Below are positions 1 through 64,000 of a stretch of DNA of 64,000 nucleotides, piece after piece. Position numbers and translations under genes: made by a program. The notes beneath the pieces are model-generated. The model had not been told where the DNA came from, did not search any database, and saw nothing but the letters and a program-made list of their open reading frames with translations. Numbering within the stretch: position 1 is the first letter of the stretch; each line of letters begins with the position of its first letter. This DNA comes from Acidilobaceae archaeon (GTDB lineage: Archaea > Thermoproteota > Thermoprotei_A > Sulfolobales > Acidilobaceae), in the NCBI GenBank assembly GCA_027014125.1, contig JALWEI010000026.1, forward strand, positions 1 through 64,000, written 5' to 3'.

Positions 1-1
1 C

Positions 2-1426
2 CTGAACCTAACCCCAAGCCAGCTGGCAGACCTGCTAGAGGGGCAGAAGGACCTAGTCAGGGGCCTAGTGAGGGCGGCGAAGCTACCAGGAGAATACGCG
101 GAGGAGGCGATACACAGAGCCAACCTCCAGCCCGGGGCCAAGCCCAAGGACCTAGCACCCGGGGACCTCGAGGCCCTGATAGAGGCGATACAAGGTATAT
201 GGAGGGAATCTCTACAAGGCAAGGGCTACCTAGCCCCGAGCCGAGGGGAGGCAACGCCCTTCAAGCCAACCCGCCTCCCCCCAGGGGAGGTAGTGGAGCA
301 CCCAACATTCGACGATGCGCTCGATGAGCTATACTCCACCCCAGCCCAGCCAGTGGATACGGGGGAGAGGGAGAGGCTCCTCAAGAGCCTCGAGGAAGCC
401 AGGGAGACGGCGAGGAGGTACGCTGAGGAGGCGGAGAAGCTGAGGAGGGCAGCGAGCCTAATACCAAGCATGTACGACGAGATCCAGTCCATACTAGACT
501 GCGCCGCAACCGGGGGCCAATGCCCCGGCGTAGACAGGAAGAGGGGTATAGTAGAGATCCCGGTTGGCGATACAATTGTCAAGGCCAGGATAGGGGAGAC
601 CGTGGACCAGCTGGTCCTCAGGCTATTCAGGGAGGCGGGTGAGCTGGAGGCGAAGGCGAGGAGGGCCAGGGAGGCGGAGAAGAGCATAATGGAGAGGCTT
701 GAGGACCTAGAGCTCAAGGTCAAGGCCAGGAGGGTAGCGGCCCTAGCCAGGGCCAGGAGGAGGCAGTGGTACGAGAAGTACCACTGGACCATAACTAGGA
801 GCGGCCTCATAGCGGTGGGAGGCAGGGACGCAGGCCAGAACGAGGCGGTAGTAAAACGCTACCTGGGTGAAAGCGACATTTTCATGCACGCCGACATCCA
901 CGGCGCCCCCGCGGTGGTACTCAAGACCGAGGGCCGCGAGCCAACCACCGGAGACCTAATGGACGCAGCGGTGATAGCAGCGGCCTATAGCAGGGCGTGG
1001 AAGGCGGGGCTAGGCCACGTCCAGGTGTACTGGGTCCACGCCAACCAGGTCTCGAAGAGCCCACCCACGGGGGAATACCTGGCCCGGGGAGGCTTCATAA
1101 TCAGGGGCAAGAAGAACTACCTCCCCCCGGTGAGGACGAGGCTATACCTGGGCCTGGCGCAGGACCAGGACGGGGCCCCATACATACTAGCCGGCTCGAG
1201 GGAGGCGGTAGAGCCAAGGGTACTGGCCTACCTAGAGCTGGAGCCCGGCGACCTTAAGGTCGAGGAGGCTGCTAGGAGGATCAAGCAGGAGCTAGCGAAG
1301 ACGCTACCCAGGGATGCGAGGCACATAGCGCTAGGCCTACCCGAGGAGGAGGTGGCACAGAGGCTGCCGGGTAGGATCAGGATACTATCAGCTAGGAGGG
1401 GCGGTGCCACCCCAGTCCAAGCCTAA
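2..1426 (+). CDS. NFACT-family protein (RqcH/Tae2/FbpA-like), 5'-truncated by window edge
   Basis: The reading frame is already open at base 2 and continues from upstream, so the N-terminus is outside the window. The visible part begins with the end of the NFACT-N domain (LPGEYAEE motif), followed by a long charged coiled coil (about residues 100-250 of the visible part) and an NFACT-R (DUF814) domain carrying the WTITRSGLIAVGGRDA and DIFMHADIHGAP signatures. Family members bind tRNA and act in ribosome-associated quality control of stalled nascent chains (established for RqcH/Rqc2). It ends four bases inside the 3' end of the convergent panB gene. Confidence 0.9.
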   Translation: MNLTPSQLADLLEGQKDLVRGLVRAAKLPGEYAEEAIHRANLQPGAKPKDLAPGDLEALIEAIQGIWRESLQGKGYLAPSRGEATPFKPTRLPPGEVVEHPTFDDALDELYSTPAQPVDTGERERLLKSLEEARETARRYAEEAEKLRRAASLIPSMYDEIQSILDCAATGGQCPGVDRKRGIVEIPVGDTIVKARIGETVDQLVLRLFREAGELEAKARRAREAEKSIMERLEDLELKVKARRVAALARARRRQWYEKYHWTITRSGLIAVGGRDAGQNEAVVKRYLGESDIFMHADIHGAPAVVLKTEGREPTTGDLMDAAVIAAAYSRAWKAGLGHVQVYWVHANQVSKSPPTGEYLARGGFIIRGKKNYLPPVRTRLYLGLAQDQDGAPYILAGSREAVEPRVLAYLELEPGDLKVEEAARRIKQELAKTLPRDARHIALGLPEEEVAQRLPGRIRILSARRGGATPVQA

Positions 1427-2202
1427 GATTGACCGGGGAACCTGCCACTCCTCACATCACTAGCGTACTCCTTGACAGCCTCTAGTATGAGGCTCCACGC
1501 ATCCCTGTACCTCTTGGCAAACGGCGGGCTCTCCCTTGCCAGGCCTATCACGTCATGGAGTACTAGGACCTGGCCGTCGCAGTGGGGCCCGGAGCCTATG
1601 CATATTGTAGGGATCGAGAGCTTATCGGTTATACTCCTAGCCACATCAGGGCTCGTGTACTCTATCACCAAGGCGAATGCGCCAGCGGCCTCAAGCTCCA
1701 CGGCACTCCTAACCAGCTCCCTAGCCTCCGCCTCACTCCTACCCTGCATCCTGTACCCGCCCAGGGCCAGGTAGCGCTGGGGCGTCAGGCCAATGTGGCC
1801 CACCACCGGTATGCCAGCGTTGACGATCGCCCTAACCCTATCAACGTACTCGCTACCCCCCTCGAGCTTCACAGCCTCCGCCCCAGCCCTAGCAAGGGCT
1901 ATAGCGGACTCCACCGCCCGGGTACTACTAGGCTCATAGCTGCCGAATGGCATGTCACCGACAACCATGGCCCGGGGCCTCGCCCTCGCTACGGCCTCGG
2001 TGTGCCTCACCATATCCTCCAGCCTAGCCTGTAATGTGGACTCGTGGCCGAGTACAACCATAGCTAGGCTATCGCCGACCAGGATCATGTCGACCCCGGC
2101 CTCGTCCACGATCCTGGCAGTGGGGTAGTCGTAGGCCGTGATCATCACGATCCTCCTTGATCCCTTCATCTTGAGGATCTTCCTAACAGTAACCTTACCC
2201 AC
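1423..2202 (-). CDS. panB: 3-methyl-2-oxobutanoate hydroxymethyltransferase (ketopantoate synthesis)
   Basis: PanB transfers a hydroxymethyl group to 2-oxoisovalerate in pantothenate/CoA synthesis. The protein shows the family blocks ITAYDYPTARI, VGDSLAMVVLGHE, MPFGSYE, AVKLEGG, VGHIGLTPQ and IGSGPHCDGQVLVLHD, and its length of about 259 residues is normal. I chose the GTG at 2202 because GGTGG at 2211-2215 sits 8 bases before it. The longer open frame (to 2262) would run into the TATA box shared with the divergent peroxiredoxin gene. CoaBC of the same pathway is encoded near 47 kb. Confidence 0.9.
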   Translation of the reverse strand: MGKVTVRKILKMKGSRRIVMITAYDYPTARIVDEAGVDMILVGDSLAMVVLGHESTLQARLEDMVRHTEAVARARPRAMVVGDMPFGSYEPSSTRAVESAIALARAGAEAVKLEGGSEYVDRVRAIVNAGIPVVGHIGLTPQRYLALGGYRMQGRSEAEARELVRSAVELEAAGAFALVIEYTSPDVARSITDKLSIPTICIGSGPHCDGQVLVLHDVIGLARESPPFAKRYRDAWSLILEAVKEYASDVRSGRFPGQS

Positions 2203-2243
2203 GCCCAGAACCACCAAGAGAGAGGGGGCTACTATGGATTCCA

Positions 2244-2251
2244 CTATAAAA
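2244..2251. promoter_or_regulatory. Shared TATA element between panB and the peroxiredoxin gene
   Basis: CTATAAAA reads as a TATA box on the plus strand about 45 bases before the bcp ATG, and as TTTTATAG on the minus strand about 45 bases before the panB GTG at 2202. One element may serve both divergent promoters. Confidence 0.5.
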
Positions 2252-2291
2252 CCCGGGTCCATGCAAGCATATACGAAGACGGTGACCCAGC

Positions 2292-2759
2292 ATGGTTGCA
2301 GAGGGAGAACCAGCCCCAGACTTCGAGGCCAAGGCCCACACGGGCGAGACGGTCAGGCTATCCGACTACAAGGGCAGGATCGTGGTCCTCTACTTCTACC
2401 CCAGAGCGATGACCCCCGGGTGCACCCGGGAGGGCGTGAGGTTTAACGAGCTATACGAGGAGTTCCAGAAGTACGGCGCCGTGGTCCTGGGCGTGTCAAC
2501 CGACCCGGTAGAGAAGAACAGGAAGTTCGCGGAGAAATACGGCTTCAAGTTTCCCCTACTGAGCGATGAGAAGGGGGAAATAGCGGAGAAGTATGGAGTA
2601 CTAGAGACCAGGAAGAGCGGGGCGATAGCAGCAAAGAGGACAACCTTCATAATAGATAAGAATGGGGTAATCAGGAGGATATTGAAGAACATAAGACCGG
2701 CGGAGAAGCACGCCGATATGGCCCTAGACGAGGTCAAGAAGCTAGCAGGGGAAAGCTAA
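2292..2759 (+). CDS. bcp: Peroxiredoxin, Bcp/PrxQ type (thiol peroxidase)
   Basis: A cytosolic thiol peroxidase that reduces hydrogen peroxide and organic peroxides. It has 155 residues with the peroxidatic cysteine Cys44 in PRAMTPGCTRE, followed by FPLLSDEKGEIAEKYGV. The resolving cysteine that many Bcp proteins carry five residues after the first is Gly/Val here, so it is probably 1-Cys or uses another thiol. The ATG at 2292 has a GGTGA ribosome site 6 bases upstream. It is divergent from panB. Confidence 0.92.
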   Translation: MVAEGEPAPDFEAKAHTGETVRLSDYKGRIVVLYFYPRAMTPGCTREGVRFNELYEEFQKYGAVVLGVSTDPVEKNRKFAEKYGFKFPLLSDEKGEIAEKYGVLETRKSGAIAAKRTTFIIDKNGVIRRILKNIRPAEKHADMALDEVKKLAGES

Positions 2760-2851
2760 TCCATAGGGACACCTGGCCTCTGCACGGGCAAGTACAACAG
2801 GATATAAGCCCTATACCCAGTTTCTCTATTAAACATTAGGAGGTGGATGAG

Positions 2852-3160
2852 ATGGAGGTATGGGAGATCCTGGTAGCAATAGGGGGCCTACTAGCGCTAC
2901 TAGCTGGCCTCGCAAGCATGGCGACGGGGGCGCCACTGGCGCAAACCCTCTTCGGAGTCACTCTAGTGGAGGGGACAACGGTGAGAGTCATGGGTGTGAT
3001 AGGCCTAGTAGGAGGCCTCACATCACTATACTCGCTACGAGACGGCAACCCGAAGCTGGGGCTGGTAGGAGGCGTGCTAGGGCTCCTGGCACCCTGTGGG
3101 CTCTCCATACTAGCAGTGATAGGTGGCGTGGTGGGTATGGGAGGGGCCAGCCGGCGGTAG
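2852..3160 (+). CDS. Small membrane protein of unknown function
   Basis: About 102 residues with three to four hydrophobic, glycine-rich segments (roughly residues 6-28, 45-62, 70-98). I recognise no family. GGAGGTG at 2839-2845 is spaced 6 bases from the ATG at 2852; the in-frame GTG at 2843 lies inside that ribosome site and is unlikely to be used. A TATA-like GATATAAG lies near 2800. Convergent with the DUF1646 gene. Confidence 0.6.
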   Translation: MEVWEILVAIGGLLALLAGLASMATGAPLAQTLFGVTLVEGTTVRVMGVIGLVGGLTSLYSLRDGNPKLGLVGGVLGLLAPCGLSILAVIGGVVGMGGASRR

Positions 3161-3165
3161 CCGGT

Positions 3166-4281
3166 CTAGAGTGTTATGTGTATCCCCAGCACCTCTATAA
3201 CTATGAAGTATATTATTAGGAGGGCTGCTCCGAATGGCACGCCTAGCCTTGCCCACTCCTTCATGGTTATCTTGAGCCTCCCAGCCGCCACTATATTCGG
3301 GATATTCCCGGGGATCAGCATGCCACCCGATACTAGGAGGCTCATCAAGGCGCTCCTGATCTGCTCCTCGCTAAGATAAGGCCCAATCTCAGCCGCGGCC
3401 AGGGTAGCATTGTCGACAACCGCCGATATGGTATTAACCCAGTATAAGACAGCCGGGTCCAGCTTGGAGAAGTACCACACGACCATAGGAGTGAAGCTGT
3501 ACCCGAGCAGCTCTAGGGCTGCCACGAAGACGAACACCCTAACAGTCCTCTCCACGACATCCCTCAGGGTCTCCCCATACGTAGCGGATACCCCCTCCAC
3601 CTGGGAAGCGTAACGCCTCATGGACAGGCTGGCGACAGCCGCGACCCCGATCACCCCTGGTATGACATAGGCGCCTAGGAGGCGGAGAAGGTAGTCGAAT
3701 GGAGCATTCAGCTTGGAGACTGCTATGGTTGAGAGCGGCTCGCCTATAGGGGTGAGCGCCGCTCCCAGGCCCAGGGCGAAGGCGGCGTATATCGTGAACC
3801 TGATCTTGGCTCCCCTGGGCATCTTGAGAGCCGCCACAACCTCGGAGAGTATGACAGCCGTTACTATCACCGATATAACACTGGATATCATGCCTAGCAC
3901 CGTTATGAATATGAAGGTGAACAGCGTCAGCCCCACCCTCCTGATCATCCTGTCAAGCATCCTGTATATGACCGGGTGGTAGTAGAGGAAGATGAGGCCG
4001 AATATGAACACGGCCTGGGTGATGCCCACCGGGAGCCCGGAGACTGAGAGCGGCGTCTTGATCGCCTTGACTGCAAGCTCCCTAAGCCCCTCACCGTCGA
4101 GGATGCCGTAGTGGTATGTGACTGCAACCCCAACAAGGCCCATCGCGAGGAAGAAGGGCTCCAGGTTCTCCTCGACTCTCCTCGAGGCGAAGGGCAGGAC
4201 CAGGACTAGCACGAGTATGACTGCTAGGGCGATGGTTAGACCGGGTATAGGCTCTCCGAGCTCTGGCGGGGCAGCTGCCAT
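3166..4281 (-). CDS. DUF1646 family predicted cation transporter
   Basis: A 371-residue polytopic membrane protein with about ten hydrophobic helices. The family-like blocks are GAALTPIGEPLST in the first half and NTISAVVDNATLAAAEIGP plus GGMLIPGNIPNIVAAG in the second, the pseudo-symmetric pattern of ion-transporter-superfamily permeases. The substrate is not visible; family annotation suggests cations. An unusually AT-rich promoter region lies upstream. Confidence 0.8.
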   Translation of the reverse strand: MAAAPPELGEPIPGLTIALAVILVLVLVLPFASRRVEENLEPFFLAMGLVGVAVTYHYGILDGEGLRELAVKAIKTPLSVSGLPVGITQAVFIFGLIFLYYHPVIYRMLDRMIRRVGLTLFTFIFITVLGMISSVISVIVTAVILSEVVAALKMPRGAKIRFTIYAAFALGLGAALTPIGEPLSTIAVSKLNAPFDYLLRLLGAYVIPGVIGVAAVASLSMRRYASQVEGVSATYGETLRDVVERTVRVFVFVAALELLGYSFTPMVVWYFSKLDPAVLYWVNTISAVVDNATLAAAEIGPYLSEEQIRSALMSLLVSGGMLIPGNIPNIVAAGRLKITMKEWARLGVPFGAALLIIYFIVIEVLGIHITL

Positions 4282-4315
4282 GGATCAGACCCCGGCCCAC
4301 TAGAGGAACCAGGGT

Positions 4316-4374
4316 TATTTAAAATTAATTAATACTAAAAACTATAAATAATTTATAAATAAAAAACACTATTA
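4316..4374 (-). promoter_or_regulatory. AT-only promoter region upstream of the DUF1646 gene
   Basis: A nearly pure A/T stretch (several TTTATA/ATAAATA elements on the minus strand) lies 35-95 bases before the DUF1646 start and directly after the leuD stop. It is the most AT-rich patch in the first 20 kb and is probably the DUF1646 promoter. It contains several overlapping possible TATA boxes, so the start site cannot be fixed. Confidence 0.5.
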
Positions 4375-4884
4375 TCAGGGACTCCGGCCCCCGGCCAAGC
4401 GGCGGAGCATCTCCCTGAGCCCGCCAGCCTCCAGGATAGACTTAACATAGCCCGGCATGCCGCTAACCCGTATAGCCCCTCTGCTAGCCTCGACGACACC
4501 CCTATCCAAGTCTATAGTGATCGGCTCGCCCTCCTCCACGATACCAAGAATGCCGGGGGCCTCAACGGCCAGCAATCCATTGTTTATAGAGTTCCTATAG
4601 AAGATCCTATGGAAGCTCTCCGCAACTATGGCCTTCACCCCGAAGGCCTTTAGGGCCAGGGGCGCATGCTCCCTGCTGCTACCATACCCAAAGCCCCTGC
4701 CCGCGACTATCACGATCGGCCTCCTGGCTCTCTGTATCCTGCTCCTGATCTTAGGCCTATTCTCGAATATGTGGCTAGCAAGCTCCCCTGGATCGGTTAT
4801 GTAGAGGTACCGCCCGGCTATTATATCATCAGTACTTATACTATCCCCAAGCTTGAAGGCATATCCAGACACCCTCAACACCAT
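4375..4884 (-). CDS. leuD: 3-isopropylmalate dehydratase small subunit (LeuD type)
   Basis: The swivelling small subunit of the LeuCD/aconitase superfamily, 169 residues. It has the family blocks STDDIIAGRYLYI (residues 17-29), GRGFGYGSSREHAPLALKAFGVKAIVAESFHRIF and NSINNGLLAVE. The substrate-recognition loop after the conserved DDII reads Y-L-Y-I. It is the last gene of the leuA-leuB-leuC-leuD run, 10 bases after leuC, and therefore most likely acts on isopropylmalate. A paralogue lies at 34956-35471. Confidence 0.9.
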   Translation of the reverse strand: MVLRVSGYAFKLGDSISTDDIIAGRYLYITDPGELASHIFENRPKIRSRIQRARRPIVIVAGRGFGYGSSREHAPLALKAFGVKAIVAESFHRIFYRNSINNGLLAVEAPGILGIVEEGEPITIDLDRGVVEASRGAIRVSGMPGYVKSILEAGGLREMLRRLAGGRSP

Positions 4885-4894
4885 CGCACCTCCA

Positions 4895-6154
4895 TTAAGC
4901 GAGGCTCCTGGGATCTGTGATCACGCCCGTAACAGCGGACGCCGCGGCCGTCTGGGGGGATGCTAGGTATATCCTAGCGGTGGGACTCCCCATCCTGCCG
5001 GGGAAGTTCCTGTTACTGGTGGATAGCACAACCTCCTCGTCGCCGGCAACCCCCATGGTGGAGCCGAAGCATGCTCCACACCCTGGGGGCGTGATCACGG
5101 CCCCGGCGCTATGGAGGATCCCCAAGACCCCGGTCTCGAGCGCCTTCTGGTACACCCTCCTGCTGGCCGGCGTTACTATGAGCCTCACGCCCTCCCTGAC
5201 CCTCCTCCCCTTGAGGATCCTGGCGGCCGCCTCAAGGTCCTCATACCTAGCATTGGTGCAGCTCCCCAGGAAGACCTGGTCGACCTCCACACCCTCAAGC
5301 TCCCGGGCCGGCCTGGCATTGTATGGTGCTGGTGGCTCAGAGACCATGGGCTCCAGCTCGCCTAGGTCTACCTCAATGCTGGGCTCCCCGTTCCTAGGTG
5401 CTAGCCTCTTCCAGCCCGGCTTCACAGCGCCCCTCTCCCTCCGCATCCACTCCACGAGGACCTTGTCGACGGGAAACAACGCGGTCTTGGCCCCTCCCTC
5501 GACCATCATGTTTGCCACTGTAAGCCTATCGCTGACCCCCAGGCTGGCTAGGCCCGGGCCCGTGAATTCTATACTAGCGTACACGGCGCCGTCTCCCCCG
5601 GTCCTGGATAGTATCTGGAGGGCTAGGTCCTTGCCTGTCAGGGGCCACTCTAGCCTGCCCTCAAGCCTGGCTAGGATGGTGTGGGGCACCTTGAGCCACA
5701 GCTCGCCCCGGGCCATTATGTATGCTGCCTCGGTGCTCCCAATGCCCGTGGAGAACACGGCTAGGGCCCCGTAGGTTATCGTGTGGCTATCGGCGCCCAG
5801 AGCCAGCATGCCAGGCTCCACCTCCTCCTCAACCGCGATCTGGTGCATAATCCCCTCGCCCACATCCTTGAGGGCGCAGCCGTGCCTCCTGGCAAACCTC
5901 CTCAGCAACCTGTAGCTGGTTGCTATCCTAGCCGTGGGCGGCGGGCTATAGTGGTCCAGCACTATGAGGGTCCTTATCCTGGAGCAGTCTACCGGTGCAC
6001 CGGTCTCTTCAATCACCCTTAGGGCTAGGAGCGCGGTTATGTCGTTCATGAGCAGGAGGTCTGGCTTGGCCACAACTATATCGCCGGGCCCAGGGTCGCT
6101 GGGGCCCTCAACTATGTGGCTTGACAGTATCTCCAGGGCGAGGCTCTCATACAC
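4895..6154 (-). CDS. leuC: 3-isopropylmalate dehydratase large subunit (LeuC type)
   Basis: The 419-residue iron-sulfur catalytic subunit of the LeuCD hydro-lyase. Visible signatures are LGADSHTITYGAL, VDQVFLGSCTNARYEDL (first cluster cysteine), TPPGCGACFGSTMG (the two further cluster cysteines) and STSNRNFPGRMGS. It overlaps the end of leuB by 8 bases (translational coupling) and is followed by leuD. A 67-base stretch (5251-5317) is identical to the paralogous leuC-like gene near 35.8 kb. Confidence 0.92.
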   Translation of the reverse strand: MYESLALEILSSHIVEGPSDPGPGDIVVAKPDLLLMNDITALLALRVIEETGAPVDCSRIRTLIVLDHYSPPPTARIATSYRLLRRFARRHGCALKDVGEGIMHQIAVEEEVEPGMLALGADSHTITYGALAVFSTGIGSTEAAYIMARGELWLKVPHTILARLEGRLEWPLTGKDLALQILSRTGGDGAVYASIEFTGPGLASLGVSDRLTVANMMVEGGAKTALFPVDKVLVEWMRRERGAVKPGWKRLAPRNGEPSIEVDLGELEPMVSEPPAPYNARPARELEGVEVDQVFLGSCTNARYEDLEAAARILKGRRVREGVRLIVTPASRRVYQKALETGVLGILHSAGAVITPPGCGACFGSTMGVAGDEEVVLSTSNRNFPGRMGSPTARIYLASPQTAAASAVTGVITDPRSLA

Positions 6155-7151
6155 CGCTCTCCACCATCCCGGCTATCTTACTAGCCATCTCCATGGTCCC
6201 CATGCTCCCACCCACGTCGGGGGTAGTGTAGCCCCTCCTGTAGGCCTCCTCCACCGCCCTGGCCACAGTGGCACCCGCCTCGGCGTGGCCCATCCATTCG
6301 AGCATCATAGCAACGGCTAGGATCATAGCGGTAGGGTTAGCAACCCCCTTCCCCGCTATATCCCACGCGGCGCCGTGGACTGGCTCGAAGAGGGCCTTCC
6401 CATCTCCAACATTGGCTGAGGGGGCCAAGCCGATCCCGCCAGCGACCTCGGCTGCCAGGTCGCTCAGTATGTCGCCGTACTGGTTCATCGTCAGTACCAC
6501 GTCGAACCTGGAGGGGTTCCTGGCCAGCATCATGGCGGCGGCGTCCACGTACATCTCATCATACTCCACGCCCATACCCGCTAGGACCTTGCCTGCCTCC
6601 CTACGGAACATGCCGTCAGCCAGCTTGAGCACGTTGGCCTTATGAACAATCGTCACCCTACCCCTCCTCCTAGAAGCGTAGAGGCCTGCTACCCTAGCAA
6701 CCCTAGCCGCCCCGGCTCTCGAGGATACTTTCAGGGCGAAGGCCGTGTCGCCGACCACATACTCCACGCCATAGTACACGTCCTCGAGGTTCTCCCTTAC
6801 TATGACCAAGTCAACCCTACCCCAGCACCGGGAGGGCACCAGGCTCCTGGCCGGCCTCACATTGGCGTAAGCCCCGAGCATCCTGCGGAGGGGAACCACG
6901 ACCTCCCCAGCAGTCTCACCCACAGGCCCCTTGAGCACGGCATCAGCCCAATGGAGCGCCAGGTCCTCCACCCACCCCGGCAGGGGTGAGCCGTGCCTCC
7001 TGGCAGCGGAGTCGCCAGCCTCAGCCCTCCTGACCTCAAGGCCCAGCCTGTATCTCCCCTCGACGGCCTCTAGGACCCTGAGGGCCGCCTCAGAGACCTC
7101 GGGGCCGACACCGTCGCCGGGTATCAGGAGGATCCTACCCTTCCCCCGCAC
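6147..7151 (-). CDS. leuB: 3-isopropylmalate dehydrogenase (isocitrate/isopropylmalate DH family)
   Basis: A 334-residue NAD(P)-dependent beta-decarboxylating dehydrogenase. Motifs are LLIPGDGVGPEV at the N-terminus, ANVRPAR, VIVRENLEDVYYG, VHKANVLKLADG, MNQYGDILSDLAAEVAGGIGLAPSANVG and FEPVHGAAWDIAGKGVANP. Between leuA- and leuC-type genes, 3-isopropylmalate is the likely substrate; homoisocitrate (lysine pathway) is the alternative. It overlaps leuA by 17 and leuC by 8 bases, so the four genes probably form one transcript. Confidence 0.85.
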   Translation of the reverse strand: MRGKGRILLIPGDGVGPEVSEAALRVLEAVEGRYRLGLEVRRAEAGDSAARRHGSPLPGWVEDLALHWADAVLKGPVGETAGEVVVPLRRMLGAYANVRPARSLVPSRCWGRVDLVIVRENLEDVYYGVEYVVGDTAFALKVSSRAGAARVARVAGLYASRRRGRVTIVHKANVLKLADGMFRREAGKVLAGMGVEYDEMYVDAAAMMLARNPSRFDVVLTMNQYGDILSDLAAEVAGGIGLAPSANVGDGKALFEPVHGAAWDIAGKGVANPTAMILAVAMMLEWMGHAEAGATVARAVEEAYRRGYTTPDVGGSMGTMEMASKIAGMVESGV

Positions 7152-8235
7152 CGGGCCTCGCCTCCACGCTATACTCCCTTACCCAGGCGATGATCATGTC
7201 CTCATCCACCTTCTTCATCCTGGGAGCAACATCCTTCAACCTATACAGTATATGCCTGACCAGGCCCCTGCTGGGCTCTACACCTAGCTGGCGTAGAGCG
7301 TACTCCACAGCGGCCCTCCCGCTATGCCTTCCCAGCACGATCCTCCTCCTGTTGCCGACGGCCTCGGGTGGTATGGGCTCGTAGGTGGATGGGTTGCTTA
7401 GGACCCCGTGAACGTGTATCCCAGCTTCGTGAGCGAAAGCGTTCAGCCCCACGACCGGCTTGTTTGGAGGAAGCTTTATCCCAAAGCGCTCCGCGACGAT
7501 CCTAGAAGCACTGGTTAGACGCTCCAGCCTTATCCCGGTCTGGTAGCCCAGCTGGAAGTGGATAGAGGCCACCACCTCCTCCAGCGCCGCGTTTCCGCCC
7601 CTCTCCCCGAAGCCGTTTACTGTCACCTGCACGCCGTCGGCCCCGGCGATCACCCCGGCTATGCTATTCACCGTGGCCATGCCAAAGTCGTTATGGCAGT
7701 GCACGTCCACCTTGACCCAGCTTGGCAGGGCCCTCCTTATCCTCCTCACCAGGGCCTCCATCCTCCATGGCGTCATGACCCCCACTGTGTCTGGTATGTT
7801 GATGTACCCGGCCCCGGCCTCCACGACGCTCCTATAAACCTCCTCCAGGTAGTCTGGGTCGCTCCTCGTAGCATCCTCGGCTGAGAATAGAACCTCGACG
7901 CCATAACCCCTAGCCCTCTCTACGGCATTAACCGCAGCCTCCAGCGCCTCCTCCCTGGTCATAGCCAGCTTATGCCTCAGGTGCACGTCGCTAGTAGCTA
8001 TGAAGACGTGTATAATATCCACGTCACTCTCGGCCGCGGCGTCTACATCGCCGGGATTAGCCCTAGCCAGCCCGGCAACCCTAGCCTTGTACACCTCCCT
8101 GGATATAATCCTGGTCGCCCTGGAGTCTAGGCTTGATGATGCAGGGAACCCTGCCTCTATAACGTCGACACCGAGATCATCTAGGACGCGTGCGATGGAG
8201 ACCTTGTCCTCCAGGGACAGCTCGACCCCGGCCAT
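7135..8235 (-). CDS. leuA: 2-isopropylmalate synthase-type enzyme (LeuA family), start not resolved
   Basis: DRE-TIM metallolyase condensing acetyl-CoA with a 2-oxo acid; the blocks HCHNDFGMATVNS, NGFGERGGNAALEEV, SDVHLRHKLAMTREEAL and HEAGIHVHGVL are typical of isopropylmalate synthases. The C-terminal LeuA regulatory domain is absent (about 380 residues in all). The ATG at 8235 is the first standard start in this frame, but coding clearly extends upstream: codons to 8274 spell VRVFDTTLRDGDQ, which holds the metal-binding Asp and catalytic Arg. No standard start lies between there and an in-frame TGA at 8304-8302. The well-placed start at 8300/8297 is in another frame, so a -1 frameshift or a sequence error is likely. 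Confidence 0.8.
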   Translation of the reverse strand: MAGVELSLEDKVSIARVLDDLGVDVIEAGFPASSSLDSRATRIISREVYKARVAGLARANPGDVDAAAESDVDIIHVFIATSDVHLRHKLAMTREEALEAAVNAVERARGYGVEVLFSAEDATRSDPDYLEEVYRSVVEAGAGYINIPDTVGVMTPWRMEALVRRIRRALPSWVKVDVHCHNDFGMATVNSIAGVIAGADGVQVTVNGFGERGGNAALEEVVASIHFQLGYQTGIRLERLTSASRIVAERFGIKLPPNKPVVGLNAFAHEAGIHVHGVLSNPSTYEPIPPEAVGNRRRIVLGRHSGRAAVEYALRQLGVEPSRGLVRHILYRLKDVAPRMKKVDEDMIIAWVREYSVEARPGAGEG

Positions 8236-8328
8236 CTGGTCCCCATCGCGCAGGGTAGTATCGAAGACCCTTACACGCCGAGGTTTGACAAACCCATCAC
8301 CTCAAGCCCACCCGAATCCCACCCAGGT

Positions 8329-8336
8329 ATAAAAGG
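8329..8336 (-). promoter_or_regulatory. TATA box of the leucine operon
   Basis: CTTTTATA on the minus strand, followed about 25-30 bases later by GAGGTGATG (8303-8295), a ribosome site with overlapping GTG and ATG start codons. It gives the likely transcript start near 8307, which places the intended leuA start at 8300 or 8297. Confidence 0.55.
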
Positions 8337-8395
8337 GTTCCCCACCAAAACCCGGGACGCAACCAGGGATCCATATATGGAGAAACACGGCCGGG

Positions 8396-10003
8396 CTAGG
8401 AAACCTCCACCAGCCCCAACCGCTCGTACTCCTCTAAAACCCTAACCAGCACATCACCACGAATACGCTCTACCCCATAAACGGCGGCCAGCTTCGAGTG
8501 CAGCGCGCCAACAGTGATACCACCACGGGCATGGAAGAACAGCTCCCTAGCATAGGCATTCCACTCTCCATCAATAAGCCTGGCAAGCCTAGCAGCATCC
8601 TCGCCCCCCATCCCGGGTAGAACGTAGTCGGCCAGGAACGGGACCAGGCCCCTAACCACACGGGAGTCATCAACAGGCCTCCACGACGAGCCACCGCCGC
8701 CGAGGAAGAGCTCCCTGGCAAGGCCAGCAGAGGCCTCATCACCCCTGGAAAGGTGCCTGGAGACAATCATCCAAGGCCGGGGATCCGGGGCACTGGGCCT
8801 CGCCCCCACTCCGGTGGCTAGAGCAATGGCGGCTCCGAGAACGGCAGACTCCCTAAGCCTATCCGGGTCAATCCTATACGCGTCATCCCAGTCGCTATGA
8901 TAATACGGGTCAGGCCACTGGTTAACCATAACCGCCGGGACACCGTGGCCAAGCATGACGTCATGGTCGCTACCCCCACTATAGAGGGCAACCTCCACCC
9001 CAGCCAGGTACGAGGCCTCAAGCGACGCCCTAGCAAGCCCCTCCCCCATACCAGTAGGGGGGAGATAGACCCTAACCGGGCCCAGCCCCGGCTCCTGGCG
9101 CCCCCCAACCATGTCAAGGTTAACCATGGAACTGGTCACGCCCGCAAGCCAGTTCCCAAACACAGCGGCGCTACCGGTATACTCCGGGAACAGGGCCAGC
9201 CTAAGCGTGAACCCGGGGTCCAGCTCGGCCAGCGCCCTGAAAGCGGCTATAGCAGCGGCTACCCCGCTGGCGTTGTCATTAGCACCGGGCTCGGGGTGGC
9301 AGTAGTGGGCCGAGAGTAGGGGACCCTCGCCCCTCCTATCCCCTATCCACGCTACTATAACTGGGAACCTGGGCTCCACCCCGGTGTCTGCATCGATATA
9401 CACCTCCACAGTGGAGCCCTCTATCCCCTCAGCCATGCTCCGGGGTATGGAGACTGCGGGGAGCCAGTGATCCTCCCCCTCGGGAAGGAAGAGGCCTATG
9501 TAGGGCACCGCCGCCGGGGGCAGGTCCTCCCGGTAGAATAGGACCCCGGAGGCCCCGGCCTCCTCGGCTAGCCTATAGGCTACTCGGTAGTGCGACTTTA
9601 CCACGAGTACCTTGCCCTCGGCGTCCCTATACTCCTCGGGGTCTAGCGGGTCCCTTACTAGGCGGGCCTCGCCCCGGCTCCACCCGTCTGTTGGTGGCGT
9701 GTGGGGCGCGGCCAATGTTGGGTGGCTCCTTGATGTTAGCTCTCTCCCTCCTATCCTGACCCTGGCCTCCTCTAGGTGCCATCCCCGGGGTGTGGGCATC
9801 CATCCTGGCACTCCCTTGGCGGAGTAGCTTATTAGCTCGACCTCGGCGTTGTCTGGGAGCGTCTCTAGGAGGGTGGCTTCTAGGTCCTCGGCTGCCTCCA
9901 CTATGCCCCGGGTTGCCTGGATCCTGTTATGCATGGTTAGCCTCTTGAGGATCCTGTAGGCCTCCAGCCTGGGTATTCTCCGCCTCAGCTCCTCTACCTT
10001 CAC
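8396..10003 (-). CDS. M28-family zinc metallopeptidase with PA-like insert
   Basis: 535 residues. A peptidase core with HYCHPEPGANDNASGVAA (zinc His and bridging Asp), PEYTGSA (catalytic Glu region), NLDMVGG and SDHDVMLGHGVPAVMV...YYHSDWDD indicates an M28/DUF4910-like aminopeptidase. Residues about 130-190 look like a PA insert (VLVVKSHYRVAYRLAEEAGASGVLFY). The C-terminal 130 residues are probably a winged-helix-like tail. There is no signal peptide, so it is probably cytosolic. The gene ends before the leuA promoter and starts 20 bases after the HTH-RDD gene, so the two could be co-transcribed. Confidence 0.8.
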   Translation of the reverse strand: MKVEELRRRIPRLEAYRILKRLTMHNRIQATRGIVEAAEDLEATLLETLPDNAEVELISYSAKGVPGWMPTPRGWHLEEARVRIGGRELTSRSHPTLAAPHTPPTDGWSRGEARLVRDPLDPEEYRDAEGKVLVVKSHYRVAYRLAEEAGASGVLFYREDLPPAAVPYIGLFLPEGEDHWLPAVSIPRSMAEGIEGSTVEVYIDADTGVEPRFPVIVAWIGDRRGEGPLLSAHYCHPEPGANDNASGVAAAIAAFRALAELDPGFTLRLALFPEYTGSAAVFGNWLAGVTSSMVNLDMVGGRQEPGLGPVRVYLPPTGMGEGLARASLEASYLAGVEVALYSGGSDHDVMLGHGVPAVMVNQWPDPYYHSDWDDAYRIDPDRLRESAVLGAAIALATGVGARPSAPDPRPWMIVSRHLSRGDEASAGLARELFLGGGGSSWRPVDDSRVVRGLVPFLADYVLPGMGGEDAARLARLIDGEWNAYARELFFHARGGITVGALHSKLAAVYGVERIRGDVLVRVLEEYERLGLVEVS

Positions 10004-10023
10004 AGCCCAGCGCCTATAGGGCT

Positions 10024-10842
10024 CTAGCCCCCGGGGCGGGCTATAATGTTAGGGTTTAGCCGGGCCCTCCTGCCGTCTCCGCCTCTCGCCCCTGGGGCTC
10101 TTCTGGGCCTCTCGTCGACTACTATTGCCTGCACTAGGTAGTCGGTTAGCCTGATGTATCCCTGCCTCCTGTAGAGTGCTAGGCCTAGGGCCAGGTCTAC
10201 TGGTAGGAGGAAGATCTTCCCAGCGTTCCTTATCCCTGCCTCGACTAGTGTTAGCTTGGAGCCGTCTCTCCTCACCACCCTGAGGTGGAGTAGGTGCTTG
10301 CCTAGGGTCTGGCCGTTGTATGCCTCTAGTAGTGTTAGGAATATGAATGCGGCGAAAAACACGTTGGAGTAGCCTATTATGCTCCTGTCTATGAGGCTAG
10401 CTAGGCTTCCTGTGAGTCTTGAGGGGTCTAGGCTGGCTATGCCCGCGGCTAGGCCTCCCAGGCTCTCGATCATGTGGGGGTCTAGTATCGCCCCGGTGGA
10501 TATGAAGAAGACGAGCACGTCTATTATGAAGGCTAGGATCCTCCTATGTAGGGGCGCCTGCCCGGCCTGGGACTCCTCCTCGCCCCCGGCTAGGGACTGT
10601 ACTATCCTGTACACCTCCCTGCCTCTCCAGGTTAGCCTGTACCCGCTCCTCCCCTTCTCCACCAGCCCCGACATTCTCTTGAGGTGGTGGTTCAGGAGGC
10701 TCTCGCTTACTCCTACTAGTGATGCGAGCTCGCTGTAGGGGACCTCCACCCTCTCGTATAGGACCTGGGCTATCCTAAGCCTGACCTTGTTGCACATAAT
10801 GTTGCATATGTCCTGGTTCTCGCTGGCGTCGCTCCTCGCCAT
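10024..10842 (-). CDS. HTH (ArsR-like) - RDD membrane fusion protein, putative regulator
   Basis: 272 residues. Residues 10-85 form a winged helix (RLRIAQVLYERVEVPYSELASLVGVSESLLNHHLKRMSGLVEK, then RLTWRGREVYRIV). Residues about 98-240 form an RDD domain with three membrane helices (HRRILAFIIDVLVFF; YNGQTLGKHLLHLRVVRRDG; NAGKIFLLPVDLALG). A membrane-tethered transcription factor is the simplest reading. Two N-terminal cysteines (CNIMC) could bind metal or sense redox. It is divergent from the cytochrome bd operon across a region with palindromes, so it may regulate that operon. Confidence 0.75.
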   Translation of the reverse strand: MARSDASENQDICNIMCNKVRLRIAQVLYERVEVPYSELASLVGVSESLLNHHLKRMSGLVEKGRSGYRLTWRGREVYRIVQSLAGGEEESQAGQAPLHRRILAFIIDVLVFFISTGAILDPHMIESLGGLAAGIASLDPSRLTGSLASLIDRSIIGYSNVFFAAFIFLTLLEAYNGQTLGKHLLHLRVVRRDGSKLTLVEAGIRNAGKIFLLPVDLALGLALYRRQGYIRLTDYLVQAIVVDERPRRAPGARGGDGRRARLNPNIIARPGG

Positions 10843-10973
10843 TCCCCATCTTACCCTATATACAGTCCTCTTGGCCCCCCGGGAATCTTCTATTGTAATA
10901 TATACTCTACAGGTCCCCTGGTTATTCTATTAATTTATTTTTCGCTGTTAAAGATTACCTGTTAGCTACTCAA

Positions 10974-11066
10974 TTTACGTTAAACGCCGGATCCCTGCCT
11001 CAATCCTGTTTGAATACGAACCCAGTTTACGTTAACATGTGCATTTTTATATATTAACATTGTTAA
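10974..11066 (+). promoter_or_regulatory. Operator-rich promoter of the cytochrome bd operon
   Basis: Two direct copies of TTTACGTTAA lie at 10974-10983 and 11026-11035. A TATA-like TTTTATATATT lies at 11045-11055, and a perfect dyad TTAACA-T-TGTTAA at 11054-11066 overlaps the expected start region. The GTTAA half-site recurs four times within 100 bases. A transcription factor bound here would control the oxidase genes and possibly the divergent HTH-RDD gene. Confidence 0.55.
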
Positions 11067-11087
11067 ATTAGAGGGTGGTGTAGGGCC

Positions 11088-12734
11088 ATGGAGCTGGGAG
11101 AAATGATAAGCATGCTCATAGACCAGTGGAAGAGCTACCCCAGGCCCGCGGAGAGGCTAATATCAGCCATAGGCATAGACGTCCACTGGACCATACTCCA
11201 ATACGTCATGGGACTCCCATTCATGGCATTCATAGCACAGATCATATACCTCAAGACTAGGGACAGGTTCTGGCTCGACCTAGCCAAGACACTGGTAAAG
11301 GGATTCGTAATAGTATTCGCAGTAGGAGCAGCTACGGGGACAACAGCCGAGTTCGGCCTCATACTACTATGGCCAAAGTTCCTCGAAGTGGGAGGCAAAT
11401 TCATATTCTTCCCCTTCTACGCCGAGATATACGCATTCATGATGGAAGTCATATTCGTATACTTCCTCTACTACGGGTGGAGCAGGGTAGGAGACAAGGC
11501 AAGGCTACTACTCACAGCCCTAGTATTCATAGGAGCATGGTACAGCGGAGCCATGATAATGGCAGTCAACAGCTACATGGTAACCCCCACAGGGCTGGAA
11601 CCAGCATACGACCCAGATACCGGGGCCATGCTCTACAACCAAGGCTACCCCAAGCTCGAGCTAGCCATACCAGCCAACATAACAGCAGCCCTAGACGCCG
11701 GGTGGCTTGCGGAGAACCACGTAGATATAGTCGGGGCTGGCGACGGATACACGGTAGCCAAGGTACCAGCAAAGATAGTATACAGGCTCTTCTGGGAGGC
11801 CAGCCACAACTACACGCTAAGCCAGAGCATACTATGGCAAGGCGTAAAGGAGGAGTACAGGGAGAGCCTAGCCCAGGTCCCAGTAGGGGATGTGGTGGAC
11901 TGGATCCTATACCAGACAACCAGCGTATACGACCCCCTACTATACCCCCTCAAGAGCCCATCCTGGCCCGCCAGCGTAGTCCACGTCACAGGGGCCGCAC
12001 TAGCAGTCAGCGGCTACACAGTGCTAGGAGCATACGCCCTAAGGCTACTAACAGGCACAGGCAACAGGGAGAAGGCCCTCAAAGCCCTACGCTTCGCAGC
12101 CCTCTACACACTGGCAGTAATGCTGGTACAAGGCTTCATATCAGGCCACGAGATCGGCGTGGAGGTAGCCCACTACAACCCGGAGAAGTTCGCCGCCATG
12201 GAGGGAACCAGCAGGCAGATAATAAGCATAACAAGGGACCTAACAGGAGGCCTAGGCGAGAAGCTGGCAGCATTCCTAGCCTACGGTAGCCCGGACAAGC
12301 CGCTACCAAACTACGACTCGATACCAAGAGACTGGTGCAGCTTCCCAGGCGCGCCAATAGCAGACTGTAGACCACCACTACTAATCCACTACGCCTACTA
12401 CACCAAAATAAGCCTGGCAATGGCACTCGGGGCATACACCCTAGCCCTAGCAGCACTACTGGCAAGAGGCCGAATCCCAGGCAAGGGCATGCTCGCCGCC
12501 GCAGCTCTGAGCCCCCTAGTGGCACATACAGTCAGCTTCCTAGGCTGGCTTGTCAGGGAGGCAGGCCGGAAGCCCTTCACAGTCTACGGGGTCTTCACCC
12601 CGGCTGAGGCTGGAAACCCGGCCGGGCCCAACATGCTGCAACTGGCCCTCGTGGGGGCCTACCTGGTGGCTATGCTACTCATCCTAGCGTGGGCCTCATA
12701 CAGGTTCCTCTGGAAGGCAGGGGGTGAGGGTTGA
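11088..12734 (+). CDS. cydA: Cytochrome bd-type oxidase subunit I (CydA)
   Basis: A 548-residue integral membrane protein, the quinol-oxidising, haem-binding subunit of a bd-type terminal oxidase. His33 in GIDVHWTILQY matches the N-terminal haem-ligand histidine. Glu113 and Glu120 (FYAEIYAFMMEVIF) match the conserved acidic pair, and WLVREAGRKPFTVYG matches the GRQPW region. ISGHEIGVEVAHYNPEKFAAMEG is the conserved segment before the haem b methionine. Large extracellular loops contain many Asn/Tyr residues and a Cys pair (WCSFPG...DCRPP). The stop overlaps the start of the second subunit gene (TGATG). Confidence 0.88.
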   Translation: MELGEMISMLIDQWKSYPRPAERLISAIGIDVHWTILQYVMGLPFMAFIAQIIYLKTRDRFWLDLAKTLVKGFVIVFAVGAATGTTAEFGLILLWPKFLEVGGKFIFFPFYAEIYAFMMEVIFVYFLYYGWSRVGDKARLLLTALVFIGAWYSGAMIMAVNSYMVTPTGLEPAYDPDTGAMLYNQGYPKLELAIPANITAALDAGWLAENHVDIVGAGDGYTVAKVPAKIVYRLFWEASHNYTLSQSILWQGVKEEYRESLAQVPVGDVVDWILYQTTSVYDPLLYPLKSPSWPASVVHVTGAALAVSGYTVLGAYALRLLTGTGNREKALKALRFAALYTLAVMLVQGFISGHEIGVEVAHYNPEKFAAMEGTSRQIISITRDLTGGLGEKLAAFLAYGSPDKPLPNYDSIPRDWCSFPGAPIADCRPPLLIHYAYYTKISLAMALGAYTLALAALLARGRIPGKGMLAAAALSPLVAHTVSFLGWLVREAGRKPFTVYGVFTPAEAGNPAGPNMLQLALVGAYLVAMLLILAWASYRFLWKAGGEG

Positions 12735-13867
12735 TGGAGCCCGGGGTCTTCTGGCTAACAGTATCATTCGGCCTCCACATTGTACTGGTGAACCTGGGGG
12801 TTGGGATCAGCATAGTGGCGCCCCTGCTAAGGATCATGGCGCTGAGGAGGGGAGACGAGAGGCTAGACAGGGAGGCGTACACCCTTACAAGGTTCTATGC
12901 AGCCACATATGCCCTCGGGGGTGTATTCGGCACCGCATTCACAGTATACCTGTTCAGCTACTACCCCAGCTTCACAAGCCTCCTAGGCAGGATAGCCCTA
13001 TACAACTACGCCCTAGCCATAATGGCGCTGGTAGCACACTTCCTAAGCCTCACCCTATTCTACTACGGCTGGAGCAGGCTACCGCCTAGGATCCACACAG
13101 CCTCAGGCATAGCCCTAGCAGCATCAGCCCTACTCATTGTGCTAGGATTCAGGAGCGTCTTCGCCCAGCTCTCAAGCCCAGTCGGCGTAGATCTGGCTAC
13201 GGCGACAGTCACGAACCCGCTGGAGGCGCTACTAGGCAACCCGCTCCTACCGCCTCTCTACCTCAAGAGTATAGCAGCCGCCATAACGGCAACACTAGTA
13301 GCGGTGGCAGGGTGGCACGCCCTCAGGGGCGAGGAGGGCCTCGCGAGGCTCTACCTCAAGCCAGCCCTGGCAGGCCTAGTAGTGGTGCTCCTAGCCGGGG
13401 CGTGGTATGGCCTAGAGCTCAGGAGGGTGGAGTACAAGTTCAACAACATATTCGGAGGCCTAGGACTCGGGGGCGAGCCAAGCCTAGACTTATCCTGGCT
13501 ACTACTCCTCAAGATACTTCTCTGGGGCATCCAGCTTGCAGGAGTCACAGTGGCGCTGCACAAGGGTGTAGCTAGGGCCAGGAGACTCCTGGCTATCGCA
13601 GCCCTCTCAGCACTAGTGGCAATACCAGCTGGGGAGTACCTGAACGCCTACAGCCAGTACCCCTACTTCATACCACCCAGCGAGGCTGGGGTGGGGGACG
13701 AGAGGCTAGCCAGGATCCTCAACCTCCTCTCTCCCAACATAAACACTAGGAGCGAGCTCCTACAGCTAATCACAGTAACATCAACCACGATACTACTAGC
13801 GGCGGCCGCACTGTACTTAGCGGTAACGCGCGCAGGGCTAGAAGCCAAGAACAGGCCGGGCCACTAG
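12734..13867 (+). CDS. Cytochrome bd-type oxidase second subunit, CydA'-like
   Basis: About 377 residues with nine or so membrane helices. Its first helix (FWLTVSFGLHIVLVNLGVGISIVAPLLRIMALRRGD) resembles CydA rather than CydB: it keeps the histidine spacing and the LRIMALRRGD-like loop. FLSLTLFYYGWSRL matches the CydA helix 3 end. A second subunit derived from CydA is known from archaeal CydAA' oxygen reductases, so CydA' is my preferred reading; a divergent CydB remains possible. The ATG at 12734 follows GGGGTGAGGG and overlaps the cydA stop codon. Confidence 0.7.
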   Translation: MEPGVFWLTVSFGLHIVLVNLGVGISIVAPLLRIMALRRGDERLDREAYTLTRFYAATYALGGVFGTAFTVYLFSYYPSFTSLLGRIALYNYALAIMALVAHFLSLTLFYYGWSRLPPRIHTASGIALAASALLIVLGFRSVFAQLSSPVGVDLATATVTNPLEALLGNPLLPPLYLKSIAAAITATLVAVAGWHALRGEEGLARLYLKPALAGLVVVLLAGAWYGLELRRVEYKFNNIFGGLGLGGEPSLDLSWLLLLKILLWGIQLAGVTVALHKGVARARRLLAIAALSALVAIPAGEYLNAYSQYPYFIPPSEAGVGDERLARILNLLSPNINTRSELLQLITVTSTTILLAAAALYLAVTRAGLEAKNRPGH

Positions 13868-13882
13868 CCCGCCGTGGCGTGT

Positions 13883-14170
13883 CTACGAGATAGACGCCAG
13901 GAGGGCGGCAGCCTCCCTAAGCATTATGGCCTCCCTTCTACACCCCCGGGCCCAAGCCTCCTCCGCCACCCTCCTGGCCATGGAGGATATCAGGGCGATT
14001 ACAGTGGACTGCATATAATCCTCCCTAAGCACCCTAGGGTCGACGGAGTCGTCGAGGAGGCTTAGGAGCGTAGATAGCTTGTTGCACTCATCCTCGATGC
14101 AACGGCTTGTGCATGCCTCAGCCAATAGCCTCGAGGCGTGGCTAGCTAGCGGGCCCAAGACCCAGGCCAC
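13883..14170 (-). CDS. Small helical protein of unknown function
   Basis: 95 residues, predicted all-helical, with three cysteines in the first half (CTSRCIEDEC) that could bind metal or form a disulfide. I recognise no family. It ends 16 bases from the end of the convergent oxidase operon. The GTG start at 14170 follows a run of G but has no clear ribosome site. Codon use matches the neighbours, so it is probably real but unconfirmed. Confidence 0.45.
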   Translation of the reverse strand: MAWVLGPLASHASRLLAEACTSRCIEDECNKLSTLLSLLDDSVDPRVLREDYMQSTVIALISSMARRVAEEAWARGCRREAIMLREAAALLASIS

Positions 14171-14218
14171 CCCCAGGGGTGTACCTGTGGATCCTTACCG
14201 GGGGTCCTAGCAGGATCC

Positions 14219-15397
14219 TCACGATTTGGATGCTATATCCTTGATTAGCTTTACTGCATCCTCCGTCGTCGGTGCGTGGTAGATCTCGGTCTCAACCCCT
14301 ATACCGGGGTCTTTTAGCGAGTGCCCTGTAGCCACTAGGACTATGGTCGCATCCTCTGGCAGCTTCTGGCGGAGCTTCGTGAGCCCCGCGTACGGGGCGG
14401 CTGACGCTGGCTCTACTCCTATCCCCTCCCTCCTAGCCAGCGTCTTCTGGGCCTCTAGTATATCCTGGTCGCTTACTGCTATGAATGTGCCCCCGCTCTC
14501 CCTGACAGCCTCTAGGGCCCTCTGCCAGTTTATTGGTCTCCCTATCCTTATTGCGGTAGCGATGGTCTCGGGCTTGTCGAACCAGGCGGGCTCGTTGAGG
14601 CCCCTCTCGGCCATCGTTGCCAGGGGGCTGGCTCCCCGGGCTTGCACCCCTATCATCACTGGTAGCCTGCTGGTTACCCCGGCTCTGTATAGGTCTTTGA
14701 AGCCCTTCCATATGGCTGATATGTTGCCAGCGTTGCCCACGGGTACTATGACGTAGTCTGGCGCGTCGCCCAGCTCACCCGCAACCTCGTAGGCCAGGGT
14801 CTTCTGCCCTTCTAGCCTCCACTGGTTGAAGCTGTTGACAGGGTAGACTAGGCCCTTCTCCTCCTCTATATAGCTCATGACCGCCTTCAAAGCCTCGTCG
14901 AAGCTACCCTCCACCTCAACTATCTTGGCGCCGTGTAGCATAGCCTGGAAGAGCTTACCCTTGGCGACGCGGCCCCTGGGCAGCACTATTATGCTCCTCA
15001 GCCCAGCCCTGGCGGCATATGCAGCAGCACTGGCACTGGTGTTCCCGGTGCTGGCCGCGAGCACGGCCCTAGCCCCGGCGTCCAGCGCTATGCTCACCGC
15101 TACCGCCATGCCCCTATCCTTGAAGCTCCCAGTAGGGTTAGCCCCCTCGAACTTAAGGTAGACCCTCTCATGCCGGGTGGATGACAGCCTTATGAGGGGG
15201 GTTCCACCCTCCCCCAGGCTGATCCTCCTCCTTACCCTGGGTAGGGCTTTGTGGTACCTCCACACGCCCTGGCCCTGGGAGGGGGTCGGGTCTACCTTGT
15301 CGTGCACCACGTCTAGGAGGCCCCCGCAGCGGGGGCACCGGAATAGCCAGGGGTCTGGCTCGTACTCTGCCTTGCAGGATATGCATCGGAGCCTCAC
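14219..15397 (-). CDS. thrC: Threonine synthase
   Basis: A 392-residue PLP enzyme converting O-phosphohomoserine to threonine. An N-terminal zinc ribbon uses Cys5, Cys8, Cys21 and Cys24. LGEGGTPLIRL and the PLP lysine Lys93 (GANPTGSFKDRGM) follow, then ASTGNTSASAAAYAARAGL, the PVGNAGNISAIWKGF phosphate-binding block and VEPASAAPYAGL. Homoserine dehydrogenase, two steps upstream in the pathway, is at 44.7 kb. A short minus-strand gene lies downstream. Confidence 0.93.
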   Translation of the reverse strand: MRLRCISCKAEYEPDPWLFRCPRCGGLLDVVHDKVDPTPSQGQGVWRYHKALPRVRRRISLGEGGTPLIRLSSTRHERVYLKFEGANPTGSFKDRGMAVAVSIALDAGARAVLAASTGNTSASAAAYAARAGLRSIIVLPRGRVAKGKLFQAMLHGAKIVEVEGSFDEALKAVMSYIEEEKGLVYPVNSFNQWRLEGQKTLAYEVAGELGDAPDYVIVPVGNAGNISAIWKGFKDLYRAGVTSRLPVMIGVQARGASPLATMAERGLNEPAWFDKPETIATAIRIGRPINWQRALEAVRESGGTFIAVSDQDILEAQKTLARREGIGVEPASAAPYAGLTKLRQKLPEDATIVLVATGHSLKDPGIGVETEIYHAPTTEDAVKLIKDIASKS

Positions 15398-15482
15398 ATG
15401 ATCAGCCCCAGGCCTGCGGCCCTCCCCTCTATCGGGTGGTGTATCGTCCTGGGGCGGGGTTTTAAGGGTGGTGGGGCGGGTG

Positions 15483-16124
15483 TCACAGGGCCCCGTCTAG
15501 GCCTGCCTTGGCTAGCGCCTCCTTTACTATGCTAGGGCTCACAGTGTCGCAGGCATAGGCCCACGCCTCCACGTGGCCCTCAACGTCCACGAGCCCCCTG
15601 GGATGGGGCGCCCTTATCCTAGCTACGCCTGACCAGTGGTTCCATGAGCATTTCCCCGGCTTCACCGGCGGAGAGGGCCTGTACACTATCCAGGCCGGCC
15701 CTGCACGGCTCTCCCCCAATATCCTCGTGTATCTTACCTTCACCACGTGTACCTTGCGGGGCGTGTAGTGGAGGGTGTAGACTGTGCCTGTCCTCCACCA
15801 GGCTGCCTCTAGCCTGAGGCCCAGCGGGGCCATAACTACGGTGGGCCCTGTCCTCTCCACTACTTCCAGGGCCTCTAGAAGCGTCTGGGATGAGGTCTTT
15901 AGTATAGAGTAGACTAGTACTAGGTCCGTTGGTATTAGTAGCAGTACTATGAGGAGGCCCAGGAGTGCGCCCTTCTCCCCGGTCTTGATGTACGCTGCTA
16001 GGAGCGCGAGGGCTATAACAGCGTTTACCAGCATGTTGAGCACTGTAATGCGCCTTGGCATGGATAATATACTGCTCCTAGCCCTGTCCATGGCGATCCA
16101 GCCATCGTATTTTACCCCCTCCAT
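15483..16124 (-). CDS. Membrane protein of unknown function
   Basis: 213 residues. Two membrane helices near residues 28-50 and 52-76 form a hairpin, followed by a soluble domain of about 130 residues rich in beta structure, with a Cys pair (KCSWNHW; YACDT). No family recognised. The start at 16124 is only 30 bases from the divergent mtnA start, so the promoters overlap. An alternative start is the ATG 33 bases downstream. Confidence 0.55.
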   Translation of the reverse strand: MEGVKYDGWIAMDRARSSILSMPRRITVLNMLVNAVIALALLAAYIKTGEKGALLGLLIVLLLIPTDLVLVYSILKTSSQTLLEALEVVERTGPTVVMAPLGLRLEAAWWRTGTVYTLHYTPRKVHVVKVRYTRILGESRAGPAWIVYRPSPPVKPGKCSWNHWSGVARIRAPHPRGLVDVEGHVEAWAYACDTVSPSIVKEALAKAGLDGAL

Positions 16125-16153
16125 GTAGTATTAATCGTACCGTGTGAGCACCC

Positions 16154-17254
16154 TTGGCAGGCATAGAGAGCCTACTCAGGGAACTAGAGGGTCTAGAGGA
16201 GTACCTCAAGGTCAAGCCTCTCTACTTCGACCTGGACACCGGGGAGTTCGTGTGGCTGGACACAAGGCTCCTCCCATTCGAGGAGGTCTACAGGAGGACT
16301 AGGGACTATAGGAGGGTTGCAGAGGCGATAAGAGAGATGGAGATCCGGGGGGCCCCGGCTATAGGGGTCTCAGCTGCATTCGCCATGGCACTGGCCGCCA
16401 GGGAGTCTAGGGCTAGGAGCGTTGAAGACCTGGTCAGGGACCTTGAGGAGGCACGGAGCCTTCTAGCCTCCACTAGGCCCACCGCATTCAACCTCTTCTG
16501 GGCCCTAGACCGGGTGATGGAGAGGATCCAGTCCACAGCGTCTACAGGTGACCCCGGGCTTGTCAGGGAGGCGGTGCTGGAGGAGGCGTTCAGGATCTAT
16601 GTTGAGGATGTCAGGGGCAATGTGGAGATGGGTAGGATAGGCTCAAAGCTCATAGAGGATGGGGACACGGTCCTGACCCACTGCAACACCGGGGCACTCG
16701 CCACGGCAGGCTTCGGCACCGCCCTCGGTGTCATAAGGTATGCATGGTACGAGGGGAAGAGTATTAAGGTAATCACGACGGAGACCAGGCCGGTGCTACA
16801 GGGGGCCAGGCTGAACGTTTGGGAGCTGAAGAAGGAGGGGATCCCATTCAAGCTGATCGTCGACGGGGCGGTCGGCCTGGTATTCAGGAGGGGCATGGCG
16901 GACAAGGCGATCGTCGGGGCCGACAGGATAATACTGACAGGGCACACGGCCAACAAGATCGGCACCTACCAGGTAGCCCTAGCGGCTTGGCATAACGGGA
17001 AGCCATTCTACGTCGCCGCCCCAACGAGTACTATCCAGCCGGTGGAGGACCCCGGGAGCATAGTCATCGAGGAGAGGAGCCCCGACGAGGTTAGGAAGGT
17101 CATGGGCAAATACCCCATAACACTAGGCGACGTTGACGTCTACAACCCCAGCTTCGACGTAACGCCGCCCGAGCTGGTGACGGCGTTCATAACAGAGAGG
17201 GGGATCGTCGAGAAGCCCTTCAAGGAGAACCTTGCACGGCTACTTCAGGGTTAA
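16154..17254 (+). CDS. mtnA: S-methyl-5-thioribose-1-phosphate isomerase
   Basis: 366 residues of the aIF2B/MtnA isomerase family. MEIRGAPAIGVSAAFAMALA, LTHCNTGALATAGFGTALGVIRYA (catalytic Cys), TETRPVLQGARLNVWEL and VGADRI...GHTANKIGTYQVALAAWHNGKPFYVAAP are the MtnA signatures. It converts methylthioribose-1-phosphate to the ribulose form in methionine salvage. The TTG at 16154 follows GTGAG. The related ribose-1,5-bisphosphate isomerases are less similar in the GARLNVWEL block. SAM synthetase, the source of this metabolite, follows three genes on. Confidence 0.9.
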   Translation: MAGIESLLRELEGLEEYLKVKPLYFDLDTGEFVWLDTRLLPFEEVYRRTRDYRRVAEAIREMEIRGAPAIGVSAAFAMALAARESRARSVEDLVRDLEEARSLLASTRPTAFNLFWALDRVMERIQSTASTGDPGLVREAVLEEAFRIYVEDVRGNVEMGRIGSKLIEDGDTVLTHCNTGALATAGFGTALGVIRYAWYEGKSIKVITTETRPVLQGARLNVWELKKEGIPFKLIVDGAVGLVFRRGMADKAIVGADRIILTGHTANKIGTYQVALAAWHNGKPFYVAAPTSTIQPVEDPGSIVIEERSPDEVRKVMGKYPITLGDVDVYNPSFDVTPPELVTAFITERGIVEKPFKENLARLLQG

Positions 17255-17296
17255 AAGCCCCCCTCCAGCCTAGGCTATAGGTCGGGTGTAAGTATA

Positions 17297-18550
17297 TTGG
17301 ATAGGCTCATATCGCCCGGGGCCGTCAAGGAGGCCCTAGACTATTCTATAGACGTCCTCAAGAGGCTCATATCAATACCCACAGTCTCTCCCCAGGGGGA
17401 CCACTACGAGGAGGCGGCCGAGCTCCTAGCCAAGGAGCTAGAGGGCCTAGGCTTCAGCGTCGAGGTAATCAAAGTCCCGATGAATTACCAGAAGGAGAAG
17501 TGCAGGAACGCCAGCACTATCCCTAGGTACATAGTCCTAGGCAGGAAGGGGGAGGGAACCCGGCTACACTTCAACGGCCACTACGACGTAGTTCCCGGGG
17601 GCCAGGGCTGGACAGTCACCGAGCCATTCAAGCCGATAGTAAAAGACGGCAGGCTCTACGGGAGGGGCGCGATAGACATGAAGGGAGGCATAGCGGCGAC
17701 TCTAGGAGCATTCAAGGCCCTCCAGCTAGACTCCAAGGAGCCAGGCATCACGCTCGAGGCAGCATTCGTGCCCGACGAGGAGATAGGCGGGGAGTGCGGT
17801 ACCGGCTACCTTCTAGAGCGCATAGAGCCGCCGGACTACCTCCTCCTACCAGAGCCCAGCGGGCTAGAGCATCCATGGCACGGCCACAAGGGGGCAGTAT
17901 GGGTCAAGGTCAGGGTCAGGGGTGTAAACGCCCACGCCAGCACCCCCTGGCTAGGGAGGAACGCGTTCCTACTAGCCTCCGCCCTGGCCCTCGATATACA
18001 GCAAGCCCTGGCATCAAGGCTCCCCGGCAGGAAGACGAAGTATCCAATCAAGCCGGAGGATGCAGCGTACCCGACTGCGGCGATCGGTGGCGTAGCAGGC
18101 GTGCCCGGGGGTGGGAAGACTAACCAGGTGCCCGGCGAGTTCGTGTTCACGATAGACAGGAGGACCATACCAGAGGAGACTGTGGAGGAGGTGCTTGAGG
18201 AGCTTAAGGGTATAGTCAGGTGGGCCGCTGTAGCCCGTGGCCTGAAGCACGGCGAGTATGAGGTGGAGCTGGAGCACTCGATGCCGGCCGTGGTCAACGA
18301 CCCGGGAGAGCTATACGAGGCCTTGAGGAATGCGGGGGCGGCGGCTGGCGTGGAGGTAGGGGAGCCACACCTATGCCCCGGAGGGCTGGATATGAGGTAC
18401 TACGTGGTCAAGGGCGTCAAGAGCATATCATATGGGCCGAGCGGGGAGGTTGCCCACGCCCCCGACGAGTACATAGAGCTCAGTGAGCTGGAGAAGCTCA
18501 TCGAGATCTACGCCGGCACGGCCCTGCTACTAGGAGCCCGGGGAGGATAG
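17297..18550 (+). CDS. M20-family metallopeptidase (ArgE/DapE/ACY1 type)
   Basis: A 417-residue dinuclear zinc hydrolase. The metal and catalytic blocks are LHFNGHYDVVPGG, LYGRGAIDMKGGIAA, PDEEIGGECGTGYLLE and a C-terminal SYGPSGEVAHAPDEYIEL. The central dimerisation domain begins near GAVWVKVRVRGVNAHAST. Substrate is not readable: deacylation of an amino acid or a succinyl/acetyl intermediate is likely for the family. TTG at 17297 with GGGTG upstream. The next small gene starts 4 bases after the stop. Confidence 0.85.
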   Translation: MDRLISPGAVKEALDYSIDVLKRLISIPTVSPQGDHYEEAAELLAKELEGLGFSVEVIKVPMNYQKEKCRNASTIPRYIVLGRKGEGTRLHFNGHYDVVPGGQGWTVTEPFKPIVKDGRLYGRGAIDMKGGIAATLGAFKALQLDSKEPGITLEAAFVPDEEIGGECGTGYLLERIEPPDYLLLPEPSGLEHPWHGHKGAVWVKVRVRGVNAHASTPWLGRNAFLLASALALDIQQALASRLPGRKTKYPIKPEDAAYPTAAIGGVAGVPGGGKTNQVPGEFVFTIDRRTIPEETVEEVLEELKGIVRWAAVARGLKHGEYEVELEHSMPAVVNDPGELYEALRNAGAAAGVEVGEPHLCPGGLDMRYYVVKGVKSISYGPSGEVAHAPDEYIELSELEKLIEIYAGTALLLGARGG

Positions 18551-18553
18551 GCA

Positions 18554-18835
18554 GTGGAGAGGCCAAAGCCGCAGAGGCACGTGATCCTAGCTGGTCTAGT
18601 GGGGCTCCTAATCGGAGGAGGCTCCGCTGTTGCTAGCCTAGAGAGCCCGGTGGAGCCCAGGGTCGTCGGCTCCCTCCTGCTCCTAGCCTCCATGGCAGCC
18701 ACACTAATCCTATACTACGCCTACATCCTGGTGGGCAAGCTTAAACCGGGGTGGGGTGTCCTATTCGAGTCCCTCCTATCCACCCTCCTTTCCTCCCTGG
18801 TGGCCGCCGCTGTTGTCTATGACATGCTAGCCTAG
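18554..18835 (+). CDS. Small membrane protein of unknown function
   Basis: 93 residues with three hydrophobic segments (about residues 11-29, 38-60, 68-90). No family recognised. The GTG at 18554 has GGAGG overlapping the end of the M20 gene, so it is translationally linked to that gene. Followed by a 84-base gap with the SAM synthetase promoter. Confidence 0.55.
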   Translation: MERPKPQRHVILAGLVGLLIGGGSAVASLESPVEPRVVGSLLLLASMAATLILYYAYILVGKLKPGWGVLFESLLSTLLSSLVAAAVVYDMLA

Positions 18836-18863
18836 CCTGCGGCCCTGAACGATATTGTCATAT

Positions 18864-18871
18864 TATTTATA
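18864..18871 (+). promoter_or_regulatory. TATA box of the SAM synthetase gene
   Basis: TTATTTATAT about 50 bases before the GTG start at 18920. A GGGGGGT ribosome site lies at 18907-18914. Confidence 0.5.
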
Positions 18872-18919
18872 TGTCCCGCACGTTCATCGAGTATCGTCGA
18901 AGGCAGTGGGGGGTAGCCG

Positions 18920-20137
18920 GTGGCTAGGAACATAGTAGTCGAGGCCTATAGGCACCCTAGCGTTGAGGAGTACGAGGTCGAGCTCGTAGAGAGGAAGGGG
19001 CTAGGCCACCCAGATTATATAAGTGACGCGGCAGCGGAGGTGGCCAGCCGGGCCCTAAGCAGGTATTACCTAGAGAGGTACGGTAGAATACTCCACCATA
19101 ACCTGGACAAGGTCCTCCTCGTCGGAGGCCAGGCGGCCCCCAGGTTTGGAGGGGGCGAGGTGCTCCACCCGATATACATCATAGTCTCCGGGAGGGCCAC
19201 CACCGAGGTCAGGACCAGCGAGGGAGTGGAGCAGGTACCCGTGGGCACCCTCGTGATCGAGTCGGTCAGGTCCTGGATCAGGGAGAACTTCCGCTTCCTA
19301 GACCCAGACAGCCACGTGGTGGTCGACTACAAGATAGGGAAGGGGAGCGTAGACCTAGTGGGTCTCTACGAGGCGGCCGAGCGGGTGCCCAGGGCCAATG
19401 ACACGAGCTTCGGGTCCGGCTATGCCCCCCTCTCCACCCTGGAGAAGCTGGTCTACGAGACGGAGAGGCTCCTCAACAGCAGGGAGGTGAAGGCCAGGAT
19501 ACCGGCGCTGGGCGAAGATATAAAGGTGATGGGCCTCCGGAGGGGTAAGAGTATCGACCTAACCATAGCAGCAGCGATCATATCCCACAAGGTCCTAGAC
19601 CCCGGGGAATACCAGGCGGTAAAGGAGGAGGCCAGAGAGGTTGTACTAGACCTAGCCTCTAGGCTAGCACCAGATTATGACGTCAACGTCTATATAAACA
19701 CGGGAGACATACCTGATAGGGGCGTATTCTACCTAACCGTGACCGGCACCAGCTCCGAGCACGGGGATGACGGCATGACTGGGAGGGGGAACAGGGCGAA
19801 CGGCCTCATAACACCCCTAAGGCCTATGAGCCTCGAGGCTACGGCAGGGAAGAACCCTGTCAGCCACGTCGGCAAGATCTACAATGTCCTAGCAAACGAC
19901 ATCGCCAGGAGGGTGTACGAGGAGGTGGACCAGGTCAAGGAGGTCTATGTCAAGATACTAAGCCAGATAGGCAGGCCCATAGATGATCCCCTGGTTGCAG
20001 ATGTCAAGGCCAAGGTCGATGGAGGCGAGCTGCCTGCCAGCGTGAAGGCGGAGATAGAGGCAATCGTAGACGAGGCGCTCTCCGGAATAACAGGGTACAC
20101 GGAGAAGATCCTGCGAGGCGAGGCCAGCCTCTTCTAA
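18920..20137 (+). CDS. mat: S-adenosylmethionine synthetase, archaeal type
   Basis: 405 residues of the archaeal MAT family, unrelated at sequence level to bacterial MetK. Characteristic blocks are [96 protein letters not shown] and [13 protein letters not shown]. It makes SAM from ATP and methionine. The upstream mtnA gene recycles the methylthioadenosine that SAM use produces. The 3' end overlaps the convergent FTR1 gene by 4 bases. Confidence 0.95.
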
Positions 20138-20982
20138 TCCCTACCCCTGCCGGGCCATATCTTGTACCCGTATGCCCTTAGGATCAAGGGGATCAGTATG
20201 GCCAGGTAGCCTAGCTGGGCTATCAGCCTCACCCACTCCATGCTAACCGAGTACCCGAACATCACCGCGAGGATCGAGCCCACAAGCCCCTTATGGTGCA
20301 GCAGGCTCCCCTCGGATATGCCCAGGTCGTAGGCATCCTCCAGGAGCACGCCATCATATATCCCCTCCTCCTCCATGAACTCCGCCAGCTCGTGTATCCC
20401 ATACCCCAGTATGCCCGAGGCGACGAAGGTGAGTAGGATCGATGTCATCATGAAGAAGCGCCTCAGGCTGATACGGTAGCCTGCCACGTATATCATATAG
20501 GCTATGCTAACCGCCAGGAGGCCGCCAGCCAGGGCTCCCGCGGCGGTGTCCATGGGCTTGGATAGCATGTATGGGACTAGGAAGAGCACCGTCTCTAGGG
20601 CCTCCCTATAGGTTATGACGAAGGTGAATGCTATGAGGCCCAGGCCGCTGGTTATGAGGGATACCCTCCTGCTTATATTCCAGGCTAGCTGCGGCCCGGT
20701 CTTGGCCATCCAGTATATCACCCATGTGAGGACTCCCGCCGCTATTAGGGATGCGATGCCTTCGAAGAGCTCCTTTTCGGGGAAGCCGCCGTAGAGGAGC
20801 CATACCGTGTAGCCCGTGGCGAGGCCCAGGGCAAGGCTCCCCGCTAGGCCTAGGGCTACGTATTTCCTCATTCCAGTGCGTCCTGTCTTGGATAGTGTCG
20901 TTAGTATGATTGCTAGTATTAGGCTGGCCTCGAGCACTTCCCTGAGGGTTATCACCATGCTGCCTAGGGCTTCTCCCGGCAT
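20134..20982 (-). CDS. FTR1-family iron permease
   Basis: 282 residues, seven hydrophobic helices. Two REXXE iron-binding motifs are present: Arg14-Glu18 (TLREVLEAS) in helix 1 and Arg126-Glu130 (TYREALETV) in helix 4, the hallmark of FTR1/EfeU permeases. [15 protein letters not shown] and [11 protein letters not shown] resemble the FTR1 C-terminal half. No ferroxidase or EfeO-like partner lies beside it. A palindrome near its promoter may be an iron operator. Confidence 0.85.
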
Positions 20983-21022
20983 GGCTCGGCCCCAGTGATA
21001 CTGTGTACCCCAATAGTGTTAT

Positions 21023-21035
21023 TTAACGCCGTTAA
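21023..21035. promoter_or_regulatory. Palindrome in the FTR1/nitrilase promoter region
   Basis: TTAACG-C-CGTTAA is a perfect 13-base dyad about 40-50 bases before the FTR1 start. The TTAAATAA on the minus strand beside it could be the FTR1 TATA box, so bound protein would block transcription. The half-site resembles the GTTAA half-sites before cydA. Confidence 0.45.
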
Positions 21036-21103
21036 TCGTGTAACAGTTTCTACCAAGAAAATATTTTCACATAAAGACACGTAGAAAACCAGGGGGATGA
21101 ATA

Positions 21104-21892
21104 GTGGCTAGGATAGGAATCCTACAGGCAAGGGCCTCAAAGACCAAAGACGAGGCTAAGAGAAGGGTCGAGCAGGTACTAGCCAAGTCCAGGGTGGAGG
21201 CCGACGTAATAGTAATGCCAGAATACCTGATGACCGATCCAACAGGTCTCCCGCCCAGCGAGCTCTCCAAGATAGCAGAGCCCGTGGGGGGCACGTGGAC
21301 CAGGTGGCTAGAGCGGCTTTCTGATGAGTACGGCTCCTGCATCATAGCATCAATGTTCGAGGAGGGCCCGGGGAAGCCCTACAATACAATCGTGCTAGCC
21401 CAGCCAGGCCGGGGAGTCGTGTACACGTACAGGAAGACCCACCTATTCGATGCACTAGGCTATAGCGAGAGCAGCATCCTATCCCCGGGCAGCGAGCCGC
21501 CTAGGACTATTAACGCCTGCGGCCTGAGGCTAGGCGCCGTTGTGTGCTTCGAGCTCCGCTTCCCCGAGCTATTCAGGATGCTAGCCCTAGAAGGGGCGGA
21601 TCTCGTGGCGGTCCCGGCTGGATGGTATAGGGGTGATGGGAAGGAGGAGGCCCTCCGCTTCCTAGCCCAGGCTAGGGCCCACGAGAACACTATGTACATC
21701 GCTGTGGCGTCACTCTATGGGGCCAACTTTACTGGGAGGAGCATGCTGGTCGACCCCATGGGCATCGTGGTGCTGGACCTGGGCCACGGGGAGAGGTATG
21801 CCGAGGCCGATCTAGATCCTGGAGCGTTGGAGGAGGCGAGGTCCAGGCTCCCAGTGCTGAGGCTCAGGAGGCCCGGCCTCTACAGGCTCTAG
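21104..21892 (+). CDS. Nitrilase-superfamily carbon-nitrogen hydrolase
   Basis: 262 residues with the complete Glu-Lys-Cys triad: Glu40 (VIVMPEYLM), Lys111 (YRKTHLFDA) and Cys148 (GAVVCFELRFPELFR). The single-domain length and RSMLVDPMGIV block place it among omega-amidase/amidase-like members. The substrate is unknown. GTG at 21104 follows GGGGGATGA. Divergent from FTR1. Confidence 0.85.
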   Translation: MARIGILQARASKTKDEAKRRVEQVLAKSRVEADVIVMPEYLMTDPTGLPPSELSKIAEPVGGTWTRWLERLSDEYGSCIIASMFEEGPGKPYNTIVLAQPGRGVVYTYRKTHLFDALGYSESSILSPGSEPPRTINACGLRLGAVVCFELRFPELFRMLALEGADLVAVPAGWYRGDGKEEALRFLAQARAHENTMYIAVASLYGANFTGRSMLVDPMGIVVLDLGHGERYAEADLDPGALEEARSRLPVLRLRRPGLYRL

Positions 21893-21963
21893 CCAAGACA
21901 TATATTGTATATACTAGAGCCTAATCTTTATGGCATATTATTAATAAGCCGCTCCGTATCACG

Positions 21964-23187
21964 GTGGCAACAGGAGTAACACAAGGGGAAGACGAGGCAG
22001 AAGGGTGCAGGATAATGGCCAAGACCATCGAGAAGCTGGACGGGGTTGTGTTGGAAGCCCTGTCCAGCAAGAGGCGCAACGGCGCCGCGATGATACTGAG
22101 GGTCAAGGGCGACAAGGAGGGTAGGAACAGGGTCTCCGCCGCCCTTGCCATAGACGTGAGCCCATCCATGGATGGGGATAGGATCTTCTACGCAAAGAGC
22201 GGGGCCGTGAGGGCCATAGACACTCTCGAGAACGGGGACGGCGTCTCCGTTATAGGCTTCTGCAAGAAGGCGTGGCTAGAGTACGAGGCAACAATTAAGG
22301 GGGAAGCGGAGAAGAGGGAAGCCGCCAGGGCGGTGGCCAGGCTGAAGACCTGCTACGGGACCAATATAGAGGGCGCCCTAAGGCTCGGGGTAGAATCGCT
22401 AAGCAGGCTAACAGCCAGCGGGGGCGCCGGGGTCCTCCTACTGATAACAGATGGAGAACCCAACGTGGGGAAGAAGGACCCCGATAAGCTGGCCGAGATA
22501 CTCAGGGATAAGCCATACAAGCTCCTTGCAGTCGGTGTAGGCCTAGAGTACAATGAGAAGCTCCTAGCCCGGCTGGCCGAGAAGGCTGGCGGGGAGATGA
22601 GGCACATATCCGACCCCAGCCACCTCGAAGAGTCCCTACTAGAGGAGGTAGCAAAGGCGGCTAGGCTCGTGGCATCAAAGCTAATCCTAAGGATCAAGGC
22701 ATCCAAGGCGAAGCCAAGGATCTACGGGTGGAAGGCTCTTACAAGCAACGGCTACATAGTCCTAGACCTTGGCTCCCTATCCTCTGGAGAGGTAATCGAC
22801 GTCGGACTGGAGCTAGACAGCGGGCCCCTAGAGGTCGAGGTCGAGTACATAGACCCCTCGACAGGGGCAAAGAGGAGGTTCGGCCCCATAAAGATCAAGG
22901 CCGAGGCGGGGGAGAGCGATGAGTACGTGGAGCATAGGCTCAAGGTGCTCAAGGCGCTGGATGAAGCGGAGAAGGCGGTAGAGAAGAAGGACTACAGGAG
23001 GGTCTACGAGATCATAAACGAGGTCTCCGAGGCAACGCTAAGCCTAGGAGACATGAGGCTCTACGAGGAGACAGTAGACATAGCAGAGCTACTAAGGAGC
23101 GGCGAGGCAGGGGAGGCGGCTAAGAGGCTATACTCCGCCCGGTTCAAGGCCAGGAGGGGTGAAGAGGGTGGCAAGGCTCAGGCTTAG
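21964..23187 (+). CDS. von Willebrand factor A domain protein
   Basis: 407 residues. A vWA domain (about 55-240) with an intact MIDAS: Asp64-x-Ser66-x-Ser68 (LAIDVSPSMDG), Thr133 (CYGTNIEGALR) and Asp163 (LLITDGEPNVG). A beta-rich domain (240-320) and a helical C-terminus (325-395, VEHRLKVLKALDEAEKAVEKKDY) follow. The start may instead be the ATG at 22015, preceded by GGGTG. It heads a probable operon with FHA and kinase genes; by analogy the vWA protein could be a phosphorylated partner bound by the FHA protein. Confidence 0.85.
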   Translation: MATGVTQGEDEAEGCRIMAKTIEKLDGVVLEALSSKRRNGAAMILRVKGDKEGRNRVSAALAIDVSPSMDGDRIFYAKSGAVRAIDTLENGDGVSVIGFCKKAWLEYEATIKGEAEKREAARAVARLKTCYGTNIEGALRLGVESLSRLTASGGAGVLLLITDGEPNVGKKDPDKLAEILRDKPYKLLAVGVGLEYNEKLLARLAEKAGGEMRHISDPSHLEESLLEEVAKAARLVASKLILRIKASKAKPRIYGWKALTSNGYIVLDLGSLSSGEVIDVGLELDSGPLEVEVEYIDPSTGAKRRFGPIKIKAEAGESDEYVEHRLKVLKALDEAEKAVEKKDYRRVYEIINEVSEATLSLGDMRLYEETVDIAELLRSGEAGEAAKRLYSARFKARRGEEGGKAQA

Positions 23188-23527
23188 GATAGTTAAGACG
23201 CCCCAAGAGCCGCCATGGAGGGAGGTAGTCCTAGACCCCCCAGGCGAGTATATACTCGGTAGGGATCCGAGGGTGCACCTATTCATACCAGACAAGTACA
23301 TATCCCGGAGGCACCTCAGGATACTATACAAGAATGGCAAGTGGATGATAGAGGATCTGGGCAGCAGGAACGGGACCCTCCTCGACGACACTCAGATACA
23401 AGGCAAGGGCCCGGTAGAGCTGCCCAGCAAGGGGGAGCTGGTAGTTGGCCTAACAGTCATAGAGTTAGAGCAACTAGGCGGGGATAAAGTAGAAGAAGGG
23501 GGCAAAGAGGAGGCTAAAAAGGGATAG
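23168..23527 (+). CDS. FHA-domain protein (phosphothreonine reader)
   Basis: About 119 residues, almost entirely one FHA domain. GEYILGRDPRVHLFIPDKYISRRHLRI and DLGSRNGTLLDD hold the conserved Gly-Arg, Ser-x-x-His and Asn-Gly-Thr residues needed to bind phosphothreonine. The start at 23168 (GTG) has GGAGGGGTGA just upstream; an in-frame GTG at 23159 lies inside that site. It overlaps the 3' end of the vWA gene by 20 bases and precedes the kinase, so it is very likely translated with them. Confidence 0.9.
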   Translation: MARLRLRIVKTPQEPPWREVVLDPPGEYILGRDPRVHLFIPDKYISRRHLRILYKNGKWMIEDLGSRNGTLLDDTQIQGKGPVELPSKGELVVGLTVIELEQLGGDKVEEGGKEEAKKG

Positions 23528-23535
23528 GATAAGTG

Positions 23536-24894
23536 ATGCCCCGATACTCGCCCTCAATCGATGAAGCCAGCAGGATACTCGAAGACCCGGTGGAGAGGGC
23601 CCCCCTCATACTAGCCTCCACCCTAGAAAAATCCTACCAGGGCCCCTGTAGGCTTGAGGATCTACCCAGCGAGGGTGCATGGCTAGCCCGGATAGAAGGG
23701 GCCCATGGCAGGGCGGAGCTACTCATAGTATCCGGGGTCGTGGTTGCAGCCCTCAGCCCCCACGGCAGGGGCAAAGCGGCGCTGGAAAAACTCCCCCGCA
23801 ACGGCGAGTGCAGGATAGAACTGTTCAAGGTCGATCTTGATAGCCTGCCCTACAGAGACCTCCTACTAGACGCGGCAGGCAGGGTAGAGCCACCCCAAGC
23901 CTGGGTCGGGGGCCACCTATACGGGTATAGCGTGGAGGCAGTCATAGGCGAGGGGGCCTTCAGCTACGTCCTCCAAGCCAGGGCACCCTGGGGCACTATA
24001 GCGCTGAAGGTACTCAAACCAAACCACACACGGGACCCAGGTAAGGTATGGAAGTTCGCAATGGAAACACTAACCCAGGCCACCATAGCCAACGTACCCC
24101 AGAGGATCCTGGAGGAGGCAGCGGCAATGGCGCAGGGAGTTAGCGTGGACGTGCTAGAGTCTGGGAGGAATGCTGTGGTAAAGGTTTATGATGTTCACAT
24201 ACCCCCGGGGGCCAGCTACCTGGACCACCCACCCGCAGCGGCTATGGAGATCATGGAGGGCAGCCTGGAGCATAGCCCCGCGGGGATACGGGATGTAGCC
24301 TCCAGTGTGGCTCGAGGCCTAGCCCTGGCCCATGCCCTGGGCTATGGCCACTTCGACCTGAAGCCGGGGAACGTGCTCCATAGTAAGGGCTCGTATAAGC
24401 TGGCCGACTTCTCAGGCTACGTTAGGGGGCCTCGGGGGTTTATAGTCGAGAATGTGACTCCAAGCTACGCCGATCCATACCTAGTAGCCTCTAGGGGCGT
24501 GGGTGTGGGCCTCGATAGCGACGTATACAATTACTACACGCTCCTGATAAGGCTAGCCACAGGCCGCCCCCCAGCCTGCACGCTCTCCCTAAACAGCTTC
24601 CTCCTAGCCATGCATACGGGGAGCAAGCCCAGGCTACCCTCTCCCCCCACATATGCAACCCGCCTCTTGGACGCGCTGGCTAGGTCCTACAAGGGGGCTG
24701 GCAGCCCTACTAGCCTATTGGAGGAGGTCTCCAGGGAATACAGTGACTGCATTAGGATAGAGGTCGGGGCTATCGGGGAGGCTCTGGGAGGCGAATGGGT
24801 AGATTACGCCCTGGCAGGGCTAAGCATAGACCGGGGTGAAAGGCCCAATAGCATGGTATCCCGTGGCTCAGTACCATGGGAGTCCCTACTATAA
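23536..24894 (+). CDS. Ser/Thr protein kinase (Hanks type)
   Basis: About 452 residues. An N-terminal domain of 125 residues of unknown type precedes a kinase domain: G-loop IGEGAFSYVLQA (139-149), ATP lysine Lys159 (IALKVLK), catalytic loop HFDLKPGNVL (Asp275, Asn280, with HFD in place of HRD), and DFS at 292-294 in place of DFG. All catalytic residues are present apart from the DFG glycine and HRD arginine, so it may act without activation-loop phosphorylation. No membrane helix. Immediately follows the FHA gene. Confidence 0.88.
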   Translation: MPRYSPSIDEASRILEDPVERAPLILASTLEKSYQGPCRLEDLPSEGAWLARIEGAHGRAELLIVSGVVVAALSPHGRGKAALEKLPRNGECRIELFKVDLDSLPYRDLLLDAAGRVEPPQAWVGGHLYGYSVEAVIGEGAFSYVLQARAPWGTIALKVLKPNHTRDPGKVWKFAMETLTQATIANVPQRILEEAAAMAQGVSVDVLESGRNAVVKVYDVHIPPGASYLDHPPAAAMEIMEGSLEHSPAGIRDVASSVARGLALAHALGYGHFDLKPGNVLHSKGSYKLADFSGYVRGPRGFIVENVTPSYADPYLVASRGVGVGLDSDVYNYYTLLIRLATGRPPACTLSLNSFLLAMHTGSKPRLPSPPTYATRLLDALARSYKGAGSPTSLLEEVSREYSDCIRIEVGAIGEALGGEWVDYALAGLSIDRGERPNSMVSRGSVPWESLL

Positions 24895-24934
24895 GCCGGC
24901 CCGCTGAAGGACCGTCTTCTAGAGGGCCAACTGC

Positions 24935-24945
24935 ACCAACTATAT
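24935..24945 (+). promoter_or_regulatory. TATA box upstream of the propeller gene
   Basis: ACTATATAAGG lies in the 160-base gap after the kinase gene. A second TATA-like element (ATATTATAAGG) is at about 25004-25014, nearer the gene. Either may drive the propeller gene. The gap otherwise shows nothing I recognise. Confidence 0.4.
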
Positions 24946-25056
24946 AAGGACCGCTAGTAGGCTAGCTCTGGTGAACACTTATTACTGTATTTCCCCATAT
25001 TATAAGGGATAGATAGGGGGTGCCATATTTTAGCCTGGGCCGCTAGCCGTAGGGCC

Positions 25057-26388
25057 TTGAGTATAGTTGGTATACCCGTATTATGCCTAGCGATCCTCGC
25101 TCTGCCAGGAACAACTATTATCGCAACCTCACTCCTGTACGAGGAGCCGCCGCCACCCCCTATACTATGGGTGCGGAATCTGGGCCCTGTGTTTACAGTG
25201 GAGTGGAGCCCGGACGGTACCATGCTGGTTACCGGCGGGGTTCGTAATAAGGTTATAGCACTTGATACAAGGGGTAACACATTATGGGAGAGGGAGTTAT
25301 ACGGTATTATATACGATATATCGTGGAGCCCAGATGGAAGCATGATCGCCGTGGTCGGGGAAAACTTCGATCGCGTAGTTGCTCTAGACACGCAGGGGAA
25401 CCTAGTATGGGAGACTAAGGTAGGCGAGTACCTATACCCTCTTGACAGGGTATCGTGGAGCCCAAATGGGAAGTGGCTGGCTGCCGCCGAATCTACGTTC
25501 CAACTGTTTCTACTGGATAGGGAGGGCAACCTACTATGGAAACGCGATATAAGCTATGAGTTTAACCGTGCAATACTTGATTTCACATGGAGCCCCGACG
25601 GCTCCATGCTAGCAGTTAGCACTACACTCTGGGCCGTCAGCACTCTCATGATCTTCGACCCTAATGGCACTATTATCTGGAAGCACGAGCTAGACGAGTA
25701 TACGATAAGTAAGCCCTTATGGAGCCCTGACGGGAGCATGCTGGTAATAATCACTTCCTCTGGTAAGGTACTCTTTTTCAGCAGGGATGGGGATCTGCTC
25801 TGGAGCTATGAGGATCCTGATCCTAAAAAGAGTATAGGCATGGTTGCTGCATGGAGCCCCGATGGGGGTATGATTGTGGCTTCTGGTACTAGAATCTACG
25901 GCAACCTCTATAGCCTACCAATGGTTATGGTGTTTAGCATCAACGGGACTAAGTTGACTAAGCTGTGGGAGCACGTGTTAGATAATATCCATATGTCGGC
26001 TACGGATATAGAGTGGAGCCCCGACGGGAGTATGATAGCAGTTGGCACCTACCCGCAGGTCATAGTATATAATAGTTCTGATGGGAAAGTGCTGTGGAGG
26101 CACGACTTGCAAGGCGAGGTAATGCGGGTGGCATGGAGCCCTGACGGCTCAATGTTAGCAGCAGGCTCATTATCCGGGAATGTCGCCCTCTACAACATTA
26201 CTGAGGAAATTAAAGTTGATAGTCCTACCCTGCTGGACCAGTTAACCCTCAATCCCTATATACAAAAGCTAACATCGTCAGACAACAGGCTTCTGGTATC
26301 CGTAATCCTCCTCGCATTACTACTATTACTACTAGTTCTGCTAGCTAGAAGGAGCAGGCGGAAAAGGCGGGAGCATACCCCGGGATAA
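25057..26388 (+). CDS. Membrane-anchored beta-propeller (WD40-like) protein
   Basis: 443 residues. Eight to ten repeats carry the motif W-S-P-D-G-S-M, spaced 40-50 residues and followed by L-D-x-x-G-N-x-x-W, making a WD40/PQQ-like propeller. An N-terminal hydrophobic helix (residues 4-22) and a C-terminal helix (about 413-431) followed by RRSRRKRRE suggest the propeller lies outside the membrane. The TTG at 25057 is only the first standard start. The frame stays open upstream (codons for LAWAASRRA, giving a proper positively charged n-region), and GGGGGTG at 25015-25021 sits before it, so translation may begin near 25027 at a non-standard codon. Confidence 0.8.
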   Translation: MSIVGIPVLCLAILALPGTTIIATSLLYEEPPPPPILWVRNLGPVFTVEWSPDGTMLVTGGVRNKVIALDTRGNTLWERELYGIIYDISWSPDGSMIAVVGENFDRVVALDTQGNLVWETKVGEYLYPLDRVSWSPNGKWLAAAESTFQLFLLDREGNLLWKRDISYEFNRAILDFTWSPDGSMLAVSTTLWAVSTLMIFDPNGTIIWKHELDEYTISKPLWSPDGSMLVIITSSGKVLFFSRDGDLLWSYEDPDPKKSIGMVAAWSPDGGMIVASGTRIYGNLYSLPMVMVFSINGTKLTKLWEHVLDNIHMSATDIEWSPDGSMIAVGTYPQVIVYNSSDGKVLWRHDLQGEVMRVAWSPDGSMLAAGSLSGNVALYNITEEIKVDSPTLLDQLTLNPYIQKLTSSDNRLLVSVILLALLLLLLVLLARRSRRKRREHTPG

Positions 26389-26440
26389 GCCGAGCAGCCA
26401 GTCCCACACGGAAAGGGCCTGCCTGGAGGGTTCCCTTGAC

Positions 26441-26450
26441 CCTATATATC
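26441..26450 (+). promoter_or_regulatory. TATA box of the PRPP synthetase gene
   Basis: CCTATATATC predicts a transcript start near 26466-26470. That excludes the ATG codons at 26462 and 26471 and supports the ATG at 26492. Confidence 0.5.
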
Positions 26451-26491
26451 TTGACCGGATAATGGGGGGAATGGGGTGGAGGGTGCCTAGC

Positions 26492-27409
26492 ATGCCGGCC
26501 ACAATCGTCCATGGCCCGGGCGAGGCCAGCAGGGGGTTCGCCGAGGGTCTGGGGAGGAGCCTAGGCCTAGATGTTGTAGGGTGCGAGTCTAAGCTCTTCC
26601 CTGACGGGGAGGCTTATGTCAGGATCCCCCTAGATAGGCTTGAGGGTACAGCGGTTATAGTCCACACAATGGCTAGACCCCAGGATAGGAGCCTCCTCGA
26701 GGTGCTTATGCTTGTAGATGCCGCCCGGGGCCTTGGGGCTTCAAGTGTTGTGGTTGTTGCCCCTTACACAGCCTACGCCCGCCAGGACACTAGGTTCCTC
26801 ACTGGGGAGCCTGTGACTATCTCGACGGTCCTCAAGTCGATATACGCCGCGGGGGCTAGCAGCTACTTTACAGTGGAGATACACAAAGAGTATAGCCTGC
26901 GCCACTTCCCCGGGAGGGCGTATAGCGTGAGGCCCTTCACCTACATGGCCAAGCAGGTTGGACTAGGCAGGGGGCTCCTATTCCTGGCCCCCGACCTAGG
27001 GGCCCTCCCCAGGGCCCGGGAGCTCGCGTCCAGCCTAGGGGGCGATTATGATTACCTAGTTAAGAGGAGGGATAGGAGGACGGGCGAGATAAGCATAGAG
27101 CCCAAGGAGATTAACGCTAGGGGCAGGGATGTGGTTATAGTCGATGATATCATAAGCACGGGGGGTACGGCGGCCAGGGCGGCGAGGAGCCTCCTGGAGT
27201 ATGGGGCTAGGAGTGTAACAGTCATGGCCGCCCACCTACTAGATATACCTGGCAACGTTGAGAAGCTTATCAACGCGGGGGTTAGCGGGGTTATCGTGGC
27301 AAACACCCTGCCGGTAAGGAGCCATCCCAGGGTAAGAATCGTCGACGTGGCCCCCAGGGTTGGGGAGGAGCTGGTGGGGCAAGGAGTTATAAGTAGGGCC
27401 AATACATAG
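26492..27409 (+). CDS. prs: Ribose-phosphate pyrophosphokinase (PRPP synthetase)
   Basis: About 305 residues. It makes PRPP from ribose-5-phosphate and ATP for nucleotide, histidine and tryptophan synthesis. Signatures are FPDGEAYVRIP, VVVAPYTAYARQD, VEIHKEYSLRHFP, PDLGALPRARELA and the PRPP loop VVIVDDIISTGGTAARA. The ATG at 26492 is chosen because GGAGGGTG sits 6 bases before it. It is followed closely by a nitroreductase gene. Confidence 0.93.
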   Translation: MPATIVHGPGEASRGFAEGLGRSLGLDVVGCESKLFPDGEAYVRIPLDRLEGTAVIVHTMARPQDRSLLEVLMLVDAARGLGASSVVVVAPYTAYARQDTRFLTGEPVTISTVLKSIYAAGASSYFTVEIHKEYSLRHFPGRAYSVRPFTYMAKQVGLGRGLLFLAPDLGALPRARELASSLGGDYDYLVKRRDRRTGEISIEPKEINARGRDVVIVDDIISTGGTAARAARSLLEYGARSVTVMAAHLLDIPGNVEKLINAGVSGVIVANTLPVRSHPRVRIVDVAPRVGEELVGQGVISRANT

Positions 27410-27439
27410 AAGACCGAGACAAGGGAGGTGGGCCACCCC

Positions 27440-28147
27440 ATGCCGTGCGTGGTAGAGGCCACGAAGAGGCACAGGAGCATACGAGCCTACAGCGGCCCCG
27501 TCGAGGAGGAGCACGTAAACCTCATAATAGAGGCTGCAAGGAGGGCACCCACAGCCTGGAACCTCATGCCAGTAAGCATACAAGCAGTAACAGACCCCAG
27601 CCTCCTAGAGAAGCTAGGCGACGCCGTCGGGGGCCAGGAACACGTGAGGAAGGCACCCCTATTCCTGGTATTCAGCATAGACTACGCCAAGGTCGTAGAG
27701 GCGTCAAAAGCCAGCGGAGTCGAGCCAGCCGAGCCGGGGCTAGGCCACGTCGTCGCAGCACTAGTAGACGCGGGTATAATGGTTGGATGGGCCGGACTTG
27801 CAGCCGAGGATCTGGGCTATGGCGTCGCCTTCATAGCAGTCTACGGGAACCCGTGCAGAGTGGCCGAGATACTAGGGCTACCCCCGCTGGTGGTCCCGGT
27901 AGTAGGCTTGGCAATCGGAAAGCCAGGCGAAGACCCTGCGCCGAGGCCCAGGCAGCCACTAGACTCAATGCTGGGCCTCAACGGGTATGGCAAGAGCCCG
28001 GAGGAGAAGGCTCAGGGCGTCCAGGCTGTATACGGCCAGAGGGCGCAGAGGCTGTTCAGTATAGTAACCAGCAGGGAGGGCTACCTGGCCAAGCTCTCCA
28101 GCCAGATTCTGGAGTGCCTCCGCTCGAGGGGGTTTAAGGCTCCCTAA
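27440..28147 (+). CDS. Nitroreductase-family flavoprotein
   Basis: About 235 residues of the FMN-dependent nitroreductase fold. The N-terminal RHRSIRAYSGPVEEEHVNLIIEAARRAPTAWN block binds FMN, VDAGIMVGWAGLAAEDLGYGV is the helix-bundle core, and VVPVVGLAIGKPGEDPAPRPRQPLD is the conserved C-terminal part. The physiological substrate is unknown. GGAGGTG at 27424-27430 precedes the ATG at 27440. It is 30 bases after prs and could share its transcript. Confidence 0.85.
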   Translation: MPCVVEATKRHRSIRAYSGPVEEEHVNLIIEAARRAPTAWNLMPVSIQAVTDPSLLEKLGDAVGGQEHVRKAPLFLVFSIDYAKVVEASKASGVEPAEPGLGHVVAALVDAGIMVGWAGLAAEDLGYGVAFIAVYGNPCRVAEILGLPPLVVPVVGLAIGKPGEDPAPRPRQPLDSMLGLNGYGKSPEEKAQGVQAVYGQRAQRLFSIVTSREGYLAKLSSQILECLRSRGFKAP

Positions 28148-28247
28148 CGGGGTGGGGCTCGGTTTAAACACGGCCGGTCACCCCCGCGGAGGTCCCCCTC
28201 ACGGCCGTCTCCACATCGCCCCGGGGGATGCGGGGGCCTGTTGATGG

Positions 28248-28742
28248 TTATGGGGGTTTATGGCTCCTGAGCGCTATAAGATAGTACTCTGGCCTGGCGG
28301 AGTGGCCGTGCTTGGGTGATATGTACTCCTTCACCCCCTTGAGCTTGAGCCTGTACCTGCACACGCACGGCCTAGCGACTGTCTCATCGTAGGTCTTCTC
28401 TATCCTGAGCTCTAGCACGCCGTTGCGCAGCCTATAGCTGCCCTCAGCTATGAGCCTGTCACCCTCCTCCTCGTCAACCTCGATCTCCTCTATGGGTATG
28501 ACCCCGTAGCTCCTGGCAAGCGTGTTCCTCGCCTTGAAGACCTTGTCGTTCCATACGAATAGGGAGATTGCCTCCCGGTCGTTGAGAACCAGCTTTATGT
28601 GGTATCCCCTCTCCCCGGCGTGGTGGACCACTCTCATGTAGCCCTCTGACTCGATCCTCTCCAGGTCTACCAGCTGGAGGTGTAGGGGCTGGTCCGTCTC
28701 CCCGCTAAGCGTTGGCTTGTAGTTTATTGTCGGGTAGCCCAA
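28248..28742 (-). CDS. Hypothetical protein
   Basis: 164 residues, charged and apparently soluble, with mixed beta strands (MRVVHHAGERGYHIKLVLNDREAISLFVWNDKVF) and a CVC pair near residue 129. No family recognised. It starts 9 bases after the NnrS-like gene and is probably co-transcribed with it. Convergent with the nitroreductase gene; the 100-base gap holds GC-rich inverted repeats. Confidence 0.55.
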   Translation of the reverse strand: MGYPTINYKPTLSGETDQPLHLQLVDLERIESEGYMRVVHHAGERGYHIKLVLNDREAISLFVWNDKVFKARNTLARSYGVIPIEEIEVDEEEGDRLIAEGSYRLRNGVLELRIEKTYDETVARPCVCRYRLKLKGVKEYISPKHGHSARPEYYLIALRSHKPP

Positions 28743-28751
28743 GGCCCGGGG

Positions 28752-29963
28752 TCACCCCTGGGATAGTATCCTCCTTATATTGATCATATTCCTCGCGTAG
28801 AATATTATTATCGCGATGCCAGTCAACGCGCCCCCGGCAACAGCTGCGCTACCCGGTAGCATGCCCATGTCGTAGAGTATCCTGAGGATCAGGCCGATGT
28901 TGAGCAGAAGACCCGGCCACGGCTGTGGGGGTGGGGTCTTGTCCAGGCTTATACCTGCATGGCCGTAGAGCAGGATCGCATCTATACCCATTATCACGTT
29001 GAACATGAATCCCAGGGTTAGCATATGGGTCACCGCGTCGCCCAGGGCTATAGACCCTAGTAGCCCCACGCCGCTGGCTAGGGATATGAGGCCTGCTCCA
29101 ACGAACCAGGCATAGGATAATACGGTGTGGGCTGCTACATGCCTCTTCACACTGGCTGGTATCGCCTTGCTAGCCCTCTCCATTGCATCGAGTAGTGCAA
29201 CGCTAGTTAGTGCCAGCACTCCGCCTACCGCTATGAGTAGGCCCCCGACGGTTTTGTGTCCTGAGGCTAGGGCTAGTATTCCTAGCGTGGATGTTATGTA
29301 GGCCGAGACGGCCCTTAGCCTGAGGCTCCTGCTCCTGGCTGCTAGGCTCCTGGTTGGCGGGATGCCGAGGAGCAGGGGTATGTCCCTAGTCTCCACAGCG
29401 ATTATCGCAGCCACTGGGAGCACTAGGCTGGCTAGGGGGAGGCTATATGAGGGGAGGCCCAGGCGCTGGGATGCGAGCCAGTATACTATTATGGACGCCA
29501 TTATAATGGGCGTGGCTGTGAGCAGGTAGTTATAGTGGGTCGGGGGCAGCCCGATCCAGCTCCTTGCCAGTAGGACCCTGTAGGTGTACCATGCCACCAG
29601 CGCCAGGCCCATAGTTGCGAGGACTAGTGCCGGGGTTGTATAGCCTGCTATATAAAGTATGATGGAGACCCAGTATAGCGCCAGGAAGCCCGCGACCAGG
29701 CTCCTAGGGGCTACCCTCCTGCTCCACTCCATGGAGAGTAGGGTTAGTAGCTCCGCGCTGATCAGCGCGTTGGTGAAGCCCAGTATCATGAGGAACCAGT
29801 GAGAGCCGTACATGGGTGCCAGCGCAGACAATGGCCCTGGGGACGACCCTGCTATCGTTGCAAGGAAGCCTAGCCCCACTAGCCCGCCTATAACAAGAGC
29901 TATCATTGCTGAAGCCATCAGGGGGAGGGCCTTCATGAACGTGGCGGAGCCCTGGAACTGCAT
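28752..29963 (-). CDS. Polytopic membrane protein, NnrS-like
   Basis: 403 residues with about twelve hydrophobic helices and very short loops. Histidines cluster in or near helices (YGSHWFLMILGF, KRHVAAHTVLSYAW, GDAVTHMLTLGFMFNVIMGIDAILLYGHA). The last block and overall layout resemble the NnrS family, haem-copper membrane proteins linked to nitric-oxide resistance. The match is from memory of motifs and is not conclusive; a haem-copper-like orphan is the broader reading. Divergent from the ABC exporter genes. Confidence 0.55.
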   Translation of the reverse strand: MQFQGSATFMKALPLMASAMIALVIGGLVGLGFLATIAGSSPGPLSALAPMYGSHWFLMILGFTNALISAELLTLLSMEWSRRVAPRSLVAGFLALYWVSIILYIAGYTTPALVLATMGLALVAWYTYRVLLARSWIGLPPTHYNYLLTATPIIMASIIVYWLASQRLGLPSYSLPLASLVLPVAAIIAVETRDIPLLLGIPPTRSLAARSRSLRLRAVSAYITSTLGILALASGHKTVGGLLIAVGGVLALTSVALLDAMERASKAIPASVKRHVAAHTVLSYAWFVGAGLISLASGVGLLGSIALGDAVTHMLTLGFMFNVIMGIDAILLYGHAGISLDKTPPPQPWPGLLLNIGLILRILYDMGMLPGSAAVAGGALTGIAIIIFYARNMINIRRILSQG

Positions 29964-30094
29964 TCCATTAACCCCACGGGTCGCCTGTATTTTACGATGG
30001 TTGATATATCAGGATATGTATCCTAGAGATCCGGTTACTTGCTAATGCTTTTAACATGCTAGTTATAAGCCGCTGTATATAGGTGTACATACCA

Positions 30095-30766
30095 TTGACC
30101 GCGGCCCTAGAATTCGACAACGTCTGGAAGACATACAAGACCGGTAAAATCGAGGAGGAGGTCCTCCGCGGCGTCAGCTTCACAGTGGAGAGAGGAACCT
30201 TCACGGCAATCGTAGGCCCATCCGGTAGCGGGAAGAGCACAATTATATTCCTAGCGGCGGGAATAGACACGCCAACCAAGGGCACGGTCAGGGTCCTCGG
30301 GGAGGAGATCTCGGGCAAGGGAGAATCCTGGAGGAGAAAGTGGAGGAGAAGAAACATCGGGATAGTATTCCAGTTCTTCCACCTAGTCCCCACACTAACA
30401 GCGCTAGAGAACGTAATCCTATCCATGGAGCTCGCCGGGACCCCCGGCGACAGGAAGGCCAGGGCCAGGGAGCTGCTAGAATTCGTCGGTCTAGGAGGCA
30501 AGGAGGACAAGTACCCCTCGGAGCTAAGTGGCGGCGAGCAGCAGAGGGTAGCCCTAGCCAGAGCCCTGGCCCACAACCCCCCACTGGTTCTGGCAGATGA
30601 GCCCACCGCCAACCTGGATTATGAGAATAAGGTTAGGGTCGTAAAGCTCCTAAGGGAAGCGGCAAGCGAGGGGAGGACTGTAGTATTCGCCACCCACGAC
30701 CCCGAGCTAGTCCAGGGGGCTGATAGGATAATCAGGGTACTCGATGGGAGGGTTGTAGAGGAATGA
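30095..30766 (+). CDS. ABC transporter ATP-binding protein, LolD/MacB type
   Basis: About 223 residues. Walker A GPSGSGKST, Q-loop FQFFHLVPTLTALENV, signature LSGGEQQRVALARAL and Walker B LVLADEPTANLD are all intact. The pattern is that of ATPases paired with FtsX-type permeases. The TTG at 30095 gives a normal N-terminus (ALEFDNVWKTYKTG); the open frame to GTG 30083 overlaps the GGTG ribosome site. The stop overlaps the permease start by 4 bases. Confidence 0.9.
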   Translation: MTAALEFDNVWKTYKTGKIEEEVLRGVSFTVERGTFTAIVGPSGSGKSTIIFLAAGIDTPTKGTVRVLGEEISGKGESWRRKWRRRNIGIVFQFFHLVPTLTALENVILSMELAGTPGDRKARARELLEFVGLGGKEDKYPSELSGGEQQRVALARALAHNPPLVLADEPTANLDYENKVRVVKLLREAASEGRTVVFATHDPELVQGADRIIRVLDGRVVEE

Positions 30767-33132
30767 ATATCGCCAGGGCAGGGCTCAGGCTCGTCTACAA
30801 GAAGAAACTAGAGACGATAGTCCTGATAATCCTGGTAGTCCTAGTGGTTTTCCAGCACGGCTTCCTAGAGCTGACCCGGTACAATGTGGGCTACCACATC
30901 TACGGCCAGTTGAGGGACGAGATGGGGGACCTAGCCCTGATAGTACCGGAGGCGAAGGCAGGCGAGGCGGCTAGCCTACTAGAGGATCTAGGCGCCTCTA
31001 GGGTGGAGGCGAGCACCTTCTACCTCGTGAAGCTGAGTATCGGGAACAAGACCATGCTAGCACCACTAATAGCCTTAGACGAGCTGGGTAGGTTCTCGGC
31101 GGTAGCCGCCCTCAAGGCCGGGTCTCCGCCCCAGGGGCCGGGTGAGGCCGGGATATACACGGTGGTAGCATCTGGGGCCCGGGGTATGAGCCTTGACTGG
31201 GTCGAGCCCGGCATGGAGGCGGTGATACAGGCATACACGCCCCGGGGCCCGCTTAGCATGAGCGTTAACATAACCGGGGTCTACAAGGGGTTCTCCTGGG
31301 CCGCGGGCTACCCCTACGCCATTGTGCTACCCAGCATACCCGAGGCTCTTGTGGGCCAGGGGGTTGTTGTAGTATCGGCATGGCTCGACACGGGGGATCC
31401 CGAGGCCACGGCGGAGAGGCTGGCTTCGCTAGCCAAGGAGCGGGGTATACCGGTGTATGGGCTACTGGTCAACACCCCCGAGAGGAACCCTATAATAATG
31501 CTGGTGAAGAGCGCCTTCAACCTGCTGAGCATACCTGCATCCATAATGCTGGCCTTCGCCTTCATCCTGCCGGCGGCTGCTGGTACTGTATCCGTGTTCA
31601 GGGACCTTAGGAGCCTTGCAGTGCTGAGGGCCATGGGGGCCAGTATAGCGGAGTTGTCGCTCTACTACACCCTACCATGGCTGGCTAGGGGGCTTATAGG
31701 GTCGATTATAGCGGCGGTGCTACTTGCACTGTACTCCGACGACATCTACTTTAAGGTATTCGTGGGCGACTCCGACATAGCCAGGGCTATGGCAGAGGCT
31801 TACGGCTTCAAGCTAGACCCCGCCACGCTCCTGAGGGCATCCATCATAGCACTGGCCATGGTCCTGGCGGGGGGCCTCGTACCACTAGCGGCAGCCTCAA
31901 GGGTAAGGGTTGTTGAGGCCCTTAGGAGCGGTGAGCTGCCCCTAGCCTGGATCCCGCCCCGGATACCGCTACCCGGCCCACTCCAGTTGAGGAGCTCGCT
32001 GAGGGACTTGGCCGCTAGGTGGTGGAAGCTAGCAGGCATGGTGCTAGCCCTCGGCCTCCTATGGGGCGTCTCAGCCGCCTTGGAGATGGAGACTGGGAGC
32101 CTGGACTCCATAATAGGCTTCCTGGAGGACGAGTACCCTGTCGACGTCTACGCCGGGTTCATATCCCTCGCCCCCCAGCCTCCCGAGCCCGTCTACAGTG
32201 CTATAGGGGAGATCGTAGCCGGGGATCCTAGGGTTCAAGGGTATACATTGTACTATAGCGAGTCCACCGTGACAGACCTACCCCGAGGACATGGGAGGGT
32301 CTTCATGACATACATCACCGTGCTCCAGGGCGACCCCCGGGTAGGATTCCCGCTGGAGGAGGGCAGATACCCCCAGCAGCCGGGTGAGGCTGCAATATCC
32401 AAGTATATGGCCGCCTACCTGGGCGTCAGCCTAGGGGATAGGATAACGCTGGACTCACCGGTCGGGGGCCGGGTCGAGCTGGAGGTTGTGGGCCTGAGTG
32501 TTTCGATGCTCAATAACGGCTTCTACGTAATCGTGGCGCCAGATTCCGGGATCTTCCAGGCAGAGCCCGGCTTAAGGGAGGCTATCGTGATGATAGACCT
32601 AGAGGATGGAGTGGATCCCGAGGGTTATGCTAGGGAGTTGAAGGAAGCCGGGCTGCCGCCCTATATAACCGCTACACAGGTCTTCATACGTGAGGATCTT
32701 GTAGACTCGCTCCGGACGATGACCTCGATGGTTAGAGTCTTCTACTCCGGCATAGCACTCCTAACGGCGCTAGCGGCGGGAATAGCCCTCGGCGGCATAC
32801 TAATGGTAGACGCCTCAGCCAGGGCACGGGAGCACGGGGTACTGCTAGCCATGGGCTCGGGGAGGATACACATACTCCTAGGCTACCTAATACAGGCCCT
32901 AGCATCACTAGCAACAGCGGCGCCCCTAGCCCTGGCTCTGGGCTATGTGACCGCGCTTGCAACCGCCCGGGGGACTGCCCTGGCTCTGGGCTATGTGCCT
33001 CCTACCCCCAGCGTTGGGGCCCTGGCTAGCAGCCTCCTATGGGGATCCCTACTGGTCTCACTCGCCATAGCCCTCGCTGCCGTGGTTCTCCACCTCAGGA
33101 GGCTGAGGCTGTCCGAGGTCCTCAGGGAGTAG
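30763..33132 (+). CDS. ABC transporter permease, FtsX/MacB-like with duplicated halves
   Basis: 789 residues. An N-terminal helix (residues 15-35) is followed by an extracellular domain, three helices (about 255-380), a second anchor near 420 and a second extracellular domain (450-645), then three C-terminal helices (660-780). Two FtsX domains in one chain suggest a single-chain permease dimer working with the preceding ATPase. Likely role: export or extraction of a lipid, peptide or lipoprotein-like cargo; not readable further. The last 75 bases overlap the convergent alkyltransferase gene. Confidence 0.88.
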   Translation: MNIARAGLRLVYKKKLETIVLIILVVLVVFQHGFLELTRYNVGYHIYGQLRDEMGDLALIVPEAKAGEAASLLEDLGASRVEASTFYLVKLSIGNKTMLAPLIALDELGRFSAVAALKAGSPPQGPGEAGIYTVVASGARGMSLDWVEPGMEAVIQAYTPRGPLSMSVNITGVYKGFSWAAGYPYAIVLPSIPEALVGQGVVVVSAWLDTGDPEATAERLASLAKERGIPVYGLLVNTPERNPIIMLVKSAFNLLSIPASIMLAFAFILPAAAGTVSVFRDLRSLAVLRAMGASIAELSLYYTLPWLARGLIGSIIAAVLLALYSDDIYFKVFVGDSDIARAMAEAYGFKLDPATLLRASIIALAMVLAGGLVPLAAASRVRVVEALRSGELPLAWIPPRIPLPGPLQLRSSLRDLAARWWKLAGMVLALGLLWGVSAALEMETGSLDSIIGFLEDEYPVDVYAGFISLAPQPPEPVYSAIGEIVAGDPRVQGYTLYYSESTVTDLPRGHGRVFMTYITVLQGDPRVGFPLEEGRYPQQPGEAAISKYMAAYLGVSLGDRITLDSPVGGRVELEVVGLSVSMLNNGFYVIVAPDSGIFQAEPGLREAIVMIDLEDGVDPEGYARELKEAGLPPYITATQVFIREDLVDSLRTMTSMVRVFYSGIALLTALAAGIALGGILMVDASARAREHGVLLAMGSGRIHILLGYLIQALASLATAAPLALALGYVTALATARGTALALGYVPPTPSVGALASSLLWGSLLVSLAIALAAVVLHLRRLRLSEVLRE

Positions 33133-33459
33133 AGCCACGTTTAGCAGCATCCTGTCTATATGCAGGATGTGGCTCCTCCTCACCCTACCCCTCTTGTCGA
33201 AGGTAACCCCCTCAGCCTCCAGCAGCATCCTCTTAACCCTAGGCCCGCCCCTGTTATAGCCGCCGAGGCTTCCATCACTCATCACAACACGGTGGCACGG
33301 CACTACCACCGGGTTAGGGTTCAGGGCCATAAGCCGCCCTACTACCCTGGGGGACGTGCCTAGAACCCTGGCCAGGCTGCCGTACGTTGTTACCTTGCCT
33401 ATTGGTATGAGCTGTAGTAGGGTGTAGGCTATGGGGGCCAGCTCGTCTATCCTAGCCAC
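33058..33459 (-). CDS. ogt: Methylated-DNA--protein-cysteine methyltransferase (O6-alkylguanine repair)
   Basis: About 133 residues: the DNA-binding and active-site domain only. IPIGKVTTYGSLARVLG is the helix-turn-helix and VVVPCHRVVMSDGSLGGYNRG holds the acceptor Cys55. The GTG at 33459 is preceded at 8 bases by GGAGGTG. The open frame extends to 33549, but that part is the 3' half of the 5S rRNA gene and is not coding. The C-terminal 25 residues are encoded antisense to the end of the ABC permease gene. Confidence 0.88.
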   Translation of the reverse strand: MARIDELAPIAYTLLQLIPIGKVTTYGSLARVLGTSPRVVGRLMALNPNPVVVPCHRVVMSDGSLGGYNRGGPRVKRMLLEAEGVTFDKRGRVRRSHILHIDRMLLNVALLPEDLGQPQPPEVENHGSEGYGE

Positions 33460-33492
33460 CCGGTGGGCACCTCCTGGATGAGGAGTGTTAGT

Positions 33493-33618
33493 GCCCGGCC
33501 CCGGCTTGGGGGCCCTGCGGGGCCTCTCGGACCCCACTGGGCGCCCCAACGCAGCCGGCTTAACTTCCGGGTTCGAAATGAGTCCGGGTGTTGCCCGGCT
33601 GCTCTGGCCGGGCCGGGC
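33493..33618 (-). rRNA. rrf: 5S ribosomal RNA
   Basis: On the minus strand the conserved 5S core reads CACCCGGACTCATTTCGAAC, then CCGGAAGTTAAGCC. The terminal helix pairs GCCCGGCCC at the 5' end with GGGCCGGGC at the 3' end, which sets the ends to about 33618 and 33493 (126 bases). A TATA box lies 26 bases upstream. The gene stands alone, away from 16S/23S, as is usual in Crenarchaeota. The GC-rich helices fit a hyperthermophile. Confidence 0.93.
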
Positions 33619-33643
33619 GTGTTGATCCCCGGAGCTTATGGGG

Positions 33644-33650
33644 TATTTAT
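33644..33650 (-). promoter_or_regulatory. TATA box of the 5S rRNA gene
   Basis: ATAAATA on the minus strand, centred 26-28 bases before the 5' end of 5S rRNA. It lies just beyond the 3' end of the upstream methyltransferase gene. Confidence 0.65.
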
Positions 33651-33653
33651 GTT

Positions 33654-34265
33654 TTACTCATGGATTGCTATGAGCATACCGGCGGGGGTCGGTATTACCA
33701 GGGACCTCCAGGGCGGGGCGCTGGCCTTCTCGTAGAAGGCCCTAGGCGGTGGGGGGAAGTAGGCGTTGTGGAACAGGGCTATGCCTCCGCCGGGTTGCAG
33801 GGCGGATAGCAGATCTAGCACGGCGGGGTACTGGCTCTTCTCCACATCGACGAACGCGTATCCCAGGCTCCCGGGGGGTAGCCTGGCTAGGTATTCTAGT
33901 GCGTCGCCCTCAACAACCTCTACCCGCACCTTCTCCAGGCCCAGTGGCTCCAGCGACTCCCTGATCCTCCTGGCCTTGCCCGGGTCATACTCTATAGCAA
34001 TGAGCCTGCACTCGCCCCTGCAACCGGCCTCTAGGCCCAGCGCTATCCACGCTGTTGAGTATCCTATACCAGCCCCCGCGTCGACCGCCAGGCTAGCCCC
34101 AGCAGAGGCGGCCTGGAACGCGGTTGCCTCTAGGATCATGCCATCCTCCGGGTCGATCGCGGGTATACCCATCCCAAGGCTAGCCCTCCTAAGGTCCTCA
34201 AGGTACTCCCTAACACCGCCTATCATAGCCACCACGCTGGGGTGTATATTTAGGGGGCTCCACAC
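33654..34265 (-). CDS. SAM-dependent O-methyltransferase-like protein
   Basis: 203 residues, class I methyltransferase fold. The SAM-binding loop is AVDAGAGIGYSTAWIALGLE, the acidic end of strand 2 LIAIEYDPGKARRI, then EGDALEYLARLPPGSLGYAFVDVEKSQYP, as in family 3 O-methyltransferases. Substrate unknown. The 3' end is 3 bases from the 5S promoter. The start (GTG 34265) is 22 bases from the divergent AIM24-like gene, so an internal start such as the ATG 39 bases downstream is possible. Confidence 0.8.
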   Translation of the reverse strand: MWSPLNIHPSVVAMIGGVREYLEDLRRASLGMGIPAIDPEDGMILEATAFQAASAGASLAVDAGAGIGYSTAWIALGLEAGCRGECRLIAIEYDPGKARRIRESLEPLGLEKVRVEVVEGDALEYLARLPPGSLGYAFVDVEKSQYPAVLDLLSALQPGGGIALFHNAYFPPPPRAFYEKASAPPWRSLVIPTPAGMLIAIHE

Positions 34266-34286
34266 CTATATGGGTGGTGCACTGGA

Positions 34287-34952
34287 TTGGAGTATAGGAT
34301 CGACCATAGGCCCTCCTTCTCCGTGCTCAAGGTTAGGCTGGAGCCAGGGGAGGAGATCAGCGTAGAGCCCGGCTCGTACATGCTCCACCGGGGCGAGGTC
34401 GAGGTCAAGACCAGGAGCGGCGGTATACTCAGGGGCCTAGCCAGGGCCCTAGCCGGGGGCGAGAGCTTCTTCCTAAACACTATAGTAGCGAGGAGCAACG
34501 CCGAGGTGTGGATAGCCCCCAGCGTTGCAGGGGACATAGCAGCCGTAGAGCTAGACAATGGCTCCATCGTGATCCAGGACGGGAGCTACCTAGCCCACGT
34601 GGGGGATATAGAGGTCTCCACAGCCTGGCGAGGCCTACGCGGCCTCCTAGCAGAGGGCGAGCTCGTATGGACCAGGGCCCAGGGTAGCGGCGTGGTCTTC
34701 ATAAACAGCTACGGAGCCATGGAGGAGATCAGCCTAGGCCCCCGGGAGAGGATAACGATAGACAACATGCACTTCGTAGCCCTGGATGAGAGCGTCAGGT
34801 GGAGTGTAAGGAAGTGGGGAGGCCTGAAGACCCTAGTCTTCGGCGGGGAAGGCCTAGTACTCGAGGCCGAAGGGCCCGGGAGGGTCTGGGTCCAGACTAG
34901 GAACCTGCCCTTCTTCGCCAAGGTCATCAGGAGGTTCCTCCCCTCCTCCTAG
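34287..34952 (+). CDS. AIM24/TIGR00266-family protein
   Basis: 221 residues of the DUF124 double beta-helix family. LEPGEEISVEPGSYMLHRGEVEVKTRSGGILRGLARALAGGESFFLNTIVA is the family core and LGPRERITIDNMHFVALDESVRW its second repeat. No enzymatic function is established. The TTG at 34287 follows GGTGGTG, and a TATA-like GTGTATATTTAGG lies at 34243-34254. The stop is 3 bases from the end of the convergent leuD-like gene. Confidence 0.85.
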   Translation: MEYRIDHRPSFSVLKVRLEPGEEISVEPGSYMLHRGEVEVKTRSGGILRGLARALAGGESFFLNTIVARSNAEVWIAPSVAGDIAAVELDNGSIVIQDGSYLAHVGDIEVSTAWRGLRGLLAEGELVWTRAQGSGVVFINSYGAMEEISLGPRERITIDNMHFVALDESVRWSVRKWGGLKTLVFGGEGLVLEAEGPGRVWVQTRNLPFFAKVIRRFLPSS

Positions 34953-34955
34953 CCC

Positions 34956-35471
34956 CTACCATGGGAGGCCCCTCCTCTTTATGTACTCGACCATGCCCCC
35001 AGCGTTTATCACCTCCATGAGCAGGCCCGGCGGCGGGTTGAACCTATCCCTCGCACCAGTGTCTAGGTTCACTATCACACCCTGCCTGGCATCTACCCTT
35101 ATCCTATCCCCCGTTCTTGTCGAGGCGGGTATCACCCTGGATATTATTGGCAGTATCCCATTATTGACGGCGTTCCTATAGAAGATCCTATGAATACTCT
35201 CCGCCACAACCACCCTTATCCCAGCCATCCTTAGGAGCCTCGCGGCATGCTCCCTACTACTACCGTAGCCGAAGCCGCTTCCCGCAACTATCACGTCTCC
35301 CTCCCTAGCCATCTTGTAGAACCCGGGTATGACCTCCTCTAGGAGGTATGGTAGCATGTCCTCTAGCCTGCCCATCTTGGCGTACTTGTACTTCCCACTT
35401 ATGATATGGTCAGTGGTTATCCCGTCACCAAGCCTCCAGGCCCTGCCCTCAATCACTATAGGACCGTCCAT
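34956..35471 (-). CDS. LeuD/aconitase-family small subunit, second paralogue
   Basis: 171 residues with the family blocks ITTDHIISGKYKYAKMG, GSGFGYGSSREHAARLLRMAGIRVVVAESIHRIFYRNAVNNG. Compared with the copy at 4375-4884, the substrate-recognition loop reads Y-K-Y-A rather than Y-L-Y-I, implying a different substrate. It follows the large-subunit gene by 16 bases and lies in an operon with a Re-citrate-synthase-like gene. Candidate substrates are citrate or homocitrate; isopropylmalate or citramalate derivatives are not excluded. Confidence 0.88.
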   Translation of the reverse strand: MDGPIVIEGRAWRLGDGITTDHIISGKYKYAKMGRLEDMLPYLLEEVIPGFYKMAREGDVIVAGSGFGYGSSREHAARLLRMAGIRVVVAESIHRIFYRNAVNNGILPIISRVIPASTRTGDRIRVDARQGVIVNLDTGARDRFNPPPGLLMEVINAGGMVEYIKRRGLPW

Positions 35472-35487
35472 AGCCTCTCACCCCGGG

Positions 35488-36735
35488 CTACAATAAGCTC
35501 CTAGGATCCGTGATCACCCCAGTAGCCGCAGCCGCTGCCGCCGTGTATGGGGATGCTAGGTAGATCCTGGCGGTGGGACTCCCCATCCTGCCCGGGAAGT
35601 TCCTATTGCTTGTCGAAACCGCTACCTCCTCATCAGCCAGCAGGCCGAGGTGCGCCCCTATGCAGGGGCCGCATGTGCCGTGGGCTATGGTGCAGCCAGC
35701 GTCTGAGAGCACCTGTATCACTCCCTCCCTGAGGAGCGTGTTGTACACCCTCCTGCTTGCTGGGACCGCTATGCACCTGGTCTTCACTCTCCTGCCCTTG
35801 AGGATCCTGGCCGCCATCCTATAGTCGCTGGCTCTGCCATTGGTGCAGCTCCCCAGGAAGACCTGGTCGACCTCCACACCCTCAAGCTCCCGGGCCGGCC
35901 TGGCCCTAGACGGCTCTGGGGGCTCCGAGATCATGGGCTCCAGGCTACTCAGGTTTATGCTCGCCTCATCATCATACTCAGCCCCGGGCTTGGGTGCTAG
36001 CTCCTCCACCTCCACGCCTAGGCTATTATAGTAGGCCCTCGTCACCTCGTCGCTTGGGAATATCGCGGCCTTTGCACCCATCTCTACGCTCATGTTTGAA
36101 ACAGTCATCCTATCCTCTACCCCTAGGCCTGCTAGGCCTGGGCCTGTGAACTCCATGCTCATGTATATCGCCCCATCCCTACCAACCAGGCTGGCTAGGT
36201 GGAGGGCTAGATCCTTGCTTGTTGTGCCATTGGGAAGGGTGCCCTCTAGCCTGACCTCTAGGACTTCTGGCACCCTTAGCCATGTCTTCCCCGTAACCAT
36301 TGCTAATGCGGCATCCGTGCTACCTACCCCGGTTGCCAGTGCGCCTACTGCGCCTAGGGTTACAGTGTGGCTGTCGGCCCCAACTATGACCATGCCGGGC
36401 CTGGCTATCGCGTCTTCAACCATAACCTGGTGGCTTATCCCGTAGCCTGCATCATAGAGCCTAACCCCGTTCCTCCTAGCCCACTCCCTCACCCTCTTGT
36501 GGACCCTAGCCGCGGCTAGGCTTGGGGCTGGCGCCGCGTGGTCTATGAACACTGTAACCCTACCCGGATCCCGGGGCCTGCTGGGAACTCCCGCCTCCTC
36601 CAGCACCCTTAGGGCTAGGGGCAGAGTACCATCATGAAGGTACACGTGGTCCACCTCTACTATAGCGATCTCACCCCGCTCCGGGGCCCTGCCAAGCCTC
36701 CTCTCGAGGATAACCTCTGTAAGCGTGCCAGCCAT
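35488..36735 (-). CDS. LeuC/aconitase-family large subunit, second paralogue
   Basis: About 415 residues with VGADSHTVTLGAVGALATGVGSTD, the cluster cysteines in VFLGSCTNGR and GTCGPCIGAH, and the C-terminal STSNRNFPGRMGS block. The ATG at 36735 follows GGGGTGAGG; the longer open frame (to 36918) only adds an arginine/serine-rich stretch antisense-like to the upstream gene and is not coding. It overlaps nothing upstream but starts 7 bases after the synthase gene stop, as expected for an operon. A 67-base segment (35838-35904) is identical to leuC at 5251-5317. Confidence 0.9.
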   Translation of the reverse strand: MAGTLTEVILERRLGRAPERGEIAIVEVDHVYLHDGTLPLALRVLEEAGVPSRPRDPGRVTVFIDHAAPAPSLAAARVHKRVREWARRNGVRLYDAGYGISHQVMVEDAIARPGMVIVGADSHTVTLGAVGALATGVGSTDAALAMVTGKTWLRVPEVLEVRLEGTLPNGTTSKDLALHLASLVGRDGAIYMSMEFTGPGLAGLGVEDRMTVSNMSVEMGAKAAIFPSDEVTRAYYNSLGVEVEELAPKPGAEYDDEASINLSSLEPMISEPPEPSRARPARELEGVEVDQVFLGSCTNGRASDYRMAARILKGRRVKTRCIAVPASRRVYNTLLREGVIQVLSDAGCTIAHGTCGPCIGAHLGLLADEEVAVSTSNRNFPGRMGSPTARIYLASPYTAAAAAATGVITDPRSLL

Positions 36736-36742
36736 CCCCGCC

Positions 36743-37933
36743 TCACCCCGCCATCCTGAGTGCCTCCTCCACGCTGACCCCCTGCTGGAGGAGCCTGTAG
36801 ACCCTCTCCACCCTCGGATCCCTCTTCCCTTCAACCCTGTACCCCAGGCTCCTGAGGAGGAGGTACACGCCGCTCCTGCCGGAGAGGCTGTCAACCTCAA
36901 CTGTAGCCCTCCTACCAACTATGCCCGGGTGGTATGGTAGGTAGATCCTGGGGTCCTTGAGCAGCCCATCCACATGTATCCCTGCTCTCGTGTTGAAGGC
37001 ATTCCTACCAACCACTGGCTGGTGCTCGGGGACCCTATAGCCCATCGCCTCCAGCTCCTCAACTATCCTAGGCAGGACTCTAAGGTTTACATCCTCCAGC
37101 CTACCGGTGATGGATGCATAGTGGAGGAGCATAACCTCGAGGGGGCAGTTCCCGGCTCTCTCACCTATACCCAGCAGGGTGCAGTTACTATAGGTGGCCC
37201 CGTATAGCCAGGCGGCCAGGTGGTTCGCAACCACGAGGCCCAGGTCATTGTGGCCGTGGAACTCTATCTGCCCCGGCTCCAGCCCTATGCCTCTCAGAGA
37301 CTCCACCAGCGCTGGCACCCCCCGGGGTAGGGGTGCGCCTGGGAAGGGTAGGCCTAGGCCCAGGGTGTCGGATAGCTTGACCCTGAAGGATACGCCCTCG
37401 GCCTCGGCTATCCTCAGGGCCCTGGTGACTAGGTCCTCGATAACGGTCCAGGGGGCCCTGGTGACGTCCTCCAGGGCTAGCCTAATGCCTATACCGCTCC
37501 CGGCCAGGAGCTGTATGGCCTCGAGGTACTTCTCCCTAGCCCTGCTCCAGGATACTCCAAGCTTCCTAGATATGTGGAGGGGCCCCACGCTGGCCAGTGC
37601 CACGGTCTCCTCTACTCTAGCCTCTACCGCTAGCCTTGCATCAGAGATCGTGGCCCTAATCCACCCCACTGGCCTGGGTCCCGAGCCCTGGTCCCGGATC
37701 TCCCTGTAGAGCCTCCTCTGCTCCTCTGTATATAGGAAAAGCTCGGTTGACTCGACTATGCTGCCCAGTCTAGCTATTAGGTTGTAGAGTCTCAGTCCCT
37801 CCTCTGCCTTGAGGCTTCTCCACCCCTGCATCCCGTCCCTGAGCGTCGTGTCTGTAACCATTAGCCTCCACTCTACGCTGGTCCCCGCCTCAGGGATCCA
37901 GGGAGGTGCATCCACGTCGACTTCGATCCTCAC
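36743..37933 (-). CDS. Re-citrate synthase / homocitrate synthase-like enzyme
   Basis: About 396 residues, DRE-TIM metallolyase. VTDTTLRDGMQG gives the catalytic Arg and metal Asp; HGHNDLGLVVANHLAAWLYGATYSNCTLLGIGERAGNCPLEVML and RAGIHVDGLLKD the two later metal/catalytic blocks. Unlike the leuA product, it has TELFLYTEEQRR, VGWIRAT, ALEDVTRAPWT and KLSDTLGLGLPFPGAPLPRGVP, features I associate with clostridial Re-citrate synthases. Homocitrate synthase of the lysine pathway is the main alternative. The GTG at 37933 with GGAGG upstream is chosen over the open frame to 37984. Divergent from an Lrp-type regulator. Confidence 0.75.
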   Translation of the reverse strand: MRIEVDVDAPPWIPEAGTSVEWRLMVTDTTLRDGMQGWRSLKAEEGLRLYNLIARLGSIVESTELFLYTEEQRRLYREIRDQGSGPRPVGWIRATISDARLAVEARVEETVALASVGPLHISRKLGVSWSRAREKYLEAIQLLAGSGIGIRLALEDVTRAPWTVIEDLVTRALRIAEAEGVSFRVKLSDTLGLGLPFPGAPLPRGVPALVESLRGIGLEPGQIEFHGHNDLGLVVANHLAAWLYGATYSNCTLLGIGERAGNCPLEVMLLHYASITGRLEDVNLRVLPRIVEELEAMGYRVPEHQPVVGRNAFNTRAGIHVDGLLKDPRIYLPYHPGIVGRRATVEVDSLSGRSGVYLLLRSLGYRVEGKRDPRVERVYRLLQQGVSVEEALRMAG

Positions 37934-38097
37934 ACGTAGCCCCCTCCACAGTCTCCAGGGAGGGGTGTGCGTGTAGTGCACCATGCTGGTATACTATTCC
38001 TACCGGGCTCGAACCAGGACTGCTATTCTGGTACCGGATCCGCCCCAGGATGCACCTGTTACATTCCATGGCGTAGATGGGTGTCTCGGGGATCGGC

Positions 38098-38107
38098 GGG
38101 TATATAT
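38098..38107 (+). promoter_or_regulatory. TATA box of the Lrp-type regulator gene
   Basis: GGTATATATGCC predicts transcription from about 38127. That excludes upstream start codons and supports the TTG at 38152, which follows GGTGG at 38138-38142. Confidence 0.5.
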
Positions 38108-38151
38108 GCCTGCCCTGGGGGCTGCTGTGGAGCATCCATGGTGGCTTTGTA

Positions 38152-38577
38152 TTGCAGAGCGGGGTCTTGGATGAGAGGGACCTGATACTCCTGGAGGAGC
38201 TTAAGAGGGACTCTAGGACCCCATTCAGTAGGCTGGCCAAGCTCCTGGGCGTGACAGAGTCTGCTGTTAGGAAGAGGGTTAGGAGGCTCGTGGAGGCGGG
38301 GGTGATTAGGAGGTTTACGATAGAGTACACCCTGCCTGGGGAGCTTGGCGCTATTATACTTGTAAAGGTGAGGTCGCCCACACCTGTGCCTGAGGTTTCG
38401 AAGCGTATAGCTGGTCACCGGTTTGTGGATCGGGTTGTGGAGGTTACCGGGGAGTATGATATCGTCGCTATGGCTAGGGCTGGTAGTGTGGGCGAGATCA
38501 ACGGGCTTATAGACTATATTAGGGGCGTGGAGGGTGTGGCTGAGACCTATACCATGATCATACTGAGGACCTACTAG
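38152..38577 (+). CDS. Lrp/AsnC-family transcription regulator
   Basis: About 141 residues. An N-terminal helix-turn-helix (LDERDLILLEELKRDSRTPFSRLAKLLGVTESAVRKRVRRLVEAGVI) is followed by an AsnC/RAM effector domain (GAIILVKVRSPTPVPEVSKRI... VVEVTGEYDIVAMARAGSVGEINGLIDYIRGVEGV). It is divergent from the Re-citrate-synthase-like operon, the usual position of a local regulator. Sulfolobus LysM is an Lrp-type regulator of lysine genes, so amino-acid control is plausible. Confidence 0.88.
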   Translation: MQSGVLDERDLILLEELKRDSRTPFSRLAKLLGVTESAVRKRVRRLVEAGVIRRFTIEYTLPGELGAIILVKVRSPTPVPEVSKRIAGHRFVDRVVEVTGEYDIVAMARAGSVGEINGLIDYIRGVEGVAETYTMIILRTY

Positions 38578-38613
38578 CCCCAAGCTGCCTGGGAGAGGGG
38601 GAAAAAGGGGGGT

Positions 38614-39249
38614 CTAGGTGGTTCTGAGGGCCTCTGCTATGAGCCTGTAGATCCTGCTTCTCCTGGCGAGCCTCATTATCTCTATCGAAACCCTGTTAGC
38701 CTCCGTGGCGCCGTGGAGCTCGTGCACAGCCATGATCATGGCAGCACTCTTTATAACCTCTATCTCTTCCGTGGGGAGGCCGGGCTCCCCGGCTAGCCTA
38801 GCTATTCTGTATGCCTTGGGTGTCAGGCTCCTACTTGGCAGGGGCTCCTCCTCTACCTTTACCCCGAGTGGCGTGAGTGTCTTCTGGGTTTTGCATCCCC
38901 TCGTCTCCGACTTCATAAGTATCTTCACGGTGTAGATCTTCTCTCTTATTATCGAGGGCTTCCTGCCTACTAGTACTGTATAGGTTGTGATCTCCTCGCT
39001 GCATATCCCCTCATCTATCTCCACTGCCTCGCCGCCGTGGAACGTGACCACGGGGATTATTCCCATAGCCGTGGCCCACGCCTCCAGCCTAGCCTCCATA
39101 TCGGCGTGGAACTCCTCTATCCTGGTGAAGGCTCTTGTCTTACCGTCGCCGTAGTGAACCCGGACCTCCCCCGCGTGGTGCTCTATCTTTATCGTCATCA
39201 TCCCCATAAGTTGTTGCAGTGCTTGTACTATGGGGATTCCGCCAGGCAC
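38614..39249 (-). CDS. Hypothetical protein
   Basis: 211 residues. The first 110 residues look beta-rich (MMTIKIEHHAGEVRVHYGDGKTRAFTRIEEFHADMEARLEAWATAMG), the last 80 helical (YRIARLAGEPGLPTEEIEVIKSAAMIMAVHELHGATEANRVSIEIMRLARRSRIYRLIAEALR). No family recognised. The start is uncertain: GTG at 39249 sits inside a GAGGTG ribosome-like site, while ATG codons at 39207-39198 lie further in. Confidence 0.5.
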   Translation of the reverse strand: MPGGIPIVQALQQLMGMMTIKIEHHAGEVRVHYGDGKTRAFTRIEEFHADMEARLEAWATAMGIIPVVTFHGGEAVEIDEGICSEEITTYTVLVGRKPSIIREKIYTVKILMKSETRGCKTQKTLTPLGVKVEEEPLPSRSLTPKAYRIARLAGEPGLPTEEIEVIKSAAMIMAVHELHGATEANRVSIEIMRLARRSRIYRLIAEALRTT

Positions 39250-39529
39250 CTCTGATCCCCGTAGGAATTGCTTGGCGACTTATTGTACTTGTTATAGTAT
39301 TGTTTTTGGTATATTATTAGTGCTGGCTGGTTTGTACTGGTAGGAGCTTGGTGCATGGCGTATGGGGCACCTGCGGCGTAAGGGTTGCGCCCTGTTACGC
39401 CGCACCTTCACGTAGAGCATCCATCCGGGTTATATGTCTTACTGTTCTTGCTACTACTGTTTTACACGTTAAAAAATTAGTATAATAAAGCAGGTCCTCG
39501 GCTCTCTGCCCCCGGTAGGGTGCATAGGC
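39250..39529. other. Intergenic region with a strong hairpin
   Basis: A 280-base gap between divergent genes. It contains AT-rich promoter-like stretches at both ends (TATATTATTAG near 39310; a run of TTAAAAAATTAGTATAATAAA near 39468-39488) and one perfect inverted repeat. I see no conserved open frame. Confidence 0.5.
39372..39404. other. Hairpin in the hypothetical/OsmC intergenic gap
   Basis: TGCGGCGTAA (39372-39381) and TTACGCCGCA (39395-39404) are perfect complements. Inside them GGG-TTGCG-CCC extends the stem, giving about 13 pairs with a 5-base loop. The position between two divergent promoters fits an operator or a short structured RNA rather than a terminator. Confidence 0.5.
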
Positions 39530-39898
39530 GTGGTCCTGCTCACCCAGGGAACAGGGTACTATGACTCCAGGAGGGGCGTCGCCGGGTTTAACGGGGTCGA
39601 GGTTAAGGGGGAGGAAATGGGTGTCTCCCTCGCGTTATCCCTCATAGCTTCGTGCGTCTCTAAGAAGGTCTCCACGATCCTGGGCCTAAGCAGGGTGGAG
39701 GCAATCCTGGAGGCCCATGCAGGGGTAGAGGCTCTCCTGGCCAGTGAGGAGCCTAGGGTTGAATACTTGATCCTGAGGATAATGGTTCCTGAGGGTGTGG
39801 GTGAGGATGAGGTTCGCAGCGCGGCGTTGAAGTGCCCCGTGCTGGGTATGGTGCTTGGGCTGGTGAGGGAGGTTAGGGTGGAGAGGCTCAGCTCATGA
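39530..39898 (+). CDS. OsmC-like protein
   Basis: 122 residues, shorter than most OsmC/Ohr proteins. The two conserved cysteines are recognisable: LSLIASCVSKKVSTILG (Cys42) and ALKCPVLGMVLG, with helix-strand spacing as in OsmC. Family members reduce organic hydroperoxides with this cysteine pair. The N-terminal beta region seems shortened. GTG at 39530 has GGGTG upstream. Ends 11 bases inside the convergent acetyl-CoA synthetase gene. Confidence 0.65.
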   Translation: MVLLTQGTGYYDSRRGVAGFNGVEVKGEEMGVSLALSLIASCVSKKVSTILGLSRVEAILEAHAGVEALLASEEPRVEYLILRIMVPEGVGEDEVRSAALKCPVLGMVLGLVREVRVERLSS

Positions 39899-41867
39899 GC
39901 CTCTTGAACTCCTCCACCCTCTTCTTGATTATTTCTATCGACTCGGGGTTCTCTAGTACTGCCAGGTTTCCTAGAGGCATGCCCCTGAGTATGGATCTTA
40001 TCACCCTCCTCATTATCTTGCCGCTCCTGGTCCTGGGTAGGTCCTCGACGAATAGTATCGCCTCCGGCTTGAAGGGCTTCCCAAGCTTCTCTGCAACCAT
40101 AGCCTTCAGCTCCTCCTCCAGCTCCCTGCTAGGCTCGGCCCCGGGCTTGAGGGTGGCGAAGCACCCTATAACCTCGCCCTTGACCTCGTGGGGCCAGCCT
40201 ATGCACGCGGACTCGGCCACCGCCGGGTGGGAGTTTATTATAGACTCGATCTCGGCTGGGCCGATCCTCTTGCCCGCTACCTTGATCAGGTCATCAGCCC
40301 TGCCCAGTATGTACCATAGCCCATCCTCGTCTATCAGGGCTAGGTCTCCGTGGTACCACATGCCTGGGAAGCGGCTCCAGTAGGTCCTTATGTACCTCTC
40401 CGGGTCCCTCCATAGGCCCCGTGTCATGCTCGGTGCCGGCTTCCTGGCGACTAGGTAGCCTGGTGTGCCCCTGACCGGGTTGCCCTGGTCATCCACCACG
40501 TCTACATCCATACCGAGGCCGGGGCCCCATAGTGTTGAGGGCTTGAGCTCCACGACCGGGCTGGGTAGGACGAAGCAGCCGAAGAGCTCGGTCCCGCCGC
40601 TGAGGTTTATCATGGGGCTCTTCTCGTCACCTACGTTCCTCACGACCCAGAGCCACGTGTCGGGGTCTATGGGCTCTCCTGTGTTGCCGAAGGCCCTTAT
40701 TGAGTCTAGGCTGTGCGTCTCCCTTGGGTTGGGGTCTAGCTTCTTGAGCATCCTGGCAACCGTGGCGGCGAAGCCGAAGTGGGTTACCTTGTACTCGTCT
40801 ATGATCCTCCACACCCTGTCCTTGTTGGGATAGTCTATAGCTCCCTCTATCATTAGGTGGCTTGCCCCTAGGAACTGGGATCCTATGACCTGCCAGGGCC
40901 CCATCATCCATCCTATGTCGGTTATCCACCATAGCCTGTCCCCGGGGGTCTCCCAGCCTGGCTTTATGTCAAGGTTGAAGTAGTGCTCCTTTGAGGGTTG
41001 TAGGAGGGCTCCGGCGTGGCTTATCACCGCTCCCTTCGGGGTGCCTGTGGTTCCGCTGGTGAAGAGGAGTAGTGCAGGGTGCTCTGGGTCCACCTCAACC
41101 GGGGGCTCTCTGCCCGACTTCACCGTGTCCCTGTATGACACGTCCCTGCCCTCCTCCCAGTCTACCTCTGCGCCCAGCCTCTCGACCACGATCATCCTCT
41201 CCACCGTTCCAGCCCTCCTTGCGGCCTCGTCTGCGTTTGGCTTGAGGAGTATCCTCCTCCCCCTCCTATAGTAGCCGTCAACGGTGAGTAGGACCCGTGA
41301 CTCTGCTAGCCTGAGCCTCTCTGCCACCGCCTCGGGGGCGAAGCCGCTGAATATGGGGCTGGCTATCGCCCCTATCCTTATGGCTGCAAGCATCGCTATG
41401 ATCGACTCCGGCATCATGGGGGCGTAGATCGAGACCACGTCCCCCTCCCTAACGCCCTGGCCGCGGAGGTAGGATGCCAGCCTCTCCACCTCGCCCTGGA
41501 GCTGGGTGTATGTGTAGGTCCTCACAGCCCCGTCTTCGCCTATCCAGGTGAAGGCCTCCCTCTCGCCTAGGCCCTTCTTGACGATCCTGTCGACCACATT
41601 GTAGGTTAGGTTTATGGATCCTCCCCTGTACCACTTGGCCCACTCCGGCCCGTTGCTCAGATCCACCGTCTCCCGGGGCTCCTTGAACCACTCGACTCCA
41701 AGCCAGTGGGGAAGGTTCCCCCAGAACCAGCGTATGTCCTCTGTGCTCTTCTTGACTAGCTCCTTGTAGGTGTTGAATCCGTGCTCATTCATGAACCTGT
41801 AGACGTTGGTGGACTCGACTAGGCTCCTGGGGGGCTTCCATATGTATGTCAAGCCTCTTAGCACCAT
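39888..41867 (-). CDS. acs: Acetyl-CoA synthetase (AMP-forming) or related acyl-CoA ligase
   Basis: 659 residues, the full ACS length. The adenylate-forming blocks are LLFTSGTTGTPKGAVISHAG, GNTGEPIDPDTW, WYHGDLALIDEDGLWYILGRADDLIKVAGKRIGPAEIES and PRTRSGKIMRRVIRS (C-terminal lysine). The N-terminal ACS domain (YKELVKKSTEDIRWFWGNLPHWLGVEWFKEP) is present. Substrates other than acetate (propionate, 3-hydroxypropionate, 4-hydroxybutyrate) are used by close crenarchaeal relatives and cannot be excluded. A TATA-like TTAATTATACC lies about 30 bases before the start, with palindromes upstream. Confidence 0.88.
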   Translation of the reverse strand: MVLRGLTYIWKPPRSLVESTNVYRFMNEHGFNTYKELVKKSTEDIRWFWGNLPHWLGVEWFKEPRETVDLSNGPEWAKWYRGGSINLTYNVVDRIVKKGLGEREAFTWIGEDGAVRTYTYTQLQGEVERLASYLRGQGVREGDVVSIYAPMMPESIIAMLAAIRIGAIASPIFSGFAPEAVAERLRLAESRVLLTVDGYYRRGRRILLKPNADEAARRAGTVERMIVVERLGAEVDWEEGRDVSYRDTVKSGREPPVEVDPEHPALLLFTSGTTGTPKGAVISHAGALLQPSKEHYFNLDIKPGWETPGDRLWWITDIGWMMGPWQVIGSQFLGASHLMIEGAIDYPNKDRVWRIIDEYKVTHFGFAATVARMLKKLDPNPRETHSLDSIRAFGNTGEPIDPDTWLWVVRNVGDEKSPMINLSGGTELFGCFVLPSPVVELKPSTLWGPGLGMDVDVVDDQGNPVRGTPGYLVARKPAPSMTRGLWRDPERYIRTYWSRFPGMWYHGDLALIDEDGLWYILGRADDLIKVAGKRIGPAEIESIINSHPAVAESACIGWPHEVKGEVIGCFATLKPGAEPSRELEEELKAMVAEKLGKPFKPEAILFVEDLPRTRSGKIMRRVIRSILRGMPLGNLAVLENPESIEIIKKRVEEFKRLMS

Positions 41868-41903
41868 GCTAGGATCCCATGCTGGCGGGTATAATTAATG
41901 CTA

Positions 41904-41951
41904 CCCACATGTGTGGGGTTTAGAAAGAGAGGGTTGGGGGTGTACACCCCC
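41904..41951. promoter_or_regulatory. Two palindromes between the TAXI gene end and the acs promoter
   Basis: CCCACA-TG-TGTGGG at 41904-41917 and the perfect 16-base GGGGGTGTACACCCCC at 41936-41951. The second may terminate the upstream TAXI transcript; the first is close to the acs TATA box (about 41890-41900) and could be an operator. Confidence 0.45.
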
Positions 41952-41971
41952 CGGGGCTGTTTGAGTGTGTG

Positions 41972-43063
41972 TTACGAGAGTACGCCCTGGTCCTTGTAGA
42001 ACTTCTCGGCGCCAGGGTGTAGTGGTATCGGGGTTGTCGGGGCCTTCTTTATGTCTATGTCCTTGGCCCTCTCGTGGACCGTCTTTATCTCGTCTAGGTG
42101 CTCGAACATGGTCTTCAGGAACTCGTATACTACGTCATCGGGTAGGTCTGCTGATGCAACTAGGGTGGCCATGACTGTCACGGTCTGTATCTCCTCGGTC
42201 TGGAACTCGTAGCTGCCTGCCGGTATCTTGTATGGTAGGTATAGGCTGCCTAGCCCGGCCTCCTTGAGCTTCTGTATAGCATCGTCAGGCACGCTGACTA
42301 GGTTGAGCTTGACCTGTATGGCTAGCTGCTCTATCTTTGGCGTTGGTACTCCGGCGACTACGAAGAATACGTCCACGGTACCCTGCTTTATCTGCTGGCT
42401 CACGTCCTTGAAGCCTAGCTCCTGCTTGACTATCTTATCCCATAGGCCTAGGGTTGAGAGTATGGTGTAGGCAGTTGCGTACAGTCCGCTACCCGGGTTT
42501 CCTACTGCGACTACCTTGCCCTCAAGGTCCCATATTGTCTTGACACCTGCATCTGCCCTAGCCGCTATCTGTATAGGCTCTGGGTAGAGGCTTGCCAGCG
42601 CCCTTAGGTTCTCTACCGGGTTGCCCTCGAAGTCCTTTATCAGCTTGCCGTTGTAGGCGAAGTACGCAACGTCGCTCTGCATGAGGGCTACCTGAGCGTC
42701 ACCGATCTTGATGGCCTTACCGTTGGCAACGCTCGCACCACTGTCCTGAGCCACTACCTCAAGCTTGTCGCTGTACTTCGAGACTACCTCCGCTATCCTC
42801 TTACCGAGTGGGTTGTAGATTCCTCCGGGGCTGCCGGTGTACATTATTATCCTGAACTTCTCCTCTTGCTGTGCCTGGGTCTGCTGGGCTGTCTGCTGCT
42901 GGGTCTGGGTCTGCTGTGCCTGTGTTGTCTGGGTTGTGGTTGCCTCTTCGCCTCCTCCCATGAACATGAATGCAGCCGCCACTATCACGAGGATGACGAT
43001 CACGCCGATGGCAATCATCATGGTGTTGCTTCCGCCGCTAGAAGCCTTCCTATGCCTTGCCAC
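41972..43063 (-). CDS. TAXI-family TRAP-transporter solute-binding protein
   Basis: 363 residues. A membrane anchor (about residues 14-36) is followed by a Thr/Gln-rich linker (EATTTQTTQAQQTQTQQQ and similar) typical of archaeal surface proteins, then a TAXI binding domain: GSPGGIYNPLGKRIAEVVSKY, DVAYFAYNG, DLEGKVVAVGNPGSGLYATA and QIKQGTVDVFFVVAGVPTPKI. It should deliver a carboxylate or amino acid to a TRAP permease, but no permease gene is in the window. A TATA-like CTTATAAG lies upstream. Confidence 0.88.
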   Translation of the reverse strand: MARHRKASSGGSNTMMIAIGVIVILVIVAAAFMFMGGGEEATTTQTTQAQQTQTQQQTAQQTQAQQEEKFRIIMYTGSPGGIYNPLGKRIAEVVSKYSDKLEVVAQDSGASVANGKAIKIGDAQVALMQSDVAYFAYNGKLIKDFEGNPVENLRALASLYPEPIQIAARADAGVKTIWDLEGKVVAVGNPGSGLYATAYTILSTLGLWDKIVKQELGFKDVSQQIKQGTVDVFFVVAGVPTPKIEQLAIQVKLNLVSVPDDAIQKLKEAGLGSLYLPYKIPAGSYEFQTEEIQTVTVMATLVASADLPDDVVYEFLKTMFEHLDEIKTVHERAKDIDIKKAPTTPIPLHPGAEKFYKDQGVLS

Positions 43064-43209
43064 TCCACATCCCTCCCGTTACGTGATAATATCGATTCAT
43101 GTCTTAGGGCTAAACCGGCTTATAAGTTTATAGAGATAAAGTATATGCCGCACCAGCCACAAACCGTCTATATAGTGATGGTCTACTCGCGCTCTCAAGT
43201 GTTACGGTA

Positions 43210-44718
43210 TTACGGCTGGCCCAGCGAGGCGCCGTCACCCCTTATATCCGAGTGGCCAGACCTGTACCCCCCGGTATACACCATAGCGGCCACGCCAGTC
43301 CTGCTGGGGTATGGTAGCCTCTCCACCTTGAACCCGGGTGCCTCTGGGGGCTCGATCCCCTCCTCCACCATTATCCTGGCACCCTGGAAGTCTATCAGCA
43401 TCCTAGGGTGCTCGACGGCCTCCTGGGGATCCATCCCGTAGTCGACGATGTTGGTTATGAGCTGAGCGTGCTGATGGGGCCTGTAGTGGCCGCCTGAGGT
43501 GCCTATCGCGTAGGTGCCCCTACAGTCTAGGAGGACTGCTGAGAGGGTGTGGAGGGTCCTCTTCCCTGGCTCTAGCCTGTTCACGTGGTCCCTCCTCAGG
43601 GTGAAGTCGCTCCCCCTGTTGTTGAGTGGTATACAGCTGGGCCTCGTGGCTAGCTGGGAGCCGAAGTGGTGGTAGAGGCTCTGTATGCCAGAGACTATGT
43701 TGCCCCACCTGTCTGCCACGGCAAAGTATGTAGTGTCCCCGCCTCCCCAGGGGCCGCCTAGCGGCTGGGCCTCGTCTAGTATCGAGGGGTCCAGCAGGTC
43801 CTCGGCGCTCAGGGGCATATACCTGGGGTCTGTTATGTACCTGTCCCTTATGCTGTACGCTATCCTGCTGGCCTCCAGTATGAGGGAGGCCCTATCCCTC
43901 CCCCGGGGATCCTCCGGGGGGTCCACTGTGGCTAGCTTCATGAGTATGTGGAGCGTGGTGAGGCCCTGGGTGGGTGGAGGCATCTCGCTAATAGTGCAGC
44001 CCCTGTACGTTATAGAGAGGGGGCTCCCTACCCCGGCCCTGTACTCTGCAAGGTCCTCTATGCTTAGGACCCCGCCCCTCTCGGATATGTACCCAGCGAT
44101 CTCCCTCGCCAGGTCCCCCTCGTAGAAGTCTCTAGGGTCCTCCTCTATCCTCCTCAGCGCCCCTGCGAGACCCTTGAAGTAGACGGGGGCTCCTGGTTGC
44201 TTGCCGTGTAGCTGTGAGTAGGCTCTAGAGGCTCCGGGGTCCTGGGAGAGGTGGCTCCACATCCTATCAACCGCCTTGACTAGGCTGGGTGAGGCTGCGA
44301 AGCCGTCCCTGGCTATCCTTATAGCTGGCTCCACCAGCCTGCCCCACTCTAGCCTGCCAGCCTGCTCCCACATCCTCCAGAGGGCGTCTACCATGCCGGG
44401 TACCGTTACTGTTAGGGGCCCGTAGCGGGGCATCTCCCTGTAGCCCCGTGACTCGACTAGCCCGGGCGTTAGCCTCCTTGGCGCGGGCCCGGAACCGTCT
44501 ATATAGATGGTGTCGCCGTTGACCCTGGCTAGGGCGAAGAAGTCTCCCCCGAGGCCGCCTAGGTGGGGTAGCACTACCGCCAGGGCCAGGGATGTGGCAA
44601 CCGCGGCGTCTACGGCGTTGCCGCCCTCCTCCAGTACCTCTATGCCGGCCAGGGTTGCTAGCGGGTGCTCGCTGGCCACCACCCCCCGGAGGCTGTAGGC
44701 TGGTGCCTTGTAAACCAT
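43210..44718 (-). CDS. ggt: Gamma-glutamyltransferase
   Basis: A 502-residue Ntn hydrolase. ASEHPLATLAGIEVLEEGGNAVDAAVATSLALAVVLPHLGGLGG and EMPPPTQGLTTLHIL are family blocks; the self-cleaving catalytic threonine is Thr329 in GGDTTYFAVADRWGN, and GTSGGHYRPHQHAQLITNIVDYGMDPQEAVEHPR is the C-terminal oxyanion region. No signal peptide is visible, so it is probably cytosolic. It starts 2 bases after the homoserine dehydrogenase gene stop and is probably co-transcribed. Confidence 0.9.
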   Translation of the reverse strand: MVYKAPAYSLRGVVASEHPLATLAGIEVLEEGGNAVDAAVATSLALAVVLPHLGGLGGDFFALARVNGDTIYIDGSGPAPRRLTPGLVESRGYREMPRYGPLTVTVPGMVDALWRMWEQAGRLEWGRLVEPAIRIARDGFAASPSLVKAVDRMWSHLSQDPGASRAYSQLHGKQPGAPVYFKGLAGALRRIEEDPRDFYEGDLAREIAGYISERGGVLSIEDLAEYRAGVGSPLSITYRGCTISEMPPPTQGLTTLHILMKLATVDPPEDPRGRDRASLILEASRIAYSIRDRYITDPRYMPLSAEDLLDPSILDEAQPLGGPWGGGDTTYFAVADRWGNIVSGIQSLYHHFGSQLATRPSCIPLNNRGSDFTLRRDHVNRLEPGKRTLHTLSAVLLDCRGTYAIGTSGGHYRPHQHAQLITNIVDYGMDPQEAVEHPRMLIDFQGARIMVEEGIEPPEAPGFKVERLPYPSRTGVAAMVYTGGYRSGHSDIRGDGASLGQP

Positions 44719-44720
44719 TC

Positions 44721-45710
44721 CTAGCCCACCCTAGCCTCCATGTAGTCTAGCAGGTCTGTGATCATCACCTTCGCCGTCCTCCAGGCCGGGCCCACGGGGC
44801 CGGTTAGTAGGACCTGCTCGCCCTCTAGCCTGGCTAGTATCCCGTTGTAGATCCCGGTTACCCCGGCTAGGGGGCTGGTTTCTGGGAGCCACCTGGGCTC
44901 CACCCTGTAGACTCCCCTCTTGGGCTCGGCGTATGCTATGTACCTCAGGGGCTCCCCGCTCCTCAGCCTATCCACCTGCTCAGGGTCCTCGAGGACCTTG
45001 TCTAGGGGCTCCCTCTCAACCTGTTCTAGCCTGGCCTCGTAGCCTAGGGTTGAGGCTAGTATCGCCAGCTTGGCTGCCGGGTCGAGGCCGTGCGTGTCCA
45101 CTCTGGGGTCCGGCTCCGCGAGCTGGTCTTCTATAGCCTTCCTCACAGCGCTCTGGTAGTCCATTCCCCCTTTGACTAGGGTTATGAGGTAGTTGGTGGT
45201 AGAGTTGAGTACTGCCTCTATCTCATCCACATCCCTGCCCCTGAGGCCCTTGGCCATGTCTATCGCTGGTATCCCCGCAGCCACCGTTGCCCTGTAGCCT
45301 ATGTAGACGCCCATGCTCCTGGCCCTGCTCATCGTCTCCCTGAACCACATTGCGAGAACTGTCTTGTCGGCTGTGACTATGCTTATCCCCTCGTCTATGA
45401 GCCTGTAGTATATGCTCCTGTTAGGCTCTCCAGTCTCGTAGCTTGGGGGTATTGTGATCATCGCAACCTCTGCTCCAGCCTTTACCGCGGCCTCCACTGG
45501 GTCTAGGTCCTCCTCTAGGCTAGGGTGCTCGTGGAGCCTCCCACCTCGTCTGGCCAGCTCCACTATTGAACCCGGGTCCGCCCCCACGAGTGAGCCCCTG
45601 CTGCTTGACGCTGAGACTATTGTTGCCCCCAGCTTGGAGAGCTCTAGCGCGACGTGTCTGCCAACGTTGCCAAACCCTATCAGGGCTACCTTGACCCTAG
45701 CCTTCATCAT
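44721..45710 (-). CDS. hom: Homoserine dehydrogenase
   Basis: 329 residues without an ACT domain. The N-terminal Rossmann motif is VALIGFGNVGRHVALEL; TADKTVLA and GYRATVAAGIPAIDMAKGL hold the catalytic Lys/substrate region, and VLNSTTNYLITLV and DPRVDTHGLDPAAKLAILASTLG are the conserved substrate-binding blocks. It reduces aspartate semialdehyde to homoserine for threonine and methionine. Threonine synthase lies near 14.5 kb. Confidence 0.92.
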   Translation of the reverse strand: MMKARVKVALIGFGNVGRHVALELSKLGATIVSASSSRGSLVGADPGSIVELARRGGRLHEHPSLEEDLDPVEAAVKAGAEVAMITIPPSYETGEPNRSIYYRLIDEGISIVTADKTVLAMWFRETMSRARSMGVYIGYRATVAAGIPAIDMAKGLRGRDVDEIEAVLNSTTNYLITLVKGGMDYQSAVRKAIEDQLAEPDPRVDTHGLDPAAKLAILASTLGYEARLEQVEREPLDKVLEDPEQVDRLRSGEPLRYIAYAEPKRGVYRVEPRWLPETSPLAGVTGIYNGILARLEGEQVLLTGPVGPAWRTAKVMITDLLDYMEARVG

Positions 45711-45912
45711 GACTCACGCTCAACGCTAGGCTCGGTGTCTGGTCGGGTATATTAGGTTATACACGCACCATACAGTTATACAATTATAGAAAACGAATCT
45801 GCCATATACCTGATTATTCAAATCCACTATTTTAGTATGATTGTGAACATTGTAGGGTGTGGGGCGTATTATGCCCCAGGGCCCCTACTACCCGTGGGGA
45901 GGTGCATAACGG

Positions 45913-46743
45913 GTGGGAGACCGCCCAAGGCGGGCGCTACTAGACTTCTACGAGCACCCCGTAGTCGAGATTGTAATGGCGTACGTAGCCCTCGTCTCAG
46001 TAATCGTAATACTAGCAGAGCTATTCATACCCCTCGACCCCGTGACCAAGAGAAACCTCTACATCGTAGACGCGGTAGCGGTCCTCCTCCTAGCAGGGGA
46101 CTTTATACACCGTGCAAGGGCCTCGGGGGACCCGATCGGGTATGCCAGGGCCAACTTCTACGAGATCCCCGCCCTAATCCCAGCGGCAGCACTAGCCATG
46201 GTGGAGACCCAGCTGGCCGGGGCCGGGCTGGTGAGGCTTGTGAGGGTGTTCAGGGTTATACGCCTCTTCATGTTCTTCTCCCGCGGCAGCAGGTTCCTAA
46301 CCCTGTTCAAGGAGGTGCTCCGTGGCGTTCGCTTCGGCGAGTTCGGGCTAGTTATAGTACTCACCATCCTCACCGGGAGCTTCGCCGTATACCTGGTCGA
46401 GGCGCCCAACCCTGACAGCCCGATTAAGAGCATGGCTGACGCCTTCTGGTGGGCCATGGCGACGGCGACCACCGTGGGCTATGGTGACATAGTCCCGGTT
46501 ACGGGCCTGGGTAGGATGATCGGGGTTGTCATGATGATCCTCGGGATAAGCCTCCTCTCAGTCTTCATAAGCACGATCGGGGCCGCCTTCTACGAGTACA
46601 CGTTAACCCTAATCCAGGGAGGTCGGCTCGAGGCCTCGATACATGATAGGATCAAGAGTATACACAAGCTCAGCGAGGAGGAGGTAGAGGAGCTAATCAA
46701 GGATATACGGAGGCTCAGGGAGGAGAGGCTATCTTCCCGGTGA
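45913..46743 (+). CDS. Voltage-gated potassium channel, KvAP-like
   Basis: 276 residues with six membrane helices. S4 is LVRLVRVFRVIRLFMFFSRGSRFLTLF with arginine at every third position; the pore helix and filter read WWAMATATTVGYGDIVP. The N-terminus (YEHPVVEIVMAYVALVSVIVILAEL), the paddle region and the C-terminal KLSEEEVEELIKDIRRL helix closely follow Aeropyrum KvAP. GTG at 45913 has GGGGAGGTG 8 bases upstream. The 3' end overlaps convergent coaBC by 29 bases. Confidence 0.92.
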   Translation: MGDRPRRALLDFYEHPVVEIVMAYVALVSVIVILAELFIPLDPVTKRNLYIVDAVAVLLLAGDFIHRARASGDPIGYARANFYEIPALIPAAALAMVETQLAGAGLVRLVRVFRVIRLFMFFSRGSRFLTLFKEVLRGVRFGEFGLVIVLTILTGSFAVYLVEAPNPDSPIKSMADAFWWAMATATTVGYGDIVPVTGLGRMIGVVMMILGISLLSVFISTIGAAFYEYTLTLIQGGRLEASIHDRIKSIHKLSEEEVEELIKDIRRLREERLSSR

Positions 46744-47992
46744 CCAGGTCCACGATCATCCTAGCCAGAATCTCCTTATGTATAGTACCCCTGTAGAGCC
46801 TCTTCCCTCCACGCTCTAGTATGACAACCTCGTCTGTACTGCTGGAGAAGCCGGTTCCACTCCTTCCGACTATGTTGGCAACCATTATGTCAGCGCCCGT
46901 CGCCTCCAGCTTCTCAGCCGCCTTAGCCTCCAGCTCGTCGAGACTGTTAACAACCTCGGCGGCGAATGCTACGAGGACCTTGGGCCTCCTGGCTAGGCTA
47001 CCTATCACCTTTGGCGTTGGCTCTAGGGTCAGGGTCAGGCTTGAACCGCTCCTGTACTTCCCCTCGTACCTGCTCGACGGCGTGAAGTCTGAGGGGGCAG
47101 CCGCGGCTATCATGGCATGGTACTCCGCCTCCCTGGTCAGCCTCTCAACCGTGGCTGCCATGTCCCTGGTGGATTCAACCCGGTGATTCTGGGTGAAGTG
47201 TGGGGGCTGAACCCTCATTGGCCCGTGGACTAGGTCCACCTGGGCGCCGCGGGCCCAGGCCTCCACTGCTACCTCTACGCCCATCATACCGCTGCTGGGG
47301 TTGCTGATGAACCTGACCCTGTCTATCCACTCCCTTGTGGGGCCTGCTGTAACTAGTATCCTGAGGCCCCCCGCGTCCCTGCCCCTGCTTGTGTGTGCTG
47401 CTGTGATCCTCCCGAGGAGGCCTGGGTTGGGGTACTTGGCGGCATAGTTGCTCCATACCGGGGGCACCACCAGTGCTCCTAGCCTGGCTAGCCTGGCCTC
47501 CGTCTCCCTATACTGGCTCGTCCTGGTCATGTTGCTGTGCATCGCCGGGGCTATGGTTAGGGGCTTCCCGTAGCCCGCGAGGGAGACTGCTGTGAGGGCG
47601 ACTGGGTTGTCTACTATGCCGTAGGCTATCTTGGCCATTGTGGAGAGTGTGGCTGGGGCTACAAGCATCCCGTCACACGCCCTGGCTAGGGTTATGTGCT
47701 CCGTCTCCCCTGTGAAGTCTACTAGGGCCTCCTCCCCGGTGGCCCAGTGGAACATTGTGGGGGTTACTAGCTTCGCCGCCTCCCTGGTTAGCACCGGGAC
47801 TACGCGGGCGCCCCTCCTTATGAGCCACCTCGCCGTGTCTAGGCTCCTGTAGGCTGCTATGCTCCCTGTTACCCCTAGTATTATGCACTTGCCCTCGAGG
47901 TAGTTGTTCACCTCTCCCCTGATATCGTCTGCTGGGTGCAACTCGACCGGCCCCAGGGGCTTATACTTCGGTGTCCGGAATATAATCATCAC
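46715..47992 (-). CDS. coaBC: Bifunctional phosphopantothenoylcysteine decarboxylase / ligase
   Basis: 425 residues. The CoaC half (about 30-215) has ILGVTGSIAAYRSLDTARWLIRRGA, TEHITLARACDGMLVAPATLSTMAKIAYGIVDN and APAMHSNM; the CoaB half (220-425) has LVTAGPTREWIDRVRFISNPSSGMMG, AAAPSDFTP and KVLVAFAAEV. Together they carry out two steps of CoA synthesis. The start region overlaps the end of the DUF371 gene by 32 bases, so the exact start may be a little later. Confidence 0.92.
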   Translation of the reverse strand: MMIIFRTPKYKPLGPVELHPADDIRGEVNNYLEGKCIILGVTGSIAAYRSLDTARWLIRRGARVVPVLTREAAKLVTPTMFHWATGEEALVDFTGETEHITLARACDGMLVAPATLSTMAKIAYGIVDNPVALTAVSLAGYGKPLTIAPAMHSNMTRTSQYRETEARLARLGALVVPPVWSNYAAKYPNPGLLGRITAAHTSRGRDAGGLRILVTAGPTREWIDRVRFISNPSSGMMGVEVAVEAWARGAQVDLVHGPMRVQPPHFTQNHRVESTRDMAATVERLTREAEYHAMIAAAAPSDFTPSSRYEGKYRSGSSLTLTLEPTPKVIGSLARRPKVLVAFAAEVVNSLDELEAKAAEKLEATGADIMVANIVGRSGTGFSSSTDEVVILERGGKRLYRGTIHKEILARMIVDLVTGKIASPP

Positions 47993-48446
47993 CCGGGGGG
48001 AGGACTGTCAGGTAGAGGTCCAGCCTGGCCCCCCTCCTCAGGCTCTCCACGAGCCTCCTGTCCAGGTCGCGGGCCGCCTTGCTGGCCCTAACCATGACCG
48101 TAGCAGGCTCGGTGTAGGTGCTCCTCCTGAATATCATCCTTGAGGGGTCGCTCATCTCAAGCCCCGGGCCACCTTGGCCTGCTACGGAGTCGCACACACC
48201 GGAGGAGCATAGGACTGCTACGATAATAGAGCCGGGCCTCCTTGCCTCCTCCCTGAACCATGGGGGGAGCCCCAGGGCCCCGGTGGAGGCCCTCACCCCC
48301 ACTATACAGTCGCCCCTGGGGGTTAGGTCCTCGTCCATGGTGACCTCGAAGGTGCTCTTGTGTGTGGCCTTAACGTTGTGGTGGCCCCAAGCGGTTACCT
48401 TCACCCACCGGGCCTCGATGGTCCTATAGGTTGTGTTGCCATCCAT
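47961..48446 (-). CDS. DUF371 family protein
   Basis: 161 residues. WGHHNVKATHKSTFEVTMDEDLTPRGDCIVGVRAS is the diagnostic DUF371 segment. Function unknown; largely archaeal family. It overlaps pcm by 23 bases at its start and coaBC by 32 bases at its end, so the genes are transcribed together. Confidence 0.85.
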   Translation of the reverse strand: MDGNTTYRTIEARWVKVTAWGHHNVKATHKSTFEVTMDEDLTPRGDCIVGVRASTGALGLPPWFREEARRPGSIIVAVLCSSGVCDSVAGQGGPGLEMSDPSRMIFRRSTYTEPATVMVRASKAARDLDRRLVESLRRGARLDLYLTVLPPGDDYIPDTEV

Positions 48447-49101
48447 ATCTCCCCACCAGGGGGACGAATATCACCTCGATATCCCTCCTATAGACTACGC
48501 GGCCTCCCCTCTTCTCCCCGACGACGAGCTCCTGCGCTATATAGTCGCCTACGGGGGCAACGATCCTGCCTCCCTCCCTCAACTGCTCCTCCAGGGGCGG
48601 GGGCACGGCGGGGGCTGCGGCTGTGACTATGATCCTATCATATGGGGCCTCATCAGGGTAGCCTAGGGAGCCGTCCCCTACGACCACGGTGACTCTACGG
48701 GAGTATCCGGTCCTCTCCAGGTTCCTCCGCGCCCACTCCGCCAGCTCGGGGATCCTCTCTATAGTCCACACGTGGCCCCTGGGGCCTACTAGCTCCGCTA
48801 GGACTGCGGCCTGGTACCCGGAGCCCGTGCCTATCTCGAGGACCTTCATCCCGGGGGCCAGGTCTAGGAGCTCTGTCATGTACGCCACTATGCTGGGGGC
48901 GCTTATGGTCTGGCCGTAGCCTATTGGCAGGGGCCTATCGTCGTAGGCCGAGTCCCTGTACTCTGGGGGGACAAACTCGTGGCGGGGGACCTTGAGGAGG
49001 GCCTCCTCTACCCTCCTGCTCCTCACGAATCCCTGTTCCTTGAGGAGCCTTACGAGCCTCCTCCTGGCCTCCGTGTAGGGGTCGGCCTGGGGGCGGCTCA
49101 T
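48424..49101 (-). CDS. pcm: Protein-L-isoaspartate O-methyltransferase
   Basis: A 225-residue repair enzyme that methylates damaged aspartyl residues. RHEFVPPEYRDSAYDDRPLPIGYGQTISAPSIVAYMTELLDL, VLEIGTGSGYQAAVLAELVG (SAM loop) and APYDRIIVTAAAPAVPPPLEEQLREGGRIVAPVG are the PIMT signatures. The ATG follows immediately after the L38e stop codon (adjacent bases), so translation is coupled. Confidence 0.93.
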   Translation of the reverse strand: MSRPQADPYTEARRRLVRLLKEQGFVRSRRVEEALLKVPRHEFVPPEYRDSAYDDRPLPIGYGQTISAPSIVAYMTELLDLAPGMKVLEIGTGSGYQAAVLAELVGPRGHVWTIERIPELAEWARRNLERTGYSRRVTVVVGDGSLGYPDEAPYDRIIVTAAAPAVPPPLEEQLREGGRIVAPVGDYIAQELVVGEKRGGRVVYRRDIEVIFVPLVGRYGWQHNL

Positions 49102-49332
49102 CTACTTTGCCTCCTTTACGACTTCTCCCTTATCCACGTCGACTACCTTGGGGCACTTGACCTTGTCTAGGACCTCGCCTAGCTTGTCCTCGGTGGTCTT
49201 GTAGGTGTATAGGTACCTCTTGGTCCTGGCCTTGACCTTGACTACCCCGTTCTTTCCCCTCTTAACCCTGCACTCGACCGCCCTGGAGGTTATCTCGATG
49301 AACTTCTCCAGGTCCTTTATCTCGACTGGCAT
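49102..49332 (-). CDS. rpl38e: Ribosomal protein L38e
   Basis: 76 residues. MPVEIKDLEKFIEITSRAVECRVKRGKNG and VKARTKRYLYTYKTTEDKLGEVLDKVKCPKV match eukaryotic/crenarchaeal L38e of the large ribosomal subunit. It is present in only some archaea, chiefly crenarchaea, which supports the taxonomic reading. GGGGTGGCGCAGGG lies before the ATG. First gene of the L38e-pcm-DUF371-coaBC run. Confidence 0.9.
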   Translation of the reverse strand: MPVEIKDLEKFIEITSRAVECRVKRGKNGVVKVKARTKRYLYTYKTTEDKLGEVLDKVKCPKVVDVDKGEVVKEAK

Positions 49333-49375
49333 CCCTGCGCCACCCCGGTGGTCGGCTAGCGGTTGTATGGTGTAT

Positions 49376-50377
49376 TTAAGGGTTTGAATCCCTGCCTATG
49401 CTCGCCCTTATCGAGGCTATGTTGATCACCGCCTCTGCCATGTCCTGGGTGTAGCCTGCTATCCTCTCCATGCTGTCTAGCGCCCTTACCTCCGGCAGCC
49501 TCCTGGACCTGTCCCGTAGCTCCCTGACCCTCCTCCGGATGGCCGAGGCCTTGTCCGCGGTATCCTGCGCCTCCTCCACCGTCCCGGAGCCTGGTAGGAG
49601 GCCTGTGGCCCTGTGGACCATGGAGGCTACCTCCCTTACAATGCCTAGGTGTGGCTTTAGGGGGGTTAGGCCGCTGGACAGCGCGATCCTTGCTATAATG
49701 GTTGCGTGATCCCCGATCCTCTCCATCGACTTGAGGGCTAGGAAGATGTAGGGGGCCTCGGCGGCGCTTGATATGCCTAGGACCTGGGTGGCCCTCCCCT
49801 CCAGTAGTGCCCGTGTCATCTGCCTCGCTAGGTAGAGGTATAGCCTGTCCACTAGGTCGTCCCTCTCGATGGTAGCCATGATGAGGACCTTGTTATCCTC
49901 CTCTAGCCCCCGTGTTAGGCTCTCCAGCATGCCCTCCACCCCCCTCCTCATCTTGGCGTAGGCGTCGCTGAAGCTGACCGCGTAGTCGTCTAGTACCGAA
50001 TAGAGCCTGACTAGGCCGGGCTCGCTGTCTAGCATCTCCACGCCTAGGAGGATCCTGGAGATCTGGCTCACCACCTCCATAACGGTCTCATGCTGCTCCA
50101 CACTGTACCTTACCTCTATCACCCTGGCCCCGGCTATGTAGCTGGATATGACTGCCCTGAGGAGCCTCCCGTAGCCGCCGCGGGCCTCGACCACTGCCCT
50201 CCTCTCGGGCCTCTCCCCGCCGGCCAGGGGCTTGATTAGCAGGCTGCCGTCGGGTAGGGTTGATACGATGACCTGGGAGCCCTTCCCTAGTCTATGGGTC
50301 TCCACCCACTCCTTGGGCAGGCTCACTATGTAGGTTGAGCCGCCGACTAGCTGGATCCTCCTAACACTACCCGCCAC
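49376..50377 (-). CDS. PhoU-domain protein with N-terminal AbrB-like DNA-binding domain
   Basis: 333 residues. Residues 1-50 (RRIQLVGGSTYIVSLPKEWVETHRLGKGSQVIV) form a SpoVT/AbrB swapped-hairpin domain; two PhoU helical bundles follow (about 100-210 and 220-325), the second with APYIFLALKSMERIGDHATIIARIAL. This fusion is common in archaea and is thought to control phosphate uptake, but no pst genes are in the window. Confidence 0.88.
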   Translation of the reverse strand: MAGSVRRIQLVGGSTYIVSLPKEWVETHRLGKGSQVIVSTLPDGSLLIKPLAGGERPERRAVVEARGGYGRLLRAVISSYIAGARVIEVRYSVEQHETVMEVVSQISRILLGVEMLDSEPGLVRLYSVLDDYAVSFSDAYAKMRRGVEGMLESLTRGLEEDNKVLIMATIERDDLVDRLYLYLARQMTRALLEGRATQVLGISSAAEAPYIFLALKSMERIGDHATIIARIALSSGLTPLKPHLGIVREVASMVHRATGLLPGSGTVEEAQDTADKASAIRRRVRELRDRSRRLPEVRALDSMERIAGYTQDMAEAVINIASIRASIGRDSNP

Positions 50378-50417
50378 TGGGCTGGCACCATATAGTGGGA
50401 TATAGGCTGGGCCTAGG

Positions 50418-51344
50418 CTATATGCCAGTATATACCCTGTTAACTCCCCGGTTTACACTGGCCCCCGCGAGGCACTGCGGACAAGCACAGCCAGCCACGC
50501 TGGTAGCCCTCTCGGTAGCCCTCCTAAGCACCACCCCCGGCTCCCAGCCCACAGCAAGCCCCTGGGCCACTACAGCGGTGAAGGCGTCTCCACTACCCAC
50601 AGTGTTCACAAGCCTTACCGGGGGCGGGCCTACATGGAGCAGCCCGCCACCACCAACCAGGGCAGCCCCTCGGGCCCCCATCTTAAGGTAGACGGTAACC
50701 CCATACTCCTCCGAGAGCTGCCGGGATGCCTCGACAGGGCTCCCGGCTCCAGCCAGGGCCCTGGCCTCCTCCTCGTTGGGGACAAGCACATCGGTATACT
50801 CGAGTATCTCCCTGGCTGCCCTTAGCTCCTCGGGGCCCATATTATAGTAGCCGGGGTCGAATACGACTCTCGAGCCCGTCCTGCTAGCCGTCTTGGCTGC
50901 GTGCAACGCGGCCCTTCGGGGCCCCGGGCTGGCTAGGAGGTAGCCATGCACCACCACTACCCTAGGCCTGTAGTCCTCGATGGCGTGGCCTACAAGGTCC
51001 TCGTCGACAAGGGTATTGGCCCCGGGGTCGGCTATGAAGGTCCTCTCCCCCGATCCCGTGGTCAGTGCGACCAGCACACCGGTCCTCTCGCCCCTGGCTA
51101 GGTACAGCCTGACTCCTAGGCCGGCTAGCCTCTCCTCGTAGGCCCTACCCAGGGGGTCGTCCCCTAGCCCGGAGGCTAGGGCTACCTCTCCCCCCATGGT
51201 GGCTATGTGGTAGGCAACATTGCCCCCGCCACCGCCGTAGCAGGACTCGAGGGATGCAGTATAGTTGGCCCCCGGCTCCATGTCCTCTAGCCAGGGCGCC
51301 ACCACGTCGATCATCAGGGTGCCTACTACCAGAACCCCGCCCAC
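50418..51344 (-). CDS. PfkB-family sugar/nucleoside kinase
   Basis: 308 residues. YGGGGGNVAYHIATMGGEVALASGLGDDPLG is the N-terminal PfkB signature, GERTFIADPGAN the substrate lid area, and LVNTVGSGDAFTAVVAQGLAVG the C-terminal signature with the catalytic Asp and anion hole. The C-terminus carries CACPQC, two extra cysteine pairs. Substrate could be ribose, a nucleoside or fructose phosphate. The GTG at 51344 has no clear ribosome site; a CTATAAACC box 45 bases upstream leaves only a short leader. Confidence 0.85.
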   Translation of the reverse strand: MGGVLVVGTLMIDVVAPWLEDMEPGANYTASLESCYGGGGGNVAYHIATMGGEVALASGLGDDPLGRAYEERLAGLGVRLYLARGERTGVLVALTTGSGERTFIADPGANTLVDEDLVGHAIEDYRPRVVVVHGYLLASPGPRRAALHAAKTASRTGSRVVFDPGYYNMGPEELRAAREILEYTDVLVPNEEEARALAGAGSPVEASRQLSEEYGVTVYLKMGARGAALVGGGGLLHVGPPPVRLVNTVGSGDAFTAVVAQGLAVGWEPGVVLRRATERATSVAGCACPQCLAGASVNRGVNRVYTGI

Positions 51345-51405
51345 AGGTTGCCCGGGGGAGTTTACAGGTTGCCGTTGCGGGGTTTATAGGGGTTCCACCC
51401 TCTCG

Positions 51406-52737
51406 CTAGGAGCCGACTAGAACCTCCAGGGTTGACGGATCGTTGTCCTTAAACCACCAGTAATACCAGGTGTAGGGCCTGCCGCTGACGTCGCTTATCG
51501 ACACGTAGGGCGTGGTATACTGGCTGTCATCCCTGCTGGCCCCGTAAAGGTTGACATCCAACACGGCAGTCCATCCCATGGGTGATATGAACCTGACGCT
51601 GGTAGATGCTACTACGATGTTGCTCCCTCCCGCCGTGTGTCCTCCAAAGTTTATGTAAAGGTCTCCCTGCGCCCTGGTAGCGTATCCCGGTGGGGGTGGT
51701 GGCGTGTAGGGCTCCATGCCGCCCGCGTTGAAGTCCACTATATAATCGGCCCTCTCGACCCCCTTCAGCTTGTGGGGGTATAGGATACGGTACCTAACCA
51801 CGTCCCCCGATGCGCTATCCCTGTACCAGTGCTCCTCGTACCTGTACTCAACCATAAAGTAGACCCTCACCTTGCTATCACCGGGCAACGGGTCTACCTG
51901 CGCGCTGACTAGCGAGGGTGCAAGCTTCTTTCCGCCATACCCCCACTGGGGTGTAGCGTGCTGGCAATGGCCTGAGGTGCACCATGCTGAGTCGTAGAAC
52001 TGCTCTAGGTATATGGCCGAGGAGCTGCTAGACACGGGGCTGCTAGCTATGCCATAGGACGCCTCTAGCCCATCGATGCTATAGAGGTAGGGGCCTCTAA
52101 CCCATGCATTACAGTACCCTACACCGCCGGTTACGTCCAGTAGGCACACGGGGCTATCGCTACTACCACACCCTGTGCCTGGGCATGTAGATGCTGCATG
52201 GTACGCCTCTGAGGCTAATCTCCCTAACTCTATTGCCTCTGTATGGATAACGCTCTTGGGATAGACCTCTATAACCCTCCCAACCCTGAAAACCGTCTCC
52301 CCACCCCTTACACAATGTGTTAATACGAAGAGCTCCTGGGGCTCATAATACTCTACCTCATACCTGCCACTGGCAGGGTCTATGGAGTACTTAACCGGTA
52401 TCCCAACTATATCGAACCTAACCCTAATACTCTCCCCAGGCTTGGCTATGCCCGCATAAAGCCTCTCAGTCCCGCTGCTCGTGGGATTATACATGGTGGG
52501 GAACCTATGCACCGCCACGAAGCACTTATCCGCGTCAACCCTGGGGGTCGATATATCTAAGGTGATGACGACTACCGGCTCCCCCCTGATCCACCTAGCT
52601 AGGGTGGCCTCTATCCACTCATCAACCTGGCTATAAGCCATGATAATGTGGGCCAGGATGGGCGTTAAGAGAAGCAATACTATAATTATGGCTTTTTTAC
52701 CTGAAACCCTGGCCCTCCTGCTTGTAGAACTAGCCAT
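51406..52737 (-). CDS. Membrane-anchored extracellular protein, unknown function
   Basis: 443 residues. The N-terminus is SSTSRRARVSGKK followed by a hydrophobic helix (residues 16-35), then a long exported domain rich in Tyr, Ser, Val and Pro with eight or more cysteines (STCPGTGCGSSDSPVCLL, GYCNAW, AWCTSGHCQH), which would form disulfides outside a hyperthermophile. Beta-rich C-terminal half. No family recognised. It is divergent from the AT-rich ABC-2 transporter and may be its substrate or partner; that is only positional inference. Confidence 0.65.
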   Translation of the reverse strand: MASSTSRRARVSGKKAIIIVLLLLTPILAHIIMAYSQVDEWIEATLARWIRGEPVVVITLDISTPRVDADKCFVAVHRFPTMYNPTSSGTERLYAGIAKPGESIRVRFDIVGIPVKYSIDPASGRYEVEYYEPQELFVLTHCVRGGETVFRVGRVIEVYPKSVIHTEAIELGRLASEAYHAASTCPGTGCGSSDSPVCLLDVTGGVGYCNAWVRGPYLYSIDGLEASYGIASSPVSSSSSAIYLEQFYDSAWCTSGHCQHATPQWGYGGKKLAPSLVSAQVDPLPGDSKVRVYFMVEYRYEEHWYRDSASGDVVRYRILYPHKLKGVERADYIVDFNAGGMEPYTPPPPPGYATRAQGDLYINFGGHTAGGSNIVVASTSVRFISPMGWTAVLDVNLYGASRDDSQYTTPYVSISDVSGRPYTWYYWWFKDNDPSTLEVLVGS

Positions 52738-52984
52738 TTAAACTACTACCTAACGTATAAAATTACGGAACAGCCCTATATAAGATTTTCTATATATAAC
52801 TAAGGAAAAAACTATGATGGAGCGTATCCTTCGGAGAGGCACCAACTATGCTCCACCATTATAAGGCCGCTAAAAAATTTAAATTTGAATACATACTATT
52901 TATTTAATTGGTGAGTTCAAATTTGCATATATACTCTAATAACCTATATTATAGGACTAATAATCCTAAAAATGGTGTGCAAGG
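52738..52984. promoter_or_regulatory. AT-rich divergent promoter region with inverted repeats
   Basis: A 247-base gap between divergent genes, much more AT-rich than the surroundings. AAATTTGAA (52881-52889) and TTCAAATTT (52916-52924) form a perfect inverted repeat across a 26-base spacer. A second pair, TGGAGC near 52816-52822 and GCTCCA near 52850-52855, lies to the left. TATA-like sequences are abundant, so start sites cannot be assigned. Confidence 0.45.
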
Positions 52985-53929
52985 ATGATCATAAAAACTG
53001 GTATAGTCGTGTCCGTGGACGGGGTTACCAAGCGGTATGGCCGGGTAGTGGCGCTAGATAAGGTGAGCTTCAGCGTAAGGCATGGTTCCATACATGCGCT
53101 GCTAGGCCATAATGGGGCTGGCAAAACAACGGCCATAAGGCTGGTCGCTGGCCTGCTAAAGCCCAGTAAGGGCAGCGTGAGCGTCTTTGGTGGAGACCCG
53201 TACAGGGAGCCGAGGGTAAAGGCATGGCTAGGCTACGCAGGCGAATACGGGGGCCTTTACGGGAGCCTAAGCGTCATGGATAACCTATGGCGATTCTGCA
53301 CGCTAAAAATAGGCGACGCCCATGCATGCACCGGGGAGATTGAATGGATATCCGGCGAGCTCCATCTTCATGACATCCTAGATAGGAAGGTAGCAGAGCT
53401 CTCGGCGGGGAATAGGCAACGGGTAGCCCTGGCCAGGGCATTTATCGGATCCCCAAAGCTTGTGCTGCTGGACGAGCCGCTGAACAGGCTCGATCCCGTA
53501 TGGAGGAGAAGGATAAAGGGTTTCCTAAGGAGGTATGCAACCAAGAGGCGGGCCTCCATACTATTCTCGTCGCACATACTATCAGACGTTGAAGAGATCG
53601 CTGACGAAGTCACTATACTGATGAGGGGGAGAGTAGTCTATAATGGCTCATTGAAAGAGTTATTCCACTCTGCGGGTAGTGTTAGGGTCAAGATAGGGGG
53701 AGACAGGGACGTTCTACGCACAATTACTCAGGAGTTTGGGGATAACATATCTAATATTCATGAGAATAATGAGTACCTGGTGCTAAACTTCGCAAGTATA
53801 GATGAGGCATACAATTTTCTAGAATATATCGCTAGAAACAGGATTAGAATAGAGCTCCTAGAGATGAAGAGGACAACGCTGGAAGATATTTATCTGGAGT
53901 ACTATTTGGAAGGTGTTAGCCTTGAATGA
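52985..53929 (+). CDS. ABC-2 type transporter ATP-binding protein
   Basis: 314 residues. Walker A GHNGAGKTT, signature LSAGNRQRVALARAFIG, Walker B LVLLDEPLNRLDP and switch His in FSSHILSDVEE are intact; the C-terminal 80 residues (VRVKIGGDRDVLRTITQEFGDN...) are the DrrA-like accessory domain. Possible role: export of a peptide, lipid or drug with the following permease. It overlaps the permease start. Base composition becomes more AT-rich towards the 3' end. Confidence 0.9.
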   Translation: MIIKTGIVVSVDGVTKRYGRVVALDKVSFSVRHGSIHALLGHNGAGKTTAIRLVAGLLKPSKGSVSVFGGDPYREPRVKAWLGYAGEYGGLYGSLSVMDNLWRFCTLKIGDAHACTGEIEWISGELHLHDILDRKVAELSAGNRQRVALARAFIGSPKLVLLDEPLNRLDPVWRRRIKGFLRRYATKRRASILFSSHILSDVEEIADEVTILMRGRVVYNGSLKELFHSAGSVRVKIGGDRDVLRTITQEFGDNISNIHENNEYLVLNFASIDEAYNFLEYIARNRIRIELLEMKRTTLEDIYLEYYLEGVSLE

Positions 53930-54686
53930 CAACACGGAAAAGAATAAGTATATAGGCTACATTAGAGATAGCATACATGAGACTATATTTATGTTAAAGA
54001 TGAATATATATACAATAGTATTCTTTTCTATCTTCGCTATCATCTATATGCCTCTAGCAATTAATAATATATTCGAAGCGGATTATTACGCCAATACACC
54101 GAACTATATAAAACTAGGAATAATAATACCAATTATAATAACATATAATATACTATTCTCGCTTCTAATAAGCATCATAGTGGCATCTGCAATAGAACAG
54201 GAGAGAGCGCAACATATCCTAGAGTATCTCTATGTATACTCCCGTTATAACATCAACGGATTCCTAGCCATAAAACTCCTATCAAGCCTACTCATGGGTA
54301 TAACTATAACGATACCATATATACTACTAGTATACACAGTTATTAACATGCACATTAATATCAGAATAAATGAAGTTATAACGATATTCCTATCTATCCT
54401 CATATCTGTAGTATCATTTACCTATATAATGCTTATAATTGTACTTGTATTAAGGCCTAAATACACTTCAACCGTGAAGTTCTCCCTTATCATACTCGTA
54501 TACCTCGCTATATCCCTTCTCGCTAGGAAAATAGAAAGTCCAGAGTCTCTAGCAAAGCTGAATGTCACTCTAACAGAGATAGTACTCCCAACGTACATAG
54601 TATCAGCGGTAATCCTAATCATCTCTATCATTGTATATCATATTATGAAGGACAGGATAGTTGAACTATCACTAAGAGAAGGGTAA
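53922..54686 (+). CDS. ABC-2 type transporter permease, AT-rich
   Basis: About 254 residues, six membrane helices very rich in Ile (MNIYTIVFFSIFAIIYMPLAI; YILLVYTVINMH; YIMLIIVLVL). No sequence family can be named beyond its position after the ATPase. The TTG at 53922 is 6 bases after GGTG; it overlaps the ATPase stop. Its ATA/AAT-rich codons differ sharply from the chromosome, suggesting recent transfer. The next base pairs downstream are the cut-off end of a toxin gene. Confidence 0.75.
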   Translation: MNDNTEKNKYIGYIRDSIHETIFMLKMNIYTIVFFSIFAIIYMPLAINNIFEADYYANTPNYIKLGIIIPIIITYNILFSLLISIIVASAIEQERAQHILEYLYVYSRYNINGFLAIKLLSSLLMGITITIPYILLVYTVINMHINIRINEVITIFLSILISVVSFTYIMLIIVLVLRPKYTSTVKFSLIILVYLAISLLARKIESPESLAKLNVTLTEIVLPTYIVSAVILIISIIVYHIMKDRIVELSLREG

Positions 54687-54691
54687 GAGAA

Positions 54692-54970
54692 TCACAACAC
54701 GCACAAGCCTCCTCCCTTGTGCTCTCCGGAACCTCTTCTATGCTGTGGAGTGTTACGTCCTCTGTGAGGATCTCGTTTATTGTTGTCTCTAGGGTTTCCC
54801 CTTGTGAGGGTAGTGTACCTGGTCAGCTTGTTCATGTTACTCTTGATCTCCTCTACGAGGGCATCTATCGTGTGCAGTTCCAGGCTTATTACTGCCCTTG
54901 CGAAGGCCCTTGAGACCCTTCCGCCTAGGAGCGCTGAGAATAGTATGTTGGTGTCAAATATCACGTCCAC
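54692..54970 (-). pseudogene. PIN-domain toxin, frameshifted and truncated (module TA-1)
   Basis: The N-terminal half is a good PIN start (MDVIFDTNILFSALLGGRVSRAFARAVISLE). After LTRYTTLTR the frame is wrong; dropping one base of a GGGG run restores LETTINEILTEDVTLHSIEEVPESTREEA, which aligns with TA-6 (EEDIPESIREEAWRLV). The restored frame runs to the left beyond the stop and into the end of the ABC permease without the last PIN aspartates, so the 3' third is lost. A dead toxin, cut by a rearrangement. Confidence 0.75.
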
Positions 54971-55182
54971 GCCTTGTCCTCCTTGCTACCCCTCTCCTGA
55001 TCTCTTCTAACAGATCCGCCGCTTCCTGGGTGTGTTCTGGCTCCCTCGTGGCCTCCATCTCCGCCAGGGCCCTGAGCTTTCCTCAGAGCCTTCCTAAGAT
55101 ACGCCTCAACCTCTCCTTCGTTCATCCAGTCGGGTACTTCAACTTCTACCACAATCCTCTTCGTAGCCACCGCCCCTCCCAT
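54961..55182 (-). pseudogene. Antitoxin of module TA-1, frameshifted
   Basis: Begins like its siblings (GGAVATKRIVVEVEVPDWMNEGEVEAYLRKALRK). Then one extra A in an AAA run throws the frame; removing it gives LRALAEMEATREPEHTQEAADLLEEIRRGVARRTRR, a normal helical antitoxin tail that ends just at the toxin start. A single-base insertion therefore disabled it. Confidence 0.7.
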
Positions 55183-55214
55183 GCATAGAATATTGCCCCG
55201 GGGGGTGTTTATAT
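55163..55214 (-). repeat. Shared leader block of module TA-1
   Basis: Reads, on the minus strand, ATATAAACA (TATA box), spacer, ATTCTATGCAT, GGGAGGGGCG and GTGGC. Common to all six PIN modules of the array. Confidence 0.75.
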
Positions 55215-55250
55215 CCCGACCCCCGTACTTCCTCTTTATTCTCTCCCTTA
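55209..55250 (-). pseudogene. Relic of a PIN-toxin 3' end
   Basis: Reading TAAGGGAGAGAATAAAGAGG and on to GGGATATAA, the segment aligns base for base with the end of the TA-4/TA-6 toxins (codons for RERMKKKYEAGI), with one inserted base. No toxin body precedes it: the TA-2 toxin ends at 55270. It looks like a scar from a deleted module. Confidence 0.55.
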
Positions 55251-55269
55251 ATGGCTTGGAACTTGATGT

Positions 55270-55701
55270 TTAAGGTCTCCTTACCGCTACTCTCCTCTCT
55301 TCTAGCTCCTCTACCTTGTAGTCCTCCTGATTGTAGGTTAGTATCACTGCATTACCATACCTCTGTGTTAGGTGTAGGGCTAGCGCTACGTAGGGAGAGT
55401 CCTTCGGGTCGTTCACCAGCCCCTCCGCCTCCTCCATGTATTGGGTGTACTCTTCTACACTTACCTCTGTTAAGATCTTAAGTATGGCGTTAAACCTTTC
55501 AATCAGGGCTTCTGCTTCTATGCTCTTCCTTTGGGCTAACCGTGTCAAGATCCTCCTGAACTCCTCGTGGATATAATCAGGAACGTAAAGCCTTGCCCCG
55601 ACTATGTAGAGCTGTAGTAGAACCGACGCCGTGTAACCGTAGGGATTGAGTACCGCTGCTAACAGGACGTTCAAGTCGACGACGATCGGTGCCTCCTCCA
55701 T
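55270..55701 (-). CDS. PIN-domain ribonuclease toxin (module TA-2)
   Basis: 143 residues, VapC-like. Acidic PIN residues lie in PIVVDLNVLLAAVLNP (with Asp-Leu-Asn where Asp-Thr-Asn is usual), HEEFRRILTRL and LVNDPKDSPYVALALHL, with a final NQEDY. Its sequence differs widely from the neighbouring toxins. Overlaps the antitoxin by 31 bases. Expected to cleave RNA when unpaired from its antitoxin (family knowledge). Confidence 0.82.
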   Translation of the reverse strand: MEEAPIVVDLNVLLAAVLNPYGYTASVLLQLYIVGARLYVPDYIHEEFRRILTRLAQRKSIEAEALIERFNAILKILTEVSVEEYTQYMEEAEGLVNDPKDSPYVALALHLTQRYGNAVILTYNQEDYKVEELEERRVAVRRP

Positions 55702-55889
55702 ACAGCCTCCTCCACCTTGGAGAATATCTCCCTCAGCTCATCATCGCCCAGTCTCTCCCTTACCATGACCATAGAGAGCCAGGCTTCGAACGCCCTAACC
55801 AGCCTCTCAACTCTCTCCCTATCCCTGGCCAGACCCTCAGGTACCTCTACCTCTATGGTTATTTTCTTGGTTGCCACCGCCCCTCCCAT
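55671..55889 (-). CDS. Antitoxin of module TA-2
   Basis: 72 residues. Starts with the array-wide GGAVATKKITIEVEVPEG followed by helices (ERVERLVRAFEAWLSMVMVRERLGDDELREIFSKVEEAVW). A strand then helices suggests a ribbon-helix-helix type DNA-binding antitoxin, but this is inference. The real start may be the GTG 12 bases further in (55877), directly after GGGAGGGGCG. Confidence 0.75.
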   Translation of the reverse strand: MGGAVATKKITIEVEVPEGLARDRERVERLVRAFEAWLSMVMVRERLGDDELREIFSKVEEAVWRRHRSSST

Positions 55890-55919
55890 GCATAGAATTA
55901 TACAGGAGGATGTTTATAT
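55870..55919 (-). repeat. Shared leader block of module TA-2
   Basis: TATA box ATATAAACA, ATTCTATGCAT, GGGAGGGGCG, GTGGCAACC. With the adjoining 30 bases of antitoxin coding, 40 bases are identical to module TA-4. Confidence 0.75.
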
Positions 55920-55923
55920 CACC

Positions 55924-56324
55924 CTAGCACTCTACACCCTTCTCCCCCAGCCTCTCCCTGGCCCACTCCACCGCTTCCCTGGCTATCCTCAACTCCTCTC
56001 TCGCCTCCTCCTCAACCACCGGCGGGCCTGGGTACCTGGCTTCTACTGCGTAGTATGTGAGGTCCTTCACGTGTAGGCTCCTTATATACCCTACATCCAC
56101 CTTCTCGCTTAGCAGGTCTACCAGCTTCCATATGTCATGGACCTTGGAGGCTTCACCTTATATGCTGTTAGAAGCGCCTTTAGGGCCTTTTCTACTGCTT
56201 GTTGTGCGTGGAAGGCTGCCAGCCCAGGGTCTACCCCTATCTCTAGGGCGGCCTCCGCCAGTCTCAGGTCGTCGAGGGCCTTACGCATCCACATGCAGGT
56301 TACGTCAGACATGTATTCCTTCAC
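55924..56324 (-). pseudogene. HEPN-domain protein with a one-base frameshift
   Basis: The open part (MRKALDDLRLAEAALEIGVDPGLAAFHAQQAVEKALKALLTAYKVKPPRS) is a typical HEPN N-terminal half. One missing base near 56146 puts it out of frame; restoring it gives HDIWKLVDLLSEKVDVGYIRSLHVKDLTYYAVEARYPGPPVVEEEAREELRIAREAVEWARERLGEK and a stop at 55924. That completes a HEPN of 133 residues with the R-x(1-6)-H catalytic motif. Sequencing error or recent mutation. Partner of the overlapping MNT gene. Confidence 0.75.
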
Positions 56325-56652
56325 CCGTTATGGCGGCCTCGAAGGAGGCCTCTTCCTCCACGTTCCTGCTATAGTATTCCGTGCCCTCTATTAGTAGGTC
56401 TACGGGCCCGCCTAGGAGGGGCCTGAGCCTCCTGTATATCCTCCTCCATAGGAGCTTCCTAACCCTCCACTCCAGCCCTCCCACTATGACCACTAGTATG
56501 TCCCAGTCGCTGTCCTCCCTTGCCTCTCCCCGCGCCCTGCTCCCGAAGAGTATGACCTTCTCCACCCTTACCCCCAGCTTCCCGGCCTCCTCCATTATAA
56601 CCCTCTTAATCTCCCTGAGGAACTCCCCGTCAACCCCATCCCTCGTCAACAT
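56305..56652 (-). CDS. MNT-type nucleotidyltransferase (antitoxin partner of HEPN)
   Basis: 115 residues. VEKVILFGSRARGEAREDSDWDILVVI contains the GS-x-x-(R)G-x(9)-D-x-D motif of minimal nucleotidyltransferases. In MNT/HEPN pairs the MNT modifies and silences the HEPN RNase (established). It lacks the shared leader block and starts 18 bases after the TA-3 toxin stop, so it may be transcribed with TA-3. Overlaps HEPN by 20 bases. Confidence 0.85.
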   Translation of the reverse strand: MLTRDGVDGEFLREIKRVIMEEAGKLGVRVEKVILFGSRARGEAREDSDWDILVVIVGGLEWRVRKLLWRRIYRRLRPLLGGPVDLLIEGTEYYSRNVEEEASFEAAITGEGIHV

Positions 56653-56670
56653 CTTTCCAATATTATTATT

Positions 56671-57171
56671 CTAGCATCTAGTCTTATTATCTGGGCAATA
56701 TCTCTCCTTGAGGTACTCCTCTATCTGCCTCCAGCTCTTTCCCTCTAGTAGCATTTCTAGGGCTCTTGTATCCAGTGCCTTGTACCTCCTCGTCTCTAGG
56801 GAGTGTCTTATCATTTCCCTATCATTGGTCCATACTGGCGCATTGTACTGGAGCGCCAGCGCTATGAAAGGCCAATCATCAGAGTCAAACTCTCCAGCTA
56901 TCTCCTTAGCAGTCTTGATATAGGCGTCTTGGAGGCCCGTTGGTGTTATTAGCTCCCCCTTGAGGTCCTCCAGCAACCCCTTGATCCTCTCCCTCGGTAT
57001 GCCCTTCCTTGCTGTGATCTCCTCTATGTGCCTCTCAGCCTCAGCCCATGCTTCCCTGGGTGTTATGATTATTGCTGGCTGGTTGAATAGCGCCTCTCTG
57101 ACTCTCCCGGGCCTTAGGATGGACGCCAGTATCTTGTTGGTATCAATCACCACGAACCTTGGATAGCTCAT
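56671..57171 (-). CDS. PIN-domain ribonuclease toxin (module TA-3)
   Basis: 166 residues. FVVIDTNKILASILRPGRVREALF gives the first Asp; EAWAEAERHIEEI the Glu; GEFDSDDWPFIALALQYNAPVWTNDREMI the later Asp residues. It resembles TA-4 and TA-6 in layout (alleged WTGDR/WTNDR block) but is only moderately similar. Overlaps its antitoxin by 29 bases. Confidence 0.85.
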   Translation of the reverse strand: MSYPRFVVIDTNKILASILRPGRVREALFNQPAIIITPREAWAEAERHIEEITARKGIPRERIKGLLEDLKGELITPTGLQDAYIKTAKEIAGEFDSDDWPFIALALQYNAPVWTNDREMIRHSLETRRYKALDTRALEMLLEGKSWRQIEEYLKERYCPDNKTRC

Positions 57172-57400
57172 CCTCTATCCTCCTGGCTAGGGCCCTCTTT
57201 ATCTCCCTATCTAATTCTAGTATCTCTTCCTCGCTCGCTAGGGGCTCCGGTATAAGATCCTCTAGCTCCTTGAGGATGAGCAGCCTCCTCTCAAGGGCGG
57301 ACCGGGCAATCCTAGCCAGCTCCTCCTCCCCAAGCCCCTCAAGCCCCTCAGGCACCTCAACCTCCACCGTTATCCTCCTAGTTGCCACCGCTCCTCCCAT
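57143..57400 (-). CDS. Antitoxin of module TA-3
   Basis: 85 residues, the longest of the set. GGAVATRRITVEVEVPEGLEGLGEEELARIARSALERRLLILKELEDL is followed by an acidic helical tail that probably wraps the toxin. A likely true start is the GTG at 57388 after GGGAGGAGCG. Confidence 0.75.
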   Translation of the reverse strand: MGGAVATRRITVEVEVPEGLEGLGEEELARIARSALERRLLILKELEDLIPEPLASEEEILELDREIKRALARRIEDELSKVRGD

Positions 57401-57430
57401 ACCTAGAATATTGTTCCTGGGTGTTTATAT
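57381..57430 (-). repeat. Shared leader block of module TA-3
   Basis: ATATAAACACCC, ATTCTAGGTAT, GGGAGGAGCG, GTGGCAAC. The TAA of the preceding (TA-4) toxin lies inside its TATA box. Confidence 0.75.
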
Positions 57431-57919
57431 CCCGGCCTCGTATTTCTTCTTCATTTTCATCCTTACTTCTTCTAGTGGTGCTCCTTCTAGGAGCATCTCT
57501 GCTCCCTCCGTGTCGATGGCTGTGAAGTATCTGAACCCGGTCTCAGCGGAGAGCCTGAGCAGCCCCCTGTCCCCGGTCCACAGCGGAACCCCAAGATGCA
57601 TAGCCAGGGCGACGAATGGTGCATCGGCGAGATCCACATTCTTTACTATCTCCAGGGCCCTTGGCAGGTGTCTTGCGTACTCCTCTTTTCTGTGCAGCAT
57701 GGTGGTCTCCTCTAGGAACCGGTCTATTATTCTTTTCATCTCCTCTCTTGATAGGTTTAGGTATCTCTGGAGCTTGTGGATGTGCCTGTATAGTTCCTCC
57801 CTGAGCTCGGCTGGTGCATGCAGCTTTAGGTTCCCCCGTAGGAGGATGATCTCCCTTATCCGGCCCCTCTTTAGCAATGCGGAGAATACTATGTTTGTGT
57901 CGGCCACCAGATCTATCAT
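57425..57919 (-). CDS. PIN-domain ribonuclease toxin (module TA-4)
   Basis: 164 residues. DLVADTNIVFSALLKRGRI, ELREELYRHIHKL and NVDLADAPFVALAMHLGVPLWTGDRGLLRL carry the PIN acidic residues. The last 57 residues are almost identical to the TA-6 toxin; 76 bases (57531-57606) match TA-6 exactly while the first halves differ strongly. Its stop codon TAA at 57427-57425 falls in the TATA box of TA-3. Confidence 0.87.
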   Translation of the reverse strand: MIDLVADTNIVFSALLKRGRIREIILLRGNLKLHAPAELREELYRHIHKLQRYLNLSREEMKRIIDRFLEETTMLHRKEEYARHLPRALEIVKNVDLADAPFVALAMHLGVPLWTGDRGLLRLSAETGFRYFTAIDTEGAEMLLEGAPLEEVRMKMKKKYEAGI

Positions 57920-58143
57920 CTGTGGTCCTCCATTACCCTCCTGTATATGGACCTCTTTGCCTCCCCTGCTAGCTCCTCTACCTCCTCCTGATTGGGCTCT
58001 CTCCTCTGGGCCCTCTCAAGGGCTAGGTATAGCACTGCTCTCCTCGCGGCAGATACGATGGCCTCTCTAGCCTCCCACTCACTCACCCATTCAGGTACCT
58101 CAACCTCTATGGTTATTTTCTTGGTTGCCACCGCCCCTCCCAA
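57916..58143 (-). CDS. Antitoxin of module TA-4
   Basis: 75 residues: VATKKITIEVEVPEWVSEWEAREAIVSAARRAVLYLALERAQRREPNQEEVEELAGEAKRSIYRRVMEDHR. The track-type start is TTG, not ATG, at the position where other modules have ATG; the conserved GTG at 58131, 4 bases after GGGAGG, is the likelier start. Overlaps its toxin by 4 bases. Confidence 0.75.
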   Translation of the reverse strand: MGGAVATKKITIEVEVPEWVSEWEAREAIVSAARRAVLYLALERAQRREPNQEEVEELAGEAKRSIYRRVMEDHR

Positions 58144-58174
58144 TGAATAGAATAATGCTTCCGGGTGTTTATAT
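58124..58174 (-). repeat. Shared leader block of module TA-4
   Basis: A 51-base sequence identical, base for base, to 59472-59522 (module TA-6). It includes the TATA box, the ATTCTATTCAT motif, GGGAGGGGCG and the first antitoxin codons. The TAA of the TA-5 toxin lies in its TATA box. Confidence 0.8.
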
Positions 58175-58573
58175 CTGGGCTTTCTTGAACGGGTTCTCTA
58201 CCCTTATTATCTCCTTGTATGGCTTCTCGTCCTCGCTCAGGATCACATCTACCCCGTTATTCCTGTAGGTATAGGCCAGGAGCCTATCCCAGAAGTACCT
58301 CGCCGGTGATCCTGCTGCTTGGAGCACCTCTGTGTGGGTGTAACTGAGTACCTCTAGTACCCTAGATAGTAGGTTAGCCATGCTGATAGCCTCTTCCAGG
58401 ACCTCTGGGGCCTTCCTTGAGATAACGTATACCATTTCTGCTAGAACCTGCGCCGCTATCCTATAACTTCCAGGATCTTCGATAACATCCCTTAATATCT
58501 CCTCGGCTGTCCTCCTTTTCTCCTCCTCTCCTGCCAGGGCGTAGACTAGTATGTTAGTATCTAGTCCTTTCAC
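58169..58573 (-). CDS. PIN-domain ribonuclease toxin (module TA-5)
   Basis: 134 residues of a different PIN lineage: KGLDTNILVYALAGEEEKRRTAEEIL, QVLAEMVYVISRK and RYFWDRLLAYTYRNNGVDVILSEDEKPYK, resembling classical VapC. It shares no close similarity with the other toxins of the array beyond the fold. Overlaps the antitoxin by 20 bases. Confidence 0.87.
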   Translation of the reverse strand: MKGLDTNILVYALAGEEEKRRTAEEILRDVIEDPGSYRIAAQVLAEMVYVISRKAPEVLEEAISMANLLSRVLEVLSYTHTEVLQAAGSPARYFWDRLLAYTYRNNGVDVILSEDEKPYKEIIRVENPFKKAQI

Positions 58574-58766
58574 TGTATACCTCCTCCCTCGGTGGTATGT
58601 CTTTAACCAGTGCTCCCTTACTCCTGGCCCTGGCGAGGATCTCCTCCAGCTCCTCTCTCGGTTTCAGTACTCTATACCTTAACCCCTTCAAAACATCCTC
58701 AAGCCTCACGCCCTCAGGTAGCTCTATCTCGACGACCACCCTCCTCTCGGCCACTGCTTCCCCCAT
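58554..58766 (-). CDS. Antitoxin of module TA-5
   Basis: 70 residues. GEAVAERRVVVEIELPEGVRLEDVLKGLRYRVLKPREELEEILARARSKG. The most divergent N-terminus of the set (GEAVAERR for GGAVATKK), matching its different toxin. The tail resembles AbrB/VapB-linked regions that bind VapC. Confidence 0.75.
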   Translation of the reverse strand: MGEAVAERRVVVEIELPEGVRLEDVLKGLRYRVLKPREELEEILARARSKGALVKDIPPREEVYSERTRY

Positions 58767-58796
58767 GCATAGAATTATGGGGGAGGGTGTTTATAT
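58749..58796 (-). repeat. Shared leader block of module TA-5
   Basis: ATATAAACACCC, ATTCTATGCAT, GGGGGAAGCA, GTGGCC. Less conserved at the ribosome site. The TAA of the TA-6 toxin lies in its TATA box. Confidence 0.7.
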
Positions 58797-59288
58797 CCCA
58801 GCCTCGTATTTCTTCTTCATCCTCTCCCTTACCTCCCCTAGCGGGGCCCCTTCTAGGAGCATCTCCACCCCCTCCGTGTCGATGGCTGTGAAGTACCTGA
58901 ACCCGGTCTCAGCGGAGAGCCTGAGCAGCCCCCTGTCCCCGGTCCACAGCGGAACCCCAAGATGCATAGCCAAAGCAACAAAGGGCCAATCATCCGGGTC
59001 TACATTATGGACAAGTCTCCATGCCTCCTCCCTTATACTCTCCGGGATATCTTCTTCATTGACTACTTCTATGTATGGTTTTATGATGGTGTTGTAGATC
59101 TCCCTCATTAGCTGTGGTTCTGCCCCTACGTATTCCGCCGCTCTTGGTACCAGCTTCTCCACCTCTTCTATTATCCTTCTTGGTGCTACGAGTGTTACTG
59201 CGCCCCTCATTGTTAGGAAGAGTCTTCGTAGCCTTACTCCGCCTATTAGGATAGAGAATGCAATGTTTGTATCCACGACTAGCCTCAT
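58791..59288 (-). CDS. PIN-domain ribonuclease toxin (module TA-6)
   Basis: 165 residues from the ATG at 59288, 2 bases after the antitoxin stop (the open frame to 59372 is antitoxin coding in another frame). MRLVVDTNIAFSILIGGVRLRRLFL, RRIIEEVEKLVPRAAEYVG and NVDPDDWPFVALAMHLGVPLWTGDRGLLRL carry the PIN acidic residues. The C-terminal part is nearly identical to TA-4. Confidence 0.87.
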   Translation of the reverse strand: MRLVVDTNIAFSILIGGVRLRRLFLTMRGAVTLVAPRRIIEEVEKLVPRAAEYVGAEPQLMREIYNTIIKPYIEVVNEEDIPESIREEAWRLVHNVDPDDWPFVALAMHLGVPLWTGDRGLLRLSAETGFRYFTAIDTEGVEMLLEGAPLGEVRERMKKKYEAGI

Positions 59289-59290
59289 CC

Positions 59291-59491
59291 TTATCTTCTC
59301 CCTGCCCTCCTCTTGGCCTCCCTTGCTAGCTCCTCTATGTCCCTCTCCCTGGCTTCCGGGAGCTCCAGCCACCTGTATATGAGGTATAGCTCCCAGGCTC
59401 TCTCCCTTAGCACCCTAACAAAATCCTCCCCAACTCCCTCAGGCACTTCTACCTCTACGGTTATCCTTCTAGTTGCCACCGCCCCTCCCAA
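59291..59491 (-). CDS. Antitoxin of module TA-6
   Basis: 66 residues: VATRRITVEVEVPEGVGEDFVRVLRERAWELYLIYRWLELPEARERDIEELAREAKRRAGRR. As in TA-4, the position of the ATG is TTG, and the GTG at 59479 after GGGAGGGG is the likelier start. It is the first gene of the array in transcription order. Confidence 0.75.
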   Translation of the reverse strand: MGGAVATRRITVEVEVPEGVGEDFVRVLRERAWELYLIYRWLELPEARERDIEELAREAKRRAGRR

Positions 59492-59522
59492 TGAATAGAA
59501 TAATGCTTCCGGGTGTTTATAT
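59472..59522 (-). repeat. Shared leader block of module TA-6
   Basis: Identical over 51 bases to 58124-58174. The TATA box ATATAAACACCC lies about 28 bases before GGGAGGGGCG. Confidence 0.8.
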
Positions 59523-59581
59523 GCTGGGGGCTATCCCTTTTATCTCATCCGTGTAATGAAGCGTTTGGGGATGGATTCTAT

Positions 59582-59595
59582 GGTTGTCTACAACC
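59582..59595 (-). terminator. Inverted repeat after the 633-residue protein gene
   Basis: GGTTGT-CT-ACAACC lies 30 bases downstream of the stop of the gene ending at 59626, in a gap of about 130 bases with no other signal apart from the TA-6 promoter. A short hairpin; terminator role is a guess. Confidence 0.3.
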
Positions 59596-59625
59596 AAGGG
59601 TTAAGACTTAGCCCTTTCATTGCTT

Positions 59626-61527
59626 TTATCTTCTAGTCCATGAGACTGTCCTTATGTTTTCTGCCAGGCTCCTTATGTACTCCCTCGGCTCCAGTCTTCC
59701 CTCCTCTCTGTGGGCCTGTAGGGTTCTCCATGCTACTCCTTTCGTTACCTCCGCTGTCTGGATAATTATTCTAGTCAACTCTAGTATTATCTTCCTCTCC
59801 TCGGCATTGTGCTTGCCCAGTTCCGCAATCCTTCCTAGCGTTGTGAGTAGTAGGGGGACGTCGTATTCTCTGGGGTTGTAGCCCTGGGTTAGGAGGTGCT
59901 TCGCCATGCCTAGCTCCTCCCTTGTCTCGGCTACGTGTATGGGGAGGGTTTGGAGGAGGTGTTGGATTGCGAGGGAGGCCCATCTTGCCTCCTGCCTCTC
60001 CTCGGGGGTTCCCCCTCCCCTGAGGGATTGTTCTACCTCCCTTACCACGTCTGCTACCATCTGGTAGTAGGGCTTGCCTGTGTGCTTCTTCATCGCCTCC
60101 TTGGCTGCTTCCAGGGCTTTTGAGAGGGTTTTGATTGCCGATTCCCTGCCGATCTGTATGGCCTTCTCCGTGTACTCCTTGTGGAGGCTCTGGTGTATGT
60201 GTTCTAGGGTTTCGGGGCTGATCCTCTGGAGGTACTCGCTCGTGGGCTTCCTCTCCTCTACGTGGAGGTTCCTTGCCAGGACTGCCAGCTCTGACTTGGC
60301 GTCTTCGTGGTAGGGGTCTCTCCTGCCCTCCTCTATTTCCCTTGCGAGCCTTATGAGGTTTAGGAGGGTTTTGGCTAGCCTCCTCTTGTCCCTTCCGGGT
60401 AGGCCGAGCCTCGTTTTTATGAGGGTTATCTCCGCGTTTCTCCTCCCCTGGGCTGCCTCCTCCAGTATCCTCTCCGGGTCCTGGTAGGGCTTGAGGTTTG
60501 CCGCTTTCCTTATGAGGTCGAGTATTATCTTGGAGGGCTTTGAGGGTTCTGCCCCCTTCGATACCTGGTCTTCGAGGGTGTTTATGATGTGGTAGGCTAG
60601 GTTGTAGTGCTGGGTTCCCTGTGGGCTGTGGGGCGCGGTTGTTTCTTCGAGTATCTTCTCTATCTCCTCCGGGGTTAGGGGTGCGCCCTGCTCTGTTGCG
60701 TGTAGGAGGGCTGCGAGCCTGTAGGCTGCGCCTGGGAGCCGTTCTTCGAGCACCCTGGCTGCTATGACGGGTGCGAGGGGTTTTGTGCCGAGTATCTCCT
60801 CCGGGTCTTTGTCCCAGAAGGGCTCTATTCCCAGCTCCTCTATTGCCCTCCTTGCTTCTTCCTCTACCCGTGGGGTGTGCTTGTGGGCCTCGTGGGACGG
60901 GTACTTCTTGTCTGCCCCCCACTTTGACACTCCTCCTGCCCTTGCTACCAGCTCGTTGTACTTTGGCACTACGGGGTCGTCCTGGTCGTCCGGCAGTATG
61001 TCTAGGAGGTTGTAGATGGCCACTCCGGGGTCCCTCAGCTCTTCCTTCATTGATTTTCCTCTTCCCCCTTTGTAGGGTTTTTTGGGTATGATGGAGTCCA
61101 TTTCCCTGGCGTACTCGAAGGTGGATTTTATTATGTACTGGTAGATCTTCTCCCTGTCGGTTACCCCCTTTTCGAGGGCCTCGTTGAGGAGTATGGCTGT
61201 GAGCATCCACGATGGGCGCATCATGTCCTCTTCTCTGAACATCTCGTGGTACCTCTTTATCTTTTGTATGAACTTTTTGAGGTGGGGGTCCTCTACCTGC
61301 TCTTCCTTCTGGAGGAGCTTCTGGTAGGCCTTGTCGTACTCGTCCTGGAGGTGCTGGTATGCCTCTTCTATGAGGGTGTCTGCCAGGTACTGGTCTATTT
61401 CTTCCTTGGTGAGTTTTTCGGGCATGAGCTGTTCCTTCGTCTTCTTGCTTCTGAGGATTTTTCTTAGGAGGCGTTTTAGGGCGTATCCTCCGGCTGCTCC
61501 GAGGAGTGTGAGGGCTTCTTCTGACAT
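59626..61527 (-). CDS. Large helical protein of unknown function
   Basis: 633 residues, charged and almost entirely helical (EEIDQYLADTLIEEAYQHLQDEYDKAYQKLLQKEEQVEDPHLKKFIQKIKRYHEMF...), with a weakly hydrophobic N-terminus (LTLLGAAGGYALKRLLRKILRSKK) that could touch the membrane. I recognise no domain or catalytic motif. The ATG is one base after the stop of the preceding gene (TAACATG) with GGGGGAT upstream, so the two are a transcriptional unit. The pair adjoins the toxin-antitoxin array and is likely part of the same accessory region. Confidence 0.75.
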   Translation of the reverse strand: MSEEALTLLGAAGGYALKRLLRKILRSKKTKEQLMPEKLTKEEIDQYLADTLIEEAYQHLQDEYDKAYQKLLQKEEQVEDPHLKKFIQKIKRYHEMFREEDMMRPSWMLTAILLNEALEKGVTDREKIYQYIIKSTFEYAREMDSIIPKKPYKGGRGKSMKEELRDPGVAIYNLLDILPDDQDDPVVPKYNELVARAGGVSKWGADKKYPSHEAHKHTPRVEEEARRAIEELGIEPFWDKDPEEILGTKPLAPVIAARVLEERLPGAAYRLAALLHATEQGAPLTPEEIEKILEETTAPHSPQGTQHYNLAYHIINTLEDQVSKGAEPSKPSKIILDLIRKAANLKPYQDPERILEEAAQGRRNAEITLIKTRLGLPGRDKRRLAKTLLNLIRLAREIEEGRRDPYHEDAKSELAVLARNLHVEERKPTSEYLQRISPETLEHIHQSLHKEYTEKAIQIGRESAIKTLSKALEAAKEAMKKHTGKPYYQMVADVVREVEQSLRGGGTPEERQEARWASLAIQHLLQTLPIHVAETREELGMAKHLLTQGYNPREYDVPLLLTTLGRIAELGKHNAEERKIILELTRIIIQTAEVTKGVAWRTLQAHREEGRLEPREYIRSLAENIRTVSWTRR

Positions 61528-61528
61528 G

Positions 61529-63559
61529 TTATCCCCCTATTACCTTGTTGCCCAGGGTGAGTGTTGGGGGTTGATCCTGGAGGGTTATGGTTAGGGCTGG
61601 GAGGTTTAGGAGTTCTCCTAGGGGTGTGAGCTTTGCTGATACCGCTGTTCCTGCGATGTAGCCCAATACGGTGCATCCTAGGGAGCGTTTTAGGCTTTTT
61701 CTCGGTGTCGTCTGGCTGGGCCTGGTCAGCCCTTCCTCGGCCCCCTCCGCTATGCTCCTCATGTTGTTTGCTATCCCCTGGAGGACCTCCTCAAGCTCGC
61801 TTGCCTTCCCTATCTCCTCTGCCACCGCCGTGAAGGGGTCGTCGGATGTCATCACCTTCCTTAGTACCTCCTTCTTCGGCCTCCCGCTCTCTTCGAATAG
61901 CTTGTCCTTTATCTGCTGGAGGGCCTGGGTTGGTCTCCTCTTGAGGGCTTCCTCCAGTTGTTTGGCTTCATCGCCGCTTATGAGGCCGAGCTGCTTGGCT
62001 GTCTGGAGGGCCTTGGCAGGGTTTTCCTTAGGATTCTTTATGGCTTCCAGGAGGTCCTCCAAACCTTCTTTCCTCTCCTTCTCAACCCATCCCTTAACAG
62101 TATTATATATATTATCATAACCTGGGTTGCCTCTCTTTATCTCACTCTGCTCTAGAATCTGGTGGATCTGTGCATCGTTCGGCAGGCTCTTGCGCTTAAG
62201 TATAAAGTCTATTAAATTCTCACGCACTTTTTTTGCCTTTGTAAAATCTGTGATACCTCCTTCTAACATCTTCTTTTTTAGATAGTTCCCTAACTTGTTA
62301 TCTAATTCCTCGTTTTTGAGTAGATTTGCGACTTTTTCCGCCACTTCTTTATAGACATTTTTCTTAAGCTTCTCCGCCACGGTATTCTCCATTTCCTGCC
62401 AGGCCTTCTTTATGAACTCGCTGTAGAGCTGGGCCCTGGCATTCTTCCACTCCTGGTTTGCCATTTTCTTGAGGAACTCCTGGCTGCACCCCTCGGCGCA
62501 GACGTACTTGAGCACCCTCGCATCCCTGGGCTTCAGGTTCGCGAGTATCCTCGCCTCCAGTTTGGGGTCGAGGCTCGTCCCGGTGAGGTCCCTGAAGGCG
62601 GCGTCCACGGTCTTCTCAAGGAACCTCTTGGTCACGAGCCTTGGCTTGTGTATCCTGCCCTCCTCCTCCCACTGGAGGAGGTACTCAGCAGCCCTCCTGG
62701 CGGGCATGTCCAGGAAGATCTGCTCGCCGAGGGTGAGGCCCCCCACAGCGAGGGCCCCGCCGACGGCGGGCATCCAGACGCTGGTTAGGGAGACGTCCCC
62801 GCCCTCCTTAAGCTCCTCCAAGACCTTATCCTTCGCGCCGAAGTACATGGAGGCGCCGAGGGGCAGGACACATCCGAGGGCACCCTCGACCAGGCCCGCC
62901 ACCGCCCCGATTCCCAGCCACTTCGCCTCACACGCAGCTGTTGCCAGCGTACAGGGCGCGGCGAAGGAAGCGGCGGACCGCAGGCTGAACAGCTGGCCGA
63001 CCACCTTCTCGTCTATGTACCTGCCGTAGCAGAGCTGGTCGTCCCTGCTTATCGGGTTCCCGTCCTTGTCCTGGAGGCAGAGGGCGTAGCCCTGTTCCTT
63101 GGGCTCTCCCCTGTCGTACTGCTCCGCGACGTACAGGAGGGCCCTGGCTATCTGGTTGTTTAGGTCCTGGGTGTCGAGCCTGGTCTCCCTGGTGCTTAGC
63201 ATAACGGGTATGTCTCCCCCGGCGCAGGTGGCGAGCAGCCCAGCCGGATCCCCACCCAGGGGCTTGATCAGGCTGCTGCCCTCCTGCCCGCCGTCTGGGT
63301 AGAACAGCTCCCCGGCGAGGGCCATTGTGAACCTCCTGGCCGCCGCCTCCGGGGTCCCCTCCTTCAATGCCGCGGTCAGGGCGTTCCTTATCATGGCTGG
63401 GGTTATGTACCTGGGCTCTATCTCCACCGCTAGGGTACGGAGCACCACCCTCCCCCCAGATACTGCCTTCAAGGTGACGTTAAGGGTGCCCACCAGACCC
63501 CCACTACTTAATATATCCTCGCCTAGGATTAAAACAAGCATACCATTATCAAGGCCCAC
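61529..63559 (-). CDS. Large protein of unknown function with central hydrophobic segments
   Basis: 676 residues. The N-terminal 190 are soluble with beta structure (VGTLNVTLKAVSGGRVVLRTLAVEIEPRYITPAMIRNALTAAL). About 205-290 is hydrophobic, glycine- and cysteine-rich (FAAPCTLATAACEAKWLGIGAVAGLVEGALGCVLPLGASMYF). About 320-610 is helical and lysine-rich, and another hydrophobic stretch (TVLGYIAGTAVSAKLTPL) ends it. Part of the helical region (near 62150-62400) is more AT-rich. No family recognised. GTG at 63559 or ATG at 63541 could be the start. First gene of a pair with the 633-residue protein. Confidence 0.7.
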   Translation of the reverse strand: MGLDNGMLVLILGEDILSSGGLVGTLNVTLKAVSGGRVVLRTLAVEIEPRYITPAMIRNALTAALKEGTPEAAARRFTMALAGELFYPDGGQEGSSLIKPLGGDPAGLLATCAGGDIPVMLSTRETRLDTQDLNNQIARALLYVAEQYDRGEPKEQGYALCLQDKDGNPISRDDQLCYGRYIDEKVVGQLFSLRSAASFAAPCTLATAACEAKWLGIGAVAGLVEGALGCVLPLGASMYFGAKDKVLEELKEGGDVSLTSVWMPAVGGALAVGGLTLGEQIFLDMPARRAAEYLLQWEEEGRIHKPRLVTKRFLEKTVDAAFRDLTGTSLDPKLEARILANLKPRDARVLKYVCAEGCSQEFLKKMANQEWKNARAQLYSEFIKKAWQEMENTVAEKLKKNVYKEVAEKVANLLKNEELDNKLGNYLKKKMLEGGITDFTKAKKVRENLIDFILKRKSLPNDAQIHQILEQSEIKRGNPGYDNIYNTVKGWVEKERKEGLEDLLEAIKNPKENPAKALQTAKQLGLISGDEAKQLEEALKRRPTQALQQIKDKLFEESGRPKKEVLRKVMTSDDPFTAVAEEIGKASELEEVLQGIANNMRSIAEGAEEGLTRPSQTTPRKSLKRSLGCTVLGYIAGTAVSAKLTPLGELLNLPALTITLQDQPPTLTLGNKVIGG

Positions 63560-64000
63560 TCTACGGCTATTACTGTCCCCTGTAAGTTCCGGGGCTATGG
63601 ATGTCTGTGTCTGTGGTAGCCCTTTTCCTGGGGCTTGGATTTTGTGGTGGTTTGGGTTGGTTTTTGATGTTGTTTTGTGTTACACTATTTATATTTTGTG
63701 GAGGACGCGGGGTAAATGCTTATATTGTTGTGTTTTCCTCCTATAATTAATAGTGTTGTTTCTTGTTACAATATGTGTTTTAGTATATTTATAGATTATA
63801 TTTAAGTGTTAGCCGAGAGGATATGATGTTATAAATTGATTAGCCTTCACTAGTATATACAAACATTGGGCTCGTGGGCGTTTCTTAGCCACCTGAGCCC
63901 TCCCTAGCACAGGAATGGAGGGTGAGGTCAATGTATATTGGTTATCCCCGCAGGAGGAGCTATGCTATAAAATCAATTTTTTCAAGGCTAGTATCCCCGC
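63560..64000. other. Non-coding AT-rich region at the window end
   Basis: About 440 bases without a credible open frame. It holds T-rich promoter-like sequence (63640-63830), a possible structured RNA at 63863-63934, and two copies of TATCCCCGC (63943-63951 and 63992-64000). Nothing else recognised; it continues beyond the window. Confidence 0.5.
63863..63934 (+). ncRNA. Possible structured RNA
   Basis: ACATTG (63863-63868) pairs with CAATGT (63929-63934) as an outer stem. Inside, GGGCTC-GTGG pairs with CCAC-CT-GAGCCC (63868-63900), and CTCC with GGAG (63900-63903, 63917-63920). The three nested or adjacent stems suggest a folded RNA, with AT-rich promoter-like sequence upstream. No known RNA family recognised; strand is assumed. 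Confidence 0.3.

Follow-up and report, generated by a model that had tools for sequence, protein, structure and literature searches.

Two fast-evolving gene families between a HerA-type ATPase operon and a toxin-antitoxin array in a putative mobile island of hyperthermophilic Thermoproteota

Gene content of the locus

The window, by which we mean the whole 64,000-nucleotide stretch of DNA analysed here, carries two large adjacent genes on the reverse strand: protein A (61529..63559, 676 aa, GTG start), characterised from its open reading frame, homologues and hydropathy, and protein B (59626..61527, 633 aa, ATG start), characterised from its open reading frame and homologues. A is read before B, and the stop codon of the former meets the start codon of the latter without overlap (TAA-C-ATG, i.e., TAACATG). 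A first-pass annotation made from the sequence alone had already singled out this joint and two adjacent reading frames of 676 and 633 residues, and its coordinates and sizes proved accurate. The reading frames are kept in homologues down to 25-45% protein identity, so by sequence comparison A and B are genuine genes and not chance open reading frames. Homologues of A occur in about 8 genomes of the order and homologues of B in about 11; these relatives diverge quickly and are restricted to a few hyperthermophilic Thermoproteota, mainly Acidilobaceae. The stretch upstream of A (63560..63921) holds no start codon in A's open frame, and an N-terminal portion of approximately 70-100 aa, found in relatives from genomes G002 and G016, may be missing from the window's A.

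Protein A consists of an N-terminal beta-rich part (also Cys-containing in its relatives), a hydrophobic Gly/Ala-rich middle with conserved cysteines, and a helical C-terminal half that closes with terminal beta strands and a Gly-Gly end, the latter present in 4/4 complete A C-termini. The membrane-like middle noted in the first-pass annotation corresponds to Gly/Ala-rich segments at residues ~214-240 and ~256-283 by hydropathy, which are weak and number two or three at most. Protein B has zero cysteines and zero hydrophobic segments, and its AF2 model is all-helical, as anticipated for a long helical protein, at low confidence (pLDDT 54); the model of A is likewise of low confidence (pLDDT 47). 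Alignments for both models comprised the window proteins and proteins of related loci only. A fold search with the two models gave no match at E below 0.001, the models being too poor to weigh; in structure the B model weakly resembled tail tape-measure models, in no case significantly. In profile searches, A and B reached no more than sub-threshold matches in Pfam and PDB and had no match in PHROGs, while PADLOC models and Pfam effector domains were matched by neither A and B nor the neighbouring up1 and up2 described below. A scan of genome contigs with B found nothing. Structure prediction of the single proteins and profile searches against viral and defence families, both proposed in the first-pass annotation, thus yielded poor models without fold relatives and no known family, in line with its view that neither protein has a recognisable domain.

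Divergently from A, across an AT-rich intergenic region (63560..63921) with a TATA-like sequence toward A, lies a forward-strand operon of three genes, up1-up2-up3, which spans 63922-66625 on contig C26. The operon starts at 63922 and runs past the window edge at 64000, and had gone unseen in the first-pass annotation. Of up1, which encodes a 206 aa zinc-ribbon-like protein, the first 79 bases (63922..64000) fall within the window; beyond it follow up2, a 120 aa protein carrying a double zinc ribbon, and then up3, a predicted HerA/DUF87 ATPase of 584 aa that also has a zinc ribbon. The assignment of up3 draws on a profile match over the ATPase core (PF01935, DUF87/HerA core, E 3.8e-8, above cut-off; 10/10 orthologues) and on an invariant Walker A block (GxxGxGKT). 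TrwB_AAD_bind is also matched by 10/10 up3 members, the solved structures in PDB to which up3 has matches are those of HerA-type ATPases, and its best defence profile is mad8 (E 9e-12), followed by several HerA models. A scan of genome contigs with up3 recovered 11 archaeal relatives. Compared with other pumping ATPases of the HerA/FtsK type (HerA-SIR2, HerA-DUF4297, mad8, and the coupling proteins of T4SS), up3 shares the DUF87/HerA core and Walker motifs but differs by its N-terminal zinc ribbon, a winged-helix-like linker, and a conserved C-terminal D...ExETG...K block. Pfam recognised no nuclease in this C-terminus, and gave no support to a relaxase-like identity for it.

On its other side, the A-B pair adjoins an array of reverse-strand toxin-antitoxin genes. 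The first-pass annotation had described the pair as preceding this array; the adjacency holds, with the array lying downstream of B by direction of transcription. Nearest to B are a VapB-like antitoxin (59291..59491), recognised by similarity to other VapB copies, and a VapC-like PIN_2 toxin (58791..59372; PF10130, E 3.9e-24). They are followed by a VapB-like antitoxin (58554..58766) whose start resembles other VapB copies and which precedes a PIN toxin (58169..58573; PF01850, E 7.9e-10); by a third VapB-like gene (57916..58143), again called from its sequence and similarity to VapB copies, with a PIN_2 toxin (57425..57919; PF10130, E 1e-22); and by a fourth (57143..57400) with another PIN_2 toxin (56671..57171; PF10130, E 3.1e-27). 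Over 44 aa this fourth antitoxin shares 98% identity with a module adjoining B in genome G003, as against only 63% identity for the up3 of that genome. Further on lie an MNT nucleotidyltransferase antitoxin (56305..56652; PF01909, E 4.2e-10) and a HEPN toxin (55924..56324) that appears to be divided between two reading frames (56118-56324 and 55924-56100), the first part of which resembles an intact HEPN elsewhere. A PIN_2 toxin (55270..55701) marks the distal end of the array, and a PIN_2 remnant (54803-54958) lies beyond it. By their PIN, PIN_2, HEPN and NTP_transf_2 domains and small partner genes, these are VapBC and MNT-HEPN modules like those known elsewhere, but the array differs from the usual arrangement in being PIN_2-rich and fixed beside A-B, and in containing, in one genome, A-derived relics between modules.

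Conservation and exchange between species

A adjoins the up operon in 7 genomes (G000, G002, G068, G016, G073, G011 and G054) with differing surroundings, and remains there through divergence down to 25-30% identity; B and the array come after A wherever the contig is long enough. Across 48 family genomes, up3 and A co-occur (Fisher p 2.4e-4, kinship of genomes ignored). The pair is conserved with PIN arrays elsewhere, and does not have the isolation that the first-pass annotation had named as evidence against its proposal. The association is not a strict one: B is found without nearby A or up genes in G015 and, as broken copies, in G010 and G023, which means that A, B and up3 do not strictly form one unit, and on a Thermofilaceae contig the up operon is present with A not beside it. 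That several copies of B have become pseudogenes suggests that the gene is dispensable, and the B of G016 lies in another frame, open but without the usual start codon near its beginning.

Between genera, A, B, up1-3 and toxin modules are held in common and the flanks are not. Between G016 and G073, the island core is 96-100% identical in DNA, except for one 600-base stretch, while the flanks are 82-94% identical, with identity dropping again inside A, and from this contrast we infer that the island was exchanged horizontally. The B family is mosaic, with the Aeropyrum-like protein of G015 resembling the window's B in its N-terminal third and that of G011 in the remainder. Array modules have also recombined with A: the G016 array contains 35-aa relics of A that score 47 and 45 bits, where shuffled sequences reach 29 at most, and in G072 a VapB gene and the beginning of a PIN gene lead straight into the C-terminal end of A, after which comes B. 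PIN_2 matches are concentrated near A-B in three genomes (5/7 in G000, 5/5 in G016 and 4/6 in G011). The first-pass interpretation, which considered either a guarded envelope or defence complex or parts of a mobile element, is thus borne out in part, and specifically in its mobile-element portion.

In G016 and G073, the A-B-up block additionally holds E1, E2 and JAB genes. We rejected these as an obligate part of the island, since E2 was found only in these two genomes and a related E1 in G005 lies elsewhere, on a short contig without A, B or an up gene.

Interpretation of the island

The reading we favour, tentatively and somewhat short of an even chance, is that an island exchanged horizontally among hyperthermophilic Thermoproteota has A-B as its fast-evolving half and up1-up2-up3 as its stable half, and would encode a HerA-motor conflict or DNA-transfer system with accreted PIN_2/HEPN modules. 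We call the island mobile on the strength of genome comparison, and its biochemical function is proposed from protein families and sequence features. By analogy with its family, up3 would assemble into a ring-shaped motor for pumping or unwinding DNA, loaded or regulated by the zinc-ribbon proteins up1 and up2. Protein A, by means of its hydrophobic Gly/Ala-rich middle, may anchor the complex in the membrane, with B as a helical subunit in the cytoplasm that serves as adaptor or in recognition, and the divergence and mosaicism suggest that both diversify under conflict. The complex would then either destroy incoming DNA or move the island's own DNA between cells, and the data fit both. PIN_2 VapBC and MNT-HEPN modules have accreted beside A-B, swapping segments with A, and would act as addiction genes that stabilise the island or as an abortive back-up.

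The first of these two outcomes corresponds to antiviral defence, a possible though rather unlikely reading in which A and B act as membrane or cytoplasmic sensors of infection, up3, with its motor and nuclease-like C-terminus, degrades invading DNA, and the array provides abortive back-up. The mad8 and HerA profile matches, the HerA-type solved chains, the adjoining toxin-antitoxin modules, the E1, E2 and JAB genes in two species, and the fast divergence of A and B, as expected for sensors, are all consistent with this. The HerA matches are nevertheless weak and common to the whole superfamily of HerA, FtsK and coupling proteins, and the argument is weakened further by the failure of Pfam to see a nuclease in up3. 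Nor do A and B match any effector family in the libraries used, and we rejected membership of the known HerA defence systems (HerA-SIR2, HerA-DUF4297, MADS), as PADLOC and Pfam found no cognate effector in A, B, up1 or up2.

The second outcome, to which we assign a slightly lower probability than defence, would make the island a conjugation-like or mobilisable core, with up3 as coupling ATPase, A as an envelope or mating-junction protein, B as a DNA-processing or scaffold protein and the array as addiction genes. The uniform TrwB_AAD_bind match, the horizontal exchange, the typical occurrence of toxin-antitoxin arrays on mobile elements and the hydrophobic segments of A point this way, as does the domestication of conjugation machinery in these archaea (PMC9905601). 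The Ced and Ted DNA-exchange systems of Thermoproteota (PMC9905601) resemble the island in having a HerA/VirB4-like motor and a possible membrane protein in the same host group, but no CedA, CedA1/TedC pilin or CedA2-like gene was recognised in the block, and A, with so few and such weak hydrophobic segments, is unlike a six- to seven-TM channel; the comparison used general Pfam profiles, which A and B do not match. VirB2- and VirB6-like genes were likewise not recognised in the block, nor was an integrase, relaxase, pilin or attachment site in the island.

Inter-archaeal antagonism, with A as a surface or secreted polymorphic protein, B as its helper and the toxin modules as a cassette store, appears improbable. 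It would accommodate the mosaic B, the recombination between array modules and A, and the beta-rich, Cys-containing N-terminus of A's relatives, but the array toxins retain their own antitoxins and start codons, are unfused to A or B save for the broken joint in G072, and come with no known trafficking domain. We consider it still less probable that A and B represent the structural genes of an integrated virus now in decay, as might be suggested by their size and fast evolution, by the pseudogenised B copies and by the tape-measure resemblance of the B model, given that A has kept its place beside the up operon unlike the genes of a decaying provirus, and that no capsid, portal, terminase or integrase was recognised nearby. 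Viral or proviral membership was rejected for both proteins, which gave nothing in IMG/VR, PHROGs or a translated search of 50,697 phage records (with A, B and up3).

Equally doubtful is a variant of the HerA-motor conflict system in which A would be a giant ubiquitin-like modifier or modifier carrier. Its N-terminal beta-beta-alpha and its C-terminal beta strands with the conserved Gly-Gly would make up one split beta-grasp enclosing a helical insert. Activation would fall to the E1-E2 pair whose genes adjoin A in two species, and elsewhere to a chromosomal E1-like enzyme, with the JAB protease responsible for recycling. A split beta-grasp test found no Pfam Ub-like match in the termini of A, alone or joined, and the AF2 model was too poor for this purpose.

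Returning to the HerA-motor island, the block links two large families lacking known relatives to a HerA-type motor and passes from one hyperthermophilic archaeon to another. Should it turn out to serve defence or DNA transfer, it would add a new system centred on HerA to a group for which few defences have been described. The locus would also mark a place at which some of the PIN/HEPN arrays in these genomes pile up, so that the long-standing puzzle of why hyperthermophiles keep so many toxin-antitoxin modules could be tested at a single site. Archaeal "dark matter islands" (PMC4158269) are similar in that rapidly evolving genes of no known family occur there together with HerA-like ATPases, membrane proteins and genes for defence; in the portion of that paper covered here, no description of the A-B-up1-3 block was found. 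As a separate observation, contig breaks fall on the A side (KS p 0.008).

Conserved gene pair of new protein families

Protein A (676 aa, 61529-63559, minus strand) and protein B (633 aa, 59626-61527, minus strand) are encoded by adjacent ORFs a single base apart (TAA-C-ATG), and neither gave a meaningful match to Pfam, PHROGs, PADLOC or PDB profiles, in agreement with the first-pass annotation, which had described the two as neighbors sharing no recognizable domain. It had also described one of them as membrane-like in its middle segments and the other as a long helical bundle: the hydropathy profile of A has two Gly/Ala-rich hydrophobic stretches (residues ~214-240 and ~256-283), whereas B has none and its AlphaFold2 model (pLDDT 54) is entirely helical. 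The model of A (pLDDT 47) places beta structure at both termini with helices between. Both models are poor, with few homologues available, and fold searches using them returned nothing significant. Cysteine is absent from B and three long relatives (p = 6e-7 given the window's cysteine frequency), and several invariant cysteines are kept in A.

Across 214 genomes of the order, we found A in ~8 and B in ~11, not counting as a homologue a marginal A match in G144 (E = 6e-4), and a class-level search of only 15 further genomes yielded no more A. The pair is conserved beyond the 1.82 Mb source genome (G000, contig C26), so that one of the refuting conditions set by the first-pass annotation, a pair conserved nowhere, fails. 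The named relatives are MAGs of Acidilobaceae, Pyrodictiaceae and Thermofilaceae, presumably from hydrothermal vents, and A and B occur patchily across genera and even inside one genus. G015, a single-contig genome of 1,669,696 bp that is probably Aeropyrum pernix K1, carries an intact B homologue flanked by PIN genes (L017:8832-10841), with neither A nor the up operon nearby, while the B copy of G023, from the same genus, is broken, as are those of G010 and G087. We also observed that the B frame of G016 (L101:3206-3830) is open for 683 codons with no ATG, GTG or TTG in the first 200, so that this gene may be disrupted or may use an unusual start.

Motor operon, toxin array and gene order

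Divergent from A, a three-gene operon (up1-up2-up3, starting at 63922) extends just past the window edge, encoding a zinc-ribbon-like protein (up1, 206 aa), a double zinc ribbon protein (up2, 120 aa, PF12773) and a protein that combines a HerA/DUF87 ATPase core with a zinc ribbon at its N-terminus (up3, 584 aa). All ten up3 orthologues scanned matched TrwB_AAD_bind, a coupling-protein family, and a few of the ten matched winged-helix families. The last 100 residues of up3 contain an invariant D...ExETG.N....K, which by eye resembles a restriction-fold nuclease motif; since Pfam does not recognize this pattern, nuclease activity is only a suggestion from sequence.

A directly adjoins the up operon in G000, G002, G068, G011 and G054, and three genes separate them in G016 and G073, while the genes flanking the block vary from genus to genus. 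Co-occurrence of up3 and A among 48 family genomes was significant (Fisher's exact p = 2.4e-4, genomes counted without phylogenetic correction). In G009, G020, G032 and G064 the contig stops before the position where A could appear. One Thermofilaceae contig, with up genes and no A alongside, is a true exception. A is followed by B in G000, G011, G016 and G072, and B by the toxin array in G000, G011 and G016; G072 has its toxin module on the A side of B, G003 has the C-terminal half of B directly against up3, and G009 has a PIN/MNT-HEPN array downstream of up3.

The array toxins are PIN and PIN_2 (VapC-like) and MNT-HEPN proteins. Of all PIN_2 matches in each genome, those beside A-B account for 5 of 7 in G000, 5 of 5 in G016 and 4 of 6 in G011 (binomial p = 2e-8, 2e-9 and 1e-6, respectively, for a 30 kb stretch, assuming independent matches even though arrays expand by duplication). 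B also has PIN-type genes nearby in G015, G010 and G023, although these copies do not adjoin A and up3. The array thus accompanies B, and the up operon accompanies A. The HEPN toxin of the window's MNT-HEPN module (55924-56324) is split in two reading frames, either by decay or by sequencing error.

Horizontal exchange and recombination

We compared G016 with G073, a second species of its genus, for DNA identity along L101. The block core (L101 6300 to ~12100) is 96-100% identical, bar one stretch at 83-88%, against 82-94% in the flank, and identity falls again within A, to 93% and then 86%. The most likely account is thus a transfer of the block from one species to another, with a breakpoint inside A, which supports the first-pass suggestion of a mobile element. 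By their sequences, B proteins are mosaics: G015 B is mostly 35-60% identical to window B over the N-terminal third and 10-27% beyond it, while against G011 B the corresponding values are 15-26% and 42-80%. The intergenic DNA of the toxin array in G016 contains two relics of A, each 35 residues long and located just after a HEPN gene (L018:1708-1812 and 4004-4108; 47 and 45 bits, where 300 shuffled queries reached 29 at most). At a recombination joint between array and A in G072 (L056:6735-7296), a VapB gene and the opening codons of a PIN gene continue into the C-terminal part of A; B comes next and has one in-frame stop. MAG contigs also tend to break off on the side of the operon that faces A (Kolmogorov-Smirnov p = 0.008), which may reflect strain-level variability, among other possible causes. 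Collectively, these findings show a horizontally exchanged block of motor operon, A and B, with fast-evolving and mosaic parts, that has accreted a PIN_2-rich array; the A and B families are new, and the kind of island is already known.

Possible functions of the island

In the mechanism we propose, up3 would form a ring-shaped DNA pump, A would anchor it in the membrane, B would serve as a helical adaptor or recognition subunit, and the array would stabilize the island or act abortively. Such an island could be a defense system, as matches of up3 to defense HerA profiles suggest (mad8, E = 9e-12), or a DNA-transfer system, as its matches to coupling proteins suggest, but the block contains recognized marker genes of neither, and the data do not separate the two readings. 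An envelope complex and guarding by the toxins are conjectures of the first-pass annotation. A viral origin of A-B is disfavored by the lack of matches in viral collections.

E1-E2-JAB cassette beside A

The three genes between A and up1 in G016 (L101:6548-8766) and in the matching stretch of L100 in G073 lie inside the exchanged block. They encode a ThiF/E1-like protein that resembles a beta-grasp domain over its first 80 residues, an E2-like protein carrying the active-site motif HPN..G.LC, and a JAB protease (HTHP...S..D). A survey of ubiquitin-like systems in archaea, published in 2010, reported no archaeal E2 (PMC2948915). Together with the Gly-Gly that ends each of the four A proteins whose C-terminus is complete, this cassette raises the possibility that A serves as a ubiquitin-like substrate or modifier. 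We consider this very unlikely: the Gly-Gly is also kept in genomes without the cassette, the E2 is confined to G016 and G073, the termini of A match no ubiquitin-like profile, and a related E1 occurs in G005, which has no A or B match. This second Ubl-E1 locus (L134:4183-5272), on a contig without A, B or up genes, is 60% identical to the G016 E1 and lies at the contig end, with a frameshift splitting the gene.
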